This document shows positions 1-64,000 of a DNA stretch of 64,000 bases, in pieces. Each line of letters begins with the position of its first letter. Position 1 is the stretch's first letter. The translations under genes were made by a program, and so were the position numbers. Below the pieces are notes generated by a model. That model searched no databases. It was given only the letters and a program-made list of their open reading frames with translations, and was not told where the DNA came from. Source of the stretch: Arthrobacter sp. 260 (lineage in GTDB: Bacteria > Actinomycetota > Actinomycetes > Actinomycetales > Micrococcaceae); NCBI RefSeq assembly GCF_013116745.1, contig NZ_JABFOE010000003.1, positions 124,001 through 188,000 on the forward strand. The letters run 5' to 3'.

Positions 1-817
1 GATCGGCGAAGTTCCGAGGGTTGAGCCAGCTGGGCCGCAGCCCGAAGAGGAGATCCTCGGTCGAGGTATTTCCCGAAGCCCCAGGGGCGAAAGGGCACCC
101 TCCCAGTCCGCCGAGCGCTCCATCAATAGTCGTGGCACCGGCATCCAGTGCGGCAACCGCATTCGCAACGCCCATCCCCCAGGTATCGTGCCCATGGAAC
201 ACCACATCACGCCCAGCTGCTGCCGCCCCAACCCTGCTGATCAGGCCATGCACTTGATCCGGTACCGCGTGCCCCAACGTATCGCAGATGACTATGTCGC
301 TGGTACCGGTGCCCCGAGGATCCTCCACAAGTCTCAACACGCGTTCTGGGTCGATGTCCCCTTCGAACGGGCAGGTGAACGACGTTGCCAAACACAATTG
401 GAGAGCTGCACCCGCCTCGCGGGCGTACTCCAGCGCCTGGGGCAGTGCCTCCATTGACGCTTCGGTGGAACGCCCGATATTTGCCTGGTTATGAGCGTCG
501 GACACGCTGAGGCAGTACTGCATGTTTACCGCACCAGCGGCTGCCGCTTTCTGAACATGACGGGGGGTCGCCACCCAAATCCAGCACTTCTTGAGTTCCT
601 CAGGGGTCAGGTTTTCGATCAGCTCAAGGGTGTTGGCCATCGGTGGTACGAGGTCAGGGCGTGCCATCGAGCCGATCTCGATGGCCGGCACTCCTGCCTT
701 GAGCAGGGACCTGACGATCGAGACTTTTCGCTCGGTGGAGAGCAAGCCTCCGGTGAGCTGGAGCCCGTCCCGCAGCGTGACGTCCCTCAGGACGAAATCT
801 TTCGTGGTGGTGTTCAT
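1..817 (-). CDS. HMG-CoA lyase family protein, 3' end cut by window edge
   Basis: Aldolase-type lyase that splits a 3-hydroxy-3-methylacyl-CoA; the family reaction is HMG-CoA to acetyl-CoA plus acetoacetate. Read on the minus strand, about 272 codons are present. Visible motifs are the N-terminal LRDVTLRDGLQ (catalytic Arg and Asp of the TIM barrel), the metal-site FHGHDTWG, and the signature GLGGCPFAPGASGN with the catalytic Cys. The usual length is about 300 residues, so roughly 30 C-terminal residues lie outside the window. The ATG (817-815) overlaps the upstream CoA-transferase stop as ATGA, so the two are translationally coupled. The substrate could be another branched hydroxyacyl-CoA; the family call is firm, the substrate is inferred. 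Confidence 0.85.
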   Translation of the reverse strand, partial: MNTTTKDFVLRDVTLRDGLQLTGGLLSTERKVSIVRSLLKAGVPAIEIGSMARPDLVPPMANTLELIENLTPEELKKCWIWVATPRHVQKAAAAGAVNMQYCLSVSDAHNQANIGRSTEASMEALPQALEYAREAGAALQLCLATSFTCPFEGDIDPERVLRLVEDPRGTGTSDIVICDTLGHAVPDQVHGLISRVGAAAAGRDVVFHGHDTWGMGVANAVAALDAGATTIDGALGGLGGCPFAPGASGNTSTEDLLFGLRPSWLNPRNFAD

Positions 818-2061
818 ACAGATTCCAACTCCATTTTGGCTATCAGCAGGTCGGCCTGCTCGGGTGTCTTCCCCAACACCTTCTCGAAGACGTCTTTCGA
901 GTCTGCGCCAAGGTCCGGGCCGAGGTTTCTGATCGGTAGGGATTTACCGCCGATCACCGGGATTATCCCGGGGAAAGCGACGTCGCTGATGGTTTCGGCC
1001 CCGGTCGATACGTCGAACCGTTGAATCATATTCCGTGCTGCGTACTGATCGTCGACAACAATGTCCGCGGCGGTATAGATAGGTCCGGCAGGAACGCCTG
1101 CCGCGTCGAGAGCGTCCAGAGCCGTGCTCGTGGTCAGGTACTTTGCCCATTCACCGATTGCATCATCAAGTTCGTCGCGTCGTTCCCACCGTTCGGCATT
1201 CGTTTGCAACCCGGGGTCCACCCCCAGGTCGGGCCGACCAATGACCTCCATGTAGCGCTTGAAGATTCCGTCGCCATTGCCAGCGACGACAATGCTGCCG
1301 TCGAGACAGAGATAGGCGTTCGACGGTGCGATCCCCTCCATTCGACCGCCGGTCCGCTCACGCCTGATGCCAAACGCTGAATGATCGGGAATCAGCGACT
1401 CGGTGACCGAAAGCATCGCCTCGTTCAGGGCGACGTCCATCATCCGTTGGCTCAACGGTATTGGTGTTTTGCCACGCTTCGTCTCGCGTTCGAAGAGTGA
1501 CATGACCGAACCGAAAGCTGCGTAGAGTCCGGCGATCGTGTCACCAATGGATACGCCAACCCGAACCGGCGGACGGTCCGGGTCACCGACCAGGTCGCGG
1601 AAACCGCCAAAGGCCTCGGCGACCGCCGCAAAACCTGGCCGCGAAGCCATGGGGCCCGTCTGGCCGAATGCCGAGATACGGGTCAGGATCAGGTCAGGGT
1701 TGGCTTCGTTGAGCACATCGGGGCCAAGCCCCCACTTTTCCATCGTTCCGGGCCTGAAGTTCTCCAGCACAATGTCTGACACCGCAGCCAGTTCCAGCAC
1801 CAGGTCGCGACCTTCGTCAGTGCGTAGATCGAGCACGACGGATCGCTTGTTGCGGTTGATGGTCCGGTAAAGCATCGAGGTATCACCTGCGTAGAGCCGC
1901 CAGTTCCTGAGCTCATCTCCGGTGCGGGGGCGCTCGACCTTGATCACTTCGGCACCGAAGTCGGCCAGCATCCGTCCCGCCGTCGGGGCAGCAATGTAGT
2001 TACCGAGTTCCAGCACACGGACGCCCTTCAACGGGGCGACAGCAGGTTCGTTTGTCATCAT
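814..2061 (-). CDS. CaiB/BaiF family (class III) CoA-transferase
   Basis: Moves CoA between carboxylic acids through an enzyme-bound anhydride. The 415-residue length is typical. The N-terminal GVRVLELGNYIAAPTAGR and LADFGAEVIKVERP are the usual CoA-binding Rossmann-like start, and the expected nucleophilic Asp is D174 in GVSIGDTIAGLY. It sits between a GntP-type permease and an HMG-CoA-lyase-type enzyme on the same strand, 13 nt after the first and overlapping the second by 4 nt. This suggests that it activates an imported hydroxy acid to its CoA ester. An AGGAAGGAA ribosome-binding site precedes two adjacent ATGs; the first was taken. Family certain, substrate unknown. Confidence 0.88.
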   Translation of the reverse strand: MMTNEPAVAPLKGVRVLELGNYIAAPTAGRMLADFGAEVIKVERPRTGDELRNWRLYAGDTSMLYRTINRNKRSVVLDLRTDEGRDLVLELAAVSDIVLENFRPGTMEKWGLGPDVLNEANPDLILTRISAFGQTGPMASRPGFAAVAEAFGGFRDLVGDPDRPPVRVGVSIGDTIAGLYAAFGSVMSLFERETKRGKTPIPLSQRMMDVALNEAMLSVTESLIPDHSAFGIRRERTGGRMEGIAPSNAYLCLDGSIVVAGNGDGIFKRYMEVIGRPDLGVDPGLQTNAERWERRDELDDAIGEWAKYLTTSTALDALDAAGVPAGPIYTAADIVVDDQYAARNMIQRFDVSTGAETISDVAFPGIIPVIGGKSLPIRNLGPDLGADSKDVFEKVLGKTPEQADLLIAKMELESV

Positions 2062-2074
2062 CAGTTGTTCCTTC

Positions 2075-3547
2075 CTAGATGAAGATGCTCAGCACGAGGA
2101 CAAAACCAAGAGCCACAATTGACGCCACGGAGACTCCCAGGGTGCAGCTTTTAAGCGTCCCACGGGTCGTCTGGCCAAGCATCGACTGCAACAGCCAGAA
2201 CGTGTTCGACGTGACATGGACAGCGAACAGGGACCCGGCACCCGCGGCCAGGGCAAGCAGTACGGGGTTGAGCCCGAGCGCCGGAGCGACCGGCGCGAGC
2301 AACCCTGCGGCGGTGATGGCTGAGATTGAGACTGACCCGACAGCAATGTGTAGAACGGCTGCGATGCCCCAGACCACCAAAAGTGGTGCAACGGTTGAGG
2401 CTGCAAAGTAGTCGCCGAGGATCTCGCCCATTCCGCTGGTAGCGACCATCGCAGCCAGTGACCCGCCGGCGCCCGTCAAAACCAGGATCTGACCGGACTC
2501 TTTGAAACCGTTGGCAACCGCGGCCTCTACCCGCTTGGTGCCTATTGTGAGGCGCGCAACGAGACTGGTTCCCAGCAGACCAATCAGCAACGCGACCACG
2601 GGCGTCGACAGCAACACCATGAACTCGGGGGTGTAGCCGGTCATGTTCAGCAGGGCACCGGAAGCGATCAGGACCAGCGACAACAGCATGGGAGCGAACA
2701 TCAGCAGCAGGCCGGGCTCTTTGGCTCCCCTGGTCCCCGCCGTGCGTACATCGTGCGGCAAGAGCCCCACCCGGCTCGACGTCGATGACCTTCCTGCTCC
2801 GGCGCTTCGGACGATCCCGTGGGTATCCGCCGGCCTCCCAGACGCGCTCTCAGAAGCCTCCCCGGATGACGCCGATTCCTGCAGGTGTGATTCTTCCAGT
2901 GGCGGCTCCTCATCCGTTTCGGTGTTCCACAGTCCCCGGTGGATAAGGAAGTTCATGATCATGATCGAAACGATGATGGTGGGAATGATGACCAGCAGAC
3001 CAAAGATCAGCATTTCACCCAGCGGCACCTGGAGCAGCCCTGCGAGTGCCACAGCGGCGACGCCGGGAACCATCAGGACGATGCCACACTCCAGGCTGAT
3101 CGCCAGGGCTGTCGACATTTTGGCGGTGCCGAATTTCCCGAGCTTGGGTGCGATTCTGCGGGCCAGCGGGGCGCTCATCACCAGGAGAACATCAAGGAAG
3201 ATGGACTGCAACATGGTGCCGATGGTCAGCCCAAGCGCGTAGGGCACCCCCTTGGGGCCAAAGACGTGGAGCAGTTTGTCGACGAGCTTCGCGATGGCGC
3301 CCATCTCGTTCAGGATCGCCCCCATCAGCACACCCCAACCGATCAGAAGGCCCACTTCCATCATGATGTCCCCAAAACCGGTCATCACCGTCTCGGTAGT
3401 GGCTGCCGCACCCAATCCCGTCGCAAGCCCCAGCACAATCGCGCCGATGACGAGGGACAGTGCGGGATTGATGCGAAGACGAAGGATCATCACGACGATT
3501 CCGATGATCACCGCCGCGGTGATGCTGAGTAATTGCCAATCTGCCAT
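2075..3547 (-). CDS. GntP-family permease
   Basis: A 490-residue integral membrane protein with about a dozen hydrophobic segments and a charged, Ser/Glu-rich cytoplasmic loop around residues 215-265. The pattern, with MxxGFGDIM near residue 60 and IGWGVLMGAILNEMGA after it, fits the gluconate:H+ symporter (GntP) family, which also carries other small hydroxy acids and dicarboxylates. It is the first gene of a three-gene minus-strand operon with a CoA-transferase and an HMG-CoA-lyase-type enzyme, so the cargo is probably the acid those enzymes use. GGAGG precedes the ATG at a good distance. Confidence 0.8.
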   Translation of the reverse strand: MADWQLLSITAAVIIGIVVMILRLRINPALSLVIGAIVLGLATGLGAAATTETVMTGFGDIMMEVGLLIGWGVLMGAILNEMGAIAKLVDKLLHVFGPKGVPYALGLTIGTMLQSIFLDVLLVMSAPLARRIAPKLGKFGTAKMSTALAISLECGIVLMVPGVAAVALAGLLQVPLGEMLIFGLLVIIPTIIVSIMIMNFLIHRGLWNTETDEEPPLEESHLQESASSGEASESASGRPADTHGIVRSAGAGRSSTSSRVGLLPHDVRTAGTRGAKEPGLLLMFAPMLLSLVLIASGALLNMTGYTPEFMVLLSTPVVALLIGLLGTSLVARLTIGTKRVEAAVANGFKESGQILVLTGAGGSLAAMVATSGMGEILGDYFAASTVAPLLVVWGIAAVLHIAVGSVSISAITAAGLLAPVAPALGLNPVLLALAAGAGSLFAVHVTSNTFWLLQSMLGQTTRGTLKSCTLGVSVASIVALGFVLVLSIFI

Positions 3548-3601
3548 GAGTGATCCTCCATTGGATTCATGATGACGCCGTAAGCTACGTCACATGCCTA
3601 C

Positions 3602-3632
3602 ATTATGAGCACGAACTCACTATGTGAGTCAA
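3602..3632 (-). promoter_or_regulatory. Predicted promoter with inverted-repeat operator for the permease operon
   Basis: On the minus strand TTGACT (3632-3627) and CATAAT (3607-3602) make a sigma-70-like pair with a rather long 19-nt spacer, about 55 nt before the permease start. The repeat ACTCAC-TAT-GTGAGT (3615-3629) overlaps the -35 and spacer, a typical repressor position. No regulator gene for it is visible nearby. Confidence 0.45.
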
Positions 3633-3720
3633 GATGATGAGATTTCTCGATCTTCCCTAGGTACCGCGTCGGTGCGCAACCAGGATGGGAGCCAGAAACC
3701 GCCTGTGGCAGGATGAACCG

Positions 3721-4269
3721 ATGACCACTGGAACTCCGCCGGATACCCCGCAGCGGGTGCTCTTCTATGGCGTCACCGGATCGGGGAAGACCACCGCCGC
3801 ACGCCGTTACGCGAGTGCAACCGGCCTCCCGGAGGTGTCGGCTGACGACCAGATCGGCTGGCTCCCAGCCTGGACGGAGCGGGACCCGACCGAGCAGGCC
3901 CGCCTCGCGGCAACCCTCGCGTCAGGCGAGCGCTGGGTTTTCGATACCGTCTACGCCAAGTGGGCGGACCAGGTGCTGCCCCGGACGGAGTTGGTGGTGG
4001 CCCTGGACTATCCCCGGTGGGTATCACTGTCCCGGCTGGTGCGGCGGACCATGCGGCGGGTGGTGCGCCAGGAAGTGGTCTGCAACGGAAACCGGGAATC
4101 GGCGCGCAAGGCGATCTCACGCGATTCCATCCTTGCCTGGCACTTCAAGAGCTTCCCGCGGAAACGGGCACGTATCCGGCGTCTCATCGAGGACGACTGC
4201 GTGCCGGTGCTCCGCTTCACCCGCCCGCGGGATCTCGACCGCTGGCTCCGAAGCGTTGAGGCCTCCTGA
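3721..4269 (+). CDS. P-loop nucleotide kinase-like protein (adenylate kinase/FlaR type)
   Basis: A small 182-residue ATP-binding protein. Walker A is GVTGSGKTT at residues 17-25. A short GLPEVSADD segment follows, as in the DNA-topology-modulation/adenylate-kinase-like group, then WVFDTVYAKW and a strand ending VVALDYP that may be Walker B. The C-terminal half is strongly basic, with RLVRRTMRRVVRQ, which suits a lid or nucleic-acid contact. An upstream in-frame ATG at 3685 exists, but AGGA lies 8 nt before the ATG at 3721, so the shorter form was chosen. rtcB follows on the same strand after a large palindrome. The substrate cannot be told from sequence. Confidence 0.65.
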   Translation: MTTGTPPDTPQRVLFYGVTGSGKTTAARRYASATGLPEVSADDQIGWLPAWTERDPTEQARLAATLASGERWVFDTVYAKWADQVLPRTELVVALDYPRWVSLSRLVRRTMRRVVRQEVVCNGNRESARKAISRDSILAWHFKSFPRKRARIRRLIEDDCVPVLRFTRPRDLDRWLRSVEAS

Positions 4270-4281
4270 CCTCCTCTACCC

Positions 4282-4323
4282 GGTAACACTAGTGATTGGG
4301 ATATCCCAATCACTAGTGTTACC
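4282..4323. repeat. Perfect 42-bp palindrome just upstream of rtcB
   Basis: Each half reads GGTAACACTAGTGATTGGGAT and its exact complement, with no mismatch and no loop. Three smaller palindromes are nested in it: CACTAGTG at 4287-4294 and 4311-4318, and GGGATATCCC at 4298-4307. The centres of the outer boxes are each 12 bp from the middle. It ends 8 nt before the rtcB ATG. It could be a multi-dimer operator or an RNA hairpin over the rtcB start. No T-run follows, so it is not a classic terminator. Confidence 0.9.
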
Positions 4324-4331
4324 CTCCAATC

Positions 4332-5501
4332 ATGGAAAAGGTGAGCAAGACCTACATCAACTTCGCGAGCGTCCTCGACTCGAAGACCCGCGAGCAGAAC
4401 CTCATGACCTCCGGCATGCCGTTCATCTATCCGCACCTGGCCAGCATGCCGGATGCGCACCTCGGCCTCGGCGCGGCGGTCGGTTCAGTGATCCCAACCA
4501 TCGGAGCCATCATCCCTGCCGCCGTCGGCGTGGACATCGGCTGCGGCATGATCGCCGTCCGGACCCAGTTCACCCACGGAGACCTTAGGACGCTGGACCG
4601 CAGGACACTACGCCAGGCCATCGAGCGCAGCATCCCGCTGTCCGCCGGCAACAACAACACCTCCATCGTGGCGACCGCCGCGCCGCGGATTGCCCAGCTC
4701 AGCGACGAGGCGGACAGGGCGGGGTTTGATCCGGCCAGCTACGTGAAGAAGTGGGCCTTGCAGCTGGGTACCCTCGGGTCGGGGAATCACTTTATCGAGG
4801 TGAGTGTGGACGAGAACGACGATGTCTGGCTGTTCCTGCACAGCGGCTCACGCGGCGTGGGGAACAAGATCGCCCAGCACCACATCCGGGTTGCCCTTGA
4901 GCAGTGCCGGAAAAGGTACATCAAGCTCCCCCACGACGACCTCGCGTACCTGGTGGAGGGTGATCCGGAGTTCCAGGAGTACATTGACCAGCTGCGGTGG
5001 GCCCAGAACTTCGCTCTCCTCAACCGCGAGGAAATGATGGACCGCGTGGTGGCCTGCTTTGCTGCCTGGACGGGTGACGCGGTGCGGGAGCAGGAGCGGA
5101 TCAACTGCCACCACAACTACACCGCCCGGGAGCACCACTACGGCAAGGACGTGTGGCTGAGCCGGAAGGGTGCCATCGAGGCATCCGTCGGTAAGGCCGG
5201 CCTGATTCCGGGGTCGATGGGAACCGCCTCCTACGTCGTGGAGGGGCTGGGCTTTGCGCCGTCGCTGAACTCGGCGCCGCACGGTGCGGGCCGGGAATAC
5301 AGCCGGTCCGCGGCGCGGAAAACGTTCACGCACGCCCAGCTCCGGACCGCCATGTCGGGAATTGAGTACCGCGACACCGATGCGTTCATCGACGAGATCC
5401 CCGCCGCGTACAAGGACATCGATGTGGTGATGGCCGACGCCGTCCAGATGGTCAGGATCCGGCACACGCTGCGCCAGATCGTCAACGTGAAGGGCGATTG
5501 A
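4332..5501 (+). CDS. rtcB: RtcB-family RNA-splicing ligase
   Basis: Joins RNA 3'-phosphate or 2',3'-cyclic phosphate ends to 5'-OH ends, using GTP and Mn2+; family roles are RNA repair and tRNA ligation. The 389-residue protein carries all the hallmark blocks: MPDAHLG, VGVDIGCGM (residues 65-73, metal-binding Asp68 and Cys71), GTLGSGNHFIE (about 146-156), HSGSRGVG, INCHHNYT, and SAPHGAGR, in which His317 is the expected guanylylated residue. The length matches the shorter bacterial RtcB class. No archease or RtcA gene is adjacent. There is no clear Shine-Dalgarno sequence between the palindrome and the ATG, so initiation may be leaderless or structure-controlled. Confidence 0.95.
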   Translation: MEKVSKTYINFASVLDSKTREQNLMTSGMPFIYPHLASMPDAHLGLGAAVGSVIPTIGAIIPAAVGVDIGCGMIAVRTQFTHGDLRTLDRRTLRQAIERSIPLSAGNNNTSIVATAAPRIAQLSDEADRAGFDPASYVKKWALQLGTLGSGNHFIEVSVDENDDVWLFLHSGSRGVGNKIAQHHIRVALEQCRKRYIKLPHDDLAYLVEGDPEFQEYIDQLRWAQNFALLNREEMMDRVVACFAAWTGDAVREQERINCHHNYTAREHHYGKDVWLSRKGAIEASVGKAGLIPGSMGTASYVVEGLGFAPSLNSAPHGAGREYSRSAARKTFTHAQLRTAMSGIEYRDTDAFIDEIPAAYKDIDVVMADAVQMVRIRHTLRQIVNVKGD

Positions 5502-5519
5502 GGACAAAACCCGCCCTCC

Positions 5520-5557
5520 GGGTCAGGATTGCCGCAAGGAACCGGCGATCCTGACCC
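5520..5557. terminator. Hairpin between convergent rtcB and the GH1 gene
   Basis: GGGTCAGGATTGCCG and CGGCGATCCTGACCC form a 15-bp stem with one mismatch and an 8-nt loop. It lies between two converging genes and probably ends both. Only a short T-run (GGGTTTTG on the minus side) follows. Confidence 0.6.
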
Positions 5558-5584
5558 TGGGGACCATTTCTGGACGGGTAGGCG

Positions 5585-6760
5585 CTAGGACGACGCCGGT
5601 GCACCCTCACGGAGGGAGTTCGCCTGCGCCACCCGCCCCAGCCAGCCCAGGCTCGGCTTGGGATGACGCTCGAAAGTGTCGGCGTCCCAGCCGATCAGGC
5701 CGAAGGTGGGTTTGAAGCTGCCCCACTCGTAGTTGTCAAGGGCGCTCCAGTGCAGGTATCCCCGCACCTCGATCCCGTCAGCGATGGTTCGGGAGATCGC
5801 CTCTAGGGCACCGCGGGTGTAGTCGATCCGGCGCGAGTCGTCACCGGTGGCGATGCCGTTCTCGGTGATGTAGATCGGGACACCGTTGCGCTGCCAGGAA
5901 TTACGGATGCCGTCCTCGATTGCGGCCGGGTAATACTCCCAGCCGGTCAGGGTCAGCTCGGCGTCGTCGTCGATCGGCAGTGGACCCTCGGCACCCACCC
6001 TGGTCCGGGTGTACGCCTGCACACCCACCCAGTCATCGCCCGCTGACGCCTCCAGAAACACATGCTCACGGGTTCGGCCGTACTCCTCGGTGACGTCTTC
6101 GGCACCGGGTTCGGCCTGGTATGCCTGGGTTGCCACTGACCAGCCAGCCTGCTTGCCAGCAGCCTGGAGAATATCGACGGCGCGGCGGTGCGCAGCGATC
6201 AGGTTCGCTGTCACGACGGGGTTGCCCTCCGGAAGCCCGACCGAGGGGAAACCCTGCTCCGGGTCGGCCAGCACCGAGACCATGTTCGGCTCGTTGATGG
6301 TGCACACCAGATCGACGCCGTCCAGCACGGGAAGGATATGCCCGACATACCGCGCAAAGCGCTCCACGGAGTCCGGGTCCTTCCACCCGCCGGCCCGGGC
6401 GAACCAGATCGGGTTGGTGAAGTGATGCAGGGTCACCATCGGGGTGAGACCGAGTTCGATGGCGGTCGCCACCATGCGGCGGTAGTGATCCAGTGCGGCG
6501 CGGGAGACGAAGCCCTCCTCGGGTTCGATCCGGGCCCACTCGATGCTGAACCGGTACGAGGTGAGTCCCGCTGCAGCAAGCAGCGACATATCCTCGCGGT
6601 ACCGATGGTAGCTATCCGCGGCGTCACCGCTGGGCGCCTCCACCGGAGCCCCCGGCAGGTGGCCGTGCTCGCGCTGCCACCAATCGGAGTTGACGTTGCC
6701 GCCCTCGATCTGGTGCGCCGCCGTGGACGCACCCCAAAGAAACCCGTTCGGGAAGTTCAT
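5585..6760 (-). CDS. GH1 beta-glucosidase
   Basis: Retaining glycoside hydrolase of family 1 that releases glucose or a related sugar from beta-glucosides. The 391 residues start with FPNGFLWGASTAAHQIEG, the GH1 N-terminal signature. Catalytic residues are visible: acid/base Glu157 in TINEPN and nucleophile Glu300 in ITENG. The late GYLHWSALDNYEWG is the conserved aglycone-side motif. There is no signal peptide, so it acts in the cytoplasm on sugar imported by the ABC system encoded directly upstream (30-nt gap). It is the last gene of the SBP-permease-permease-GH1 operon. At 391 residues it is a little shorter than typical GH1 enzymes (about 440-480). Confidence 0.92.
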   Translation of the reverse strand: MNFPNGFLWGASTAAHQIEGGNVNSDWWQREHGHLPGAPVEAPSGDAADSYHRYREDMSLLAAAGLTSYRFSIEWARIEPEEGFVSRAALDHYRRMVATAIELGLTPMVTLHHFTNPIWFARAGGWKDPDSVERFARYVGHILPVLDGVDLVCTINEPNMVSVLADPEQGFPSVGLPEGNPVVTANLIAAHRRAVDILQAAGKQAGWSVATQAYQAEPGAEDVTEEYGRTREHVFLEASAGDDWVGVQAYTRTRVGAEGPLPIDDDAELTLTGWEYYPAAIEDGIRNSWQRNGVPIYITENGIATGDDSRRIDYTRGALEAISRTIADGIEVRGYLHWSALDNYEWGSFKPTFGLIGWDADTFERHPKPSLGWLGRVAQANSLREGAPASS

Positions 6761-6790
6761 GGTTGACTACTTTCCGCCAGCCGAAGCTGG

Positions 6791-7678
6791 CTATTTGATG
6801 CCTGTCAGCGCGATGCCCTGCACAAAGTACTTCTGCAGCAGGACGAAGATCAGGAGGATGGGCAACACCACCACGACGGCGCCGGCCATCATGAGGCCGT
6901 ACTCGGCGGCGTTCTGGCCCACCGAGTACAACGCCAGCGCAACCGGAAGGGTGTAACGGTCCTCGCTGGTCGCGACCACCAGCGGCCACAGGAAGTTATT
7001 CCACGAAGCGAGGAAGGTCAGGATGGTCAGGGTGGCGACGGCGGGTCCACACAACGGCATGATCACCCGCAGGAAGATCCGCCATTCGCTGGCGCCGTCA
7101 ATGCGCGCCGCCTCGATAAGGTCATCGGGCAGGCTCAGCATGAACTGCCGCATCAGGAAGACACCGAGCGGCGCGATCAGGAAGGGGAGGATGAGTCCCG
7201 GGTAGGAGTTCACCAGGCCCAGGTTCGCGGTGAGCACGAACAAAGGTACAAACGTGACCACCCCCGGCACCATCAGGGTGCCGAGTACCAGCATGAACAG
7301 CACCTTTTTCCCGGCAAAGTCCAGTTTGGCCAGGGCGTATCCCACCATTGACGAGAACACGATGTTGCCCGCGGTGACGAACACCGCCACCACCAGGCTG
7401 TTGGTGAAGAAGGTGGCGAAATCCAGCCGCACAAACAACTCGGTGTAGTTGTCGAGGGTCGGCTCAAGCGGCCAGAAGTTCAACGGATACTGCCGGATCT
7501 CGGCGGTCGTCTTGAAGGACCCGAGGATCATCCAGACGAACGGCATGATCATGGCGATCATGCCCAGCCCCAGGACCACGTACAGCCACAGGCGGGGACG
7601 TTGCTGCATGGGCGTGCGCCGTCGTCGTTCCCGGGGAACCGTAACGACCGGCGGGGCAACTGAAGTGGCCATGGTCAA
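6791..7678 (-). CDS. Carbohydrate ABC transporter permease (MalG type)
   Basis: Inner-membrane subunit of a sugar importer, 295 residues with six hydrophobic segments. The EAA loop that docks the ATPase reads EAARIDGASEWRIF, followed by the conserved PLCGPA. The N-terminus has a basic cytoplasmic tail, then the first segment LWLYVVLGLGMIAMIMPF. Its start overlaps the MalF-type gene by 4 nt. No ATPase gene is in the cluster; actinobacterial sugar importers of this class often borrow a shared MsiK-type ATPase encoded elsewhere. Confidence 0.92.
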   Translation of the reverse strand: MTMATSVAPPVVTVPRERRRRTPMQQRPRLWLYVVLGLGMIAMIMPFVWMILGSFKTTAEIRQYPLNFWPLEPTLDNYTELFVRLDFATFFTNSLVVAVFVTAGNIVFSSMVGYALAKLDFAGKKVLFMLVLGTLMVPGVVTFVPLFVLTANLGLVNSYPGLILPFLIAPLGVFLMRQFMLSLPDDLIEAARIDGASEWRIFLRVIMPLCGPAVATLTILTFLASWNNFLWPLVVATSEDRYTLPVALALYSVGQNAAEYGLMMAGAVVVVLPILLIFVLLQKYFVQGIALTGIK

Positions 7679-8604
7679 TCCTTCTTTCCGAGGAAACGGA
7701 ACTGGATCAGGGAAAGCACAACGATCGCGAGGAACAGGACGTAGCTCGCCGCCGAAGCATAGGAGTAGTTGCCGAAGCCGAACTGATCGTAGGTGTACAT
7801 GGCGGTGGAGAGGGTGGCATCAAGCGGTCCGCCGCCGGTCATCACATAGGGCTCCTCGAAGAACTGTAGGAAGCCGATGCCTGTAATCACTGCTGCGAAC
7901 AGGATGGGTGGACGCATGGCGGGCAGGGTGACGTTCCAGAACCGCTGGACGGCGCTGGCGCCGTCCACCATTGCCGCCTCGTGGTGTTCCCGGGGAACAC
8001 CCTGCAGCCCGGCGAGGAAGATGACCATCAGGGTGCCAATGTTGCGCCAGACCGCCATGAAGATCAGTGAGGGCAACGCCGTCAGTTCGTTCTCGAGCCA
8101 GTTGGGCCCCGTGATACCGAAGACCCCCAGGAAACCGTTCAGAAGGCCGTCCGGCTGCAGGATGAAACGCCACACGATCGCTACCGCAACAATGCTGGTC
8201 ACCACTGGGGCGTAATAGCCCACCCGGAAGAACGTCCGGAACCGGGTGATGCCGTTGTTGAGGGCCAGGGCCACCAGAAGCGCCACCGCCATGGTGAGGG
8301 GAACGCCGACCAGGACGAACACTGCGGTGTTGGCCAGTGACCGCACGAAACGCGAATCATTGAACAACGCGACGTAGTTCTCGAACCCCACGAAGTTCAC
8401 GCCGAACGGGCTGCGCAAATCCCTGGTGGTCAGGTCGGTGAAGCTCATGGCGAGCGAAGCCACGATTGGTCCGGCCATGAAAATCACGAAGAGGATCAGG
8501 AACGGTGCAGCGAAACTCCAGGCGACGACGGTCTGCCTGCTCCGGCGCGAGCGCGGTTTACGCGCCCGCCCCGGAGCAGGCTTTGCCGTGTGGGCGAGTG
8601 CCAC
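7675..8604 (-). CDS. Carbohydrate ABC transporter permease (MalF type)
   Basis: Partner permease of the same importer, 309 residues. After a basic N-terminal tail (KPAPGRARKPRSRRSRQT) come six membrane spans. The EAA loop is EAAMVDGASAVQRFWNVTLP, diagnostic of the sugar-type BPD transporters. It begins 2 nt after the binding-protein stop and overlaps the MalG-type gene by 4 nt, so the three are one transcript. Confidence 0.92.
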   Translation of the reverse strand: MALAHTAKPAPGRARKPRSRRSRQTVVAWSFAAPFLILFVIFMAGPIVASLAMSFTDLTTRDLRSPFGVNFVGFENYVALFNDSRFVRSLANTAVFVLVGVPLTMAVALLVALALNNGITRFRTFFRVGYYAPVVTSIVAVAIVWRFILQPDGLLNGFLGVFGITGPNWLENELTALPSLIFMAVWRNIGTLMVIFLAGLQGVPREHHEAAMVDGASAVQRFWNVTLPAMRPPILFAAVITGIGFLQFFEEPYVMTGGGPLDATLSTAMYTYDQFGFGNYSYASAASYVLFLAIVVLSLIQFRFLGKKD

Positions 8605-8606
8605 TG

Positions 8607-9878
8607 TTAGAGGCCTGTCCCGATACTGTCGGCCTGGCTCTGGATCGCCGCCAGCGCCTCGTCGACTGTAGTGTCGCCCCGGGTAACCTTCTCGAGTTCC
8701 TGGTCGATCACCGCTGAGACCTGCGCCCAGGTGGGAATCGCGGGCGGCGCCTTGGAGTCCTCCAGCTGCTCAGCGAAGACACTCAGGTTGGGATCATCGG
8801 CGAAGGTGGGATCCTCGTAGGCTGCCTGGACGCTCGGCATCGTCGTGGAGATGCCATACCAGGCGATCTGTGTTTCCGGTTCGCTCAGCCAGCGGACAAA
8901 CTTCCAGCTGGCGTCACGGTTCTCACTGTCGTTGAACACGGCGAGGTTGCCACCGCCGGTGAAGCTGGTGCGCGAAGCGGAGCCGGGGACCATTGCCACA
9001 TCGAACTGGTCTGCGAATCCCTCGCCGCCCTGCTCCTCAAGCAGCCCAATGTGGAATGGGCCGCTGAAGAATGACCCCACCTCACCGGAAATGAACTTCT
9101 GCTCGATCTCGCCGGTCTCCAACCGCACCGGATCGGAGATTCCCTCGGTGAAGAAGCTGGCGTAGTACTCGAAGGCAGCCTTCCACTCGGGGGTCTCGAA
9201 GGTGAACTCGGTGCCATCCTCGTTCATGATGTCCCCGCCCTCCTGCCACACAAACGGTGCGAGGTATTGCCAGGAGTCGAATCCTCCGGGCGGAAGGGAA
9301 ATGCCGGCCTCCGCTCCCTCCGCCTGCAGGCCCTCGGTGAAGGTCTTGAACTCGTCCCAGGTGGTTGGCGCCTCAACGCCAGCCGCCTCGGCCATGTCGG
9401 TGCGGTAGTAGAGGGCGCGGGTGTCCACGTACCAGGGGACACCGTAGGCGACGTCGTCGACAACCGCTGTGCCCCACGACCCCTCGAAGAAGTCACCCTC
9501 GTCGACCAGGCCTTCGGGAGTGGGCTCCAGTGCGCCGGTGGCGGCAAACTCGCCGACCCAGGTGGTGCCGAGCATCGCAATGTCCGGCGTCTGTCCACCA
9601 GCGATGGAGGTGGCGATGCGGTCGTGGGCACTCTCCCAGGGGACGGGGGTGACGTTGACCGTGACGTCCGGATTCTCCGTTTCGAAGTCGGCGGCCAGCT
9701 GGTCCAGGACCTCGCCCTCGTTGCCCATCGCCCAGATGGTCACCTCTCCGGTGGCGGGGGCGTCGTCAATGGGTCCCCCGCCCTCGGGGCCGGCTTCGCT
9801 GCCTTCCTCGCGTCCGCATCCGGTCAGTGCGAGTGCGCCGATGACGGCCACCGCGCTCCATGATCGCCATTGATTCAT
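8607..9878 (-). CDS. Sugar ABC transporter substrate-binding lipoprotein
   Basis: Extracellular solute-binding protein (family 1) of 423 residues that delivers sugar to the two permeases. The signal peptide ends in lipobox ALTGC, with the lipid-modified Cys at residue 21. A Gly/Glu linker and then VTIWAMGNEGEVLDQLAADF open the mature fold, as usual for this class. An in-frame start 26 codons upstream is possible, but GGAGG sits 7 nt before the ATG at 9878 and the lipoprotein signal then starts naturally, so this start was chosen. It is the first gene of the operon, downstream of the 9955-9984 operator. The likely cargo is a beta-glucan oligosaccharide, by context only. Confidence 0.9.
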   Translation of the reverse strand: MNQWRSWSAVAVIGALALTGCGREEGSEAGPEGGGPIDDAPATGEVTIWAMGNEGEVLDQLAADFETENPDVTVNVTPVPWESAHDRIATSIAGGQTPDIAMLGTTWVGEFAATGALEPTPEGLVDEGDFFEGSWGTAVVDDVAYGVPWYVDTRALYYRTDMAEAAGVEAPTTWDEFKTFTEGLQAEGAEAGISLPPGGFDSWQYLAPFVWQEGGDIMNEDGTEFTFETPEWKAAFEYYASFFTEGISDPVRLETGEIEQKFISGEVGSFFSGPFHIGLLEEQGGEGFADQFDVAMVPGSASRTSFTGGGNLAVFNDSENRDASWKFVRWLSEPETQIAWYGISTTMPSVQAAYEDPTFADDPNLSVFAEQLEDSKAPPAIPTWAQVSAVIDQELEKVTRGDTTVDEALAAIQSQADSIGTGL

Positions 9879-9954
9879 AGTTTTTCCTCCAGTAAGTGGG
9901 GTTGAATCCTCCGTGGGCGCAGGGTTCGCCGCTGGAGTTCGTTGCCAAGCTACC

Positions 9955-9984
9955 ATAAAAACCTTACATGCGGAAGGTTTTTAT
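9955..9984. promoter_or_regulatory. Palindromic operator between the sugar operon and the TetR gene
   Basis: ATAAAAACCTT and AAGGTTTTTAT are perfect 11-bp arms around an 8-bp spacer. It lies in the divergent space between the binding-protein gene and the TetR-type regulator. The same element recurs at 12280-12309. A partial second copy, CATGCGATAGGTTTTG (9992-10007), sits next to the regulator start and may be a weaker half-site. Confidence 0.75.
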
Positions 9985-10010
9985 TTCTGGTCATGCGATA
10001 GGTTTTGGAT

Positions 10011-10640
10011 ATGACTACGACCCCTGACCGGAAACGCGGCAGTTACGCCAAGGGCCAGGCGAAGCGACAGGAAATACTCGACGCCGCTCTGGTGGTCTTC
10101 GGGCGCAGCGGCTTCCATAGCGGCTCACTACGGGAGATTGCCAAGCGGGTCGCCCTCACGCCAGCCGGCCTGATGCACCACTTCGCCACCAAGGAAGAAC
10201 TCTTCACCGAGGTGTTGCGGCAGCGTGACGAGCGGGTCAAGGAAGCCGCGGGCGACGTCGCCGAGGACACCCTCCTGCAGCAGATGCGCCGGGTGGTGTC
10301 CTACAACCAGACCACCCCCGGGCTGACCTCGCTGTACACGGTGATCGCCGCCGAGGCCACCAACCGCGACCACCCAGCGCACGAGTACTTTGCGGCCCGC
10401 TATGCCGACCGTGCGGAACAGACGGCGGCCATCCTCGCCGATGCGCAGCGGGACGGCCTGGTGCGCGAAGATCTTGACGTCCACCACGCGTCACGGCTGA
10501 TCGCAGCAGTGATGGATGGACTGCAGCAGCAATGGCTCCTGGATGACACAGTGGATATGACTGGTGTGTTCGACGAGTTTGTTCGCGGGTACTTCCTGAA
10601 CCCGGCCCCTGTCACGGTGCCGGGTCCAGAAGGGAGCTAG
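10011..10640 (+). CDS. TetR/AcrR-family transcriptional regulator
   Basis: A 209-residue DNA-binding regulator. The N-terminal helix-turn-helix is typical: RQEILDAALVVFGRSGF, then SLREIAKRVALTPAGLMHHF and KEELFTEVL (about residues 20-65). The rest is the helical ligand-binding and dimer domain. It is divergent from the sugar ABC/GH1 operon and convergent with the secreted hydrolase gene, whose stop codon it overlaps (shared CTAG at 10637-10640). Identical operators in front of both neighbours make it the likely local repressor, with a sugar as inducer. An in-frame TTG lies 6 nt upstream; the ATG is preferred, but no strong ribosome-binding site is seen. Confidence 0.88.
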   Translation: MTTTPDRKRGSYAKGQAKRQEILDAALVVFGRSGFHSGSLREIAKRVALTPAGLMHHFATKEELFTEVLRQRDERVKEAAGDVAEDTLLQQMRRVVSYNQTTPGLTSLYTVIAAEATNRDHPAHEYFAARYADRAEQTAAILADAQRDGLVREDLDVHHASRLIAAVMDGLQQQWLLDDTVDMTGVFDEFVRGYFLNPAPVTVPGPEGS

Positions 10641-12241
10641 CGCCCGCCCAGCTCAGTGCCGAAGACCTGCGCCTCAACCAGCGGCCGGACCGCCTTCTCG
10701 AACCCGCGATCCACGAAGTAGTCCTTCAGCTTGTCTTTCTTCTCCTCGTTCAGGATGGCACCCATGATCATTGACTGGTCCAGGCTGAGGTACCGTTCTG
10801 CAGCGGTTCCGCTGCCGACAGCCACCGAATCGTAGAATCCTCCGGGACCGTAGGCCCCCAGCTCATTCTTGATGCCATCGAGGTTCTTCAGGACCGCTTT
10901 CCGGTCGTAGGGCAGGGCGAGGAAGGCCGCGTGCGGGGTGACCACACCGTCACCAAACTCCGGATCCGGATTGGTCGCCTCGCGGCAGCCCTCGTACCCC
11001 TTGTCCACATCGGTGCTCTCGACGTCGCTGGCATATCCGGTGCTGTTGATCCCGATTTCTTCCACCCCATACTCACGGTAGGAGGCGAAGGGGTCGCTGG
11101 CCGGGGAGAAGCCCCAGTATCCATACCCGGCCTCATCCATCCCATGTTCGATGTGGGAGCGCACCGTTGCCTCGTGGTTCGGGGCCCAGGAGCGCTTCCC
11201 CCACTTGGCCTCGGGGACAAACAGATCAGGCATCAGAGCCTCGAACATGCTGCCACCCCAGGCGGGAACAAGTTTCATGCCACGGTAGGCATATACACCT
11301 TCAAAGACACTTACCCCCAGGTATTCACGGGTAACGCCGGTCGGCTTTTGCTCCTGCCACCCAAAATCACAGCTCTGATCGGGCATGGTGCGGTAAGTGC
11401 CGTAGTAGGCGGTTGCCGGGATCTGACCGTTGGCGATACCCAGGTAGGTGGCGATGCGCGCCTCGCTCACCGAGGTGTCGTACCAGTGGCAGGTGTAGTA
11501 AACGTCGGGGCCGTCGTCACCGTAGTTGTCCGGTACTGCACAACCGTCACCGGGAGGCGCATCCCAGAATCCGCCCCGGTTGAGACTGACCCCTTCCCGT
11601 GCGTTGAGATCGTGGTACCAGCCAAAGTCCATGTTGTCGTAGAGGGCGTCAGCCTGTTTGGCGAGGCGTGGTTCTGCTTCGGCGACCACCCGGAGCGCTG
11701 CGGCCAGCCACCCGTTGTCGACCGTGCTGAGGAATGGATAGACGACGTCGCCGCTGTCCGGCCAGATGGTCAGCTTGCCGCCGGTGGTGGGGGAATACCA
11801 GTTGTAGTACATCCCGCTTGGCTCGTGGATCTCGAGCGTTTCGAGGGTGTCGAGGGTAGTGGCCAGGCGGTGGCTGGCCTCCTTGCGATCGATGATCTTG
11901 AGGTCGCGGGCAGCAATCGTGGACCACAGGTAGCCGCCGATGTTCGTGGGGCTGGTGTACTCGCTCGGTGTACTGAGATCGCCCTCGATGTTGTCGGCCG
12001 GCAGACCGGTGGTCTCGTCGGTCATCGCGTCGAGGGATGTCCAGGTGTCAGCGGCATACTGCTTTAGCGGGTCGACCTGCTTGCCACCGCCCGGTCCGCC
12101 GCCATGACCGCCGGGTCCGGCGGTGGCTGCCGTCGGGACGACCAGGGCGAGAGCTGCGATCGCCGCTCCACAGGCGAGCAGGGTTCTGCGCCTGCCGCTG
12201 GAGGTGGGGTGAAGTGAATCTCGGTGGGTGGGCAACTTCAT
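10637..12241 (-). CDS. Secreted glycoamylase-fold hydrolase (PF10091-like)
   Basis: A 534-residue exported protein. A twin-arginine-like signal (GRRRTLLACG) leads to a hydrophobic core and a probable cut after ATA at residue 41, then a Gly-rich linker. The body has features I associate with the glycoamylase/GH144 fold and the related DUF3131 group: TNIGGYLWSTIAARDLKII, YYNWYSPTTGG, FLSTVDNGWLAAAL, VVTPHAAFLALP and YLSLDQSMIMGAI. Relatives cut beta-1,2-glucans or related polymers. Its promoter carries the operator found before the sugar ABC/GH1 operon. The picture is outside cleavage, import, then GH1 hydrolysis. The substrate is inferred; the exported hydrolase call is firmer. Confidence 0.7.
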   Translation of the reverse strand: MKLPTHRDSLHPTSSGRRRTLLACGAAIAALALVVPTAATAGPGGHGGGPGGGKQVDPLKQYAADTWTSLDAMTDETTGLPADNIEGDLSTPSEYTSPTNIGGYLWSTIAARDLKIIDRKEASHRLATTLDTLETLEIHEPSGMYYNWYSPTTGGKLTIWPDSGDVVYPFLSTVDNGWLAAALRVVAEAEPRLAKQADALYDNMDFGWYHDLNAREGVSLNRGGFWDAPPGDGCAVPDNYGDDGPDVYYTCHWYDTSVSEARIATYLGIANGQIPATAYYGTYRTMPDQSCDFGWQEQKPTGVTREYLGVSVFEGVYAYRGMKLVPAWGGSMFEALMPDLFVPEAKWGKRSWAPNHEATVRSHIEHGMDEAGYGYWGFSPASDPFASYREYGVEEIGINSTGYASDVESTDVDKGYEGCREATNPDPEFGDGVVTPHAAFLALPYDRKAVLKNLDGIKNELGAYGPGGFYDSVAVGSGTAAERYLSLDQSMIMGAILNEEKKDKLKDYFVDRGFEKAVRPLVEAQVFGTELGGR

Positions 12242-12279
12242 GGGAACTCCTTTGTTCTTCCGATGAACAACAGGGTTCC

Positions 12280-12309
12280 ATAAAAACCTTACACATACAA
12301 GGTTTTTGT
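12280..12309. promoter_or_regulatory. Second copy of the palindromic operator
   Basis: ATAAAAACCTT, an 8-bp spacer, then AAGGTTTTTGT: the arms match the 9955-9984 site except at one terminal position, while the spacer differs. It lies about 40 nt upstream of the secreted hydrolase start, where a repressor would block its promoter. Confidence 0.75.
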
Positions 12310-12324
12310 GAAGGTTACCGACGG

Positions 12325-13140
12325 TCAGGCATCAGCACCGAAGGTGCGGGCGACCGACTGAACGTCGTTGAAGCTGTACACGTGGAGGCCGGCGAACCCG
12401 CCTGAATCCACGACGGAACGGACCAGCGGTGCGGGGTCGTACGACGACGGCGCCAGGACGCTGCGGACCAACGATCCTCCTCCTGCTCCGGTGAGGGATC
12501 GTTGGGCGAACCGCAGCGACGGGCCTACCCCGATCCGGGCTGCGAGGGAGATCAGGCGGGTGCGGCGCACGGCGCCCGGCACACCGGCCCAGACAGGGAG
12601 CCAGACGCCCGCGGCGCGCAATTCAGTCAGGTAGGTGGAAAGCACCGGTCCGGAGAAGCACAGCTGGGTGACCGCCCAGGAGCACAAGCCCTGTTTCGCC
12701 AGGAGCAGGTCAGTGAGCTCCGACGACGACGTTCCGGGCCGGCCCTCCGGATAGGCGGCCGTTCCCAGGGAAAACCATCCGCCGCCCAGGGATGCGATGT
12801 CGGCCATCAGCGCCCCACTCCAGGCGTAGGATCCGGCTGCTTCCTCGCCGTCACCGGCAATGACGAAGATGTCACTGACACCCGCCGTCTGCAGCCGGGT
12901 GAGGAACCCCGCGAGTTGCCCGCGCGACTTGAGGGACCGCGCCGCGAGGTGCGGGACCGCCCGATAACCGAGGTCGGCCAGCCGTACCGCCAGATCGATC
13001 GTCTCCTCCGCACCGTGGTGCGCCAGACACGTGATGGTCACAACGGCCGGCGCCGGCAGGTGCTCCCGGAGCGCCTCGACGATCCCGGGAGCTGGAATGA
13101 TCTCGACCCGGAGTGGCAGGGACCCCGGATCGTCAGCCAT
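12325..13140 (-). CDS. Methylenetetrahydrofolate reductase-like protein
   Basis: A 271-residue protein with the MTHFR TIM-barrel pattern: LRVEIIPAPG near the start (Glu as in the MetF FEFFPP site), VTITC, GYRAVPHLAARSL, VSDIFVIAGD (the RGD-like flavin/folate region) and GTAAYPEGRPG (the AGYPE-like motif). It is shorter and more divergent than MetF (about 290-300 residues), so another folate-linked flavin activity is possible. It closes the glycine-cleavage operon, starting 3 nt after the sdaA stop with GGAG inside the sdaA end. There it would draw on the methylene-THF that GCV and SHMT make. Confidence 0.7.
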   Translation of the reverse strand: MADDPGSLPLRVEIIPAPGIVEALREHLPAPAVVTITCLAHHGAEETIDLAVRLADLGYRAVPHLAARSLKSRGQLAGFLTRLQTAGVSDIFVIAGDGEEAAGSYAWSGALMADIASLGGGWFSLGTAAYPEGRPGTSSSELTDLLLAKQGLCSWAVTQLCFSGPVLSTYLTELRAAGVWLPVWAGVPGAVRRTRLISLAARIGVGPSLRFAQRSLTGAGGGSLVRSVLAPSSYDPAPLVRSVVDSGGFAGLHVYSFNDVQSVARTFGADA

Positions 13141-13143
13141 GGT

Positions 13144-14517
13144 TCAGCACTCCACCACGTTCAGGGCAAGGCCGCCCCGGGCGGTTTCCTTGTACTTGTC
13201 CATCATGTCCGCGCCGGTGTCCCGCATCGTCTTGATGGCGACGTCGAGTGAGACATGGTGCTTGCCGTCGCCGCGGACGGCCATCCGCGCGGCGGTGATC
13301 GCTTTCATGGCGCCGACCGCGTTCCGCTCGATACACGGTATCTGCACCAGGCCACCAACGGGGTCGCAGGTCAGGCCCAGGTTGTGTTCAATGCCGATCT
13401 CGGCGGCGTTCTCCACCTGTTCGGCCGTGCCACCGAGCACTTCGGCGAGCGCACCGGCCGCCATCGCGCAGGCGGATCCGACCTCGCCCTGGCAGCCCAC
13501 CTCGGCACCCGAGATGGAAGCGTTCTGCTTGAACAACCCGCCGACAGCGGTTGCTGCGAGCAGGAACCGGATGACGCCGTCGTCGTCGGCTCCCGGAACG
13601 AAGTCGACGTAATACTTCAGGACCGCCGGAATGATTCCCGCAGCACCGTTGGTCGGGGCTGTCACCACCCGGCCTCCGGCCGCGTTTTCCTCGTTGACCG
13701 CGAGCGCAAACAGGGTCACCCATTCCATGGTGCTCAGCTTGTCGGTAGGGTCCTCTGCCTTCTGCTGCAGACGCAGCTGGGTGGCAGCGCGGCGCCGCAC
13801 CCCCAGACCGCCGGGCAGGATCCCATCGGTGGTGGACCCGCGGCGGATGGTGTCCTGCATGACGTCCCAGATTTCCAGCAGTCCGGCGCGCACGTCGGCT
13901 TCAGAACGCCACGCCAGCTCGTTGGCCATCACAATCTCGGAGAAGGATTTCCCGGTGGCTGCGCAGATTTCGAGCAGCTGCTCCCCCGTGTTGAAGGGAT
14001 GCTGCACCGGTACTGTCGCTTCCGCTGCCGGGTCGGCTCCGATCTGATCCTCATCGAGGATGAAGCCGCCGCCCACGGAAAAGTAGTCCCTCGCCAGAAG
14101 CTCGGCACCGCCGGCGTCGTAGGCGTGAAACCGCATCCCGTTGGTGTGGAAGTCGAGCCGCTTCCGGCGGTGCATGATCAGGTCGACCTCCGGGTCGAAA
14201 TCGATCTCCCGGTGGCCCGCGAACCGCAGGCGGCGAGCCTGCCCCACCTCATCGACGCGTGGCCCTGCAGCTACGGGGTCGACCAGGTGCGGCTGCTCGC
14301 CCTCCAGTCCCAGGATGACCGCCTTGATGGTGCCGTGGCCGTGGCCGGTCACCCCGAGGGAGCCAAACAGTTCCACCTCCACCCGGTGCACCGAGTCGAC
14401 CAGCCCCCGTTGCGCCACCAGCTCCGTATAGAGGAACGCAGCCTTCATCGGCCCCCCGGTGTGGGAGCTGGAAGGGCCGATCCCTATCTTGAACAGGTCG
14501 AACGCGCTAATGGGCAT
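13144..14517 (-). CDS. sdaA: L-serine ammonia-lyase (single-chain)
   Basis: Iron-sulfur L-serine dehydratase converting serine to pyruvate and ammonia. The 457 residues contain both alpha and beta parts. The start ISAFDLFKIGIGPSSSHTGGP is the SSSHT-G-P signature. Cluster-binding cysteines appear in GCQGEVGSACAMAAG and in LTCDPVGGLVQIPCIERN. The C-terminus ends in Cys, as in many SdaA proteins where it reaches the cluster. It lies 8 nt after glyA, so serine made by SHMT from glycine can be drained to pyruvate. AAGGAAT serves as the ribosome-binding site. Confidence 0.95.
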   Translation of the reverse strand: MPISAFDLFKIGIGPSSSHTGGPMKAAFLYTELVAQRGLVDSVHRVEVELFGSLGVTGHGHGTIKAVILGLEGEQPHLVDPVAAGPRVDEVGQARRLRFAGHREIDFDPEVDLIMHRRKRLDFHTNGMRFHAYDAGGAELLARDYFSVGGGFILDEDQIGADPAAEATVPVQHPFNTGEQLLEICAATGKSFSEIVMANELAWRSEADVRAGLLEIWDVMQDTIRRGSTTDGILPGGLGVRRRAATQLRLQQKAEDPTDKLSTMEWVTLFALAVNEENAAGGRVVTAPTNGAAGIIPAVLKYYVDFVPGADDDGVIRFLLAATAVGGLFKQNASISGAEVGCQGEVGSACAMAAGALAEVLGGTAEQVENAAEIGIEHNLGLTCDPVGGLVQIPCIERNAVGAMKAITAARMAVRGDGKHHVSLDVAIKTMRDTGADMMDKYKETARGGLALNVVEC

Positions 14518-14525
14518 GGGATTCC

Positions 14526-15854
14526 TTAGCTCTGGTTCTGGGCGCCCGCGCCGAGGCGCACGACGTCGGCGTACAGCGGGTGCTCTGCCGCGAGAGCTTC
14601 CACCCGCTGGGCCAGCGGCGTGAGGTCGGCGTCGGCCGGGGCGATCAGTGCTTCGGCGATGATGTCCGCCACCCGGGTGAACGCCGCCGCCTCGAATCCC
14701 CGGCTGGCGAGCGCTGGCGTACCGATGCGCAGGCCCGAAGTGACCATTGGGGGGCGGGGGTCGAATGGCACGGCGTTGCGGTTCACGGTGATGTCGATCT
14801 GCGCCAGCCGATCCTCCGCCTGCTGTCCATCCAGGTCGCAGTCCCGCAGATCCACCAGGACCAGGTGCACATCGGTGCCCCCGCTAACCACTGAGATGCC
14901 GCGCTGGGCGACGTCCGGCTGGGTGAGCCGGTCGGCGAGGATCCGTGCACCCTCAAGCACGCGCTCCTGGCGTTCCCTGAACTCGGCCGAGGCCGCGATC
15001 TTGAAGGCCACCGCCTTGCCAGCGATCACATGCTCGAGCGGTCCACCCTGTTGGCCCGGGAACACCGCCGAATTGATCCTCTTCGCGATGTCGGCATCGT
15101 TGCTGAGGATGATGCCACCCCGCGGACCGGCGAGGGTCTTGTGGGTGGTGGAGGTGGTGACGTGGGCATGCTGCACGGGGCTGGGATGCAGCCCGGCGGC
15201 TACCAGTCCGGCGAAGTGGGCCATGTCGACCATCAGGTAGGCGCCTACCTCGTCGGCGATGCTGCGGAACCGGGCAAAGTCGAGCTGCCGCGCGTACGCG
15301 GACCAGCCAGCCACAATCAGCTGGGGCTTGTGCTCTCGCGCCAGCCGTTCGACATCGTCCATGTCCACCCGGTGGTCATCGGGGCGCACCTGGTAGGGCA
15401 CCACGTTGTACAGACGGCCGGAGAAGTTGATCCTCATGCCGTGGGTCAGGTGGCCGCCGTGGGCAAGGTTCAGGCCCATGATGGTGTCGCCGGGTTTGAT
15501 CAACGCGTGCATGACAGCGGCGTTGGCCTGCGCACCGGAGTGTGGCTGAACGTTCGCGTACCCCGCCCCGAAGAGGTCCTTGACGCGGTCGATTGCCAGC
15601 TGTTCCAGCACGTCGACGTGCTCACAGCCGCCGTAGTAGCGGCGTCCCGGGTAGCCCTCGGCGTATTTGTTGGTCAGGACCGAACCCTGCGCTTGCATCA
15701 CCGCCATTGGGGTGTGATTCTCCGAGGCGATCATCTCCAGCCCGTTGCGCTGCCGGGCCAGTTCGGCGTCGATGCCGCGCGCAACCTCGGGGTCGAGGTC
15801 GGCCAGTGCCGCGTTCAGGTGCCCCACGGTGGTCAGTCCGGTAACGGCGCTCAT
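14526..15854 (-). CDS. glyA: Serine hydroxymethyltransferase
   Basis: PLP enzyme that interconverts serine plus THF and glycine plus 5,10-methylene-THF. The 442-residue length is slightly longer than usual. The PLP lysine is K239 in [27 protein letters not shown] and YYGGCEHVD are the other hallmark blocks. Its start overlaps the gcvH stop by 4 nt. Next to the glycine cleavage genes, it should turn glycine-derived methylene-THF plus a second glycine into serine, under glycine control. A separate biosynthetic glyA may exist elsewhere. Confidence 0.96.
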
Positions 15855-16234
15855 CCGTCGATGCCGTTCTTCTGGGCGTACTCCTCAGCCGAGAGGAGCG
15901 GGCCCTCGCTGGCGACGTCCACCTTGAACAGCCAGCCGGCGCCATAGGGATCCTCGTTGAGGATGCCCGGATTGTCGATGGCGTCCTGGTTGATTTCGGT
16001 GACCTCACCGGTGACGGGGGCGTAGAGGTCGGAGACGGACTTGGTCGACTCCACCTCGCCACAGCTCTCCCCCGCGGTGATCGTGTCGCCCACCTCGGGG
16101 AGGCTGACATAGACGACGTCACCCAGCGCGTCGGTGGCGACGGCGGAGACGCCGACGGTGGCCGGACCGGTTTCCGCAGTGTCGATCCATTCATGCTCAG
16201 CCGAGTAGCGGAGGTCAGACTTGATGGTGCTCAC
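15851..16234 (-). CDS. gcvH: Glycine cleavage system H protein
   Basis: The 127-residue lipoyl carrier that shuttles the aminomethyl group from GcvP to GcvT. The modified residue is K65 in [19 protein letters not shown]. The N-terminal [10 protein letters not shown] is typical. It lies 33 nt after gcvT and overlaps glyA by 4 nt in the glycine operon. Confidence 0.97.
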
Positions 16235-16267
16235 GTGGGTATATACCTTTCCGGGTATGTAAGTTGG

Positions 16268-17374
16268 CTACTTCTTGCGGCGGTAGAACGGCGTGGCGAC
16301 CACAGTGAACGGCTCGGGCTTGCCCCGGAGGTCCACCTGGACCTCGGTGCCCGGCTCAGCCAGCGCGGTGTTCACATAGGCCATGGCCACGGGGTAGCCG
16401 AGGGTGGGGCTGGGGAGTCCTGAGGTCACCGTTCCGACCACCGCGCCGTCGACGACGACGTTGTACCCGGCGCGCGCCGACCGCCGGCCACCGCCCTGCA
16501 GGCCAACCAGCTTCCGCTCCAGCGTGGCCTCCTTGAGGGGCTCCAGGACCGACCGGCCGACGAAGTTGTCGGGCTTCTTGAGGCTGACGACCCCGCCGAG
16601 GCCTGCCTCGAAGGGGTTGGTGTCCAAGCCGAGCTCGTTCCCGTAGAGGGGCATCCCGGCCTCGAGGCGCAGGGAGTCGCGTGAAGCGAGCCCGCAGGGG
16701 GCAATTTGGTGCTGCGCTCCTGCCGCTGCGACGGCCTTCCAGAGCTGGACCGCCCCGGTGTTGCCGATGAACAGCTCGAAACCATCCTCGCCGGTGTACC
16801 CGGTGCGGGCCAGGAGAACCTGCATCCCCACCAGTTCCACTTCGACGGCGGCGTAGTATTTCAGTTCGGTAATCAGCTGGCGTGAGGACTCGGCGGCAAT
16901 GTCGAGCAGGATCGCCTCGGCGGCGGGTCCCTGCACGGCGATCAGGGCCGTGTTCTCCGACTCGTCCTCGACCGCTACGTCAAAGTTGACGGCCCGTTCC
17001 TGCAAGGCAGCAGCCACCGTGTCGGCGTTACTGGCATTGGGGACCACCAGGTACCGGTCGTCGGCCCGGCGGTAGACGATGAGGTCGTCAATGACGCCGC
17101 CGTCCTCGGTGCAGATCAGCGAGTACTTGGCCTTCCCGACGGCGATCGCCGCAAGGTTGCCCACCAGGGCATAGTTCAGGAACTCGGCGGCCTGCGGTCC
17201 GGTGACCCAGACCTCGCCCATGTGGGAAAGGTCGAAGAGTCCTGCGGCACGACGGACGGTGTGGTGCTCCTCGAGCTCGCTGCGGTACTTCAGGGGCATC
17301 TGCCACCCGCCAAAGTCGGTGAAACTTGCGCCGAGCAATTCGTGTTCGGCGTACAGGGCTGTCTGCTTGGTCAT
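16268..17374 (-). CDS. gcvT: Glycine cleavage system T protein (aminomethyltransferase)
   Basis: Transfers the methylene carbon from H-protein-bound aminomethyl to THF, releasing ammonia. 368 residues, normal length. Visible blocks are GASFTDFGGWQMPLKY, AGLFDLSHMGEV, the folate-site GYTGEDGFELF and GLASRDSLRLEAGMPLYGNE. It follows gcvP by 64 nt and precedes gcvH. Confidence 0.97.
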   Translation of the reverse strand: MTKQTALYAEHELLGASFTDFGGWQMPLKYRSELEEHHTVRRAAGLFDLSHMGEVWVTGPQAAEFLNYALVGNLAAIAVGKAKYSLICTEDGGVIDDLIVYRRADDRYLVVPNASNADTVAAALQERAVNFDVAVEDESENTALIAVQGPAAEAILLDIAAESSRQLITELKYYAAVEVELVGMQVLLARTGYTGEDGFELFIGNTGAVQLWKAVAAAGAQHQIAPCGLASRDSLRLEAGMPLYGNELGLDTNPFEAGLGGVVSLKKPDNFVGRSVLEPLKEATLERKLVGLQGGGRRSARAGYNVVVDGAVVGTVTSGLPSPTLGYPVAMAYVNTALAEPGTEVQVDLRGKPEPFTVVATPFYRRKK

Positions 17375-17438
17375 GGGAATCCTTCCGGTGGTGCGCTGGA
17401 CTCAACCCGTCCGGCCGGCGGCCGGACGGGGACGGGCC

Positions 17439-20279
17439 TTAGTCTTCGAAGGCCTCGATGGGTGGGCAGGAGCACACCAGGTTACGGTCGCCGTGCGCGC
17501 CATCGATCCGGCGGACCGGAGGGAAATACTTGTTGTGCTTGAGCGAGCGCACCGGGTAGGCGGCCAGTTCGCGGGGGTACGCCTGGTCCCAGGTGTCGCT
17601 GATCAAGGCGAAGGCGGTGTGCGGCGCCTGGCGCAGGGGGCTCTGCTCCAGCGTGTACTTGCCCGCCTGCACCTCGTCGATCTCACCCTTGATCGCGATC
17701 ATCGCGTCGATGAAACGGTCCAGCTCACCAATGTCCTCGGACTCGGTGGGCTCCACCATCAGGGTGCCAGCGACGGGGAAACTGAGCGTCGGAGCATGGA
17801 ACCCATAGTCGATGAGCCGCTTGGCGACATCTTCGGCGGTGACCCCGGTGGCGGCGGTCAGGTGCCGAAGGTCGAGGATGCACTCGTGCGCTACCAGGCC
17901 CTTCTCCCCCGAGTAGAGGAGGGGAAAGTGCTCGGTCAGGCGGGCGGCGACATAGTTGGCTGCCAGCAGGGCGTGACCGGTCACCGAGGTGAGCCCCTCG
18001 GCGCCCATCAGCGCGACGTATGCCCAGGAGATGGGAAGCACGCCGGCGGACCCGTAACGGGAAGCAGAGATGGGGACGCCTTCGGCTCCCGCGCCCTGCT
18101 CGGCTGCGTCTCCCGGCAGGAACGGTGCCAGATGGGCGGCGACGGCGACTGGCCCGACACCGGGTCCACCTCCGCCGTGGGGGATGCAGAAGGTCTTGTG
18201 AAGGTTCAGGTGTGACACGTCGCCACCGAACTCCCCCGGCTTGGCGAGACCGACGAGGGCGTTGAGGTTGGCGCCGTCGATGTAGACCTGGCCGCCGGCG
18301 TCGTGCACCTGGCCGCAGACCCAGCGGACGTCCTCTTCGAACACACCGTGGGTGGACGGGTAGGTGATCATGATGGCCGAGAGCTGCTCCGCGTGCTGGG
18401 CGATCTTCGCTTTCAGGTCATCGTGGTCGATGTTGCCGTTGTCGGCCGTCTTGACGACCACCACCTTCATTCCGGCGAGCACTGCCGAAGCAGCGTTGGT
18501 GCCGTGGGCGGACGAGGGGATCAGGCAGACGTTGCGGTCCTGATCGCCGCGGGACCGGTGGTAGCCGCGGATGGCGAGCAGGCCGGCCAGTTCACCCTGC
18601 GATCCGGCGTTGGGCTGGATGGAGACCTTGGCGTAACCGGTGATCTCCGCGAGCTTGTCCTCCAGATCCTGGATCAGCCAGCGCCACCCTTCGGTCTGGT
18701 GCTCGGGGGCGAAGGGGTGGATGGTCGCGAACTCCGGCCAGGAGATCGGCTCCATTTCCACTGTCGCGTTCAGTTTCATGGTGCACGATCCCAGCGGGAT
18801 CATGGTGCGGTCCAGGGCCAGGTCCTTGTCGGAGAGACGGCGGAGGTACCGCAGGAGCTGGGTTTCGGAGCGGTGGCTGGAGAAGACCGGGTGGGTCAGG
18901 TAGGAAGAGGTCCGGATCAGGTCGGCAGGAAGCTCGGCCGAAGCGGATTCCTGGTCAGCGACCTGCCCGACGCCGAAGACCCCGGCCAGCGTGGCCAGGT
19001 GATCTTCGGTGGTGGTCTCGTCGCAGGAGACGCCCAGGTGGTCCTCGTCGACGAACCGCAGGTTGATGCCCGCGGCCTCAGCCTTGGACTGGAAGTCCCG
19101 CGCCTTGCCGGGGACGTTGAGGAGCAGGGTGTCGAAGAAGTCTGAGTGGACCACTGTCACGGCACCAGTCAGGGTCGCTGCCAGTGTGGTGGCGTGTCCG
19201 TGCACCCGCTGGGCGATTGCCTTCAAACCGTCGGGGCCGTGATAGACCGCGTACATGCTGGCGACGATGGCCAGCAGCGCCTGGGCGGTGCAGATGTTGG
19301 AGGTGGCCTTCTCCCGCCGGATGTGCTGCTCACGGGTCTGGAGTGCAAGGCGGTAGGCGGGGGCACCGTCGGCGTCCTTGGAAACGCCGACCAACCGCCC
19401 GGGGAGCATCCGCTCCAAGCCCTTGCGCACCGCCATGTAGGCCGCGTGGGGGCCGCCGAAGAAGAGGGGGACACCGAAACGCTGCGCGGAGCCGACCGCG
19501 ATATCGGCGTCCTGCTCGCCCGGGGGCGTAATGAGGGTGAGCGCGAGCAGGTCGGCTGCCACAGTGACCAGGGCACCGCCGTCGTGGGCTGCTGCAATCA
19601 GCGACCGGTGATCACGGAGGGCACCGGATGCCCCGGGCTGCTGCAGGACGACGCCATTGATGTCGCCGTCGGGGAGTCCCTGGGCGAGGTCAGCGACCTC
19701 CACCTCGAATCCGAGGGCTTCGGCGCGGCCACGGACGACGGCGATCGTCTGCGGGAGGCAATCGGCGTCGAGCACTGTCTTGCCCTTGTTCTTGCCGGAC
19801 CGGCGCATCAGCAGGACCGCTTCGGCGACAGCTGAGGCTTCGTCGAGTAGCGAGGCGTTAGCGATGGGCAGGGCGGTGAGGTCCTGGACCATGGTCTGGA
19901 AGTTCAGGAGGGCTTCCAGCCGGCCCTGGGAGATTTCCGGCTGGTAAGGAGTGTAGGCGGTGTACCAGGCGGGGGCCTCGAGGACGTTGCGGCGGATCAC
20001 CGGTGGTGTCACGGTGTCGAAATAGCCCTGGCCGATCATCTGGACTGCAGTGGTGTTTCGGCCAGCGATCTCACGCAGCTGGGCCAGCACCTGGGTCTCG
20101 CTGAGGGCCGCCGGGAGGTTAAGGGCCTCGGCGGAGCGGATGTTGACTGGTACCGCTACCTCGACCAGCTTGTCGAGGCTGGGGTAGCCGAGCATAGTGA
20201 GCATTTGCGCAGCGTCGGTTGAGCGCGGGCCGATGTGGCGGTCGGCGAAGGTTGATTCGGTGAGGGGCTGAGCGGTCAT
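17439..20279 (-). CDS. gcvP: Glycine dehydrogenase (decarboxylating), P protein
   Basis: PLP-dependent glycine decarboxylase of the glycine cleavage system. It is a single 946-residue chain with fused alpha and beta halves, as in E. coli and most actinobacteria. The start [20 protein letters not shown] is typical. The PLP lysine lies in [18 protein letters not shown] in the C-terminal half. First gene of the operon, with AAGGGAG before the ATG and a tandem glycine riboswitch about 60 nt upstream that should switch on the whole set when glycine is high. Confidence 0.97.
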
Positions 20280-20339
20280 GGGAACTCCCTTGATGGGGTC
20301 CGGGCGTAGGCGTCTGTCCGGACGATGGTGAGTTCCTCC

Positions 20340-20528
20340 CCGCTCTGTATGGGACCTGAGAGATTCCGCAGGACTCCATGCCTGCTTGCACCGTCGGTGA
20401 GGTGAGCCCGCGGGCCCGCCTGCTTTCCAGAGTTGCCTAGCCGCAGCGGTACTGGGCCTGAGAGATTCCTGGGGAGGATTTGCTCCTACGGCGCCTGCCG
20501 GAGTGTGTGTCTACGGAAGTACTCTCCC
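20340..20528 (-). promoter_or_regulatory. Tandem glycine riboswitch upstream of gcvP
   Basis: On the minus strand the first aptamer opens with GGGAGAGT, has GGCGCCGTAGGAGCAA and closes with GAATCTCTCAGGCCC and TACCG (about 20528-20444). A short linker follows, then the second aptamer with CTGGAAAGC, CACCGACGGTGCAAGC and GAATCTCTCAGGTCCCATAC (about 20433-20343). These are the conserved pieces of the glycine-binding gcvT RNA. Both copies keep the ATCTCTCAGG core. Confidence 0.93.
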
Positions 20529-20682
20529 GCTGCAGATCGAAGGCTATGAAATTTTTGAGAATCGTGACCCAGCTTACTAGGCGCCATGCGTCAGTGCCAA
20601 AAGGCAACCCCAGCCAGCGTGCGGAAGCTCTCCCCGCTGGAGTTGCAGGCCGTCAACGGGACGCTGCGGAAAACACACGAAA

Positions 20683-20706
20683 GGACCGGCCAGAAGTGGC
20701 CGGTCC
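20683..20706 (-). terminator. Intrinsic terminator after the CsbD-like gene
   Basis: GGACCGGCC and GGCCGGTCC form a perfect 9-bp stem around a 6-nt loop, followed on the minus strand by TTTCGTGTGTTTT. It begins 14 nt after the stop. Confidence 0.8.
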
Positions 20707-20720
20707 CTGCGCCGCAGAGG

Positions 20721-20900
20721 CTACTTGTCGCCCTTGAAGACATCCTTGATGTTCTCGCCGGCCTGCTTGGTGTGGGCCGACCCCTGGTCGGCCTGCCCCT
20801 CGACCTTGAGGTCCTGGTTGTTGGTCGCGTCGCCAACGGCTTCCTTTGCCTTACCGGTCAACTCTTCGGCCTTGTTCTTTGCCTTGTCAATGAAGCTCAT
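20721..20900 (-). CDS. CsbD-family small stress protein
   Basis: A 59-residue, highly charged, cysteine-free protein: MSFIDKAKNKAEELTGKAKE, AVGDATNN, GQADQGSAHTKQAGENIKDV. The K-A-E-E-L-T-G-K-A-K-E-A-V-G-D pattern is the CsbD fold, whose members are usually abundant under general stress; the molecular role is unknown. AAGGAT lies before the ATG and a strong terminator follows the stop, so it is a single-gene unit between the glycine operon and the oxidoreductase cluster. Confidence 0.88.
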   Translation of the reverse strand: MSFIDKAKNKAEELTGKAKEAVGDATNNQDLKVEGQADQGSAHTKQAGENIKDVFKGDK

Positions 20901-21018
20901 GGGAATCCTTCTCTCTGGAATAGATGGTGATAGGCCGCTCTTGAAAGGTGCCTACAGTTCTAAGACGTTCCAGCCAGGAAAACCTCACGGCGATTTCCGG
21001 GATATTTTTTCACAGGTT

Positions 21019-21038
21019 CACTGGAGGGCCCTCCGGTG
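21019..21038. terminator. Possible terminator after the CrtI-like gene
   Basis: CACTGGAGGG and CCCTCCGGTG pair over 10 bp with one G-T pair and no loop as drawn (the real loop would take the central bases). It starts 5 nt beyond the 21044 stop; no good T-run follows on the minus strand. Confidence 0.35.
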
Positions 21039-21043
21039 AGGAT

Positions 21044-22498
21044 TCAGGCGGCTGGCCCGGCGCCGACACCAAGTGCCGGGACTGGTAGTCCAAAGACGTC
21101 ACGGAGGGCCAGCCGGGCCGCGTGGAACCCCGCCATGCCGTGCACTCCCGGTCCGGGCGGAGTCGAGGCGGAACAGAGGTAGACCCCGTCCAGCGGAGTC
21201 CGCCACGGCGCGGGTGAAAGGACTGGGCGGGCCAATAGCTGACCGAGGGTCACGGCCCCGCCGCCAAAGTCACCGCCGACATAGTTGGCGTTGGAGGCGG
21301 CCAGGTCGGCCGCGGTTGTCGTGAAGGCACCCACGACAACGTCCCGGAAACCGGGGGCGAAGCGCTCGATCTGCGCGGTAACCGCCTCGGCCATGTCGCG
21401 GGTCGACCCGCTGGGGACGTGGCAATACGTCCACAGGATGTGGCGACCGGCAGGCGCGCGCGACGGGTCGAACAGGGACGGCTGGGAGAGCAGCACGTAG
21501 GGGTTGGCCGGATGGCGTCCGACGGCGACGTCGGCCTCGGATGCGGCAATCTCAGCGCGGGTTCCCCCCAGGTGTACCGTGCCGGCGCCGGCCACCTCCG
21601 GGTTGGTCCAGGGCACCGGACCGGAAAGGATGAACGCCACCTTGCAAGCGCCGTCGCCGAACCGGAACCTCTCAAGCGCGCGTTCGTACGTCCGCGGCAG
21701 CCGGCCGGCCGCGAGCCGGAGCAGCGATGGCGGGCCAACGTCAAGGAGCACCGTCGGCACGCCGCTGAGCTCGGAGAGCGATTCGATCGTGTGATCGGTG
21801 ACAATTTCCCCGCCGTGGGCCACCAGGTCCTGAGCCATCGAATCGGCGATCGACTGCGACCCGCCCCGCGGGATGGGCCAGCCGCCCGCGTGCGCCAGTG
21901 CACCCAACATCAGCCCGGCGCCAGCCGAGGGCAGCGAGGGCAGGGTACCGACCGGATGCGCTGCCACTCCGGTAAAGAGGGCAGCGGCCAGATCGGTACT
22001 GAACCGTCGGTTCCACAGGTGGGTGCCCTGGTCGAGTGCGGCCAGGCCGAAGCGGACCGCAGCGGCCGGGTGCCGCGGGAGGCGCAGCAGGTGGTTGAGG
22101 GCGACGTCGAGGGTGCCTTCGATGTTGCCTACCAGCGGCTCCATCAGCCGACGGTAGGCGGGCCCGTCCCGCCCGAGTCCCTCGACGGTCCGTGCCAGGT
22201 CACGGTACGCCAGACCTGCCCTGCCGCCGTCGAGCGGGTGGGCATAGGAGATCTCCGGGACCGCGAAGTCGATGCGGCGCTGAAGCTCGAACTCCCTGAA
22301 GAACGGGGAAGCCAGCGCCATGGGGTGCACGGCGGAACACAGGTCATGCAGGTGGTCAGGTACGAGCTCCTCCGTGCGGGCGCCGCCTCCGATGGTCGGC
22401 GCCGCTTCGTACAGCCTGACGCTCAGCCCCGCCCTGGCGAGGACCACTGCGGCTGCCAACCCGTTGGGCCCAGCGCCGACGACCGCTGCGTCAGTCAC
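21044..22498 (-). CDS. FAD-dependent oxidoreductase (CrtI/PYROXD2-like)
   Basis: A 484-residue flavoprotein. The N-terminal dinucleotide fold is VVGAGPNGLAAAVVLARAG followed by the acidic LYEA strand end, then GGGARTEE. The C-terminal GVYLCSASTPPGPGVHGMAGFHAA is the second FAD-contact region of the phytoene-desaturase-like family. No carotenoid genes are adjacent, so carotene desaturation is not implied. It overlaps the FemAB-type gene by 8 nt and lies in a three-gene minus-strand operon with a GT87-like glycosyltransferase. Substrate unknown. Confidence 0.82.
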   Translation of the reverse strand: MTDAAVVGAGPNGLAAAVVLARAGLSVRLYEAAPTIGGGARTEELVPDHLHDLCSAVHPMALASPFFREFELQRRIDFAVPEISYAHPLDGGRAGLAYRDLARTVEGLGRDGPAYRRLMEPLVGNIEGTLDVALNHLLRLPRHPAAAVRFGLAALDQGTHLWNRRFSTDLAAALFTGVAAHPVGTLPSLPSAGAGLMLGALAHAGGWPIPRGGSQSIADSMAQDLVAHGGEIVTDHTIESLSELSGVPTVLLDVGPPSLLRLAAGRLPRTYERALERFRFGDGACKVAFILSGPVPWTNPEVAGAGTVHLGGTRAEIAASEADVAVGRHPANPYVLLSQPSLFDPSRAPAGRHILWTYCHVPSGSTRDMAEAVTAQIERFAPGFRDVVVGAFTTTAADLAASNANYVGGDFGGGAVTLGQLLARPVLSPAPWRTPLDGVYLCSASTPPGPGVHGMAGFHAARLALRDVFGLPVPALGVGAGPAA

Positions 22499-23579
22499 TG
22501 GTGGTCCGGCGGGGCAGTAGCGAGCCGGCCCGGGTTTTCACCGCAGCGAGGACTGTGCGCCCCTTGGCCGGGAGGGTGCGCCGCGCCGTGAAGGCGGTGG
22601 CGATGGCCCGGTACCGCACCGGGTGCAGGGGCACATCGTAGGTGGTGGGAACCTCGACCACATTCCGGGAAAAGTTCCGCTTGAAGGTAGTGACGTTGAT
22701 CAGTTGCGGGTAGTTTTCGCTCACGATCCCCGTCAGGCCACAGCTGTGGTTCCCGGCGGCCTTGAGTGCCTTGAACGCGTGCCAGAGCAGCAGATAGGGG
22801 GCGAAGATCTTCCGCGCCGCGTGCGTGCTGGCGGCGAAGTAGTAGACCGAGTACCCCCGGTATTCGGTGGTGATGAGCCAGCTGATGGCCTCGCCGTCGA
22901 GGTAGGCCACCATCAGGCGGAGGTGATCCCCGAGCTGCTCGAGGAGCTGCTCGTAGTAGGCCGATTCGAAACTGGCGAAGCCGTCCCGTGCCGCAGTTTC
23001 CTCCAGGATGGGGAACAACTCGTTTCGGAAGACGGTGGACCACTCGGCGCGGTCAATGCTGCGCACCTGAACGCCGGCCCGTTCTGCGCGGCGGATGCTG
23101 TTCCGGGCATTGGGCCGGAACGCCTTGTAGATGTCTGCCTCGCTGGGGGTGAGGTCGACGACGATCTCCCGTTCGTACCAGCCGTGTTCCAGCGGACCGG
23201 TCGCCGGATCCTGCGGATGCTGCACCTGCAGGCGGACGTAGAGCGGGGCCACTTCGGGATCGGCGCGGAACTGCTCCTGGACGGTCTTCAGCAGTCGTGC
23301 CTCTGCCAGCGGGGTGCGCTCGGCGAACCAGACAGGACCATTGACAGCCAACAGTGAGTCCCTGAGGCGTCGGGTGCTCCTCAGGAAACTGGCGACCGCC
23401 ACCAGGGCGTCGTCGTCGTAATAGGCCCAGAGACCGTGGGGCGTGCGGCCACGGCTGGCTTCGAAGGCTGCCCACTGCGGAGTCTGCTCAAGAGGAATCA
23501 CCACTGTGGGGTGCGCTGCCGCGAGGGACCCGAAAGCTTCAGTGGAGAGTTTCTCAGAGCGTAGGGCAGCTACTGTCAC
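22491..23579 (-). CDS. FemAB-type aminoacyltransferase/GNAT-like protein
   Basis: A 362-residue protein of the peptidoglycan interpeptide-bridge (FemX/FemAB) family, which uses aminoacyl-tRNA to extend the lipid-linked stem peptide. Visible features are TPQWAAFEASRGR near the start, the motif DLTPSEADIYKAFRPNARNSIRRAERAGV (read at about residues 146-175) and the second GNAT-like half with YYFAASTHAARK and FAPYLLLWHAFKALKAAG. It overlaps its neighbours on both sides (8 nt and 4 nt), so it is cotranscribed with a membrane glycosyltransferase. The amino acid added cannot be told. Confidence 0.8.
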   Translation of the reverse strand: MTVAALRSEKLSTEAFGSLAAAHPTVVIPLEQTPQWAAFEASRGRTPHGLWAYYDDDALVAVASFLRSTRRLRDSLLAVNGPVWFAERTPLAEARLLKTVQEQFRADPEVAPLYVRLQVQHPQDPATGPLEHGWYEREIVVDLTPSEADIYKAFRPNARNSIRRAERAGVQVRSIDRAEWSTVFRNELFPILEETAARDGFASFESAYYEQLLEQLGDHLRLMVAYLDGEAISWLITTEYRGYSVYYFAASTHAARKIFAPYLLLWHAFKALKAAGNHSCGLTGIVSENYPQLINVTTFKRNFSRNVVEVPTTYDVPLHPVRYRAIATAFTARRTLPAKGRTVLAAVKTRAGSLLPRRTTSD

Positions 23580-25021
23580 GGGTGATCTTTCGGTTCTGGG
23601 GAGGGACGGCTCAAGCGTACCCGAGTACCGGTGGCCGCAGCGTGGCGCCGGTCCGGCTTCCGGTGGTCGGCAGCGTGGTCGAACGGCCCACCCTGTGGGT
23701 CGTCAATAGTGAGCCGGCGCACCGGGTCCTGCGCGGGGTCGATCATGCCCTCCATGACGCGATACATGATATATGCCGTGGAAAGCATATGCGCGAAGGC
23801 GAAGAGCAGATAGTAGGGCAGGTCGATATTGTTCTGGGCGTTGCCACCGCTGCTTTCCTTGCCGAGATACATCATGAGGGTCCACCAGTGCGCTACTTCG
23901 AGGAGCTGCCACACCAGGAAAGTCCGCCACTTGGGGTAGGCAAGCGCAACGAGGGGAACCAACCAGATTGCATGCTGTGGGGAGTATCCTTTCCCCGCCA
24001 GGATGAGGACACCCACCAACAGCAACGCCACCTGCGCCACACGTGGACGGCGGTGCGTCCGGACGGTGAGGACGGCGATGCCGGTACACAAAACTACGGT
24101 CAGAAGCCCGGACGCCACCGTAGTGAATGTGGCATCCAGTTCCCGTCCACCGGCACGGGCGGCCAAAGAGTTGTAGGCAAACCAGATAGAGGAATAGCCG
24201 GCGTCGCGCGATAGCAGGCTAGTGAAGTGCGCCGACCAGGCGCGGGCGTCCAGGAGTGCGAAGGGGAGGTTGGTTGCCAGCCAGGTGGCGGCGAGCACCG
24301 CCCCGGTCATGGCGGCTCCCCCAACCAGCCGGGTGCGCAGCGCAAGGAGTGCCATTGCTGCGAATATCAGCACCGGATAGCCAGCCACCGCTGTGCCCAG
24401 CCCCAGGAATATTCCGGCCCGGGAGAAACCGCCGCGCGCGAAGGCGAGCATTCCGAGCGACGCGAACATGGCCGCCCACAAATCCCAGCCGAGGAAACCG
24501 GCCACGATGATCATCGGTGCAACTGCCACCATCGCTGCGTCCCACGGACGGCGGTTGGTCATGCGTACCGTTGCGTAAACGGTCACCAGCCATGCTGCCA
24601 CTGCCAGGACTGAGTGTTGGTCGTAATAGCGCAGGGTACTGCCCAAAGGCACCAGTTGGGCAGTCGCACCGGCGAGGGCGCCAGTGAGGGCCGAGTGTCC
24701 GAGCTGCAGGAAGGAGGTTCCGCTTTCCAGGCTGACAAACGCCTCGGGCCACTGGGACTGGCATGCCATGTAGTACTGACCGGGGCTGGCCCAGCCCGCG
24801 ATCCGGCAGGGGTTCTTCAACAGGATCGCAACGACGGCCGCCCCCGTGGTGAGCAGGACCAGGACCCGCTCCACGCTGAACACCCCGGGGTCGATGACTC
24901 CCGGACTGGTCCGTCGGCCCAGGGGTCCGCCAATCAGCGTCGTGAACTTTCGCAGGAGGGAGTCGGCGCGCGACGGCACCGAAATGCGTACCGGCCGACG
25001 CCGGGACCGACCGGTTCCCAT
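23576..25021 (-). CDS. GT87/DUF2029-like membrane glycosyltransferase
   Basis: A 481-residue polytopic membrane protein of about 10-12 spans with a basic N-terminal tail. A conserved DQHSVLAVA after the second or third span, the GWDLWAAMF segment and the SPQHAIWLVPLVALAYP block are typical of actinobacterial polyprenyl-phosphate-sugar transferases (mannosyl- or arabinosyltransferase-like). The C-terminus is a charged cytoplasmic tail of about 70 residues. First gene of a three-gene operon. With the FemAB-type partner it suggests a role in the cell envelope; donor and acceptor are unknown. Confidence 0.72.
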   Translation of the reverse strand: MGTGRSRRRPVRISVPSRADSLLRKFTTLIGGPLGRRTSPGVIDPGVFSVERVLVLLTTGAAVVAILLKNPCRIAGWASPGQYYMACQSQWPEAFVSLESGTSFLQLGHSALTGALAGATAQLVPLGSTLRYYDQHSVLAVAAWLVTVYATVRMTNRRPWDAAMVAVAPMIIVAGFLGWDLWAAMFASLGMLAFARGGFSRAGIFLGLGTAVAGYPVLIFAAMALLALRTRLVGGAAMTGAVLAATWLATNLPFALLDARAWSAHFTSLLSRDAGYSSIWFAYNSLAARAGGRELDATFTTVASGLLTVVLCTGIAVLTVRTHRRPRVAQVALLLVGVLILAGKGYSPQHAIWLVPLVALAYPKWRTFLVWQLLEVAHWWTLMMYLGKESSGGNAQNNIDLPYYLLFAFAHMLSTAYIMYRVMEGMIDPAQDPVRRLTIDDPQGGPFDHAADHRKPDRRHAAATGTRVRLSRPSPEPKDHP

Positions 25022-25083
25022 GCCTGAAGCCTACCTAGCGGGCGGGACATCCAACACCGAACTGGCTGATATATCAGGATGCT

Positions 25084-25109
25084 GGAATGCTTCGGGAAAA
25101 ATCTGTGTT
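25084..25109 (+). promoter_or_regulatory. SigR/SigH-type promoter for ino1
   Basis: GGAAT (25084-25088), exactly 18 nt, then GTT (25107-25109): a full match to the thiol-stress ECF sigma consensus GGAAT-N18-GTT. Transcription would start about 80 nt before the ino1 GTG. A 12-bp palindrome CTGATATATCAG (25066-25077) lies just upstream and may bind a regulator. Confidence 0.7.
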
Positions 25110-25199
25110 GAGAATAAGAAGTAGACTGGATTAGCTGTTCGGTCCGTTACGGGAGAAATCCGGCGGGCCGGCAAAAGAAGTGATTTCAAGAGGAGAACC

Positions 25200-26285
25200 G
25201 TGGGAACTAACCCCATTAGGGTGGCAATTGTTGGTGTCGGCAACTGTGCGGCGTCACTGGTACAAGGCGTTCATTACTACCGGGATGCGGACGCGACGGC
25301 GTCGATTCCCGGGCTGATGCACGTGGAGTTCGGCAAGTACCACGTCAATGACGTTGAGTTTGTTGCTGCCTTCGACGTCGACGGCAAGAAGGTGGGGCTG
25401 GACCTCGCCGACGCCATCGGCGCCAGTGAGAACAACACCATCAAGATCGCCGATGTACCCCCCACCGGCATCAAGGTGCAGCGCGGCCACACCCTGGACG
25501 GCCTGGGCAAGTACTATCGCGAAACCATCGTCGAATCAGATGCCGAGCCCGTTGACGTTGTCGCGGAGCTCAAGGCCAACCAGGTTGACGTCATGGTCTG
25601 CTACCTGCCCGTCGGGTCGGAAGACGCTGCACGGTTCTACGCCCAGTGCGCGATCGATGCGAAAGTGGCGTTCGTCAACGCACTCCCCGTCTTCATCGCC
25701 GGCACCAAGGAGTGGGCAGACAAGTTCACTGCCGCCGGAGTGCCAATTGTCGGGGACGACATCAAGAGCCAGATCGGTGCCACCATCACGCACCGCGTGA
25801 TGGCGAAGCTGTTCGAGGACCGCGGGGTCACCCTGGACCGCACCTACCAGCTGAACGTCGGCGGCAACATGGACTTCAAGAACATGCTCGAGCGCGACCG
25901 GTTGGAGTCCAAGAAGGTCTCAAAGACACAGGCTGTGACGTCGAACGTGCAGGCCGACCTCGGTGAGCGCAATGTGCACATCGGCCCGTCCGACTATGTC
26001 GCCTGGCTTGACGACCGGAAATGGGCCTTCGTCCGTCTGGAGGGCCGCAACTTCGGTGACGCGCCTGTCTCGCTCGAGTACAAGCTTGAGGTCTGGGACT
26101 CACCGAACTCGGCCGGCGTCATCATCGACGCGATCCGTGCGGCGAAGATCGCCCTGGACCGTGGAATCGGTGGACCGCTGCTCTCAGCGTCCAGCTACTT
26201 CATGAAGTCCCCGCCGGAGCAGTTCGCCGACGACATCGCCCACGAGAAGGTCGAAGCCTTCATCCGCGGAGAGCTCGACCGCTAG
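25200..26285 (+). CDS. ino1: Inositol-3-phosphate synthase (actinobacterial type)
   Basis: Converts glucose-6-phosphate to inositol phosphate with bound NAD+, the first step to phosphatidylinositol and mycothiol. 361 residues as in other actinobacterial Ino1 proteins. The NAD-binding start is [18 protein letters not shown]. Later blocks are [41 protein letters not shown] and [21 protein letters not shown] start with AGAGGAG 6 nt upstream. Single-gene unit with its own predicted SigR-type promoter and a large hairpin after the stop. mshA, which uses its product, is 3 kb away. Confidence 0.96.
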
Positions 26286-26316
26286 ACCCGCAGCACGCCG
26301 CCATAGCCTTACCGTG

Positions 26317-26384
26317 GGACGCGTCGGCGGTGGTGCAGGAACTTGGCCCCCGGGCCCCTTTCCGGTACCACTGCCGACGCGTCC
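26317..26384 (+). terminator. Large hairpin after ino1
   Basis: An 18-bp stem with one mismatch (26317-26334 pairing with 26367-26384, outer bases GGACGCGTCGGC and GCCGACGCGTCC) closes a 32-nt, C/G-rich loop. It lies 31 nt after the ino1 stop. The T-run is short (CCATTTAACG). Confidence 0.6.
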
Positions 26385-26401
26385 GCCATTTAACGGACGT
26401 G

Positions 26402-26445
26402 TTATCCACAGCTTCATCCACAGTCGGGGGAAACGCTGTGGACTC
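26402..26445. promoter_or_regulatory. Cluster of DnaA-box-like sequences downstream of fhs
   Basis: A perfect TTATCCACA (26402-26410) is followed by TCATCCACA (about 26415-26423, one mismatch) and CTGTGGACT on the other strand (about 26436-26444). This lies about 22 kb from dnaA, in the 178-nt gap between the ends of ino1 and fhs. Three boxes this close in a GC-rich genome are unlikely to be chance, but binding is untested. Confidence 0.4.
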
Positions 26446-26463
26446 GGGTGTGGAAGGACGGGT

Positions 26464-28155
26464 CTAGAAGAGCCCGACGGCGCCGCCGTCGTCGTCCACG
26501 TCCATGCGCATTGCCGCGGGATCCTTCGGTAGTCCCGGCATCGTCATCACCGTTCCGGTCAGGGCAACGATGAAACCGGCCCCGGTCTTCGTGATCAGAT
26601 CGCGGACGTGCACAGTGAACCCCTTGGGGGCGCCGAGCACCGTGGGGTCGTCGGAGAAAGAGTACTGGGTTTTCGCCATGCAGACCGGTAAATGTCCCCA
26701 TCCGTTGGCTTCGATCTCGGCGAGCCTGCGGAGCGCTGGCACGGAGAAGTCGACGCCGTCGGCGCCGTAGATCTCCTGGACAATTGACCGGATCTTGTCC
26801 TCGACCGGGAGCTCCAGCGGGTACAGATGATGGAAGTCCTGCGGCCCGTCCAGTGCGGTGAGGACCTTGGCTGCCAGCTCATCCCCACCCGAGCCGCCAC
26901 CACCTGCTCCCCAGACGTCCGCGACGGCCGCTTCGATCCCCTCGCCTGCGCACCAGGACAGCAGCCACTGGAGCTCTTCTTCGGTGTCGGTGGTGAACCG
27001 GTTGATCGCGACCACCGGTGTAATGCCGAACTTTTCGACGTTGTGCACATGGCGTCGCAGGTTCGCGACCCCCGTTTCCAGGGCCGCGGTGTCCGGTTCC
27101 CGCAGGTCCGCCTTCGCTACACCACCGTGCATTTTCAGGGCGCGGATGGTGGCGACGATGACGACGGCGGCAGGCGCGACGTCGGCGAAGCGCGCCTTGA
27201 TATCCATGAACTTCTCCGCGCCAAGATCGGCGCCGAAGCCTGCCTCGGTGACCACGATGTCCGCTAACTGACGGGCAGTGGTGGTGGCGATCACCGAGTT
27301 GCAACCGTGGGCGATGTTGGCGAACGGGCCCCCGTGCACCAGTGCCGGGGTGCCGGCGATGCTTTGCACCAGGTTGGGTTTAATCGCGTCGCGGAGCAGC
27401 AGGGTGAGGGCACCCTCCACCCCCAGGTCCCCCACGGTGACGGGCTGCCGGTCAAACGTGTACCCGAAGGTGATCCGTGCCAACCGTTCCTTGAGGTCCG
27501 CGAGATCCGAGGCCAGGCAGAAGACAGCCATGATTTCGGAGGCAACAGTAATGTCGAACCCGTCCTGACGGGGGGTGCCCTGGGTGGGCCCACCCAGCCC
27601 GATCACTACCTCCCGCAGTGCCCGGTCATTCATGTCCAGGACACGTTTGAAAGTGATCCGGCGGGGGTCGATGTTCAGCTGGTTGCCCTGGTAGATGTGA
27701 TTGTCCACCAGTGCCATGAGCGCATTGTTCGCTGAGGTTACCGCGTGGAAATCTCCGGTGAAGTGAAGGTTGATGTCCTCCATCGGCAGCACCTGGGAGT
27801 ACCCGCCGCCAGTCGCACCGCCCTTCATGCCAAGAATTGGTCCCAGGGACGGCTCGCGCAGGGCGATCATCACGTTGCGCCCGGATCGCGCCAGGGAGTC
27901 AGCCAGTCCGACGGTACAGGTCGATTTTCCCTCACCGGCCGGGGTGGGGCTCATGGCGCTGACGAGGACCACCTTGCCCGGTTCCTTCCCCGGGACGGTG
28001 CGCAGCTTGCGGGTATCGATCTTGGCCTTGTACCTGCCGTAGTGTTCAAGCGCCTCCGCCGGGATACCCGCTCCGGCGGCAATCTCGTCGATGGGCTGGA
28101 TGGCAGCGTTGCGGGCGATGTCCAGGTCACTGGCGGGTGTGGGCAAAGACTTCAT
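26464..28155 (-). CDS. fhs: Formate-tetrahydrofolate ligase
   Basis: ATP-driven synthesis of 10-formyl-THF from formate and THF. From the chosen start it is 563 residues, the normal size. The P-loop-like ATP site is [11 protein letters not shown] (about residues 68-78); [20 protein letters not shown] and the C-terminal [12 protein letters not shown] are family signatures. In-frame starts also exist at 28164 and 28230; AGAGGAT stands at the right distance from the ATG at 28155, so that one is preferred. It feeds the same folate pool as the glycine operon 6 kb away, but it is a separate unit. Confidence 0.95.
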
Positions 28156-28253
28156 TGTCGACATATCCTCTGGGCTCGTGGCGCGGGGATGGGGGTCCGG
28201 CGTGTACCCGGGGGTCGGGGCACACGCCAAATCTACCAGCGGCCCACCGTTGC

Positions 28254-29018
28254 TCAGCGGAGCCCGGCCCGCTCCAGCAGGTACTGGATCATCGGTTCAT
28301 AGAGTCCGGGACACACGTTGTCGTCGAGCGGAACAGCAACGGCCAGCTGCCCCTCAGCTTCCGAAACGAACAGGCCGGGATCGTTGCAGTCGGCGAAGCC
28401 CAGCGCGGGGATGCCGGCGCTGGCGGCGAATCCCGCCCAGCCGTGGTCCGCCACCACCAGGTCGGGGCTCGGCTCCCCGGTCGCTGCCAGCAACTCAAGG
28501 CTCAGCTGCATGGGATCTGGGGAGTGGGTGTGCATCAGGGACCCGTGCTGGTGCCAGACCAGCACCCCGAAGAGCTGCCGGATGTCACCCGCCCCGAAGT
28601 GTTGGCCCTCGGGAACTTCAACCACCGTGGCGCCGGCCGCACGTGCCGCGGCGGCCAAGGCTGCGTGGACCGGGAGGAGGCCAGCGGGGTGGCCGGTGGC
28701 GAAGAGAATCCGGTGTCCGGCTGCGACCGCAGGGCCGAAGACGGCAGCGAAACGATCCAGCGCGGCGACGCACTTGGCCGCGTCGATGGTGTCCTGCCCG
28801 GAGAGGTGGGAACGGTCAGGGTTGATGCCGACCCGTTCGTGCATCAGGTCGAACACCTCATCGACTGTCCACTCGCGCGTGGTGCGTACCCCGAACCCCA
28901 GGTGCTCGCTGCCCTCAAGAAACAGCTGCATGTGGCGGAGGTTGTCACGGCGGTCGGTGGCAACCGCTCCGGTGATCAGGACAGAGTCGAGGTAGGCGGC
29001 AAGTTCGGTGGAGTTCAC
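28254..29018 (-). CDS. Predicted actinobacterial phosphatase, downstream of mshA
   Basis: A 254-residue soluble protein of a family I recall as a putative actinobacterial phosphatase (PF15698-like); that recall is not certain. Conserved-looking stretches are [24 protein letters not shown] near residue 25, [15 protein letters not shown] near residue 104, [17 protein letters not shown], and [28 protein letters not shown]. The many His and Asp residues in these blocks suit a metal or phosphoryl-transfer site. It begins 41 nt after mshA on the same strand, so both are probably read from the SigR-type promoter. That makes it a candidate for the unassigned phosphatase step after MshA in mycothiol synthesis. 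Confidence 0.6.
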
Positions 29019-29059
29019 CCTCCCATCCTAGGTGAGGCCTACGGGCCCCTCCGGGCGGG

Positions 29060-30307
29060 TCAGCGTGCTGCGGCCTCCTGGAAGCGCTCCACGGCGGTGC
29101 GGTAACTTTGAGCAGTCAGGAGGGCAGTGCGTTGCCAGCCGAAGGCCAGCGCGTGGATCGCTGCACCCCGGCCCAGCAACGCGCGGGTGCCGGCGTCGTC
29201 GTACATGGACTCCAGTGCCGCCGACCAGAGTTCCGGCGTATGCCCGTTCACCAGGATGCCGGTGCGCCCGTCGCTGATGGCCTGGGGCAACCCGCCGACG
29301 TTTGCGGCAAGTACGGGGGTGCCGCATGCCTGCGCCTCGAGCGCCACCAGGCCGAAGGACTCGCTGAAGGACGGCATCGCCACGAGGTCTGCTGCGCGGA
29401 ACCAGTGCGCAAGCTGGTTCGCTTGCACCGGCGGGTAGAGCTGAACCCTGCCCTGCAGGCCGGCGTCGTCAATGAGGGGCTGCAACCGCAACGCCTCCGC
29501 GCCGCTACCGGAGCCAAGGATACTCAGTTGCAGGGGGATGTCGGGGCGGCGCGCTGCGAGGTCCGCGGCGGCGGCAACCAGCACCTGTGGGCCCTTGAGT
29601 TTCTGGATTCGTCCGGCGAACACCACGTGGAACGCTTCGGGAGGGAAGTTGAGGCTGGCACGGGAAGTTTCCCGGGAACCGGGGTTGAACGTTTCCAGGT
29701 CAACACCGGGGGCGACGATGTCTACCCTTTCGGGGACAGCGCCGTACAGGGACTCCAGTTCGGCGGCCTCGGTGGTGGTATTGGCGATGAGCCGGGACGC
29801 GCCGTCGACGATTGTCTGTTCACCGAGCACCCGGACGTCCGGCTCAGGGGTGCCACCGGTGTGCAGCCGAATATTCTTCACCCGCGCCATGGTGTGCATT
29901 GAATGGACCAGCGGAAGGTTCAGGCTGGCTCCGACTGTCAGGCCCACGCTCCCGGACACCCAGTAGTGCGAGTGGATGACATCGAAGTGACCGTCGGCCA
30001 AAAGATCGGTGACCTCGGCGATGGCGTCGGTGAACGATTCCGAGAGGTCCGGCAACTGTTCCTTGGGCACTTTGCGCTGGGGGCCGGCCCGAAGGTGCCT
30101 GACCATGACTCCGGGAGCCAGTTCCTCGGAGTGCGGCTGGCCTTCAGAGGCGGCACGGGTGAAAATCTCGACGTCGATGCCGACGCGGGCAAGTTCGAGG
30201 GCAAGGGACCTCACGTACACATTCATCCCGCCGGCGTCGCCCGCCCCGGGTTGATCCAGCGGGGAGGTGTGCAGAGACAGCATTGCCACGCGTTTCACTG
30301 GCGGCAT
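29060..30307 (-). CDS. mshA: D-inositol-3-phosphate glycosyltransferase
   Basis: Transfers GlcNAc from UDP-GlcNAc to inositol 3-phosphate, the first committed step of mycothiol synthesis. GT-B/GT4 enzyme of 415 residues. The N-terminal domain has RVAMLSLHTSPLDQPGAGDAGGMNVYV and the YWVSGSVG loop; the C-terminal donor site is SESFGLVALEAQACGTPVLA. The length is slightly below some orthologs (430-480). Its own SigR-type promoter lies about 80 nt upstream, and the predicted phosphatase follows. Confidence 0.95.
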   Translation of the reverse strand: MPPVKRVAMLSLHTSPLDQPGAGDAGGMNVYVRSLALELARVGIDVEIFTRAASEGQPHSEELAPGVMVRHLRAGPQRKVPKEQLPDLSESFTDAIAEVTDLLADGHFDVIHSHYWVSGSVGLTVGASLNLPLVHSMHTMARVKNIRLHTGGTPEPDVRVLGEQTIVDGASRLIANTTTEAAELESLYGAVPERVDIVAPGVDLETFNPGSRETSRASLNFPPEAFHVVFAGRIQKLKGPQVLVAAAADLAARRPDIPLQLSILGSGSGAEALRLQPLIDDAGLQGRVQLYPPVQANQLAHWFRAADLVAMPSFSESFGLVALEAQACGTPVLAANVGGLPQAISDGRTGILVNGHTPELWSAALESMYDDAGTRALLGRGAAIHALAFGWQRTALLTAQSYRTAVERFQEAAAR

Positions 30308-30389
30308 GAGGTCTCCTCTCGCCTGGTTGCCCGCCGGAACTGCAGGGCGCTTGCATCAGCGGACAGGTAGCCGCCGCTATTGACCATAT

Positions 30390-30415
30390 AACGTGCTGTG
30401 CGGGCTGCACATTCC
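30390..30415 (-). promoter_or_regulatory. SigR/SigH-type promoter for mshA
   Basis: On the minus strand GGAAT (30415-30411), exactly 18 nt, then GTT (30392-30390), a full match to the thiol-stress consensus. It is about 80 nt upstream of the mshA ATG and beyond the terminator at 30462-30487, so it serves mshA alone. SigR control of mshA is known in Streptomyces. Confidence 0.75.
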
Positions 30416-30440
30416 GGGTAGGAACCGCTGTCCTGGATTG

Positions 30441-30515
30441 TCATTTCGGGTTAAAGGCGCAAAGCCCGCGCTGGGAAGCGCGGGCTTCACTGTCGGTGGG
30501 ACTAATGACGTGCAT
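30441..30515 (-). CDS. Candidate 24-residue peptide overlapping a terminator
   Basis: AAGGAGG sits 6 nt before an ATG opening a 24-codon frame (MHVISPTDSEARASQRGLCA then FNPK). The second half of the frame runs through the 30462-30487 hairpin, so ribosomes on it would melt the terminator. No homolog recognised. It may be a real small protein, a leader peptide or chance; the strong ribosome-binding site is the main support. Confidence 0.35.
   Translation of the reverse strand: MHVISPTDSEARASQRGLCAFNPK
30462..30487 (-). terminator. Terminator at the end of the small-ORF region
   Basis: AAGCCCGCGCT and AGCGCGGGCTT form an 11-bp perfect stem with a 4-nt loop, followed on the minus strand by TTTGCGCCTTT. 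It separates the small-ORF transcript from the mshA promoter. Confidence 0.8.
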
Positions 30516-30580
30516 CAGTTCCTCCTTCGCGGTCGTCGAACAAGGCCAGGGGCGGATCTGCGGCAGCGTGGATGAACCAC

Positions 30581-30898
30581 TTACTTGATGTGCATGGTGT
30601 GCTGCGGCAGGACAAAACGTGAGACTGATTCCCTGGCGGAGTCGGGAGGCGCGTTGGGTATTCGTTTCCACAGGGAAACACCGTCCCGGAGCTTTTTCAA
30701 CATAATCTGCACCTCCTCTCGGTGGGCGTAGTTGGGCATCACCGTTGCTGGCGTGCCGGGCGCAATCTGCTCCGGATCACCGGCGGCGGTAAGACTGCCA
30801 GCCATGATGAACTCGCCATGCCGACGGGTGGCGCCGGTCTGGGTGGTGGCGCCGGGTTCCGGCGCGATGGGTGAGGTGGTGGACAGCAAGGTGGGCAC
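30581..30898 (-). CDS. Hypothetical small protein (105 residues)
   Basis: GTG start with AGGAG 6 nt upstream; third codon positions are GC-rich over the first two thirds, as for expressed genes here. The N-terminal 25 residues are rich in Thr, Pro and Ala (TTSPIAPEPGATTQTGAT), then RRHGEFIMAGSL and a basic-amphipathic tail. Codon 66 is an ATG with a near-perfect AGGAGGT 7 nt before it (30703-30701), so a 40-residue product starting MLKKLRDGVSLWKRIPN may be made instead or as well. No signal peptide, membrane span or known domain was recognised. It is flanked on both sides by other short frames with strong ribosome-binding sites on the same strand. Confidence 0.5.
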   Translation of the reverse strand: MPTLLSTTSPIAPEPGATTQTGATRRHGEFIMAGSLTAAGDPEQIAPGTPATVMPNYAHREEVQIMLKKLRDGVSLWKRIPNAPPDSARESVSRFVLPQHTMHIK

Positions 30899-31047
30899 AG
30901 GGATCTCCTGGATTTGAGGGGTTAACGAAGAGTCCTCCGGTGAGGACGGGCGTGCAGAAGCGCACGCAGAGAGGCGGAGGCCGCCTGAGCAAAAGGGTGA
31001 TGCAGATGGAACGCCCGGAAGACTCGGGGCGAACGGTCGGCAGCTAG

Positions 31048-31116
31048 TTAATGCGCAGCAACGACGGAGGCCGGACTGGTGTACGCGGTAAATGTTCGGC
31101 GTAGTTTGTTATTCAC
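31048..31116 (-). CDS. Candidate 22-residue leader peptide
   Basis: GGGAGGTGG lies 7 nt before a GTG opening a 22-codon frame (MNNKLRRTFTAYTSPASV, then VAAH) that ends in TAA. It is followed by about 150 nt with several short hairpins, including AGGCGG/CCGCCT and GTCCTC/GAGGAC, before the next gene. That layout suits a leader peptide or attenuator. No homolog recognised. Confidence 0.35.
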   Translation of the reverse strand: MNNKLRRTFTAYTSPASVVAAH

Positions 31117-31400
31117 AGTTCCCACCTCCCTTTCGTGTAGTGCGCCAATAGAAACAGTGCCTGAATTCGCTCATCGACCAGCAAACTGGTAATCGGATTG
31201 AGAACTCCCAATGGCACATCCCAAAGCTACCCCACGTTGCGCACCACCGGCTAGCCCTTTTGGCAACGAATCATAAAAATTTTGGCCGGTGCGGAACTTT
31301 CATCGGTCCAGGCCTACATCGGCCGCTCCCATAAACGACGGGTTAGGCTGGGCGAACCTGCGACTGTAGGCAATGAGAACTTCGAAATGGGGAAGCGGTC
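31117..31400. other. Divergent intergenic region
   Basis: 284 nt between the minus-strand small-ORF set and the plus-strand DUF418 gene. It is less GC-rich than its surroundings and should hold both promoters. No convincing promoter hexamer pair, repeat or RNA was identified. Confidence 0.4.
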
Positions 31401-32552
31401 GTGGAGCGGCTCCGTGAACTTGATGGGCTTCGTGCGTTTGCCCTCCTCGGCATCCTTGCCGTCAACATCTGGTTCTTCGCTGACCCGTGGACCTTTTCCG
31501 GCAGGATCAGCCCCGATCACTCCTCGGCGACGGATGTGGCCGTGCGCTTCGCCGCGACGACGTTGTTTGAGGGGAAGTTCTACATCCTGTTTTCCTTCCT
31601 CTTCGGGTACAGCTTCCACCTGCAGGAGCAGGCTGCCAGTCGTGCACAACTCTCCCCGGTACCCCGCACGCTGCGTCGGTTGACCGGCCTCGCGGTACTC
31701 GGCCTCGCTCACGGGATGCTGCTGTACTACGGCGACATCCTGCTCACCTATGCGGTCATTGGACTGATCCTCCTTGGACTCCGGAGCATTAGCCAGCGAG
31801 GTGCGATCCTGGCCGCCGTGGGTATCACCGCTGCTATGGGGGCCCTGCTCATCGCCATCGGAGCTGTTGTTGCTGCCGTCAACGCGCCAATGGAGTCAGT
31901 ACTGGCCGGCCCTGACCTCGCGACATTGACCGCGGGACCCGGCGCGGCGGTAGCGGCAAATCTGGAGAGCTACCTGGTGGTGCTGCCCTCGGTGCTCTTC
32001 TTCCAGGGTCCGCATGCCCTCTCAATGTTCCTGCTGGGCCTGGCCGCCGCACGCTCAGGTGTGCTGGAGCGGCGCCTGAACAGCTCAGAACTCCGCCGCA
32101 TCGCGTTCATCTGCCTACCCATTGGTTTGCTCGCGGCGGGAAGCCAGGCCTACCTGCTGTATTACGCGGACCGGGAACGTTTTTCGTTGCTCGCAACCGG
32201 GGTGACCACCCTGACGGCTCCCCTGCAGACCGCCGGTTATGTATGCCTGGTCCTGCTGCTCTTCCGCTCGCGGGTCGGTGGCGCTGTCCTGAAGGTGCTC
32301 GCTCCGACGGGTCGCATGGCGTTGACCAACTATGTGGGGCAGTCACTCGTCCTGGCGCTGCTCTTCACCGGGCTCGGACTGGGGTTGACCAACGTGCTCC
32401 CGCCCGCATTGGTGCTGGCGGTCGTCGTCGCGCTCTTCACTGTCCAGGTGGTCCTGAGCAGGATTTGGTTGTCCAGGTTCAACGCCGGCCCCCTGGAGTC
32501 ACTGCTGCGCCGGGTCACCTATGGCCGGCGGCACCGCAAACCCGCCGGTTAA
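31401..32552 (+). CDS. DUF418-domain membrane protein
   Basis: A 383-residue integral membrane protein with about 10 spans. The N-terminal ELDGLRAFALLGILAVNIW is the DUF418-family opening (R-x-x-x-L-D-x-L-R-G-F-A-L-L-G-I), and PTGRMALTNYVGQSLV in the C-terminal third is the conserved DUF418 block. Many relatives are annotated as putative transporters or acyltransferase-like; the function is unknown. GTG start; the ribosome-binding site is weak. It stands alone, convergent with the histidine phosphatase gene 12 nt away. Confidence 0.85.
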   Translation: MERLRELDGLRAFALLGILAVNIWFFADPWTFSGRISPDHSSATDVAVRFAATTLFEGKFYILFSFLFGYSFHLQEQAASRAQLSPVPRTLRRLTGLAVLGLAHGMLLYYGDILLTYAVIGLILLGLRSISQRGAILAAVGITAAMGALLIAIGAVVAAVNAPMESVLAGPDLATLTAGPGAAVAANLESYLVVLPSVLFFQGPHALSMFLLGLAAARSGVLERRLNSSELRRIAFICLPIGLLAAGSQAYLLYYADRERFSLLATGVTTLTAPLQTAGYVCLVLLLFRSRVGGAVLKVLAPTGRMALTNYVGQSLVLALLFTGLGLGLTNVLPPALVLAVVVALFTVQVVLSRIWLSRFNAGPLESLLRRVTYGRRHRKPAG

Positions 32553-32564
32553 CATGTGTGTTCT

Positions 32565-33245
32565 CTAAAGATTCCAGTGCACGATGGCGGGCGTCCGCTT
32601 GTCCCAGCCGAGGGCACAGACCGCCGCGGTGCCCAGCACAAACCTGCGCCCTTCGGCTGGATTCATCTCCAACCAGCGCGCGGCGACTACCCGTAGGAAG
32701 TGTCCGTGGGCCACCAGCAACACATTGCGAGCTGGCGATGCCGAGGGGTCCTGATCGGCGGGTGTACCGCAACCGGCCTGCACCAAAGAAACCACCCGGT
32801 CGGCTCGATCGGCTACCTGGGCAAGGTTTTCTCCGTTGGGCACCCCGTCGTTCCAGATCAGGTAGCCGGGGTTCTCAGCCCGGACCAGGGCGCTGCTGCG
32901 GCCCTCGTTGTCGCCGTAATCCCACTCATGCGCGTACGGAAGAATCTGGGGATTGCTATAGCCCGCGAGATGGGCGGTCCGCACCGCACGCTGCAACGGG
33001 GAAGAGTACACGGCATCAAACTGGATTCCTGCAAGGTGCCTGGCAGACTCCACGGCTTGTCGTTCACCGTTGACAGTTAGCGGTAGATCAGTGAGTCCGG
33101 TGTAGTTTCCATCCCGGGACCACTCGGTCTCCCCGTGTCGGAGTAGCCACAGGTGTGGCAGCGGGGTTCCAGCCGGGGTCAGGTCCGGTGATGCAGCACC
33201 GGACAGGGTCACGGGGTCACCGACTCTGGTTGAGCGGCCCACCAT
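32565..33245 (-). CDS. Histidine phosphatase superfamily protein
   Basis: A 226-residue phosphoglycerate-mutase-like phosphatase. The catalytic LLRHGETEWS (about residues 34-43) contains the phospho-accepting His, DAVYSSPLQRA follows, and the second catalytic His is in LLVAHGHFLRV. The first 30 residues are not conserved, so the true start may lie downstream, for example at GTG 33212. As drawn it overlaps the end of cca by 37 nt. Substrate unknown; members dephosphorylate sugars, nucleotides or cofactors. Confidence 0.88.
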   Translation of the reverse strand: MVGRSTRVGDPVTLSGAASPDLTPAGTPLPHLWLLRHGETEWSRDGNYTGLTDLPLTVNGERQAVESARHLAGIQFDAVYSSPLQRAVRTAHLAGYSNPQILPYAHEWDYGDNEGRSSALVRAENPGYLIWNDGVPNGENLAQVADRADRVVSLVQAGCGTPADQDPSASPARNVLLVAHGHFLRVVAARWLEMNPAEGRRFVLGTAAVCALGWDKRTPAIVHWNL

Positions 33246-34648
33246 AAGCGAAGTTTTGCCTCGGCTTCGTGAGGGGACTGCGGGCCGTGTTCCATTCGTT
33301 CCTCCAGAAGGAATCGGTAGGCCCTGCCCACTACCGGTCCGGGTTTGATTCCCAGCAGCTCCATAATCTGCGCACCGTCCAGGTCGGGCCTGATCGATTC
33401 CAGCTCTTCCTGTTCGGCAAGAGCTGCGATGCGGGCTTCAAGATCGTCATAGGCGAAGGCCAGGCGCTCTGCCTTGCGTTGGTTACGGGTGGTGACGTCA
33501 GAACGGGTCAACCGATGCAGGCGCTCCAGCAGGTTTCCCGCGTCGTTGACGTATCGGCGAACCGCTGAATCCGACCACCCGGCTTCCCCGTAACCGTAGA
33601 ACCGCATGTGCAACTCCACCAGCCGTGAAACCGCCTTGATCGAATCATTGTCGAACCTCAGTGTCTTCATCCGCTTCGCGGTGAGCTTCGATCCCACCAT
33701 GTCGTGGTGCCGGAAACTCACCGCCCCGGACGGTTCGAACTTGCGGGTGGCGGGTTTGCCGACATCGTGCATGAGTGCCGCGAAGCGCAGCACGAAGTCC
33801 GGGCCGGGGACCGGCCCGTCCGCCCCGGTTTCAAGTCGGCAGGCTTGTTCCAGCACAGTCAGGGAATGCTGATAGACATCCTTGTGCCGGTGGTGCTCGT
33901 CGATTTCCAGCCGCAACGCCGAGACCTCCGGCAGCACAAAGTCGGCCAGGCCGGTCTCCACCATCAGGTCGATGCCTCGCTGCGGCGCATCACCGAGAAT
34001 GAGCTTGGTCAGTTCGTCCCGTACGCGCTCAGCAGAGATGATCGTGATCCGGCCGGCCATGGACGTCATGGCCTCGGAAACCTCGCTGGAAACGGAGATA
34101 CCCAACTGGGATGCGAAGCGCGCGGCCCGCATCATCCGAAGCGGGTCATCCGAGAACGACAACGACGGCGCTCCGGGGGTCCGCAATACACCCGCCCGCA
34201 GGTCCCTGACACCGCCATACGGATCAACGAGTTCCAGCGAGGGAAGACGCAGTGCCATGGCGTTGATCGTAAAATCCCGCCGGAGCAGATCATCCTCGAG
34301 GGTGTCGCCGAAGGCCACTACCGGTTTGCGTGAGGCAGGGTCGTAGGCCTCCGCCCGGTACGTGGTCACCTCAATCAGGTAGCCGCCCTTGCGGAGCCCG
34401 ATAGTGCCGAAATCCCGCCCAATCTCCCAGTACGAGTCCGCCCACCGGCGGATCACGTCAAGCGTCTGGTCCGGGGTGGCATTGGAAGTGAAATCGAGGT
34501 CCGGGGAGGTCCGGCCCAGGAACAGGTCGCGCACGGGGCCACCGACCAGCGACAGTTCGTATCCCGCGCCGGCGAAGAGCTGTCCCAATTCGGTAACGAC
34601 CGGTGGGAGGGGGGCGGTAAGGGTTGAGTTGTCCAGCAGGTGCACCAT
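33209..34648 (-). CDS. cca: CCA tRNA nucleotidyltransferase
   Basis: Adds or repairs the 3' CCA of tRNAs. The 479 residues start with the polymerase head LVGGPVRDLFLGRTSPDLDF (G-G-x-V-R-D and the D-x-D metal motif); RRDFTINAMALRLP and the ERVRDELTKLILGD neck follow. A C-terminal HD-type domain includes HHRHKDVYQHSLTVL and LMHDVGKPAT, typical of the long actinobacterial form. It is divergent from the NUDIX gene. Confidence 0.95.
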   Translation of the reverse strand: MVHLLDNSTLTAPLPPVVTELGQLFAGAGYELSLVGGPVRDLFLGRTSPDLDFTSNATPDQTLDVIRRWADSYWEIGRDFGTIGLRKGGYLIEVTTYRAEAYDPASRKPVVAFGDTLEDDLLRRDFTINAMALRLPSLELVDPYGGVRDLRAGVLRTPGAPSLSFSDDPLRMMRAARFASQLGISVSSEVSEAMTSMAGRITIISAERVRDELTKLILGDAPQRGIDLMVETGLADFVLPEVSALRLEIDEHHRHKDVYQHSLTVLEQACRLETGADGPVPGPDFVLRFAALMHDVGKPATRKFEPSGAVSFRHHDMVGSKLTAKRMKTLRFDNDSIKAVSRLVELHMRFYGYGEAGWSDSAVRRYVNDAGNLLERLHRLTRSDVTTRNQRKAERLAFAYDDLEARIAALAEQEELESIRPDLDGAQIMELLGIKPGPVVGRAYRFLLEERMEHGPQSPHEAEAKLRLWWAAQPESVTP

Positions 34649-34797
34649 AGTGCTTTAAGGGTGCCAGATGACAGGGAAAACTCCACTATGGGGACCCGGG
34701 GCACCCAGCAGCGGCGACACGCGGGATCCGGCCCAGAAGGAGGGCAATGGCCGTGGATCGTCATCAGCCGGAGGGAAAGATCGTTAGAGTGGACTGC

Positions 34798-35328
34798 ATG
34801 GACCGTCCTGTTCCGAGCGCACCAAAGCGGACCCCGTTGACAGTGTCAATGGGCAGTGCTGGCGCGCCACAGGTCCACCAGTCCCTTCCCACGGTCGAAG
34901 AGGTATCAGCGGGCGGAATCGTGGTTGATACCTCCGACGAGCACCTGAACGTCGCGATCATCGCCCGCTTGAACCGAGGCGGACGCCTTGAATGGTGCCT
35001 ACCCAAGGGACACCCCGAGGGCAGAGAGAACAACTCAGAGGCAGCGGTACGGGAAATCGAAGAGGAAACCGGTATTCAGGGCCGGATCCTCAAAGCACTC
35101 GGAAGCATCGACTACTGGTTCACCGTTAGCGGCCACCGCGTCCACAAAACCGTTCACCATTACCTCCTTGTCGCCACGGGTGGCAGGTTGACCATCGAAA
35201 ACGACCCTGATCATGAGGCTGTGGACGTCGCGTGGGTGCCGCTGGCTGACCTGGGCAAGAAACTTTCCTTCCCCAACGAGCGCCGTATCGCTGACCTGGC
35301 ACGGGAAGTTCTGCCGGACTACCTCTGA
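34798..35328 (+). CDS. NUDIX hydrolase
   Basis: A 176-residue pyrophosphohydrolase. The Nudix box is complete: G-H-P-E-G-R-E then AAVREIEEETGI, fitting G-x5-E-x7-R-E-x2-E-E-x-G. A Ser/Pro-rich N-terminal extension of about 35 residues precedes the fold. The start is uncertain: ATG 34798 is preferred, an upstream in-frame ATG (34747) and a downstream one (34849) exist. Its place between cca and murJ is conserved in this group of bacteria; the substrate is unknown (nucleotide or nucleotide sugar). Confidence 0.88.
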   Translation: MDRPVPSAPKRTPLTVSMGSAGAPQVHQSLPTVEEVSAGGIVVDTSDEHLNVAIIARLNRGGRLEWCLPKGHPEGRENNSEAAVREIEEETGIQGRILKALGSIDYWFTVSGHRVHKTVHHYLLVATGGRLTIENDPDHEAVDVAWVPLADLGKKLSFPNERRIADLAREVLPDYL

Positions 35329-35450
35329 GCAAGTGACTGTGACACCGCGACTAACGGGTCACTACGGTGGGCAACACAACCGGAATTCACCACGGCAGTG
35401 GGTGACTCGCAATTAACGAGACCGTGCCAGTGGTGAGACTATAGACAACG

Positions 35451-37229
35451 ATGTCGGACTCAAACACAGCCTCGCTTCCCGTCCAGGACTCTGGGATCTT
35501 GCCCAGCCGCACGGTCCACCCCGACGACCCCTCAACGCGATCCTCCGAGGCGGAGGACAGTCCCGAACCCGTTAGCGGCCCGGACACCACAGCGCGCTCC
35601 AGTGCGATCATGGCTGCGGGCACTCTGGTATCGAGAGTGCTCGGCCTGGTCCGGGTGGCCTTGCTCGCGACGGCCCTCGGCGCCTCCGGTGGGGTTGTCG
35701 ACGCGTTCTCCATCGCCAACGGTCTTCCCAACTTCATCTATCTGATGGTGGCCGGAGGCGTCTTCAACGCTGTCCTGGTGCCGCAGATCATCAGGGCCAC
35801 CAGAAACCCGGATCGCGGAGCCGACTTCATCAGTCGTCTAATCACCCTCGCGTTCATCGTGCTCCTGGTCCTGACAGTGTTGGTGACGCTGGCGGCGCCG
35901 CTGATCGCCAACGTGGTCACTGATTTTTCCGGTGAACGGCTAGCCCTGACAACCGTCTTTGCCTACTGGTGTCTCCCCCAGATTTTCTTTTACGGACTGT
36001 ACGCAATCATCGGCCAGGTGCTGAATGCGAACGGCTCATTCGGTCCTTATATGTGGGCTCCCGTCGCCAACAACATCGTCTCGATCGCCGCCCTGGTGGC
36101 GTTTATCATGCTGATGGGCTCCCAGCTGGAGAGCACCCATACCCCGGAGACGTGGACGTCCTCCCAGACGCTGCTGCTGGCGGGGGGAACCACCCTGGGC
36201 ATCGTCATCCAGGCCCTGGTCCTGTTCTGGCCCCTGAAAAAACTCGGCCTTGGCCTGAAACCCACCTTCGGCTGGCGAGGAGTTGGCCTGGGCCGTACCG
36301 GCAAGCTCGCCTCGATCACCATCATCACGATGCTGGTGGGCAACGGACTGTACCTGGTCAACATCCGGGTGGCATCGATCGCTGCCGAGGCCCGCCCCGA
36401 CTACCTGGCCCGCGTTCCTCCCCAGCAGATAGCCGGCCCATTCAACCTGGACATCGGAACCCTCGTCTATGTGTTGCCGCACTCGGTGATCGCCCTGTCG
36501 ATTGCCACCGTCATGTTTAATCAGTTGGCGGCCGCCCACAGCAACAATGATCTCGCGCTGATTAAGGAAACCCTCTCGCGCGGCCTGCGCATCATGGGAG
36601 TGGCAACAGTGTTCGGGGCCTCAGTGCTCCTCGCCCTGGCCATACCCCTGGGGATGCTGTTCTCCGGAGGGATCCGCCCCGACGGTGCCCTGAACGCGCT
36701 GCTGATCTCCCTGCTCGCGGTCGGCGCACCCTTCCTGAGCGCCAACTTCTTCCTGAACCGAGTGTTCTACGCTGCAGAGGACGCGGTCACGCCGCTGCGC
36801 ATCCAACTCATCCTCTCCGTCGTCGGTGTAGGCCTGGCGCTTCTATCCGGGACGTTGTCACCGGAATACATCGTCCCGGCCCTGGCCGTGAGCTTCACCC
36901 TGGGCAACGTGATCGCCGTCGTCGTCAGTCATCTGTTCCTCGTCCGCAAGATCGGCTCCTACGGCGCCGGGCACGTCTACGACATCCATGTGCGGCTGAC
37001 TCTTGCCGGAATCATTGCTGCCGCGGCTGGCTCGGCCGGGCTGTGGCTCTTCGGCGGCTACGAACTCGACGGCTTCGTCTGGCAGTCGGTGCCGGCCGCG
37101 TTCATCGTCCTCGCAGTCTGCGGAACGCTGATGGCCGCGATCTACCTGCTGATGCTCAAAGTCCTTCGCATCGAGGAATTGAAGGACTTCCTGGGTCCGC
37201 TGCTCGCCAGGTTTCGCCGGACCCAGTGA
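35451..37229 (+). CDS. murJ: Lipid II flippase MurJ (MviN)
   Basis: Flips lipid II across the membrane for peptidoglycan synthesis. 592 residues: a hydrophilic Ser/Pro/Glu-rich tail of about 45 residues, then some 14 membrane segments. The MOP-fold start SAIMAAGTLVSRVLGLVRVALLA and DAFSIANGLPNFIY are the MurJ signatures. Unlike the mycobacterial protein, it lacks the C-terminal pseudokinase and sugar-binding-like parts; similar parts are found in the next gene. Confidence 0.95.
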   Translation: MSDSNTASLPVQDSGILPSRTVHPDDPSTRSSEAEDSPEPVSGPDTTARSSAIMAAGTLVSRVLGLVRVALLATALGASGGVVDAFSIANGLPNFIYLMVAGGVFNAVLVPQIIRATRNPDRGADFISRLITLAFIVLLVLTVLVTLAAPLIANVVTDFSGERLALTTVFAYWCLPQIFFYGLYAIIGQVLNANGSFGPYMWAPVANNIVSIAALVAFIMLMGSQLESTHTPETWTSSQTLLLAGGTTLGIVIQALVLFWPLKKLGLGLKPTFGWRGVGLGRTGKLASITIITMLVGNGLYLVNIRVASIAAEARPDYLARVPPQQIAGPFNLDIGTLVYVLPHSVIALSIATVMFNQLAAAHSNNDLALIKETLSRGLRIMGVATVFGASVLLALAIPLGMLFSGGIRPDGALNALLISLLAVGAPFLSANFFLNRVFYAAEDAVTPLRIQLILSVVGVGLALLSGTLSPEYIVPALAVSFTLGNVIAVVVSHLFLVRKIGSYGAGHVYDIHVRLTLAGIIAAAAGSAGLWLFGGYELDGFVWQSVPAAFIVLAVCGTLMAAIYLLMLKVLRIEELKDFLGPLLARFRRTQ

Positions 37230-37243
37230 ACCCAGCCCCGGGT

Positions 37244-37264
37244 TACCCGGGAAATACCCGGGTA
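37244..37264 (+). terminator. Hairpin after murJ
   Basis: TACCCGGG, a 5-nt AAATA loop and CCCGGGTA form an 8-bp perfect stem 15 nt after the murJ stop. No T-run follows, so it could also be a processing or attenuation element. Confidence 0.4.
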
Positions 37265-37374
37265 TCAAGGGTGCTGACCGGTAGCATTGGTAGGAATCAT
37301 CAGCACTTCATCGTCGTGCTGGCCAGGAGATCCTGACCGGCGCCCATAATCCAGCCATTCCGCGGGAGGAACAC

Positions 37375-38922
37375 GTGCCACAACCAGTAGATGTTGGTTC
37401 AGTATTGGGAGGCCGCTACAAGGTCACCGCCTACGTGCTGGCTTCTGCTGACCGGGATCTGGTGCTCGATGGGATGGACCAGGTCCTGAACCGGCCCGTC
37501 AGTATCCTAGTGGCCGCGGCTTCCAACGCGGACCAGATCGCGGCCACAGCGCGCGAGGTTGCGACCGGTGAACGCGCGGGGAATATCCAGGTGCTGGATC
37601 TGGGCGTTACGGACGAGAGTACCTATTTGGTAACCAACCGGGCGGCTGCAGCCGACCTGCTGGACCTGGTGGTGCCACAGGACGAACCCGCACCCAGCGA
37701 GGATGAGCCATTCGTCGAGCCGTTCTTCACTGACACTCTCGGGTCGGAGATATTCGGGGGCCCACGGTCCACTGAGCCCGAGACGTACGACGACGAAGAC
37801 GACTATGTGTACGACGACGAAGAGCCCCGTGCTCCCCGCAAATCCCGTCTTCCGAAAGCGCGCCTACCCAGGTTCGGGAGAAACTCGTCATCCCCGGGCG
37901 CCGCAGGTGTAGCAAGCACCGCGGGTGTGGCAGGTGGTGCGGCAGTCCCAGGTGGCGACAGTGCGGGACAGTCATCATCCGCCCCATCTTCCGGGCCACA
38001 GGTCCCCCCTCCTCCCTCATCGGCGCCGCGGGTCACCGATCCAGGCAGTGCATCCGGCCGGGATCAGCCGAAGGTTTCGCTCTGGGAAGACAGCGATTAT
38101 GAGTCCGATGATGATGTGACAAACGAAGCCCCGGGCCGCCCGGCCTCCCGTTTCCCTGCGGCAGCGGCCGCCGGTGGCACGGGTTCGGGGGAAGACAGCT
38201 ACGACCTCGACGATGAGGATGACGACCGTGGGAACAACCCCAAGTACACCCGCGTCCTGGTCGGTGTAGTGCTGGCGATCATTCTCGTTACGGTGGTGGC
38301 GCTGGCCGCGAACCAGCTAACCGGCTCCTTCGGCACCGATCCTGAGGCAGGACCTGGGTCCAGCACCACCCAGGCAGAGGAGGAGCCAACGGATGAGGGG
38401 GCTGCCACCCCCACCCAGGAAGGGGAGGAGACCGCCGAGCCGTCAGTTGAACCGGTCGCCCCGGTGCCCACCGCTGTGACACGTCTGGTTCCCGATAACG
38501 CGGAGCTGAACGCGGAAAGCGATGCCGATCTTCCTCAGATCATCGACGGCAACCCCGGCAGCTTCTGGGGCAGCCTTGTTTTCGCGAACGAGACTTTCGG
38601 TGGCCTTGCGCAGAATATGGCCCTGGTTGTTGAACTCGAAGAGGAGTCGACCATCAACCAGATCCAGATTCAGCAGCTCAACGGGTCTGGCGGCAGTTTC
38701 ACCGTGCTCCTGAATGATGAACCGACTCTCGAGGGTGCGGACCAAATTGCCCAGAGCTCGTTCACTGGACCCACCATCAACATACCTGTTCCTCCAGGAG
38801 CCGATGGCGAACCAGCTACGGCCCAGTACATCATCGTCAACCTCACCCAGTTGCCGCGCCTGACGAATGTGCAGGCAGTCTTCCCTTGGGGCGTACGCAT
38901 CGCTGAGATCAGCGCTTCCTGA
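37375..38922 (+). CDS. Membrane protein with degenerate kinase N-lobe and discoidin-like domain
   Basis: 515 residues in four parts. Residues 1-95 resemble the N-lobe of a Hanks-type kinase (LGGRYKVTAYVLASADRDLV, then VLNRPVSILVAAA where an active kinase has the ATP-binding Lys; it is absent) and no catalytic lobe follows. Residues 100-290 are an acidic, Pro/Ser/Gly-rich linker. One membrane span is at 293-313. The outside part is a Thr/Glu/Pro-rich stalk and a beta-rich, discoidin-like domain (368-515, NAELNAESDADLPQIIDGNP to the end). In mycobacteria similar parts are fused to MurJ. The role, inferred, is to regulate MurJ or scaffold wall synthesis. Confidence 0.75.
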   Translation: MPQPVDVGSVLGGRYKVTAYVLASADRDLVLDGMDQVLNRPVSILVAAASNADQIAATAREVATGERAGNIQVLDLGVTDESTYLVTNRAAAADLLDLVVPQDEPAPSEDEPFVEPFFTDTLGSEIFGGPRSTEPETYDDEDDYVYDDEEPRAPRKSRLPKARLPRFGRNSSSPGAAGVASTAGVAGGAAVPGGDSAGQSSSAPSSGPQVPPPPSSAPRVTDPGSASGRDQPKVSLWEDSDYESDDDVTNEAPGRPASRFPAAAAAGGTGSGEDSYDLDDEDDDRGNNPKYTRVLVGVVLAIILVTVVALAANQLTGSFGTDPEAGPGSSTTQAEEEPTDEGAATPTQEGEETAEPSVEPVAPVPTAVTRLVPDNAELNAESDADLPQIIDGNPGSFWGSLVFANETFGGLAQNMALVVELEEESTINQIQIQQLNGSGGSFTVLLNDEPTLEGADQIAQSSFTGPTINIPVPPGADGEPATAQYIIVNLTQLPRLTNVQAVFPWGVRIAEISAS

Positions 38923-38958
38923 CCCTCCCTCCTGAGTTGACCGGGGCAGCCCGGTAAC

Positions 38959-38984
38959 GGAATAAGCTGGTCCATGAGACGGTT
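38959..38984 (+). promoter_or_regulatory. SigR/SigH-type promoter for trxBA
   Basis: GGAAT (38959-38963), exactly 18 nt, then GTT (38982-38984), about 70 nt before the trxB GTG. This is the thiol-stress consensus, and trxBA is the textbook target of SigR in Streptomyces. Confidence 0.85.
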
Positions 38985-39055
38985 CTTATCAATAACCGCC
39001 TCGTCGAGCCCCCGGCTTCCGTGGTGGTGTCAACAAAGGAAGGTTCATTTAATCC

Positions 39056-40126
39056 GTGAGTACTGATACCGGCGTGTCCGGAACTACCAGCAACGACACA
39101 CAGAAAATTCACGATGTCATCATCGTCGGCTCTGGCCCTGCAGGATACACCGCTGCGGTCTACACTGCCCGGGCCAATCTGGCGCCCTTGATGATTGCCA
39201 GTTCGGTGAAGGCTGGCGGTGAACTGATGAACACCACTGACGTAGAGAATTACCCAGGGTTCCCCGAGGGAGTTATGGGTCCGGACCTGATGGAACAGTT
39301 CGAGAAACAGGCTATCCGATTCGGTACGGAGATCCTCTTCGAGGATGTGACCAAGCTTGAACTGTCTGATGACATCAAGCGGGTCACAATCGGAACCGGA
39401 GAAACCTACCTGGCCCGTTCCATCATCGTCTCGACCGGATCTGAATATCGTGAACTGGGTCTTGAAGACGAGAAACGGTTGTCCGGCCATGGTGTGAGTT
39501 GGTGCGCCACATGTGACGGGTTCTTCTTCAAGGACCAGGATATTGCGGTGATCGGTGGCGGTGACTCGGCCATGGAGGAAGCACTCTTCCTCACCAAGTT
39601 TGCCCGTTCGGTGACTGTTGTCCACCGTAGGGACACCCTGCGGGCTTCAAAGATCATGCAGGACCGCGCCCTTGGCCATGAGAAGATCCGGTTCATCTGG
39701 AACTCCGAGGTAGTAGGGATCGATGGGGACGCAAAGGTCACCGGGCTAAGGCTCGCCAGCACCGTTGACGACTCCACCCAACAGCTCGACGTCACCGGAG
39801 TGTTTGTTGCCATTGGCAACGACCCTCGGGTGGACCTGGTTAAGGATCTTTTGGAACTCACTTCAGAAGGAACCATCGCGGTTCAGGGCCGGACGTCGAA
39901 AACCTCACTCCCGGGCGTGTTCGCTGCGGGTGATGTCATTGACCCGACCTACCGCCAGGCAATTACCGCGTCCGGCTCCGGCTGTGTCGCTGCTATCGAT
40001 GTTGAGCACTACCTGGCTGACCTCGGCGATTCGGTCGACACAGCGGCCGAAGTCCCCACCCCACCTGCTGAGCAGGTATCCGAAGAACCCAGCCTTATCG
40101 GCAACACCCAAGGAGAATCACTATGA
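39056..40126 (+). CDS. trxB: Thioredoxin reductase
   Basis: NADPH-dependent flavoprotein that reduces thioredoxin. 356 residues; FAD site VIIVGSGPAGYTAAVYTARA (about 21-40), redox pair C150-A-T-C153 in SWCATCDGFF, NADPH site AVIGGGDSAMEEALFL, and GVFAAGDV near the C-terminal FAD contact. A 30-residue Pro/Glu-rich tail extends beyond the usual end. GTG start with AAGGAAGG upstream. The stop overlaps the trxA ATG as ATGA, and the operon has a SigR-type promoter. Confidence 0.97.
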   Translation: MSTDTGVSGTTSNDTQKIHDVIIVGSGPAGYTAAVYTARANLAPLMIASSVKAGGELMNTTDVENYPGFPEGVMGPDLMEQFEKQAIRFGTEILFEDVTKLELSDDIKRVTIGTGETYLARSIIVSTGSEYRELGLEDEKRLSGHGVSWCATCDGFFFKDQDIAVIGGGDSAMEEALFLTKFARSVTVVHRRDTLRASKIMQDRALGHEKIRFIWNSEVVGIDGDAKVTGLRLASTVDDSTQQLDVTGVFVAIGNDPRVDLVKDLLELTSEGTIAVQGRTSKTSLPGVFAAGDVIDPTYRQAITASGSGCVAAIDVEHYLADLGDSVDTAAEVPTPPAEQVSEEPSLIGNTQGESL

Positions 40127-40446
40127 CCGCCAGAGAAGTAACAGACGCCTCGTTCGAGACCGACGTCCTCAAGTCAACCAAACCCGTTCTGGTCGATTTC
40201 TGGGCCGAGTGGTGCGGACCCTGCCGGAAGTTGTCACCAATCCTCGATGAAATCGCCGGAGAACATGCTGAAAAGGTTGATGTTGTGAAACTCAACGTCG
40301 ACGACAATCCCGCAACCGCAGCCAAGTATGGGATCACTTCGATTCCGGCCGTCTACGTCTTCAAGGATGGTGTTGTTGCCGCGCAGTCGATTGGCGCGAA
40401 GCCCAAGACCGTTCTCGAGCAGGAGTTTGCTGAGTTTATCAAGTAG
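40123..40446 (+). CDS. trxA: Thioredoxin
   Basis: 107-residue redox protein with the active site WCGPC (Cys31, Cys34), VLVDFWAEWCGPCRKL as the classic block and cis-Pro in TSIPAVYVFKDG. It overlaps trxB by 4 nt and is followed by a strong terminator. The pair supplies reducing power to ribonucleotide reductase, peroxiredoxins and other disulfide targets. Confidence 0.97.
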   Translation: MTAREVTDASFETDVLKSTKPVLVDFWAEWCGPCRKLSPILDEIAGEHAEKVDVVKLNVDDNPATAAKYGITSIPAVYVFKDGVVAAQSIGAKPKTVLEQEFAEFIK

Positions 40447-40471
40447 GTTATCGTCTCGAATTGCGGTCCCA

Positions 40472-40504
40472 GGAGCCGCCGCGCCAAAGAGGTGCGGCGG
40501 CTCC
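40472..40504 (+). terminator. Intrinsic terminator of trxBA
   Basis: GGAGCCGCCGC and GCGGCGGCTCC make an 11-bp perfect stem with an 11-nt loop, followed by TTCCGTTT. It starts 26 nt after the trxA stop. Confidence 0.85.
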
Positions 40505-40623
40505 TTCCGTTTAAGAGGTGGGCAACAAACTAAGTGCCCTCCGGTAGCGGATGTGAATGTAGTAGATGTGCCCGAGGCCGCTGTCAGGCGGGCGGCCACA
40601 GAATACGAGTCAGGTGGATCATG

Positions 40624-40637
40624 GTTTCACGTGAAAC
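40624..40637. other. parS: parS site 1
   Basis: GTTTCACGTGAAAC, the exact 14-bp ParB-binding core, inside a longer perfect 20-bp palindrome (40621-40640, outer bases ATG and CAT). Confidence 0.93.
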
Positions 40638-40961
40638 CATTGCCGTCTCCCGCAAGACTGGATCGCCACTAGTAGAGGTCCAAGCGACTTAGAAAGCCCG
40701 GCGACCTACCTCGCGTTGTTGTGTCCAGAGCTATCGCGCCCGGCCCCAGCTGCGCTGAATAGCAGCGCTCTTATGGTTGGCGTGAAAACACAGTGATAGG
40801 CGACTACGGATAGGTTCTATGATCCTGATTCAGTCTGTCTCGGATCGCGGGACCACACTCCATGTGTCAGGTGACCCATAGATTGAGAATGTTGCGAATC
40901 TCCCATATCGTCAGTAGCTAGCGGAGCGCCAGTTCTGGTTGACGAAATACACTGGGTACTC

Positions 40962-40975
40962 GTTTCACGTGAAAC
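40962..40975. other. parS: parS site 2
   Basis: Exact GTTTCACGTGAAAC core in the gene-free centromere region. Confidence 0.93.
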
Positions 40976-41290
40976 ATGGCGAGCGGTAGGCCGGTAACAC
41001 CAGGACTCCCTGATTGGTCCAGCTCCTACCGGGTTTGGCATGCATGACCGCGGAAGTGTCCGACATCCAATATCACTGAGCCTTCTTCAGTCCTGCCTAT
41101 TCGCTGAAGAGGGCGGCCCTGACGAATTGGCGTGACTTATCTAGAAAAGCTGGCACCGAAGGATGATCCTGTATAACGAGCCTTAGGGGCTTAGTCCCAG
41201 GCAGACCGCTGTCTCCTTGGGTCCAAATACAGCTTGCCGAGCAGCCGTGCATAGGCTGCACACCTCCATATCGAGGGTAGCGTTCCTTAT

Positions 41291-41304
41291 GTTTCACGTG
41301 AAAC
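41291..41304. other. parS: parS site 3
   Basis: Exact GTTTCACGTGAAAC core, 329 bp from site 2, close to the 338-bp spacing of sites 1 and 2. Confidence 0.93.
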
Positions 41305-41573
41305 TCTGGTGCAGCTCAAGACAGACCCGCTGGACCCCAATCAGGGCCTCTAGTCAACCAACGAGGCATAGTCATCTGACAGGTAGCAGCGATTTGAGCG
41401 GAGTCCACCTTCAACCCACGTCGAGCTGAATTCTCGTACGACTCCAGGCAGCATGCGTTCCTACGACCGCGTATCTGGTCACTTCACAAAATTAATGTCG
41501 GAGTGAAGTATGGAAGCGCCTGGATTGGTGGGACAGTCGATTCCTACCGATGCCCGGGCCCTCCGGGATCGGT

Positions 41574-41587
41574 GTTTCACGTGTAAC
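41574..41587. other. parS: parS-like site 4, one mismatch
   Basis: GTTTCACGTGTAAC: one base departs from the palindrome (T for A at the third base of the right AAAC arm). Probably a weaker site or one in decay. Confidence 0.75.
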
Positions 41588-41664
41588 ACGCATGCGATCC
41601 GGCCGAGGTACCGAACCACAGCGGGCAGCGGTCCATCTTCGCATTACACTGGGTGTCGGCGGCG

Positions 41665-41678
41665 GTTTCACGTGAAAC
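41665..41678. other. parS: parS site 5
   Basis: Exact GTTTCACGTGAAAC core. Confidence 0.93.
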
Positions 41679-41759
41679 GTGCCAGACTTCCCATTCGGCC
41701 CAGCACAATCAGAGAACTTCCCGACTAGTAGCCCGGTCTTGCCGGGCTGGAGAGAATCA

Positions 41760-41773
41760 GTTTCACGTGAAAC
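41760..41773. other. parS: parS site 6
   Basis: Exact GTTTCACGTGAAAC core, 95 bp from site 5. Confidence 0.93.
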
Positions 41774-41939
41774 GACCGAACAAGCACATTGTGGTAACGC
41801 GGGTGTCCGTTTTGGTGCCTTTTCAGACCAAAAAAGAGCCTGGGCAAGAAACTCCGAGACGTCAGTCGCCTAATTGAAGGCACCGGCAGCCCTGCCGGGC
41901 TACCTCAGCCCGAGATCTACGATAGGCGGATACATCCCT

Positions 41940-41953
41940 GTTTCACGTGAAAC
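41940..41953. other. parS: parS site 7
   Basis: Exact core; with site 8 it forms a tight pair 26 bp apart. Confidence 0.93.
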
Positions 41954-41965
41954 ATCTCATCAACT

Positions 41966-41979
41966 GTTTCACGTGAAAC
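41966..41979. other. parS: parS site 8
   Basis: Exact core, flanked as TGTTTCAC and GTGAAACA (16-bp full consensus), 8 bp beyond the parB stop. Confidence 0.93.
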
Positions 41980-41987
41980 AGGATCGG

Positions 41988-43388
41988 TTACTGTGAGGGC
42001 TGACCAGATCCCAATACGCCCATGATCCGATTCAGATCGTCAACACTGGCGAACTCAATGCTGACTTTACCCTTCCGGGCACCAAGCGTGATCTTGACGT
42101 TGGTATCCAAGCGATCGGACAGCGAAGTAGCAAGGTAGTCCAAGCGTTCATGGCGGGCGCCCGCTCGGGGGCTGGATGATTTGACCGGCCGCCTGAGCCC
42201 ATCGTTCATCGACACCAGCTCCTCGGTAGTACGTACCGAAAGACCTTCAGCAACAATCTTCTGTGCCAGCTTCTCCATCTCTACCTGGTCACTCAGTCCG
42301 AGCAGCGCCCTGGCATGTCCTGCCGAGATGATGCCAGCCGCGAGTCGCCGCTGAACGAGGGGCGGAAGCTTCATCAGACGCAGGGTGTTGGATATCTGGG
42401 GACGGGACCTGCCGATTCGTTCTGCCAGCTCATCGTGGGAGCAACCGAAATCATCCAAAAGTTGCCGATACGCAGCCGCTTCCTCAAGCGGGTTCAGTTG
42501 ACTACGATGCAAGTTCTCCAGAAGCGCGTCCCTGAGAAGATCATCGTCAGTAGTCGATCGAATGATGGCCGGCACAGCGTCCAGCCCAGCTTCTCGGGTA
42601 GCCCGCCACCGCCGTTCACCCATGACCAGTTCATAGGGCTGATCCCCACCCTCGGAAGAGGGGCGAACCACAATGGGCTGTAGTACACCAATCTCCCGAA
42701 TAGAGTTGACCAGTTCCGCCATCTCGTCTTCATCGAAGACGCTACGAGGCTGCTTCCGGTTGGCATGGATGAGGTCGACCTGGATCTCGGCGAAGGTTGC
42801 ACCCGGCACTGTCATCAGAACTGGGCCACTCTCAGCGACAGTGGTTTCACGTGAAACACCATCCCCACCGGGAACCACCTCTGAAACAGATTCGGCAGTG
42901 GGCGTGTCGTCAGCCCCGGTATTCTCATTCACGTCAGCTTCCACAGCTGAAGGACTCACCATTGTCTCGGTTGGGAGACCGGATTCCTCACCGGGTGTGA
43001 ATTCGGTGTTCTCAGTATCCTGCTCAGGCGCTTCCCGCCCTATTGGAGCTGATGCGGTCTCGCCCTTGTTTGCGGCTTCAGGCCTTCTGGTCGTCTTGTC
43101 ACGGCTCGCGGTGGCGCCGGCTCTCTTTGGAGAGTTCCGTTTGGACTCACGGGTGGGAGCTCTGAGCGCCTCCTTGTTGATGCCGGAACCTGTTCGTGTT
43201 GAACTTCCACCCGATGTATCACGGTCTGCGGCCCGTGCACCTCGTTCGGGTGCTGCCGGGAAAAACATGTCAGCTGGTCGACCGCTGCGGGGAGCGGGGG
43301 ATTCTGCCGTCTCAGCGGGTTCGCTTGCTGGGGCACTCGGGATAAGCGCACCCAGTCCACGCCCTAATCCGCGTCGCTTCTCAACCAT
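41988..43388 (-). CDS. parB: Chromosome partitioning protein ParB
   Basis: CTP-dependent clamp that loads at parS and organises the origin. 466 residues, long for the family. The start [15 protein letters not shown] is the ParA-contact motif. Then comes a low-complexity, acidic Ser/Thr/Glu-rich stretch (about 20-190) that most ParB proteins lack or have much shorter. The ParB core follows: [24 protein letters not shown] (CTP site, about 257-269), [15 protein letters not shown], and the helix-turn-helix [18 protein letters not shown]. The end is the dimer domain. A parS site lies inside the gene and encodes VSRET (178-182). parB is transcribed after parA, separated by 92 nt. Confidence 0.96.
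42844..42857. other. parS: parS site 9, inside parB
   Basis: Exact GTTTCACGTGAAAC core in the coding sequence for the non-conserved linker; read in frame it gives V-S-R-E-T. Confidence 0.93.
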
Positions 43389-43480
43389 GAGCCGGTCCCT
43401 TCAGATGCGCAGAATCAATCTGCAGAGTTTGTTGTTGATCCCATAGTACTGCGGTGAATCGCGGATACCCGCGACCTGCG

Positions 43481-44578
43481 CTAACTGCGTTCAGCTATTT
43501 CGGATGCGGCTTCAAGGTAGGAGAGCGCACCGCTGGACGAAGGGTCATAGGTCATGACGGTCTGCTGGTAGCTGGGCGCTTCCGAAATCCGCACCGACCG
43601 GGGGATTACTGCCTTGAGAACCTGCTTGGGGAAGTGTTCACGAACCTCAGAAGCTACCTGGGCGGCAAGATTAGTCCTGCCGTCATACATCGTCAGGAGA
43701 ATCGTGGACACCACGAGCTCCGCATTGAGGTGCTTCTGGATCATTTCAATGTTCTTCAGCAGCTGGCTCAGCCCTTCCAATGCGTAGTACTCACATTGGA
43801 TTGGGATCAGAACCTCCTGGGCGGCAACAAACGCATTGACGGTGAGAAGGCCAAGGCTGGGCGGACAATCGATAAAGATGTAGTCGAGACGTTCCTCACC
43901 TTGCTCCGCACGTTCCCGCGCGTAGACGTCGATTGCGCGCCGCAGTCGTTGTTCCCTGGCTACCAGTGACACCAGCTCAATCTCCGCGCCGGCCAAATGG
44001 ATGGTCGCAGGAGCGCACAAAAGGTTTGATACGTCGGGGCACTGGGCCACCACCTGCCCGAGGGGGAGGTCATCTATCAGGACATCGTAAATGCTATCCA
44101 CTTCAGCGTGGTGCGGAACGCCAAGGGCGGTGGAAGCGTTTCCTTGCGGGTCAATATCGATCACCAGCACGTTCAACCCTGCGGCGGCAAGAGCAGCGGC
44201 AATGTTGACCGTCGTGGTCGTCTTTCCAACTCCGCCCTTCTGGTTACTGACCGTGAACACCCTGGTGGCCCGGGGACGCGGAAGGGTTCTACCGCTCAAC
44301 TTTTCCCGGCGTCGGTTCTCGTTGGCTAGTTCCCTGGCCAACGGGGTGCTGTCGTCTATCGCATCCATAATGTTCCTTTGTGGTGCACTTGACGAAGCTG
44401 GGCGTTCGGTTCCGATCTTTTGAGCGGCAGCAGTCGATATGGTCGTTTCACGTGAAACATCACCGGTTGTCGACTGCTCAACAACCGCTTCCGGTTGAAT
44501 AGTCTTCTGGTCGACAGAAAGGGAAGCACGATCAGCAATGAGCGGCTGCGTCCGCTTTGGAGTGTCTTTCGGGGTCAC
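43481..44578 (-). CDS. parA: Chromosome partitioning ATPase ParA
   Basis: Walker-type ATPase that moves ParB-parS complexes. 365 residues from the GTG at 44578. The deviant Walker A is SNQKGGVGKTTTTVNIAAAL, FIDCPPSLGLLTVNA is Walker B, and QCEYYALEGLSQLL is the conserved block after it. The first 70 residues are poorly conserved. An ATG at codon 71 (44368), with AAAGGA 6 nt upstream, may be the true start. If so, the parS site at 44445-44458 would be in the leader instead of the gene. Follows rsmG in the usual order. Confidence 0.94.
   Translation of the reverse strand: MTPKDTPKRTQPLIADRASLSVDQKTIQPEAVVEQSTTGDVSRETTISTAAAQKIGTERPASSSAPQRNIMDAIDDSTPLARELANENRRREKLSGRTLPRPRATRVFTVSNQKGGVGKTTTTVNIAAALAAAGLNVLVIDIDPQGNASTALGVPHHAEVDSIYDVLIDDLPLGQVVAQCPDVSNLLCAPATIHLAGAEIELVSLVAREQRLRRAIDVYARERAEQGEERLDYIFIDCPPSLGLLTVNAFVAAQEVLIPIQCEYYALEGLSQLLKNIEMIQKHLNAELVVSTILLTMYDGRTNLAAQVASEVREHFPKQVLKAVIPRSVRISEAPSYQQTVMTYDPSSSGALSYLEAASEIAERS
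44445..44458. other. parS: parS site 10, inside the 5' part of parA
   Basis: Exact GTTTCACGTGAAAC core; in the long parA frame it also encodes V-S-R-E-T (residues 41-45). Confidence 0.93.
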
Positions 44579-44698
44579 GCGGGATAACTCACTTTCACCA
44601 TGCCGGGGTCCGGTCCTACTTCAAGAGTAGCCGGTGGGCAAAGACTAACCAGCCCCAGGTAGTCGTTCGCCGGAAGATTCGCTAGACAAAACGAAGAA

Positions 44699-45331
44699 CT
44701 ACCCGACCAGGACGCGTACTACTGTGGTCGGTTGTTCGAGAAGTTCTCCACCGACCTGTTGCACAGTCACATCCCGGCCCCCAAGCTTGCGGATGAGCTT
44801 CCGCGACTTGGCCACTTCCTCGGGCGCACTCTGGCCCTTGATGGCCAGAAGTTCGCCCTTCCCCTGGAGAATTGGGATAGTCATCGCCGCCAGCCCGCCG
44901 AGTGCCGACACTGCGCGTGCGGTGACAACTGTTGCTTCGACCTTACCGACGGCTTCCTCAGCGCGACCCCTGAACACCTCAACGTTGGCGAGCTCCAGCT
45001 CAGTAATTACCTCACGAAGCCAGATCACGCGGCGCTCAAGTGGTTCGATGAGGGTCAAGGATAGATCCGGGCGCGCGATTGCAAGGGCAATGCCCGGCAG
45101 TCCGGCACCACTACCGACGTCGGCAACCCTGGCTTCGGAGGGGAACAACTCAGCAATGACCGCGCAGTTGAGCACATGCCGGCTCCACAGTCGCGGTACC
45201 TCCCGGGGGCCCAGGAGCCCACGTTCGATTCCACTTGTTGCCAGGTGCTCGACATAACGTTCCGCCAAGTCGAATCGGGCCCCAAAAAGTGTATGGGCGG
45301 CCCGGAGGTCGGACTCACTGATCTCAGCCAT
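44699..45331 (-). CDS. rsmG: 16S rRNA (guanine527-N7)-methyltransferase
   Basis: SAM-dependent methyltransferase (GidB) acting on G527 of 16S rRNA. 210 residues. The SAM-binding block is VADVGSGAGLPGIALAIARP; LIEPLERRVIWLREV and VTARAVSALGGL are family blocks. Loss of this gene gives low-level streptomycin resistance in other bacteria. Part of the rpmH-side cluster, downstream of jag. Confidence 0.95.
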   Translation of the reverse strand: MAEISESDLRAAHTLFGARFDLAERYVEHLATSGIERGLLGPREVPRLWSRHVLNCAVIAELFPSEARVADVGSGAGLPGIALAIARPDLSLTLIEPLERRVIWLREVITELELANVEVFRGRAEEAVGKVEATVVTARAVSALGGLAAMTIPILQGKGELLAIKGQSAPEEVAKSRKLIRKLGGRDVTVQQVGGELLEQPTTVVRVLVG

Positions 45332-45355
45332 GACTAGGTGTCCGGTCCGAAACCG

Positions 45356-45916
45356 TCAGGAGTCCGCAGGCGAGACGACGATGTGTCGGCCAGAGCCCTC
45401 ACCCTCGGACTCACTAATGGACCCGAGTTCAGCCACCACATCATGCACAATTTTTCGTTCGTAAGCTGACATAGGTTCGAGCGCAACCTCGTCGCCAGTT
45501 TCCTTAGCCTTCTTAACGGCGTCGGCAGCAATGTCACGGAGTTCCTTGCCACGCACCTCACGGAAGCCGTCGATGTCCAATACGAGGCGGGACCGGTTGT
45601 CAGTTGAGGTGAGTACAGACAGCCGGGCTAGCTCCTGCAGTGCCTCGAGCACTTCACCATCCTTGCCCACCAAACCGTTCAACGACCCGCTAGAGGGATC
45701 CTCGGACACAATCGAAATGTAGGTGCGTCCGTTCCTGACCTCAATGTCGATGTCCCCATCGATATCCGCGATGTCCAGAAGCTCTTCAAGGTAGTCAGCC
45801 GCGACGTCACCCTCATCTTCCAAACGACTTATGGTGACCGAAGATTCGCTGTCCTGTGCCGCACTTTCGATCGATTCGTCTGCACCATCTGCTGCGGGAA
45901 CATTCTCTGCGGTCAT
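45356..45916 (-). CDS. jag: Jag/SpoIIIJ-associated RNA-binding protein (KH and R3H)
   Basis: A 186-residue protein. The N-terminal 45 residues are acidic, then a KH-like domain (DGDIDIEVRNGRTYISIVSED, GLVGKDGEVLEALQELARL) and an R3H domain (VKKAKETGDEVALEPMSAYERKIVH). It binds RNA and acts with YidC in membrane protein insertion and cell-wall control. Its ATG overlaps the yidC stop as ATGA. Confidence 0.93.
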   Translation of the reverse strand: MTAENVPAADGADESIESAAQDSESSVTISRLEDEGDVAADYLEELLDIADIDGDIDIEVRNGRTYISIVSEDPSSGSLNGLVGKDGEVLEALQELARLSVLTSTDNRSRLVLDIDGFREVRGKELRDIAADAVKKAKETGDEVALEPMSAYERKIVHDVVAELGSISESEGEGSGRHIVVSPADS

Positions 45917-46875
45917 TTTTTCTTCCTGTTCTTACGCTGCGGCTGGGTGCGCTGCCCCTTGGTCTCGATTACCTCTTCGACGACTGGCTCGGACTTCTTC
46001 TCGCCGAGAAGCGGCATCATCGGCAGGCCCTTCTTGGCACGGCGCTCGGCCAGTGCCTTTGCTGCTGGCGAACCAGGGGTAGGCATGCGACGAATCACAT
46101 AGAACTGCTGGGCCATCGTCCAGATGTTCGTCGTCGTCCAGTAGATCAGAACGCCGATCGGGAAGTTGATGCCACCAATACCGAAGACCAACGGGAGGAT
46201 GTAGAGCATCAGTTTCTGCTGTCGCATGAAGGGGCTCTGCATGGCCTCTTCCGACATGTTCTTGGCCATGATCTGCTTCTGGGTGATGAACTGTGACGCC
46301 GTCATCGCCAGAATCATGATCACCGACAGAATGATGACGCTGACGTTCGCGTTCTCGCCGAAGCTCCCCAGAAAAGTTGAGGACAGTGGCGCCCCGAAGA
46401 TGGTCGCATCATCGAACTGACGGACCTCCTGGGTGGTCATTGCACCGATGGTTTCGCCGGTCTCGGAGGCCCGGGAGACACCATTGAGCACAGTAAAGAG
46501 GGCGAAGAAGAACGGCATCTGGATCAAAATGGGAAGGCAGGCAGCGAACGGGTTGGTGCCGTGCTTCTTGTACAGGGCCATCTGCTCTTGGGTCATCGCC
46601 TGCCGAGAGAGCTGATCGGTTTTGCCCTTGTACTTCTTCTGCAGCTTCCGCAGGTCAGGCTGCAGCGCCTGCATCCCTCGCTGGGCTTTGATCTGCTTGA
46701 CGAACACCGGGATCAGAGCCGCACGGATCACAACCACGAGGCCGACGATCGAGAGCGTCCAGGTCCAGCCCGACGCCCCATCCATCCCCAGGAAAGTGAA
46801 CCCGTCGTGGAAGAACGTCATGATCCATGACACCAACCATTGGAACGGGAAAAGGATGGTACCGAAGAAATCCAT
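45913..46875 (-). CDS. yidC: Membrane protein insertase YidC
   Basis: Inserts proteins into the cytoplasmic membrane alone or with SecYEG. 320 residues, five spans of the Oxa1/YidC core. LSIVGLVVVIRAALIPVFVKQIKAQRGMQALQPDL contains the conserved hydrophilic-groove Arg (read at about residues 38-72). NPFAACLPILIQMPFFFALFTVL is the other hallmark, and the C-terminal tail is basic (KRAKKGLP, then RTQPQRKNRKKK). An in-frame start at 46914 exists, but GAGGAG before the ATG at 46875 and the natural N-terminus favour the shorter form. Confidence 0.96.
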   Translation of the reverse strand: MDFFGTILFPFQWLVSWIMTFFHDGFTFLGMDGASGWTWTLSIVGLVVVIRAALIPVFVKQIKAQRGMQALQPDLRKLQKKYKGKTDQLSRQAMTQEQMALYKKHGTNPFAACLPILIQMPFFFALFTVLNGVSRASETGETIGAMTTQEVRQFDDATIFGAPLSSTFLGSFGENANVSVIILSVIMILAMTASQFITQKQIMAKNMSEEAMQSPFMRQQKLMLYILPLVFGIGGINFPIGVLIYWTTTNIWTMAQQFYVIRRMPTPGSPAAKALAERRAKKGLPMMPLLGEKKSEPVVEEVIETKGQRTQPQRKNRKKK

Positions 46876-46888
46876 AGCTATTTGCTCC

Positions 46889-47236
46889 TCAGGCCGCCGA
46901 GCGGCTTTCGTCATCAGCGGGAATCACAGGATGATTCAGCACAACAATTTGGGGTATTTTTCCCGGGGGGAAAGTCCGTCCGCCGGTGGGGACGTGATCC
47001 ACACCGCCGTCGTTCCAGGGGTGGCATCGGCAGATCCGTCGCATGGCCAGGCCGCTACCTTTGAGGGCGCCATGCACGGTGACCGCTTCGAGGGCGTAGG
47101 CCGAGCAGGAAGGAAAGAACCTGCAGACGGGCCCATACAAGGGAGAGATGACCGTTCGATACAGCTTTAGGAGACCGATCATTGAGTTCGCCGGCAGGTC
47201 ACGGAACTGGGAAACAGGAGAGTCGGCAGTGCTCAT
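46889..47236 (-). CDS. yidD: Membrane protein insertion efficiency factor YidD
   Basis: 115-residue peripheral membrane protein, a helper of YidC-dependent insertion. The diagnostic block is [28 protein letters not shown], with [18 protein letters not shown] after it. It overlaps rnpA by 4 nt and precedes yidC by 13 nt, all in one transcript. Confidence 0.95.
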
Positions 47237-47586
47237 GTGCTGCCTCTCTTCCTGCTGGATGCTGAGTCAAATGCCCGGTCGAAGTCGCTAGCGAGCTGAC
47301 TCCAGGTTGCATCAGCGGCAGGGGGCAGCGCGCGAACCACCACGGCCAGTCCGCTGGGATGCCGAGAGAGGGCTGACGCCGCCATTTGTCTTAGTCTCCT
47401 CTTAACGAGGTTTCGTGTCACTGCGTTCCCGACTGCCTTCGAGACGATAAATCCGAACCTGCTGGGATCTGTCTCAGACGTGGTTACCGCATATAACACC
47501 AAGTTCCGGCGCCCAGATCGGGAGCCGGAACGTACGGTATGGGTGAAGTCGGTTGCTGTCCGGACCCTGTTGCTACGCGCCAACAT
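47233..47586 (-). CDS. rnpA: Ribonuclease P protein component
   Basis: 117-residue basic protein that helps RNase P RNA to mature tRNA 5' ends. Starts [19 protein letters not shown]; the RNR-type motif is [15 protein letters not shown], typical of RnpA. Follows rpmH as in nearly all bacteria and overlaps yidD. Confidence 0.95.
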
Positions 47587-47670
47587 TTAGAGATTCCGGA
47601 ACAGCTGGGTTGCTGTGACGTGTTGCGTCGCTGAACAGACCCGCGTCTTCGTCAAACTAGCTGCGGCAGC

Positions 47671-47808
47671 TTATGCCGACAGCTCGGTGCGGCCTTTGCC
47701 ACGGCGTGCTGAAAGGATGGCTCGGCCAGCGCGGGTGCGCATCCGAAGGCGAAAGCCGTGCTTCTTAGCCCGGCGGCGGTTATTCGGCTGAAAGGTCCGC
47801 TTGCTCAC
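47671..47808 (-). CDS. rpmH: Ribosomal protein L34
   Basis: 45-residue, strongly basic protein: [39 protein letters not shown]. This is the full L34 pattern. GTG start. Divergent from dnaA and the first gene of the rpmH-rnpA-yidD-yidC-jag-rsmG-parA-parB direction. Confidence 0.97.
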
Positions 47809-48255
47809 TGTATTTACTCCAAGACAATCTTAGGATGCGTCCAGTCCGTTGCTACAAGGGGGAAGAACAGACTGGCGATTCGACGTGTGTTGTCTGCGGC
47901 TGGAGCAGGGGCCGTGCAGGTCGGTTCAGTGAACCGGTGCGCAGGCATGCAAAATGCAGACATATAGGACTACATAACGTTAGGCGACCGTGCCCACGCC
48001 AGTCAAACTGGGGCGGTCCGGTACCGATGGGGCGACCCTGTGGTGTTCTTTTGTTCACAATCTGTGGACAACTCTACTTCCCATGTCCCGAAACACCCCC
48101 CGACGTGCTACCTGACGGACCCCCTGCAGGCCCGGAGACCAGCTATCTTCTGCACTACCCATCCTCTAGTCTTGCCCAAGAGCCATTTATCCACTATCTG
48201 TGCATAACCCTGTGGATGATGGCCATTTTTTCGATGGACATGGTGAGAGGTATTT
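47809..48255. promoter_or_regulatory. rpmH-dnaA intergenic region with DnaA boxes
   Basis: 447 nt without a gene, holding the divergent promoters. DnaA-box-like 9-mers are TTGTTCACA (48051-48059), TGTGGACAA (48063-48071), TTATCCACT (48187-48195), TGTGCATAA (48199-48207) and TGTGGATGA (48211-48219). They are in two groups, the second close to the dnaA start, which suits autoregulation of dnaA and perhaps a second half of the origin. Confidence 0.75.
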
Positions 48256-49662
48256 GTGGGCCCGGACGAGATAAACGACGTAGGGAGTTCCTGGCGTAAG
48301 GTCATCCGCACCCTGGAACACGATGAACGGGTGACTCCGCGGCAACGCGGCTTCGTCGTGCTGGCTCAGGCGCAAGGGTTGATCGGGACCACCTTGTTAG
48401 TTGCTGTCCCCAATGAGCTGACACGTGAGGTCCTGCAGACCCATCTGAAGGCCGCGCTCGACGAGGCCCTTCGGGCGGTTTTCCGGGAGGACCTGCAGTG
48501 CGCTTTCGTCATCGATCCTGAATTGACCCCGGTCGAGGTGGAAGATTCCGAACCGGCGCAGGTAAGCGAACCTATTCGGGAAGAGACCAAGCCTGCACCC
48601 ACTCTTCCGAGTAACTCCCACGAGTTTGGGCGCCTCAATCCGAAGTACATCTTCGATACCTTCGTTATCGGTTCGTCGAACCGTTTCGCCCACGCTGCAG
48701 CGGTCGCCGTCGCCGAAGCTCCGGCCAAGGCCTACAACCCGCTTTTCATCTATGGGGATTCCGGGCTGGGAAAGACTCACCTGCTCCATGCGATTGGGCA
48801 CTATGCCCGTCATCTGTACACGGGCATCCGGGTCCGTTACGTGAACTCCGAAGAGTTCACTAACGACTTCATCAACTCCATCCGTGACGATGAAGGAACA
48901 AGTTTCAAGCAGACCTACCGCAACGTGGACATCCTGCTCATTGACGACATCCAGTTTCTGTCCGGGAAGGACCGCACCCAGGAGGAGTTCTTCCATACGT
49001 TCAATGCGCTCCACAACCACAACAAACAGGTGGTCATCACTTCTGACCTACCCCCGAAGCAACTTTCCGGGTTTGAGGAGCGGATGCGATCACGGTTCGA
49101 GTGGGGTCTGCTCACGGACATCCAGCCCCCCGAACTCGAAACGAGAATCGCTATTCTGCGGAAGAAAGCGATCAGTGAGGGGATGAGTGCCCCTGACGAT
49201 GTTCTTGAATACATCGCATCCAAGATTTCCACCAATATCCGCGAGCTCGAGGGCGCACTGATCCGGGTCACTGCCTTCGCCAGCCTGAATCGCCAGCCAG
49301 TCGATGTGACGCTGGCCGAAGTGGTCCTGAAGGATCTGATCACTGACGACGGTGCCCAGGAAATCACTTCCGCGGTGATCATGGCGCAGACGGCTGACTA
49401 CTTCCAGATCAGCATGGAGGAGCTGTGCAGCAAATCGAGAACGCGCACGCTCGTCACTGCCCGGCAGATTGCCATGTATCTGTGCAGGGAGCTGACCGAT
49501 ATGTCACTTCCCAAGATTGGCCAGGAACTCGGCGGCCGCGACCACACCACCGTCATCCACGCCGACCGGAAGATTCGCGAACTCATGGCAGAGCGCCGCG
49601 CCATCTTCAATCAGGTCACGGAACTTACCAACCGGATCAAACATCGCCGGAAAGACGCCTAA
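48256..49662 (+). CDS. dnaA: Chromosomal replication initiator protein DnaA
   Basis: Binds DnaA boxes and opens oriC. 468 residues: N-terminal helicase-contact domain (about 1-90), a short acidic linker, the AAA+ domain with Walker [12 protein letters not shown] and Walker [13 protein letters not shown], and the C-terminal DNA-binding domain with the signature [17 protein letters not shown] start with AGAGG 6 nt upstream. The linker is much shorter than in Streptomyces and the size matches Micrococcaceae. Confidence 0.97.
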
Positions 49663-50114
49663 CTACAGCAGTGGTATTAACAGGTGTGGATAGAACTGTG
49701 GATAACCGGTCGAACAACCCGCTTAAAAATGAGGACAACTTTCCCTAGGCTGTGGATCCCCGGAAATTCAACGAATTTGCCCACACCCCGCGCCGAGCGC
49801 CCGTAACTTCTATGCACAGGTTGTCAACAGGCGTACCCCAGCGGCTGGCGGCTCAACAGAGGTTATCCACAGTTTCAACAGGCGTTACTACCACTACGAA
49901 CCTTAAATCCAAGAGTTTTCCAAATAACATTTTCCCTGCTGGCTCACCGCCCCCTGCCCCACGCCAAATGCCAAAAACCCGTCGCGAAACGCCTCGCGCA
50001 GTCAGGCTAAGCTTTCTGTAAGTAATGTTGTTCCCTACCCTGCGGCAGATTCCTCCCCACCCGCCGGCTACGCGACTTCGCAAGATCCCCGAAAGAGAAA
50101 GGCGGCACCCTTCA
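49663..50114. other. oriC: Replication origin (oriC)
   Basis: The 452-nt dnaA-dnaN gap has many DnaA boxes: TGTGGATAG (49685-49693), TGTGGATAA (49697-49705, a perfect box on the minus strand), TGTGGATCC (49751-49759, weak), CTATGCACA (49810-49818), TTGTCAACA (49821-49829) and perfect TTATCCACA (49863-49871). An AT-richer stretch follows (about 49900-49938, CCTTAAATCC to CATTTTCC) and is the best candidate for the unwinding element. Confidence 0.88.
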
Positions 50115-51239
50115 GTGAAATTCAGAGTTGAGCGGGATGTACTGGCTGAGGCCGTGACCTGGACAGCGCGCTCCCTGTCCCCTCGCCCACCCGTTCCGGT
50201 GCTCTCTGGCCTGCTGATCAAAGCTTCTGGCGGATCGCTCAGCCTTGCCAGCTTCGACTATGAGATCTCAGCCCGCCTTGAAATTCCTGCCGATATCGCC
50301 GAAGAGGGAACCATCCTTGTGTCAGGGCGTCTTCTGGCTGACATTTGCCGAAGTCTGCCCTCTGCCCCGGTAGAAGTGGAAACCGAAGGTACCAAGGTCA
50401 CCTTGACTTGCCGGAACAGCCGGTTCAACCTCGCGACGATGCCCGAGGGAGAGTACCCGGAACTCCCCACACCGCCCGAGGTTAGTGGAGTTGTCGACGG
50501 CGACGCCTTCGCCCAGGCCGTTTCCCAGGTGATCATTGCCGCAAGCCGCGACGATACGCTTCCGATCCTGACCGGAGTCAGGATGGAGATCGAGGATGAT
50601 CTCATTACACTGCTGGCTACTGACCGGTACCGGCTCGCCCTTCGCGAAGTGACCTGGAAGCCCAGGACCCCCGGTATTTCCACAAGCGCTCTCGTAAAAG
50701 CGAAAACACTCAACGAGGTCGCCAAGACTCTCGGCAGTTCTGGCGACCTCAGCATCGCGCTATCGAATGACCGTGAGCTGATCGGTTTCGAAAGTGGCGG
50801 CCGCAGGACAACTTCGCTGCTTGTCGACGGCGACTATCCCAAGATCCGGGCCCTCTTTCCCGAAAGTACCCCGATTCATGCCACCGTCGAGACAAGTGTC
50901 CTTGTCGAAGCGGTTCGACGGGTATCACTGGTGGCCGAACGAAATACCGCTGTCAGGATGGCCTTCAGCCCCGGTCAGGTAACCCTCGACGCTGGCACCG
51001 GTGAAGACGCCCAGGCCTCTGAGGCCATCGAGGCGACCTTGGATGGGGATGACATTACGGTCGCCTTCAACCCGCATTACCTGAGCGAGGGTCTTGGCGC
51101 CTTCAACAGCAAATTCGTGCGTTTTTCATTCACCACGCCACCAAAGCCCGTGGTTATTTCTGCCCAGGAAGATGCCACCGGCGAGGACCGCACCGACTAC
51201 AGGTACCTGCTGATGCCGGTACGCATGGCCAACCAGTAA
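50115..51239 (+). CDS. dnaN: DNA polymerase III beta subunit (sliding clamp)
   Basis: Ring-shaped processivity clamp. From the GTG at 50115 it is 374 residues, the family length, starting MKFRVERDVLAEAVTWTARS. ATDRYRLALREV and the C-terminal YRYLLMPVRMANQ are hallmark segments. An open frame extends 30 codons further upstream, but those residues are not clamp-like and AAAGGCGG precedes the chosen GTG. Confidence 0.96.
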   Translation: MKFRVERDVLAEAVTWTARSLSPRPPVPVLSGLLIKASGGSLSLASFDYEISARLEIPADIAEEGTILVSGRLLADICRSLPSAPVEVETEGTKVTLTCRNSRFNLATMPEGEYPELPTPPEVSGVVDGDAFAQAVSQVIIAASRDDTLPILTGVRMEIEDDLITLLATDRYRLALREVTWKPRTPGISTSALVKAKTLNEVAKTLGSSGDLSIALSNDRELIGFESGGRRTTSLLVDGDYPKIRALFPESTPIHATVETSVLVEAVRRVSLVAERNTAVRMAFSPGQVTLDAGTGEDAQASEAIEATLDGDDITVAFNPHYLSEGLGAFNSKFVRFSFTTPPKPVVISAQEDATGEDRTDYRYLLMPVRMANQ

Positions 51240-51295
51240 CCATCCAGGGAATCAATTCCCCGTCCCCCTTACCGACCCCAGGAAGCGAAGCAGAA

Positions 51296-52170
51296 ATGCA
51301 CATTGGCCTCATCGGACTCGGAAAAATGGGATTCAACATGCGGGAAAGGCTTCGGCGCAAGGGCCTGACCGTGACTGGGTTTGACCGGAACCCGGAGCTG
51401 ACCGACGTGCCCTCGCTGGAGGCACTCGTGGCCAACCTCCCAACACCGCGCGTGGTGTGGGTGATGGTCCCATCGGGTGAAGCCACGCGGACGGTTATTG
51501 CAGAACTCGGGAACCTGTTGGACGGTGGGGATCTGGTGATCGACGGAGGAAACTCACGCTTCACTGAAGACCAGGCAAACGCTGGAGTGCTCGAGAACCA
51601 GGGCATCGCCTTCGTTGATTGTGGAGTTTCCGGGGGAATCTGGGGGCTCGAGAACGGCTATGGGCTAATGGTGGGTGGCTCGGACACCGACGTTGAACGG
51701 GTACTCCCCGTCTTTGACGCGTTACGCCCGGACGGCCCTCGTGAAGAAAGCTTTGTCCATGTCGGTGACGTTGGGGCAGGGCATTACGCCAAGATGGTCC
51801 ACAACGGTATTGAATACGGACTGATGCAGTCCTACGCCGAAGGGTACGAACTTCTGGCAGCGAAAGACATTATCAAGGACGTCCATGGGACTTTCCAGGC
51901 CTGGCAACACGGCACTGTTGTCAGATCCTGGCTGCTGGATTTGCTCGTAAAGGCCCTGGAGGAAGACCCTGCACTTGGCCGAATCGCCGGATACGTTGAG
52001 GATTCGGGCGAAGGAAGATGGCCAGTGAGGTTCCGGTACCGGCGATCACCGCTGCCCTGTTTGCCCGGTTCTCTTCGCGCCAGGACGATGCACCAGCCAT
52101 GAAAATGGTTGCGGCGTTGCGTAACCAGTTTGGTGGGCACCCGGTTCGCGCACCCAGGGAATCCGCGTGA
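51296..52170 (+). pseudogene. gnd: 6-phosphogluconate dehydrogenase, frameshifted near the 3' end
   Basis: NAD(P)-dependent decarboxylating enzyme giving ribulose 5-phosphate; the short, roughly 300-residue class. The frame is intact through NAD site IGLIGLGKMGFNM, IDGGNSRFTED, VDCGVSGGIWGLENGYGLMVGG and KMVHNGIEYGLMQSYAEGYEL, up to DSGEGRW (Trp242, 52019-52021). The expected next part (TV-x-x-AI, then VPVPAIT) is broken: only 8 nt separate Trp from VPVPAIT where about 27 are expected, so about 19 nt are missing. The original C-terminus continues in another frame (52024-52170, SEVPVPAITAALFARFSS and NQFGGHPV). In the unshifted frame the product ends at 52102 with 26 foreign residues. Either a genuine recent mutation or an assembly error. 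Confidence 0.8.
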
Positions 52171-52180
52171 GTGGAGCATT

Positions 52181-53356
52181 GTGTACGTTCAGCATCTGTC
52201 TCTGACGGATTTCCGAAGCTATAGCCAGGTAGAGGTCCCTCTTGAGGCCGGCACAACAGTCTTCGTTGGTCCCAATGGGGTTGGTAAAACCAACATCGTC
52301 GAAGCCATCGGCTATCTTGCTTCCCTCTCCTCGCATCGTGTCAGCACTGACAAGCCGCTGATTGCTTTCGACGCCGACCGGGCCCTGATTCGTGGCAGGC
52401 TCGTCCGAGGAACCCAGACCACGAGCGTCGAGGTGGAAATCAATGCCGAGCGGGCCAACCGTGCCCGGATAAACCGGGCGAATCCAGTCAGGGCCAGCAA
52501 CGCCGCCGGTATTCTGCGCACCGTACTCTTTGCACCTGAGGATCTGGCGCTGGTGAAGGGGGACCCTTCGAATCGCCGCCGTTTCCTCGACGATCTGATG
52601 GTGACGCTGCTCCCGCATCGCGCCGGTATCGGCGGGGACTATGAGCGAGTTCTCAAGCAGCGCAATGCGCTGCTGAAATCCGCACGGACTACGGGTAGGT
52701 TTACCGCCTCCCATGAGGCAACCCTTGACGTCTGGGATCAGCACCTTGCCGAGACCGGCGCCAGGCTGGTGCATGCCAGACTTGAGGTCCTTCGGCAGCT
52801 ACAACCCCATCTGCAGCACGCCTACCACCAGCTCACTGATGGGTCCAAGGTGGCACTGGCGTGTTACCGGTCGACCCTGGCGGGCCCTGCGGGCGAGGGA
52901 CAGCCCGCCGAGGATGAGGCGCTCAATGGGATGAGCGTGGATGAGATAACTGTGAGATTCCTCGCCGAACTCCTGTCCCACCGGAAAAGGGAACTGGATC
53001 GGGGCATCTCGCTGGTCGGCCCGCATCGCGATGACATCGAGCTGATCCTTGGCGGAACCATTGCAAAGGGCTATGCCTCCCACGGTGAGACCTGGTCCAT
53101 GGCATTATCCTTGCGACTCGGATCCTATTACTTGCTCATCGAGGATGATCACACTCCCGGAGGGACACCTGTCCTCATTCTCGACGACGTTTTCGCCGAA
53201 CTCGATGCCAACCGCAGGAAGAAACTCGCAGCGATTGTCAGTGGCGCCGAACAGGTGTTGGTCACAGCGGCGGTGGGGGATGACATTCCCGATTCCCTGG
53301 CGGGACAGCAGTTCCGGGTAGTCCCGGGAGGGTTGGCCGATGGCGGACAGGACTGA
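52181..53356 (+). CDS. recF: DNA replication/repair protein RecF
   Basis: SMC-like ATPase that helps load RecA at gaps. 391 residues from the GTG at 52181, starting MYVQHLSLTDFRSYSQVEV. Walker A is VGPNGVGKTNIVEAI, the signature is YASHGETWSMALSLRLGSYYL and Walker B is PVLILDDVFAELD. An open frame reaches further upstream into gnd but is not RecF-like. Overlaps dciA by 17 nt. Confidence 0.96.
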   Translation: MYVQHLSLTDFRSYSQVEVPLEAGTTVFVGPNGVGKTNIVEAIGYLASLSSHRVSTDKPLIAFDADRALIRGRLVRGTQTTSVEVEINAERANRARINRANPVRASNAAGILRTVLFAPEDLALVKGDPSNRRRFLDDLMVTLLPHRAGIGGDYERVLKQRNALLKSARTTGRFTASHEATLDVWDQHLAETGARLVHARLEVLRQLQPHLQHAYHQLTDGSKVALACYRSTLAGPAGEGQPAEDEALNGMSVDEITVRFLAELLSHRKRELDRGISLVGPHRDDIELILGGTIAKGYASHGETWSMALSLRLGSYYLLIEDDHTPGGTPVLILDDVFAELDANRRKKLAAIVSGAEQVLVTAAVGDDIPDSLAGQQFRVVPGGLADGGQD

Positions 53357-53975
53357 CCCAACCTCCGAGGACCCAGTGGGTAATGCCCCTCCTCCGGGTA
53401 CCCCCTTGTCCGCTGCCCCATTTTCCAGCGCCGCAGCGGACGGAGACGATTCCACCAAGTCCCCGCCCCTGACCGAGGAATCCTATTTTGATGCTCCGCA
53501 GTCCCTGCTGAACCGGGTGCGTGATGCCTCGAAAGGCCGCGGAAACACGCGGTTGCCGGCGGGACGCCGTGATTCGGCCCCGCCCAAACGCCGCCATACC
53601 GGGTCGGTGACCTACACCGGGCGCGATCCGGAGGGCCTGGGAAATGTCTTTAATAGACTGTTGAGCGAGCGGGGCTGGAAGTCACCGGTAGCCGTCGGCT
53701 CGGTGCTTGCGCGCTGGGATGAGTTGGTTGGACAGGAGATAGCACTCCATTGCCGCCCCGAGAGCTTTGATGGAAATACTGTGTTGGTTCGGTGCGATTC
53801 GACTGCCTGGGCAACCCAACTGCGGTTGATCAGTCCTATGTTGATCCAGCGGTTCGATGCTGAGCTGGGAAGTGGGGTCGTGACGCGCATTTCGGTGTTG
53901 GGTCCTTCATCTCCGAACTGGCGAAAAGGCGGACGGACGGTCAAGGGCCGGGGGCCACGGGACACCTATGGATAG
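53340..53975 (+). CDS. DUF721/DciA-family protein
   Basis: 211 residues. The first 95 are polar and Pro/Ser-rich; the DUF721 core follows (GLGNVFNRLLSERGWKSPVA, VGSVLARWDELVGQEIALHC, VRCDSTAWATQLRLISPMLI). DciA proteins of this family load the replicative helicase DnaB in bacteria lacking DnaC/DnaI. The place between recF and gyrB near oriC is conserved in actinobacteria and fits this role. The C-terminus is basic (RKGGRTVKGRGPRD). Confidence 0.85.
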   Translation: MADRTDPTSEDPVGNAPPPGTPLSAAPFSSAAADGDDSTKSPPLTEESYFDAPQSLLNRVRDASKGRGNTRLPAGRRDSAPPKRRHTGSVTYTGRDPEGLGNVFNRLLSERGWKSPVAVGSVLARWDELVGQEIALHCRPESFDGNTVLVRCDSTAWATQLRLISPMLIQRFDAELGSGVVTRISVLGPSSPNWRKGGRTVKGRGPRDTYG

Positions 53976-56339
<2,364 letters not shown>

Positions 56340-56416
56340 CGGGAATGAGGCGACGGTCGAGCGTCGCCATCCTTTCCAACGGCCTTGATACTTAGAAAAC
56401 TGAACGGAACTGACGT

Positions 56417-59038
56417 ATGAGCGACGAAGAAACACCCGACCTTCCCCTTGAAGGGCGGGTCCTCGCCGATCGGGTTGAGCAGGTCGACCTGCAGACGGAA
56501 ATGCAGCGGTCCTACCTGGATTACGCGATGGCAGTGATTGTCGGCCGCGCGCTCCCGGATGTGCGGGACGGGCTTAAGCCGGTGCACCGCAGGGTTCTGT
56601 ACGCAATGTTCGACGGCGGCTACCGTCCGGACCGCTCCTTCAACAAGTGTGCCCGGGTGGTGGGTGAGGTCATGGGCCAGTATCACCCCCATGGCGACAC
56701 AGCGATCTACGATGCCCTGGTACGCCTGATCCAGGACTGGACCATGCGCTATCCCCTTGCCCTGGGACAGGGAAACTTCGGCTCACCCGGCAATGATGGC
56801 GCTGCTGCTCCCCGGTATACCGAAACCAAAATGGCCCCTCTCGCCATGGAAATGGTGCGGGATATCGACGAGGAAACAGTCGATTTCCAGGACAACTATG
56901 ACGGGAAGAACCAGGAACCGACGATCCTCCCGGCCCGGTTCCCCAACCTCCTGGTGAACGGATCCTCCGGCATCGCCGTCGGTATGGCCACCAACATCCC
57001 CCCGCACAACCTGCGGGAGGTCGCCTCGGGTGTTCAGTGGTACCTCGAGAACCCCGATGCAACCAAGGAGGAGCTCCTCGAGGAACTCCTGATTCGGATC
57101 AAGGGACCGGATTTCCCCACCGGCGCACAGATCCTGGGCCACAAGGGCATCGAGGACGCCTATCGGACCGGCCGCGGATCGATCACCATGCGGGCAGTGG
57201 TGAACGTTGAGGAGATCCAGGGCCGTACCTGCCTGGTGGTCACCGAGTTGCCGTACCAGGCTAATCCGGACAACCTGGCCATCAAGATTGCAGACCTCGT
57301 CAAGGATGGCAAGATCAGTGGTATCGCCGACCTGCGCGATGAGACCTCGGGTCGCACCGGCCAGCGGCTGGTCGTTGTGCTCAAGCGCGACGCCGTCGCG
57401 AAGGTGGTCCTGAACAACCTGTACAAGCACACTCAGCTGCAGGACAATTTCAGCGCCAACATGCTGGCCATCGTCGACGATGTTCCCCGCACTCTAAGCC
57501 TGGACGCCTTTATCCGCCACTGGGTCACCCACCAGCTCGAAGTGATCGTCCGCCGGACCCAGTACCGCTTGCGGAAAGCTGAGGAGGCCGCCCACATTCT
57601 GCGTGGCCTGCTGAAGGCGCTGGATGCACTTGATGATGTCATCGCCCTGATCAGAAGGTCCTCAACCGTCGAGGATGCCAGAAATGGGTTGATCACGCTG
57701 CTGGAAATCGACGAGATCCAGGCCCAGGCCATCCTGGACATGCAGCTTCGCCGGCTCGCTGCCCTGGAACGCCAGAAGATCCAGGATCAGCACGCCAAGC
57801 TGGAAGCGGAAATTACCGAGTACCAGAAGATACTTGCCTCCAAGCAGCTGCAGCGGGACATTGTGTCCACTGAGCTCCAGGAGATCGTTGACAAGCACGG
57901 CGATGACCGACGCACGGAGATTCTTCTGGGCTTCGACTCGGATATGAGCATGGAAGACCTGATCCCTGAAGAGGAAATGGTTGTCACGATCACCCGCGGC
58001 GGTTACGTCAAGCGGACCCGTAGCGACAACTACCGTCAGCAGGCCCGCGGCGGCAAGGGAATCAAGGGTGCCCAGCTCCGCGGCGACGACGTGGTCGAGC
58101 ATTTCTTCGTCACCACCACCCACCACTGGTTGCTGTTCTTCACAAACCTGGGACGGGTATACCGGGCCAAGGCCTACGAGCTGGTTGAGGCCGGCAGGGA
58201 TGCGAAGGGTCAGCACGTAGCGAATCTTCTGGCTTTCCAGCCGGATGAGACGATCGCCCAGGTTCTTGACCTGCGGGACTACCAGCAGTCCCCTTACCTG
58301 GTGCTGGCCACCCAGCGGGGCCTCGTGAAGAAGACACGGCTGGAGGACTACGACACCAACCGCACGGCGGGGGTGATCGCCATCAACCTGCGCGACGGCG
58401 ATGAACTGGTCTCCGCTCAGCTGGTCTCCGAGAGCGATGACATGATGCTGGTGTCTCGGAAGGGTCAGTCCCTCCGATTCACCGCCACCGACGAGGCATT
58501 GCGACCCATGGGTCGTGCCACCTCGGGTGTGACGGGGATGAAGTTCCGCGAGGAGGATGAACTTCTGGCGGCCAACGTGGTCACCGACGAGTCCTTCGTG
58601 TTCGTCGTCACCGAAGGTGGTTTCGCGAAGCGGACCAAGGTCGAAGAGTACCGCGTGCAGGGTCGGGGTGGCCTCGGCATCAAGGTGGCCAAGCTGGCCG
58701 AGGAACGAGGCGACCTGGTGGGCGCCCTCATCGTCCAGGAAGAAGATGAGGTGCTCGTGGTCATGGGCGGAGGCAAGGTGGTCCGTTCAGCGGTTACCGG
58801 TGTCCCAGCCAAGGGCAGGGACACGATGGGCGTCATCTTTGCCAAGCCCGACAAGAAGGACCGGATCATCGCCGTCGCGCGGAACAGCGAACGGGGACTG
58901 GCCATTGAGGAAGGTACCGCTGAACTGGTGACCGGAGGGGCTGAATCCGCTGGCCCCGCGGTCGATGAAGTACCGTTGACGTCAGAGGAAGTGGCTGAGC
59001 CAGACGCACAGTCGCCGGATAATGGAGGTACCGAGTGA
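56417..59038 (+). CDS. gyrA: DNA gyrase subunit A
   Basis: Cuts and rejoins DNA in gyrase. 873 residues. [20 protein letters not shown] near the start; active-site Tyr in [11 protein letters not shown]; quinolone region [13 protein letters not shown] with Thr at the position equivalent to E. coli Ser83 and Asp at 87. The C-terminal beta-pinwheel has the GyrA box [11 protein letters not shown]. The 77-nt gap after gyrB has a small hairpin (GGCGACG/CGTCGCC, 56349-56368). Overlaps the next gene by 4 nt. Confidence 0.97.
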
Positions 59039-59559
59039 GTTCGCCTAACTCAAACCCGCGGGCAACTGGAAGCGGATCGGTCAAACAGACCGGCACCGGC
59101 CCCCGGGTGAACGCGCCCGCACGCCCCGCCCAGAAGCCCTCAAACGCCGCGCCCGGCAACCGGCCGGGGTTGGTGAAACCAGCGCCGAAGGCCAAGGCAC
59201 GTAAGGCGAGGCTGCTGGTCAGTAAGGTGGACCCCTGGTCTGTACTGAAAATGTCTTTCCTGCTGTCCGTCGCGCTGGGGATCGTGACTGTGGTCGCGGC
59301 GATCGTCATCTGGACGGTACTGGACCTCACCGGAATTTTTGACGGCGTGAATGACCTGCTGCGCGAAATTGCGGGAACGGAGAGCGGAGGGTTTGACCTC
59401 CGTCAGTTCGCCTCACTGGGCCAGGTGGTGTCTTTCGCGACCATCATTGCGGTCGTGAATGTGGTCCTGTTGACTGCTTTGGCAATGCTTTCGGCCGTCC
59501 TGTACAACATTTCCTCCACTCTTGTCGGCGGAATTGGCGTCACCCTCACCGACGACTAA
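59035..59559 (+). CDS. DUF3566 transmembrane protein
   Basis: 174 residues. A hydrophilic Pro/Ala/Lys-rich N-terminal half (about 1-60), then the DUF3566 domain with two spans ([20 protein letters not shown] and [20 protein letters not shown]). It always follows gyrA in this group and is translationally coupled here (ATGA-like GTGA overlap). The function is unknown; members are found next to gyrA in many actinobacteria, suggesting an envelope or division role. Confidence 0.9.
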
Positions 59560-59645
59560 CCAGGCATGTCCGAGCCGGGTTCGGGCCGATTTGATGATTG
59601 CAGAGATACTCCTGTAAAGTCGTATTTCGGCCCGAACAGGCTTCG

Positions 59646-59719
59646 GGGCGTATAGCTCAGGCGGTTAGAGCGCTTCGCTGATAACGAAGAGGTCCCAGGT
59701 TCAAGTCCTGGTACGCCCA
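59646..59719 (+). tRNA. tRNA-Ile (GAT)
   Basis: 74 nt with a full cloverleaf. Acceptor arms GGGCGTA and TACGCCC, anticodon stem CTTCG/CGAAG around CTGATAA with anticodon GAT at 59680-59682, and T-loop GGTTCAAGTCC. The CCA is not encoded. Standard position after gyrA. Confidence 0.97.
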
Positions 59720-59760
59720 CGGACCTACCACCCGCAGGTCACTGCGACAGGAGGAACACT

Positions 59761-59877
59761 GTGAAGAAGTTGTTGGTAGTTGCAGCAGCTCTCGCCAGTG
59801 CTTTCGCCTACAAAAGGTGGCAGGAATCCGAGAGGGAAAAGGCAGTATGGAGCAAGGCAACCGACACGGTTGACTAG
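59761..59877 (+). CDS. DLW-39 family small protein
   Basis: 38 residues: MKKLLVVAAALASAFAYKRW then QESEREKAVWSKATDTVD. GGAGG stands 6 nt before the GTG. An N-terminal hydrophobic segment (about 4-16) and a charged tail ending VWSKATD-like match the actinobacterial DLW-39 family, which is typically found between tRNA-Ile and tRNA-Ala as here. Function unknown; probably membrane-associated. Confidence 0.88.
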   Translation: MKKLLVVAAALASAFAYKRWQESEREKAVWSKATDTVD

Positions 59878-59913
59878 GCTATACTGATCAGGTTGCCATA
59901 ACGGCAATCGTTC

Positions 59914-59986
59914 GGGGGCATGGCGCAATTGGTAGCGCACCTGCTTTGCAAGCAGGGGGTTCGGGGTTCGAGTCCCCGTGCCTCCA
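59914..59986 (+). tRNA. tRNA-Ala (TGC)
   Basis: 73 nt cloverleaf. Acceptor GGGGGCA/TGCCTCC (one G-T pair), anticodon stem CCTGC/GCAGG around TTTGCAA with anticodon TGC at 59947-59949, and T-arm GGGGTTCGAGTCCCC. CCA not encoded. Confidence 0.97.
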
Positions 59987-59991
59987 CCGAA

Positions 59992-60034
59992 GGGAAAAGG
60001 TCCCGGTCTTCTGACTGGGGCCTTTTCCTTTTAA
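59992..60034 (+). terminator. Intrinsic terminator after tRNA-Ala
   Basis: GGAAAAGGTCCC pairs with GGGGCCTTTTCC (one mismatch) across a 12-nt loop, followed by TTTT. It ends the gyrase/tRNA transcription direction. Confidence 0.85.
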
Positions 60035-60066
60035 CTTATGTTTCCTGGGTGCTTTAGTGTTACTGG

Positions 60067-60978
60067 GTGATCATCTTCCTGTCGGTTCTGGGTGTCCTTG
60101 GCGTGGCTGCATCAGGTCCTATCATGGCGGCGACAGTGGCGCCGGCACTCGCAATCGCCTTCTGGCGGAATGCGATCGGCGCGCTCGTGATGGGTGGCCC
60201 GGCTGCACTGTCGAAACGTCACGAGTTCAAGGCCCTCCGGCGGACCGATTTCATCCGCCTCTCCGTCGCCGCGACCGCGCTTGCCCTCCACTTTGCCTGT
60301 TTCATTACAGCCCTCAAGCTCACCTCGGTGGCCGCCGCGACGGCGTTGGTCTGCCTGCAGGTGGCCTGGATTGCCCTGTTCAACGCGATTCAGGGCTCCC
60401 GCCCTGCCACCAAGGTGATAGTGGGACTGGGGGTGGCGCTGGCCGGCGTCGTCGTCATCACGGGTTTTGACTTGACTCTGTCCCAGGACGCGATTATCGG
60501 TGACCTTCTGGCCCTGGCGGGAGGAGCCCTTGCTGGCATCTACCAGATGGCAGGGGCAGGTGCGCGGAAAACCATGTCGACTGGAACATACACCACTCTC
60601 TGCTACGGCGGGTGCGCGGTGATCCTCCTGGCGCTCTGCCTGATCTTCAGGCAACCGCTCACAGGATTCTCCCCGGCAGCCTGGGTCGGAATTCTCGCCG
60701 TCACCCTGGTGGCACAGCTCATGGGGCATACGGTCTTCAATCACCTGCTTGCAGTGATGAGCCCCCTGGTGGTTTCGATGATTATCCTGCTGGAGATTCC
60801 CGGTGCGGCCCTGCTCGCCGCTGTCTTCCTGGGGGAACAGTTGCCGGCGGGAACCTACGGGGGGCTGCTGCTGATCCTGGTAGGCCTGGCTATCGTGGTT
60901 CGGGGTCAGACGAATGGCCGCGCGCGCGCCATCGAAGAGGCCGCGACGGTCCCCCCTCCCGCGATGGGTGGATCCTAG
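60067..60978 (+). CDS. EamA-family (DMT) transporter
   Basis: 303 residues with ten membrane segments in two EamA halves. Start MIIFLSVLGVLGVAASGPIM; the RNAIGALVMGGPAAL loop and the second-half LLEIPGAALLAAVFLGEQLPAGTYGGLLLILVGLAIV (read at about residues 240-276) are typical of this family of drug/metabolite exporters. Convergent with the GT2 gene, with stop codons overlapping by 4 nt. Cargo unknown. Confidence 0.88.
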   Translation: MIIFLSVLGVLGVAASGPIMAATVAPALAIAFWRNAIGALVMGGPAALSKRHEFKALRRTDFIRLSVAATALALHFACFITALKLTSVAAATALVCLQVAWIALFNAIQGSRPATKVIVGLGVALAGVVVITGFDLTLSQDAIIGDLLALAGGALAGIYQMAGAGARKTMSTGTYTTLCYGGCAVILLALCLIFRQPLTGFSPAAWVGILAVTLVAQLMGHTVFNHLLAVMSPLVVSMIILLEIPGAALLAAVFLGEQLPAGTYGGLLLILVGLAIVVRGQTNGRARAIEEAATVPPPAMGGS

Positions 60979-61874
60979 GGGCTCTCTGCCGACTCCTTGG
61001 CGACGACCTGGGGTGTGCCGCCACGTTTCGCGGTTTGAGGGCTGCGTGCCGAGTGCACTGCCCGAATCATTTTGGCCGGGTAGTAGATGGACATGAAGAT
61101 CAGGGGTGGGACCTTTAGGATCCGTTTGTTGATCTGGTGGGCCCTATAGGTGCGGTCAAACCGGGTGACGTAGTAACGATAGTCCTTGGGCGAGTCTTCC
61201 AACCGTCGGGCTGACATGCCGCTGACCATTGTGGGCAGGTATCTGATGCTCAGGTCGTGTTCGGCAAGGTGGAGCGACAGGTCAATATCCTCGTGCATCT
61301 CGTCGGCTTCGTCGCGGCAGGATGAATCACGGATCTGCTCCCAAGCCGTGCGCCTAATGGCCATGTTTGATCCGAACAGGAAGTGGTACTGATTGCGTGC
61401 CAGTTTCAGGACCAGTTGGCGCAGCTTGTCGTCGGCCAGTAGTCCCCAGCGACGCATCGGCATATCGTAATAGACCACGGGGCCGGTGGCTGCAGCCACC
61501 TCCGGATCCAGGAAGCCGGCAAGTACCTGTTCCACCCAGTCAGGTTCGGGCACTGAATCCGCGTCGAGGCGGCCGATGACGGTTCCCGCCGCGTTGTCGA
61601 ACCCGAAATTACGGGTGGGAATCAGGCCCTGTTCGGATGAATACTCAAGAAGCCTGATGGGGCTTTCAGGATATTCCAGTTGCATCTGCCGGACAATCCG
61701 GTTGGTGCCGTCGGTGGAGCGGTTATCGACCACCAGGATCTCCTCAGCGGGCACTGACTGGTAGATCGCCGCAATCAGGCACTGCCTGATCACGCTTTCC
61801 TCGTTGTACGCCGGAATGACTATCGAGACGGCGTTCTGGGGAGGGGACACGGCGGTAAATCTACCACTGGTCAT
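60975..61874 (-). CDS. Glycosyltransferase family 2
   Basis: 299 residues with the GT-A fold. SIVIPAYNEESVIRQCLIAA and ILVVDNRSTDGT open the nucleotide-sugar site; RLDADSVPEPDWVEQ contains the metal-binding DxD-like motif. LFGSNMAIRRTAWEQI and EMHEDIDLSLHLAEHDL follow (the ED-x-D-L acceptor motif). One weak membrane-near helix at the C-terminus (PPLIFMSIYYPAKMI). Probably builds a surface polysaccharide; donor and acceptor unknown. Confidence 0.9.
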   Translation of the reverse strand: MTSGRFTAVSPPQNAVSIVIPAYNEESVIRQCLIAAIYQSVPAEEILVVDNRSTDGTNRIVRQMQLEYPESPIRLLEYSSEQGLIPTRNFGFDNAAGTVIGRLDADSVPEPDWVEQVLAGFLDPEVAAATGPVVYYDMPMRRWGLLADDKLRQLVLKLARNQYHFLFGSNMAIRRTAWEQIRDSSCRDEADEMHEDIDLSLHLAEHDLSIRYLPTMVSGMSARRLEDSPKDYRYYVTRFDRTYRAHQINKRILKVPPLIFMSIYYPAKMIRAVHSARSPQTAKRGGTPQVVAKESAESP

Positions 61875-61898
61875 ACGGTTCGGGAGGGAAGTGGCAAA

Positions 61899-61937
61899 AA
61901 GAAGAAGGACGGCTCCACGGGAGCCGCCCTTCTTCTT
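61899..61937 (-). terminator. Strong intrinsic terminator of the repeat-protein gene
   Basis: AAGAAGAAGGACGGCTC and GAGCCGCCCTTCTTCTT make a 17-bp stem with one mismatch and a 5-nt loop; on the minus strand it is followed by TTTTTGCC. It begins 16 nt after the stop of the 11-residue-repeat gene. Confidence 0.9.
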
Positions 61938-61952
61938 AGTTACACCAATTGA

Positions 61953-62819
61953 CTACTTGGTGGCATCCTTCGCTTCTTCAGCCGCATCCCGGATCTTTCC
62001 GGTGGTGGCCGTCCCCGCCGACTTGGCCGCGTCGGTGGTTTCCTCCACTGCCTCTCCGGCTTTGGCGGCTGCGCGATCGGCGGCTTCCTTGATGTCGGCT
62101 ACAACATCCTTGGCCTCCTTGGCACGCTCAGCTTCGCCGGTGGGCTTGGTGTCCACCTTGACGGGGGTCTTCCAAGGATCCTCAACGGGCTTGGATGCAC
62201 GCCAAACGGCTACACCGGCAGTGATCGCTGCGGCGATGATGCCGAAGATCAGCCAGCCCTTGCTGCCACTCTTCTGACGCTTCTTCAGGTCGCGGGAAGC
62301 CTTCATGGCTGCCGCAGCGGCAGCCTTCTGGGCCTTCTTGACAGCCTTCTTGTCACCGGTCACCCGGGTGACCGCGCGATTCACTGGCTCCGGGATGGTT
62401 GCACCGGACAGTGAGCGGGACACTGAGTCCGCCGCGTCACCCAACTTGTGGGACAGCGTGGGCAGGTAGTCGCCAACAACCTTGTCCCGCGCATTGTTGA
62501 TGGCAGGGGCGGCCCGATCCAGAGTCTTCTGGATGTGCGGCGTGGTGCTGTCCACCACGTGCGAAATGCGTGGGGCGACTTTGTCCAGTCCGTCCTGAAT
62601 ACGGGGGGTGACGGTCGAGATGCCATCGGAAATTCCGTGGGCGGCTCGCTGCACTCCGTGCTGGATTGCAGGTGAGGCCGATCCGTAGCCTTTTTCGATA
62701 CGCGGTGCCACCCAGTTGTAGGCGGCATCCACTCGTGGTGCTGCCCAGTCCCGCGCGGCTTCGGCACTCGTTGCGACGGTCTTTTCGATGTCGCGTGTCA
62801 TACGTTTGTTTTTCTTCAC
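61953..62819 (-). CDS. Membrane-anchored 11-residue-repeat (hendecad) protein
   Basis: 288 residues, no known domain recognised. Prolines at residues 28, 39, 50, 72, 83, 94 and 105 are exactly 11 apart (position 61, where one more is due, is His). Each repeat reads roughly A/T-P-R/H/A-I-x7, like the amphipathic helices of apolipoproteins. A Lys/Ala-rich helix (about 155-185) precedes one membrane span (188-206, GWLIFGIIAAAITAGVAVW), and the tail (225-288) is Ala/Glu/Lys/Asp-rich, LEA-like coiled helix. GTG start with GGGAGG 5 nt upstream. A role in membrane or lipid binding or stress is inferred. Confidence 0.8.
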   Translation of the reverse strand: MKKNKRMTRDIEKTVATSAEAARDWAAPRVDAAYNWVAPRIEKGYGSASPAIQHGVQRAAHGISDGISTVTPRIQDGLDKVAPRISHVVDSTTPHIQKTLDRAAPAINNARDKVVGDYLPTLSHKLGDAADSVSRSLSGATIPEPVNRAVTRVTGDKKAVKKAQKAAAAAAMKASRDLKKRQKSGSKGWLIFGIIAAAITAGVAVWRASKPVEDPWKTPVKVDTKPTGEAERAKEAKDVVADIKEAADRAAAKAGEAVEETTDAAKSAGTATTGKIRDAAEEAKDATK

Positions 62820-62972
62820 ATCTGCCTCCCGGGGATAGTGACTGTTGACTGTCAGCCTACGTGTTATCGCTATGCCGTGCTATTCGTTGCCTGGATTCCC
62901 GCTTATTTTTCACTGTGCGCGGAACACTTCATTCTCAGCTCTTTACCAGGGGGTGCATGAAAGAATGGGGAC

Positions 62973-63515
62973 ATGACAGCTATTGCAACAGCACAGGCAA
63001 CTATCCATACCAACCTCGGCGATATCAAGGTAAACCTTTTTGGGAATCACGCCCCGAAGACCGTGCAGAACTTCACCGGTCTCGCCACGGGAGACAAGTC
63101 CTGGACTCACCCCAAGACCGGTGAGGAATCCACCAAGCCGCTGTACGACGGCACCATCTTCCACCGCGTCATCAAGGACTTCATGATCCAGGGTGGCGAC
63201 CCATTGGGTCAGGGAATTGGCGGACCAGGCTACCAGTTTGACGACGAAATCAACCCCGACCTTGACTTCACGGCACCCTACAAACTGGCCATGGCCAACG
63301 CGGGAATCCAGGGTGGTCGCGGTACCAACGGATCGCAGTTCTTCATCACCTCCGTACCCACCACGTGGCTGCAGGGCAAGCACACCATCTTCGGTGACGT
63401 CACCGATGAAGCGTCGAAGGCGCTCGTGGAGCAGCTCAATGCGATTCCCACTGACTCCCGGGACAAGCCACTCGAAGATGTTGTCATCAACTCGATCACG
63501 GTAGAGCAGCTCTAA
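62973..63515 (+). CDS. ppiA: Cyclophilin-type peptidyl-prolyl isomerase
   Basis: Cytoplasmic cis-trans prolyl isomerase of 180 residues without signal peptide. FHRVIKDFMIQGGDPLGQG is the active-site Arg block, ANAGIQGGRGTNGSQFFIT is the core peptide-binding block (a slight variant of the usual MANAGPNTNGSQFF), and HTIFGDV follows. Near the same distance from gyrA as in other actinobacteria. Confidence 0.95.
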   Translation: MTAIATAQATIHTNLGDIKVNLFGNHAPKTVQNFTGLATGDKSWTHPKTGEESTKPLYDGTIFHRVIKDFMIQGGDPLGQGIGGPGYQFDDEINPDLDFTAPYKLAMANAGIQGGRGTNGSQFFITSVPTTWLQGKHTIFGDVTDEASKALVEQLNAIPTDSRDKPLEDVVINSITVEQL

Positions 63516-63522
63516 AGCCCAC

Positions 63523-64000
63523 ATGACATACGGAATCCCGGCGGATCAGCCGCAACAGGAAGTCCCCGTGTGCCCCCGACACGCAGACCGCGTCAGCTAC
63601 GTCCGCTGCCAGCGGTGTGGCAGGCCAGCGTGTCCGGAGTGCCAGCGGCCGGCTGCCGTCGGGATTCAGTGTGTCGATTGCGTGAAGGAAAGCGCACGCA
63701 ACGCCCCCACTCCACGAACTATCTTCGGCGGGGTGGCCCGGCAGGGGAAACCCATCCTCACCTTCTCCATCATTGGCACCTGCGCGGTGTTATTCCTGCT
63801 GCAGAATCTCATCCCCGGATTGACCGGGGCACTGGCTTACGCGCCCGCCTATACCTCTGAGTTCATTCCCCCCGAGCCCTGGCGGATGCTGACGGCCGCA
63901 TTCCTTCACTCCACCGGTTTCCTGCTGCACATAGCCTTCAACATGTACGCACTGTGGATTATGGGCCAGGCTCTCGAGCCCCTGTTGGGTCGTGGCCGGT
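63523..64000 (+). CDS. Rhomboid-family intramembrane serine protease, 3' part outside window
   Basis: About 159 codons are present. The N-terminus is a small zinc-binding finger (CPRHADRVSYVRCQRCGRPA then CPECQRPAAVGIQCVDC), which many actinobacterial rhomboids have. The first membrane span is LTFSIIGTCAVLFLLQNLIP. The rhomboid block PWRMLTAAFLHSTGF, then LLHIAFNMYALWIMG, gives the conserved His and Asn before the catalytic GxSG (beyond the edge). Starts 7 nt after ppiA. Confidence 0.92.
   Translation, partial: MTYGIPADQPQQEVPVCPRHADRVSYVRCQRCGRPACPECQRPAAVGIQCVDCVKESARNAPTPRTIFGGVARQGKPILTFSIIGTCAVLFLLQNLIPGLTGALAYAPAYTSEFIPPEPWRMLTAAFLHSTGFLLHIAFNMYALWIMGQALEPLLGRGR

Follow-up and report, generated by a model that had tools for sequence, protein, structure and literature searches.

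The step of mycothiol biosynthesis that follows MshA is known by an activity name, MshA2, which in the relevant passages of PMC4360819, PMC9736012, PMC10826361, PMC10893638 and PMC2628429 appears without a locus, the last of these using it for an allele as well. The mycothiol phosphatase is described as missing in PMC2834668, where ImpC (Rv3137) is suggested for the role and impA, suhB and cysQ mutants are reported to have normal mycothiol. ImpC is treated as HisN by PMC5516325 and PMC7994828. The former gives the substrates of ImpA and Cg0911 as unknown and notes Cg0911 orthologues in Micrococcaceae; it also describes a Corynebacterium glutamicum mutant lacking all five inositol monophosphatases (IMPases) that grows on minimal medium, so that either the IMPases are not the only route in C. 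glutamicum or the step is dispensable there. A literature search found no paper assigning a gene for the mycothiol phosphatase, no paper naming the Pfam family PF15698, and no origin for the name 'Phosphatase' that this family bears. The PF15698 protein described here is a candidate for the MshA2 activity, adjoining mshA in genomes with MshC, and what is new relative to the Pfam entry is its tie to mshA in one lineage together with its fold.

The window, that is, the whole stretch of 64,000 nucleotides of Arthrobacter sp. 260 DNA that was analysed, presents the candidate in the following setting:

29060..30307, minus strand: mshA, D-inositol-3-phosphate glycosyltransferase (TIGR03449, 498.4 bits, cut-off 462.5)
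28254..29018, minus strand: PF15698 gene, 254 amino acids, predicted uS2-type fold, candidate MshA2 (Pfam 305.3 bits, pLDDT 97.5, Z 13.0)
30390..30415, minus strand: SigR-type site GGAAT-N18-GTT upstream of mshA (pattern match; similar position in 13/13 named Arthrobacter loci)
25200..26285, plus strand: ino1, inositol-3-phosphate synthase (TIGR03450, 689.4 bits, cut-off 638)
25084..25109, plus strand: SigR-type site GGAAT-N18-GTT upstream of ino1 (pattern match; relatives' loci)
26464..28230, minus strand: formate-tetrahydrofolate ligase (FTHFS), next downstream of the PF15698 gene on the same strand (NF010030, 914.3 bits)

The PF15698 gene lies behind mshA on the same strand across an intergenic gap of 41 nt (29019-29059). 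Its product matches the PF15698 profile over model positions 1-256 of 256 (cut-off 28.4 bits), and the profile is matched by all 39 of 39 aligned homologues of the window protein. The GTG start codon stands immediately after GGGAGG, a tighter spacing than ribosome sites usually show; translation may therefore begin elsewhere, which leaves the length of the gap approximate. The first-pass annotation, which had placed a phosphatase-family gene 41 nt after mshA on the same strand and a SigR-type site upstream of mshA, is borne out by the profile scores, the coordinates and the site at 30390-30415; its term 'predicted phosphatase' agrees with the PF15698 match, but the functional label is the Pfam name alone. 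The enzyme encoded by ino1 makes the inositol phosphate used by MshA, and ino1 shares a 19-21 kb locus with the mshA–PF15698 pair in 12 of the 13 named Arthrobacter loci, while the formate-tetrahydrofolate ligase is probably not part of the mycothiol pathway.

The predicted structure of the PF15698 protein clearly has the fold of ribosomal protein uS2. The AlphaFold model, obtained with 39 homologues, reaches a pTM of 0.94 at the pLDDT given above. The 50 Foldseek matches listed are all ribosomal entries (best E 2.2e-5, query TM-scores 0.35-0.49), with several of the chains being uS2, and the 50 VIA-align matches listed are ribosome or S2/laminin-receptor entries, in which the chains named in the titles are S2 or its eukaryotic relative; the VIA-align superposition on uS2, with Z 13.0, covers 171 of the 254 residues at 3.0 Å. 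No known phosphatase is found among the 50 matches listed by either program. Like uS2 (PF00318), the PF15698 protein carries the common fold over most of its chain; unlike it, it has diverged to about 15% identity, and the window's genome carries a separate uS2. A profile comparison against 24 actinobacterial uS2 sequences gave an E-value of 0.0012 and a probability of 19.6%, the DTNCDP and NDD motifs of uS2 aligning with DxNDP and DDN of the PF15698 protein, and a common ancestry of the two families is plausible. The PF00318 sequence profile hit 1 of the 39 homologues, at E 0.34, which does not place them in that family, and a search of solved structures by sequence gave no convincing match (best E 0.078), the uS2 chains found there being weak as well. 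The invariant or nearly invariant residues include T108 G109 H110 P111, H163 T164 H165, D191 H192 G193, D210, D213 P214 and D232 D233, and they are located at or shortly after the predicted strands 103-107, 160-162, 187-191, 205-209 and 227-230. Since the conserved residues gather at strand ends in the model, a common pocket is plausible.

The association with mshA holds throughout the window's family, in which PF15698 is present in 23 of 120 genomes and 7 of 32 genera. In 22 of 22 flanked loci the gene immediately upstream, in the same orientation, is an MshA-like GT4 gene, the 23rd locus running into a contig edge and falling outside this count. The upstream MshA-like proteins, the window's included, range from 35 to 100% identity; the curated MshA cut-off is passed by only 40 of the 120 family genomes, and in one genome (G477) MshA finds no match at a limit of 1e-50, so some of the MshA-like neighbours of PF15698 are evidently divergent. 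Among the best 80 of 578 confirmed loci, for which names were available, the pair is found in 15, namely in 13 of 13 Arthrobacter loci and in Haematomicrobium and Kocuria, the distance from mshA to the PF15698 match ranging from -4 to 73 nt. The 65 named loci without the pair belong mainly to Streptomyces and its relatives and to Brevibacterium, and include one Rothia locus cut by a contig end. Where PF15698 is missing, 14 of 23 family loci have FTHFS behind mshA in the same orientation, which is the window's order minus one gene; in the others a convergent ino1 was seen in 2 and no match to the window genes tried in 7. No substitute phosphatase was found directly behind mshA in these 23 loci by matching against the window's genes, 13 of them being also viewed by eye.

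A role for SigR in mshA expression has precedent, as mshA is a member of the SigR regulon according to PMC4255298. SigR-type sites were defined as GGAAT-N17..19-GTT upstream of a gene, the stricter GGGAAT missing the window's mshA site. The window contains 8 such sites, where chance alone would give 3.45, so the single site before mshA is weak on its own. A site nevertheless precedes the MshA match by 76-107 nt in all 13 named Arthrobacter loci, with differing spacers, compared to 3% of 6000 random 415-nt stretches. No SigR-type site was found before mshA in the Haematomicrobium and Kocuria loci, in 22 PF15698-negative relatives (one locus of the 23, L096, was left out, and L072 has one loose match), or in the loci of five other PF15698-positive genera, where some of the upstream stretches are short. 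The site is thus a feature of the genus and its nearest kin.

The presence of PF15698 is accompanied by a smaller complement of PF00459 IMPases, which average 1.78 per genome in the 23 PF15698-positive and 3.01 in the 97 PF15698-negative genomes of the family (p 7e-11; for genus means, 7 positive against 25 negative genera, p 0.012). This superfamily (HisN, SuhB, ImpA, CysQ, Cg0911) carries out the kind of reaction proposed here for PF15698, to which no sequence relation was found: PF00459 does not match the PF15698 protein even at a limit of E 1, and an hhalign control of PF15698 against IMPases gave E 0.28 over 21 columns. For typing, 115 IMPases, three of them entered as two rows each, were taken from the 23 positive genomes and from 24 negative ones, each from a different one of the 25 negative genera, and clustered at a patristic distance of 2.5. 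Clusters 3 and 5, whose sizes are unchanged at a distance of 3.0, are called IMP3 and IMP5 in this analysis. These two subfamilies and PF15698 are mutually exclusive in the window's family. Either IMP3 or IMP5 is present in 23 of the 24 negative and none of the 23 positive typed genomes, the two are never found together (0/47), and exactly one of PF15698, IMP3 and IMP5 occurs in 46 of 47. MshC exceeds its cut-off in all 47 typed genomes, including 23/23 with PF15698, and the phosphatase step is hence expected to be needed in each of them. A combined IMP3/IMP5 profile, on which held-out members score 213-302 bits and other IMPases at most 168, extends the pattern at a limit of 200 bits to all 120 family genomes, with hits in 94 of 97 PF15698-negative and 0 of 23 PF15698-positive ones; outside the profile-building set, 71 of 73 negative genomes have a hit. 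The top score in a positive genome is 167.8 (G493), and G494 carries two copies. The three genomes of genus g251 (G409, G439 and G463) have neither PF15698 nor IMP3/IMP5, MshC being present in G409, and this genus may hold a fourth solution to the phosphatase step.

Both IMP3 and IMP5 are PF00459 IMPases, and their best solved-structure matches are SuhB and inositol monophosphatases. The remaining IMPases are distributed differently. Cluster 7, of which the one member scanned is HisN-like with 271.9 bits on a fragment (HisN cut-off 275), is present in 47/47 typed genomes and is the sole IMPase in 10 of the 23 positive ones. Cluster 6 is SuhB-like, the two members inspected having RR-x-GSAA, the SuhB motif of PMC5516325, and it is found in 13/23 positive and 23/24 negative genomes. 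The small clusters 1, 4 and 2 occur in 3, 1 and 0 of the 23 positive and in 2, 1 and 1 of the 24 negative genomes, respectively. IMP3 or IMP5 may correspond to the Cg0911 or the ImpA group of PMC5516325. An identity of IMP3/IMP5 with HisN was rejected, as the three members scanned gave 91-120 bits against the cut-off of 275, and so was a location of IMP3 beside mshA: of the nine stretches with IMP3, 6 have a gene for a UvrD-type helicase nearby and 5 a gene of the succinyl-CoA-ligase type, these names deriving from one member of each type identified by Pfam.

The number of evolutionary events behind this exchange is smaller than the counts. On the best tree from MshC and HisN, which was built by a quick method and has good support for 14 of its 44 inner branches, the PF15698 label changes 5 times, at least 2 of the changes being forced by well-supported branches, and all states together require 7 changes. 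PF15698 and the IMPase trait are opposite in nearly all pairings, and the supported branches yield 2 independent pairs, a number with which a sign test cannot reach significance. The informative part is the Arthrobacter-like clade, within which PF15698 and IMP3 interleave. As the genomes are related and the switches few, the exclusion is clear in count and modest in independent events.

The sequence-based exclusion pattern fits three interchangeable phosphatases for one step. The reading preferred here, at a probability of about one half, is that PF15698 is a lineage-specific MshA2 whose place is taken in relatives by enzymes of the IMPase type. The PF15698 protein would remove the phosphate from GlcNAc-Ins-P, the MshA product, and yield GlcNAc-Ins for MshB; it would be made from the mshA transcript and, given the SigR-type promoter, rise together with MshA under thiol stress. 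The residues of the TGHP, HTH, DHG, D-x-N-D-P and DDN motifs would form a metal-dependent hydrolytic pocket in the uS2-fold protein, and in relatives without PF15698 either IMP3 or IMP5 would do the same job. Other inositol-phosphate substrates for the PF15698 protein are possible. More tentative is the full picture, in which a uS2-fold protein has turned into a metal-dependent phosphatase that trades places with two separate IMPase subfamilies, almost every lineage of the window's family having exactly one of three MshA2 enzymes that are unrelated or only distantly related to each other. If the exclusion means what it seems to mean, three candidate MshA2 enzymes are named at once, the use of lineage-specific enzymes explains why the phosphatase gene has been hard to find, a ribosomal-protein fold is seen employed as an enzyme, and the step gains a non-pathogenic test system; if the full picture is true, two orphan IMPase subfamilies would also gain an assignment.

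It is also conceivable, though unlikely, that PF15698 is interchangeable with IMP3/IMP5 for a different substrate, free inositol-3-phosphate or a phosphatidylinositol phosphate, in which case the linkage to mshA and ino1 would reflect a shared use of inositol phosphate. That the best solved matches of IMP3 and IMP5 are SuhB and inositol monophosphatases suits such a substrate, as does the presence of ino1 in the 12 of 13 Arthrobacter loci, where it often has its own SigR-type site: this lies at -113 to -128 in 10 of the 13 named loci with ino1, while one of the remaining three has a site at -299 and two have none. The direct neighbour is, however, mshA in 22/22 loci and ino1 in only some, and the SuhB-like cluster 6 is kept in over half of the PF15698-positive genomes (the 13 of 23), so that inositol phosphate may already be served there. 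Ten genomes of family f15 (G022, G037, G049, G061, G073, G084, G095, G106, G117 and G149) have both MshA and PF15698 and a single MshC/CysS-type match each, at the CysS level, which is in favour of another substrate; the MshA product may serve a non-mycothiol purpose in these genomes, or another ligase may be used. As a separate observation, an ino1 with its own SigR-type site suggests that the inositol phosphate supply may share the stress control of mshA.

Similarly doubtful is the view that PF15698 is a uS2-fold binding or regulatory protein and no phosphatase, kept near mshA by inherited gene order and alternating with IMP3/IMP5 through a few lineage-specific losses. The ribosomal fold, a function name that comes from Pfam alone and the few independent switches on the tree all agree with it, and so does the gene order in other classes. 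Outside the window's class the linkage itself recurs, which speaks for the preferred reading: 61 genomes have both MshA and PF15698, and in 28 of these both are on one contig among the matches listed; 27 of the 28 pairs are within 25 kb (median 10.2 kb), all 27 on one strand and 26 with PF15698 downstream, while the other 33 genomes either have the two genes on separate contigs or have no MshA position among the matches listed. In the out-of-class regions examined, mshA and PF15698 travel in a block that also includes proC, an HTH gene and a gene of the histone-deacetylase type, among others, and inheritance of this common block may explain part of the linkage there. Yet the pair is kept in two distinct chromosomal surroundings, beside FTHFS/ino1 in Arthrobacter and in the proC block elsewhere, the strongly conserved His/Asp motifs look catalytic, and PF15698 interleaves with IMP3 in the Arthrobacter-like clade. 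These points argue against a non-enzymatic protein, to which the PF15698 genomes without an MshA match (22/95, below) lend some weight.

In a sample of 396 genomes from the phylum, PF15698 is found in 95 and MshA, at a match limit of E 1e-70, in 167; both are present in 73 genomes, PF15698 only in 22, MshA only in 94 and neither in 207. MshA thus accompanies PF15698 in 73/95 genomes and occurs in 94/301 of those lacking it (odds ratio 7.3), an enrichment whose p-value is overstated because the genomes are related. At a limit of 1e-100 the group with PF15698 only rises to 27. Some of the 22 found at E 1e-70 may be assembly gaps, but 13 come from a single family, f18, in which no genome shows more than one MshC match, at the CysS level. 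In the window's own family PF15698 is absent from 97 of 120 genomes, 96 of which have an MshA match at E 1e-50 (G464 has none), and it was found in 0 of 14 control genomes, C. glutamicum among them. Mycothiol makers accordingly do not all carry the PF15698 family, nor is it restricted to them. The full reach of the first-pass proposal, with PF15698 as the missing MshA2 wherever mycothiol is made, draws on the enrichment among these related genomes but is highly improbable, and a universal MshA2 is ruled out, since PF15698 is absent from 94 of 167 MshA genomes, from C. glutamicum and from the 97 genomes of the window's family.

What survives of that proposal is the candidacy within a lineage, strengthened by the complete linkage to mshA (22/22), by the complementarity with IMPases and by MshC in 47/47 genomes, but not as the general missing enzyme. 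Adjacency to mshA, which the first-pass annotation had named as a check, is found at every flanked locus in the family; a restriction to mycothiol makers, its second check, does not hold, as an MshA match is lacking in 22 of the 95 genomes with PF15698. The occurrence in many species lacking mshA, which it regarded as evidence against the idea, is seen in part, in those same 22 genomes.

Several lineages show PF15698 in other surroundings. In the f18 loci L067 and L068 its neighbours include genes for an enoyl-CoA hydratase, a thioesterase and an NAD-epimerase-type protein (identified in L067), and with these neighbours and no MshC-level match a different role is likely in f18. Six Brevibacterium genomes have PF15698 and no MshA-like gene on the flanking stretch, and their best genome-wide MshA score is 315 bits, below the cut-off, although some MshA proteins of the window's family score as low. 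In Streptomyces, where SCO2771 is probably one of the PF15698 copies, five genomes were measured, and in these the full-length copies lie at a distance of 0.4-0.9 Mb from mshA. Two full copies are carried by 10 of 11 Streptomyces-like (f5) genomes (loci L009-L019 and L051-L055); in those examined one lies by acyl-CoA dehydrogenase and biotin carboxylase genes and the other by a histone-deacetylase-type gene, neither near mshA. Finally, PF15698 is also found on plasmids, in two records from Embleya and Nonomuraea.
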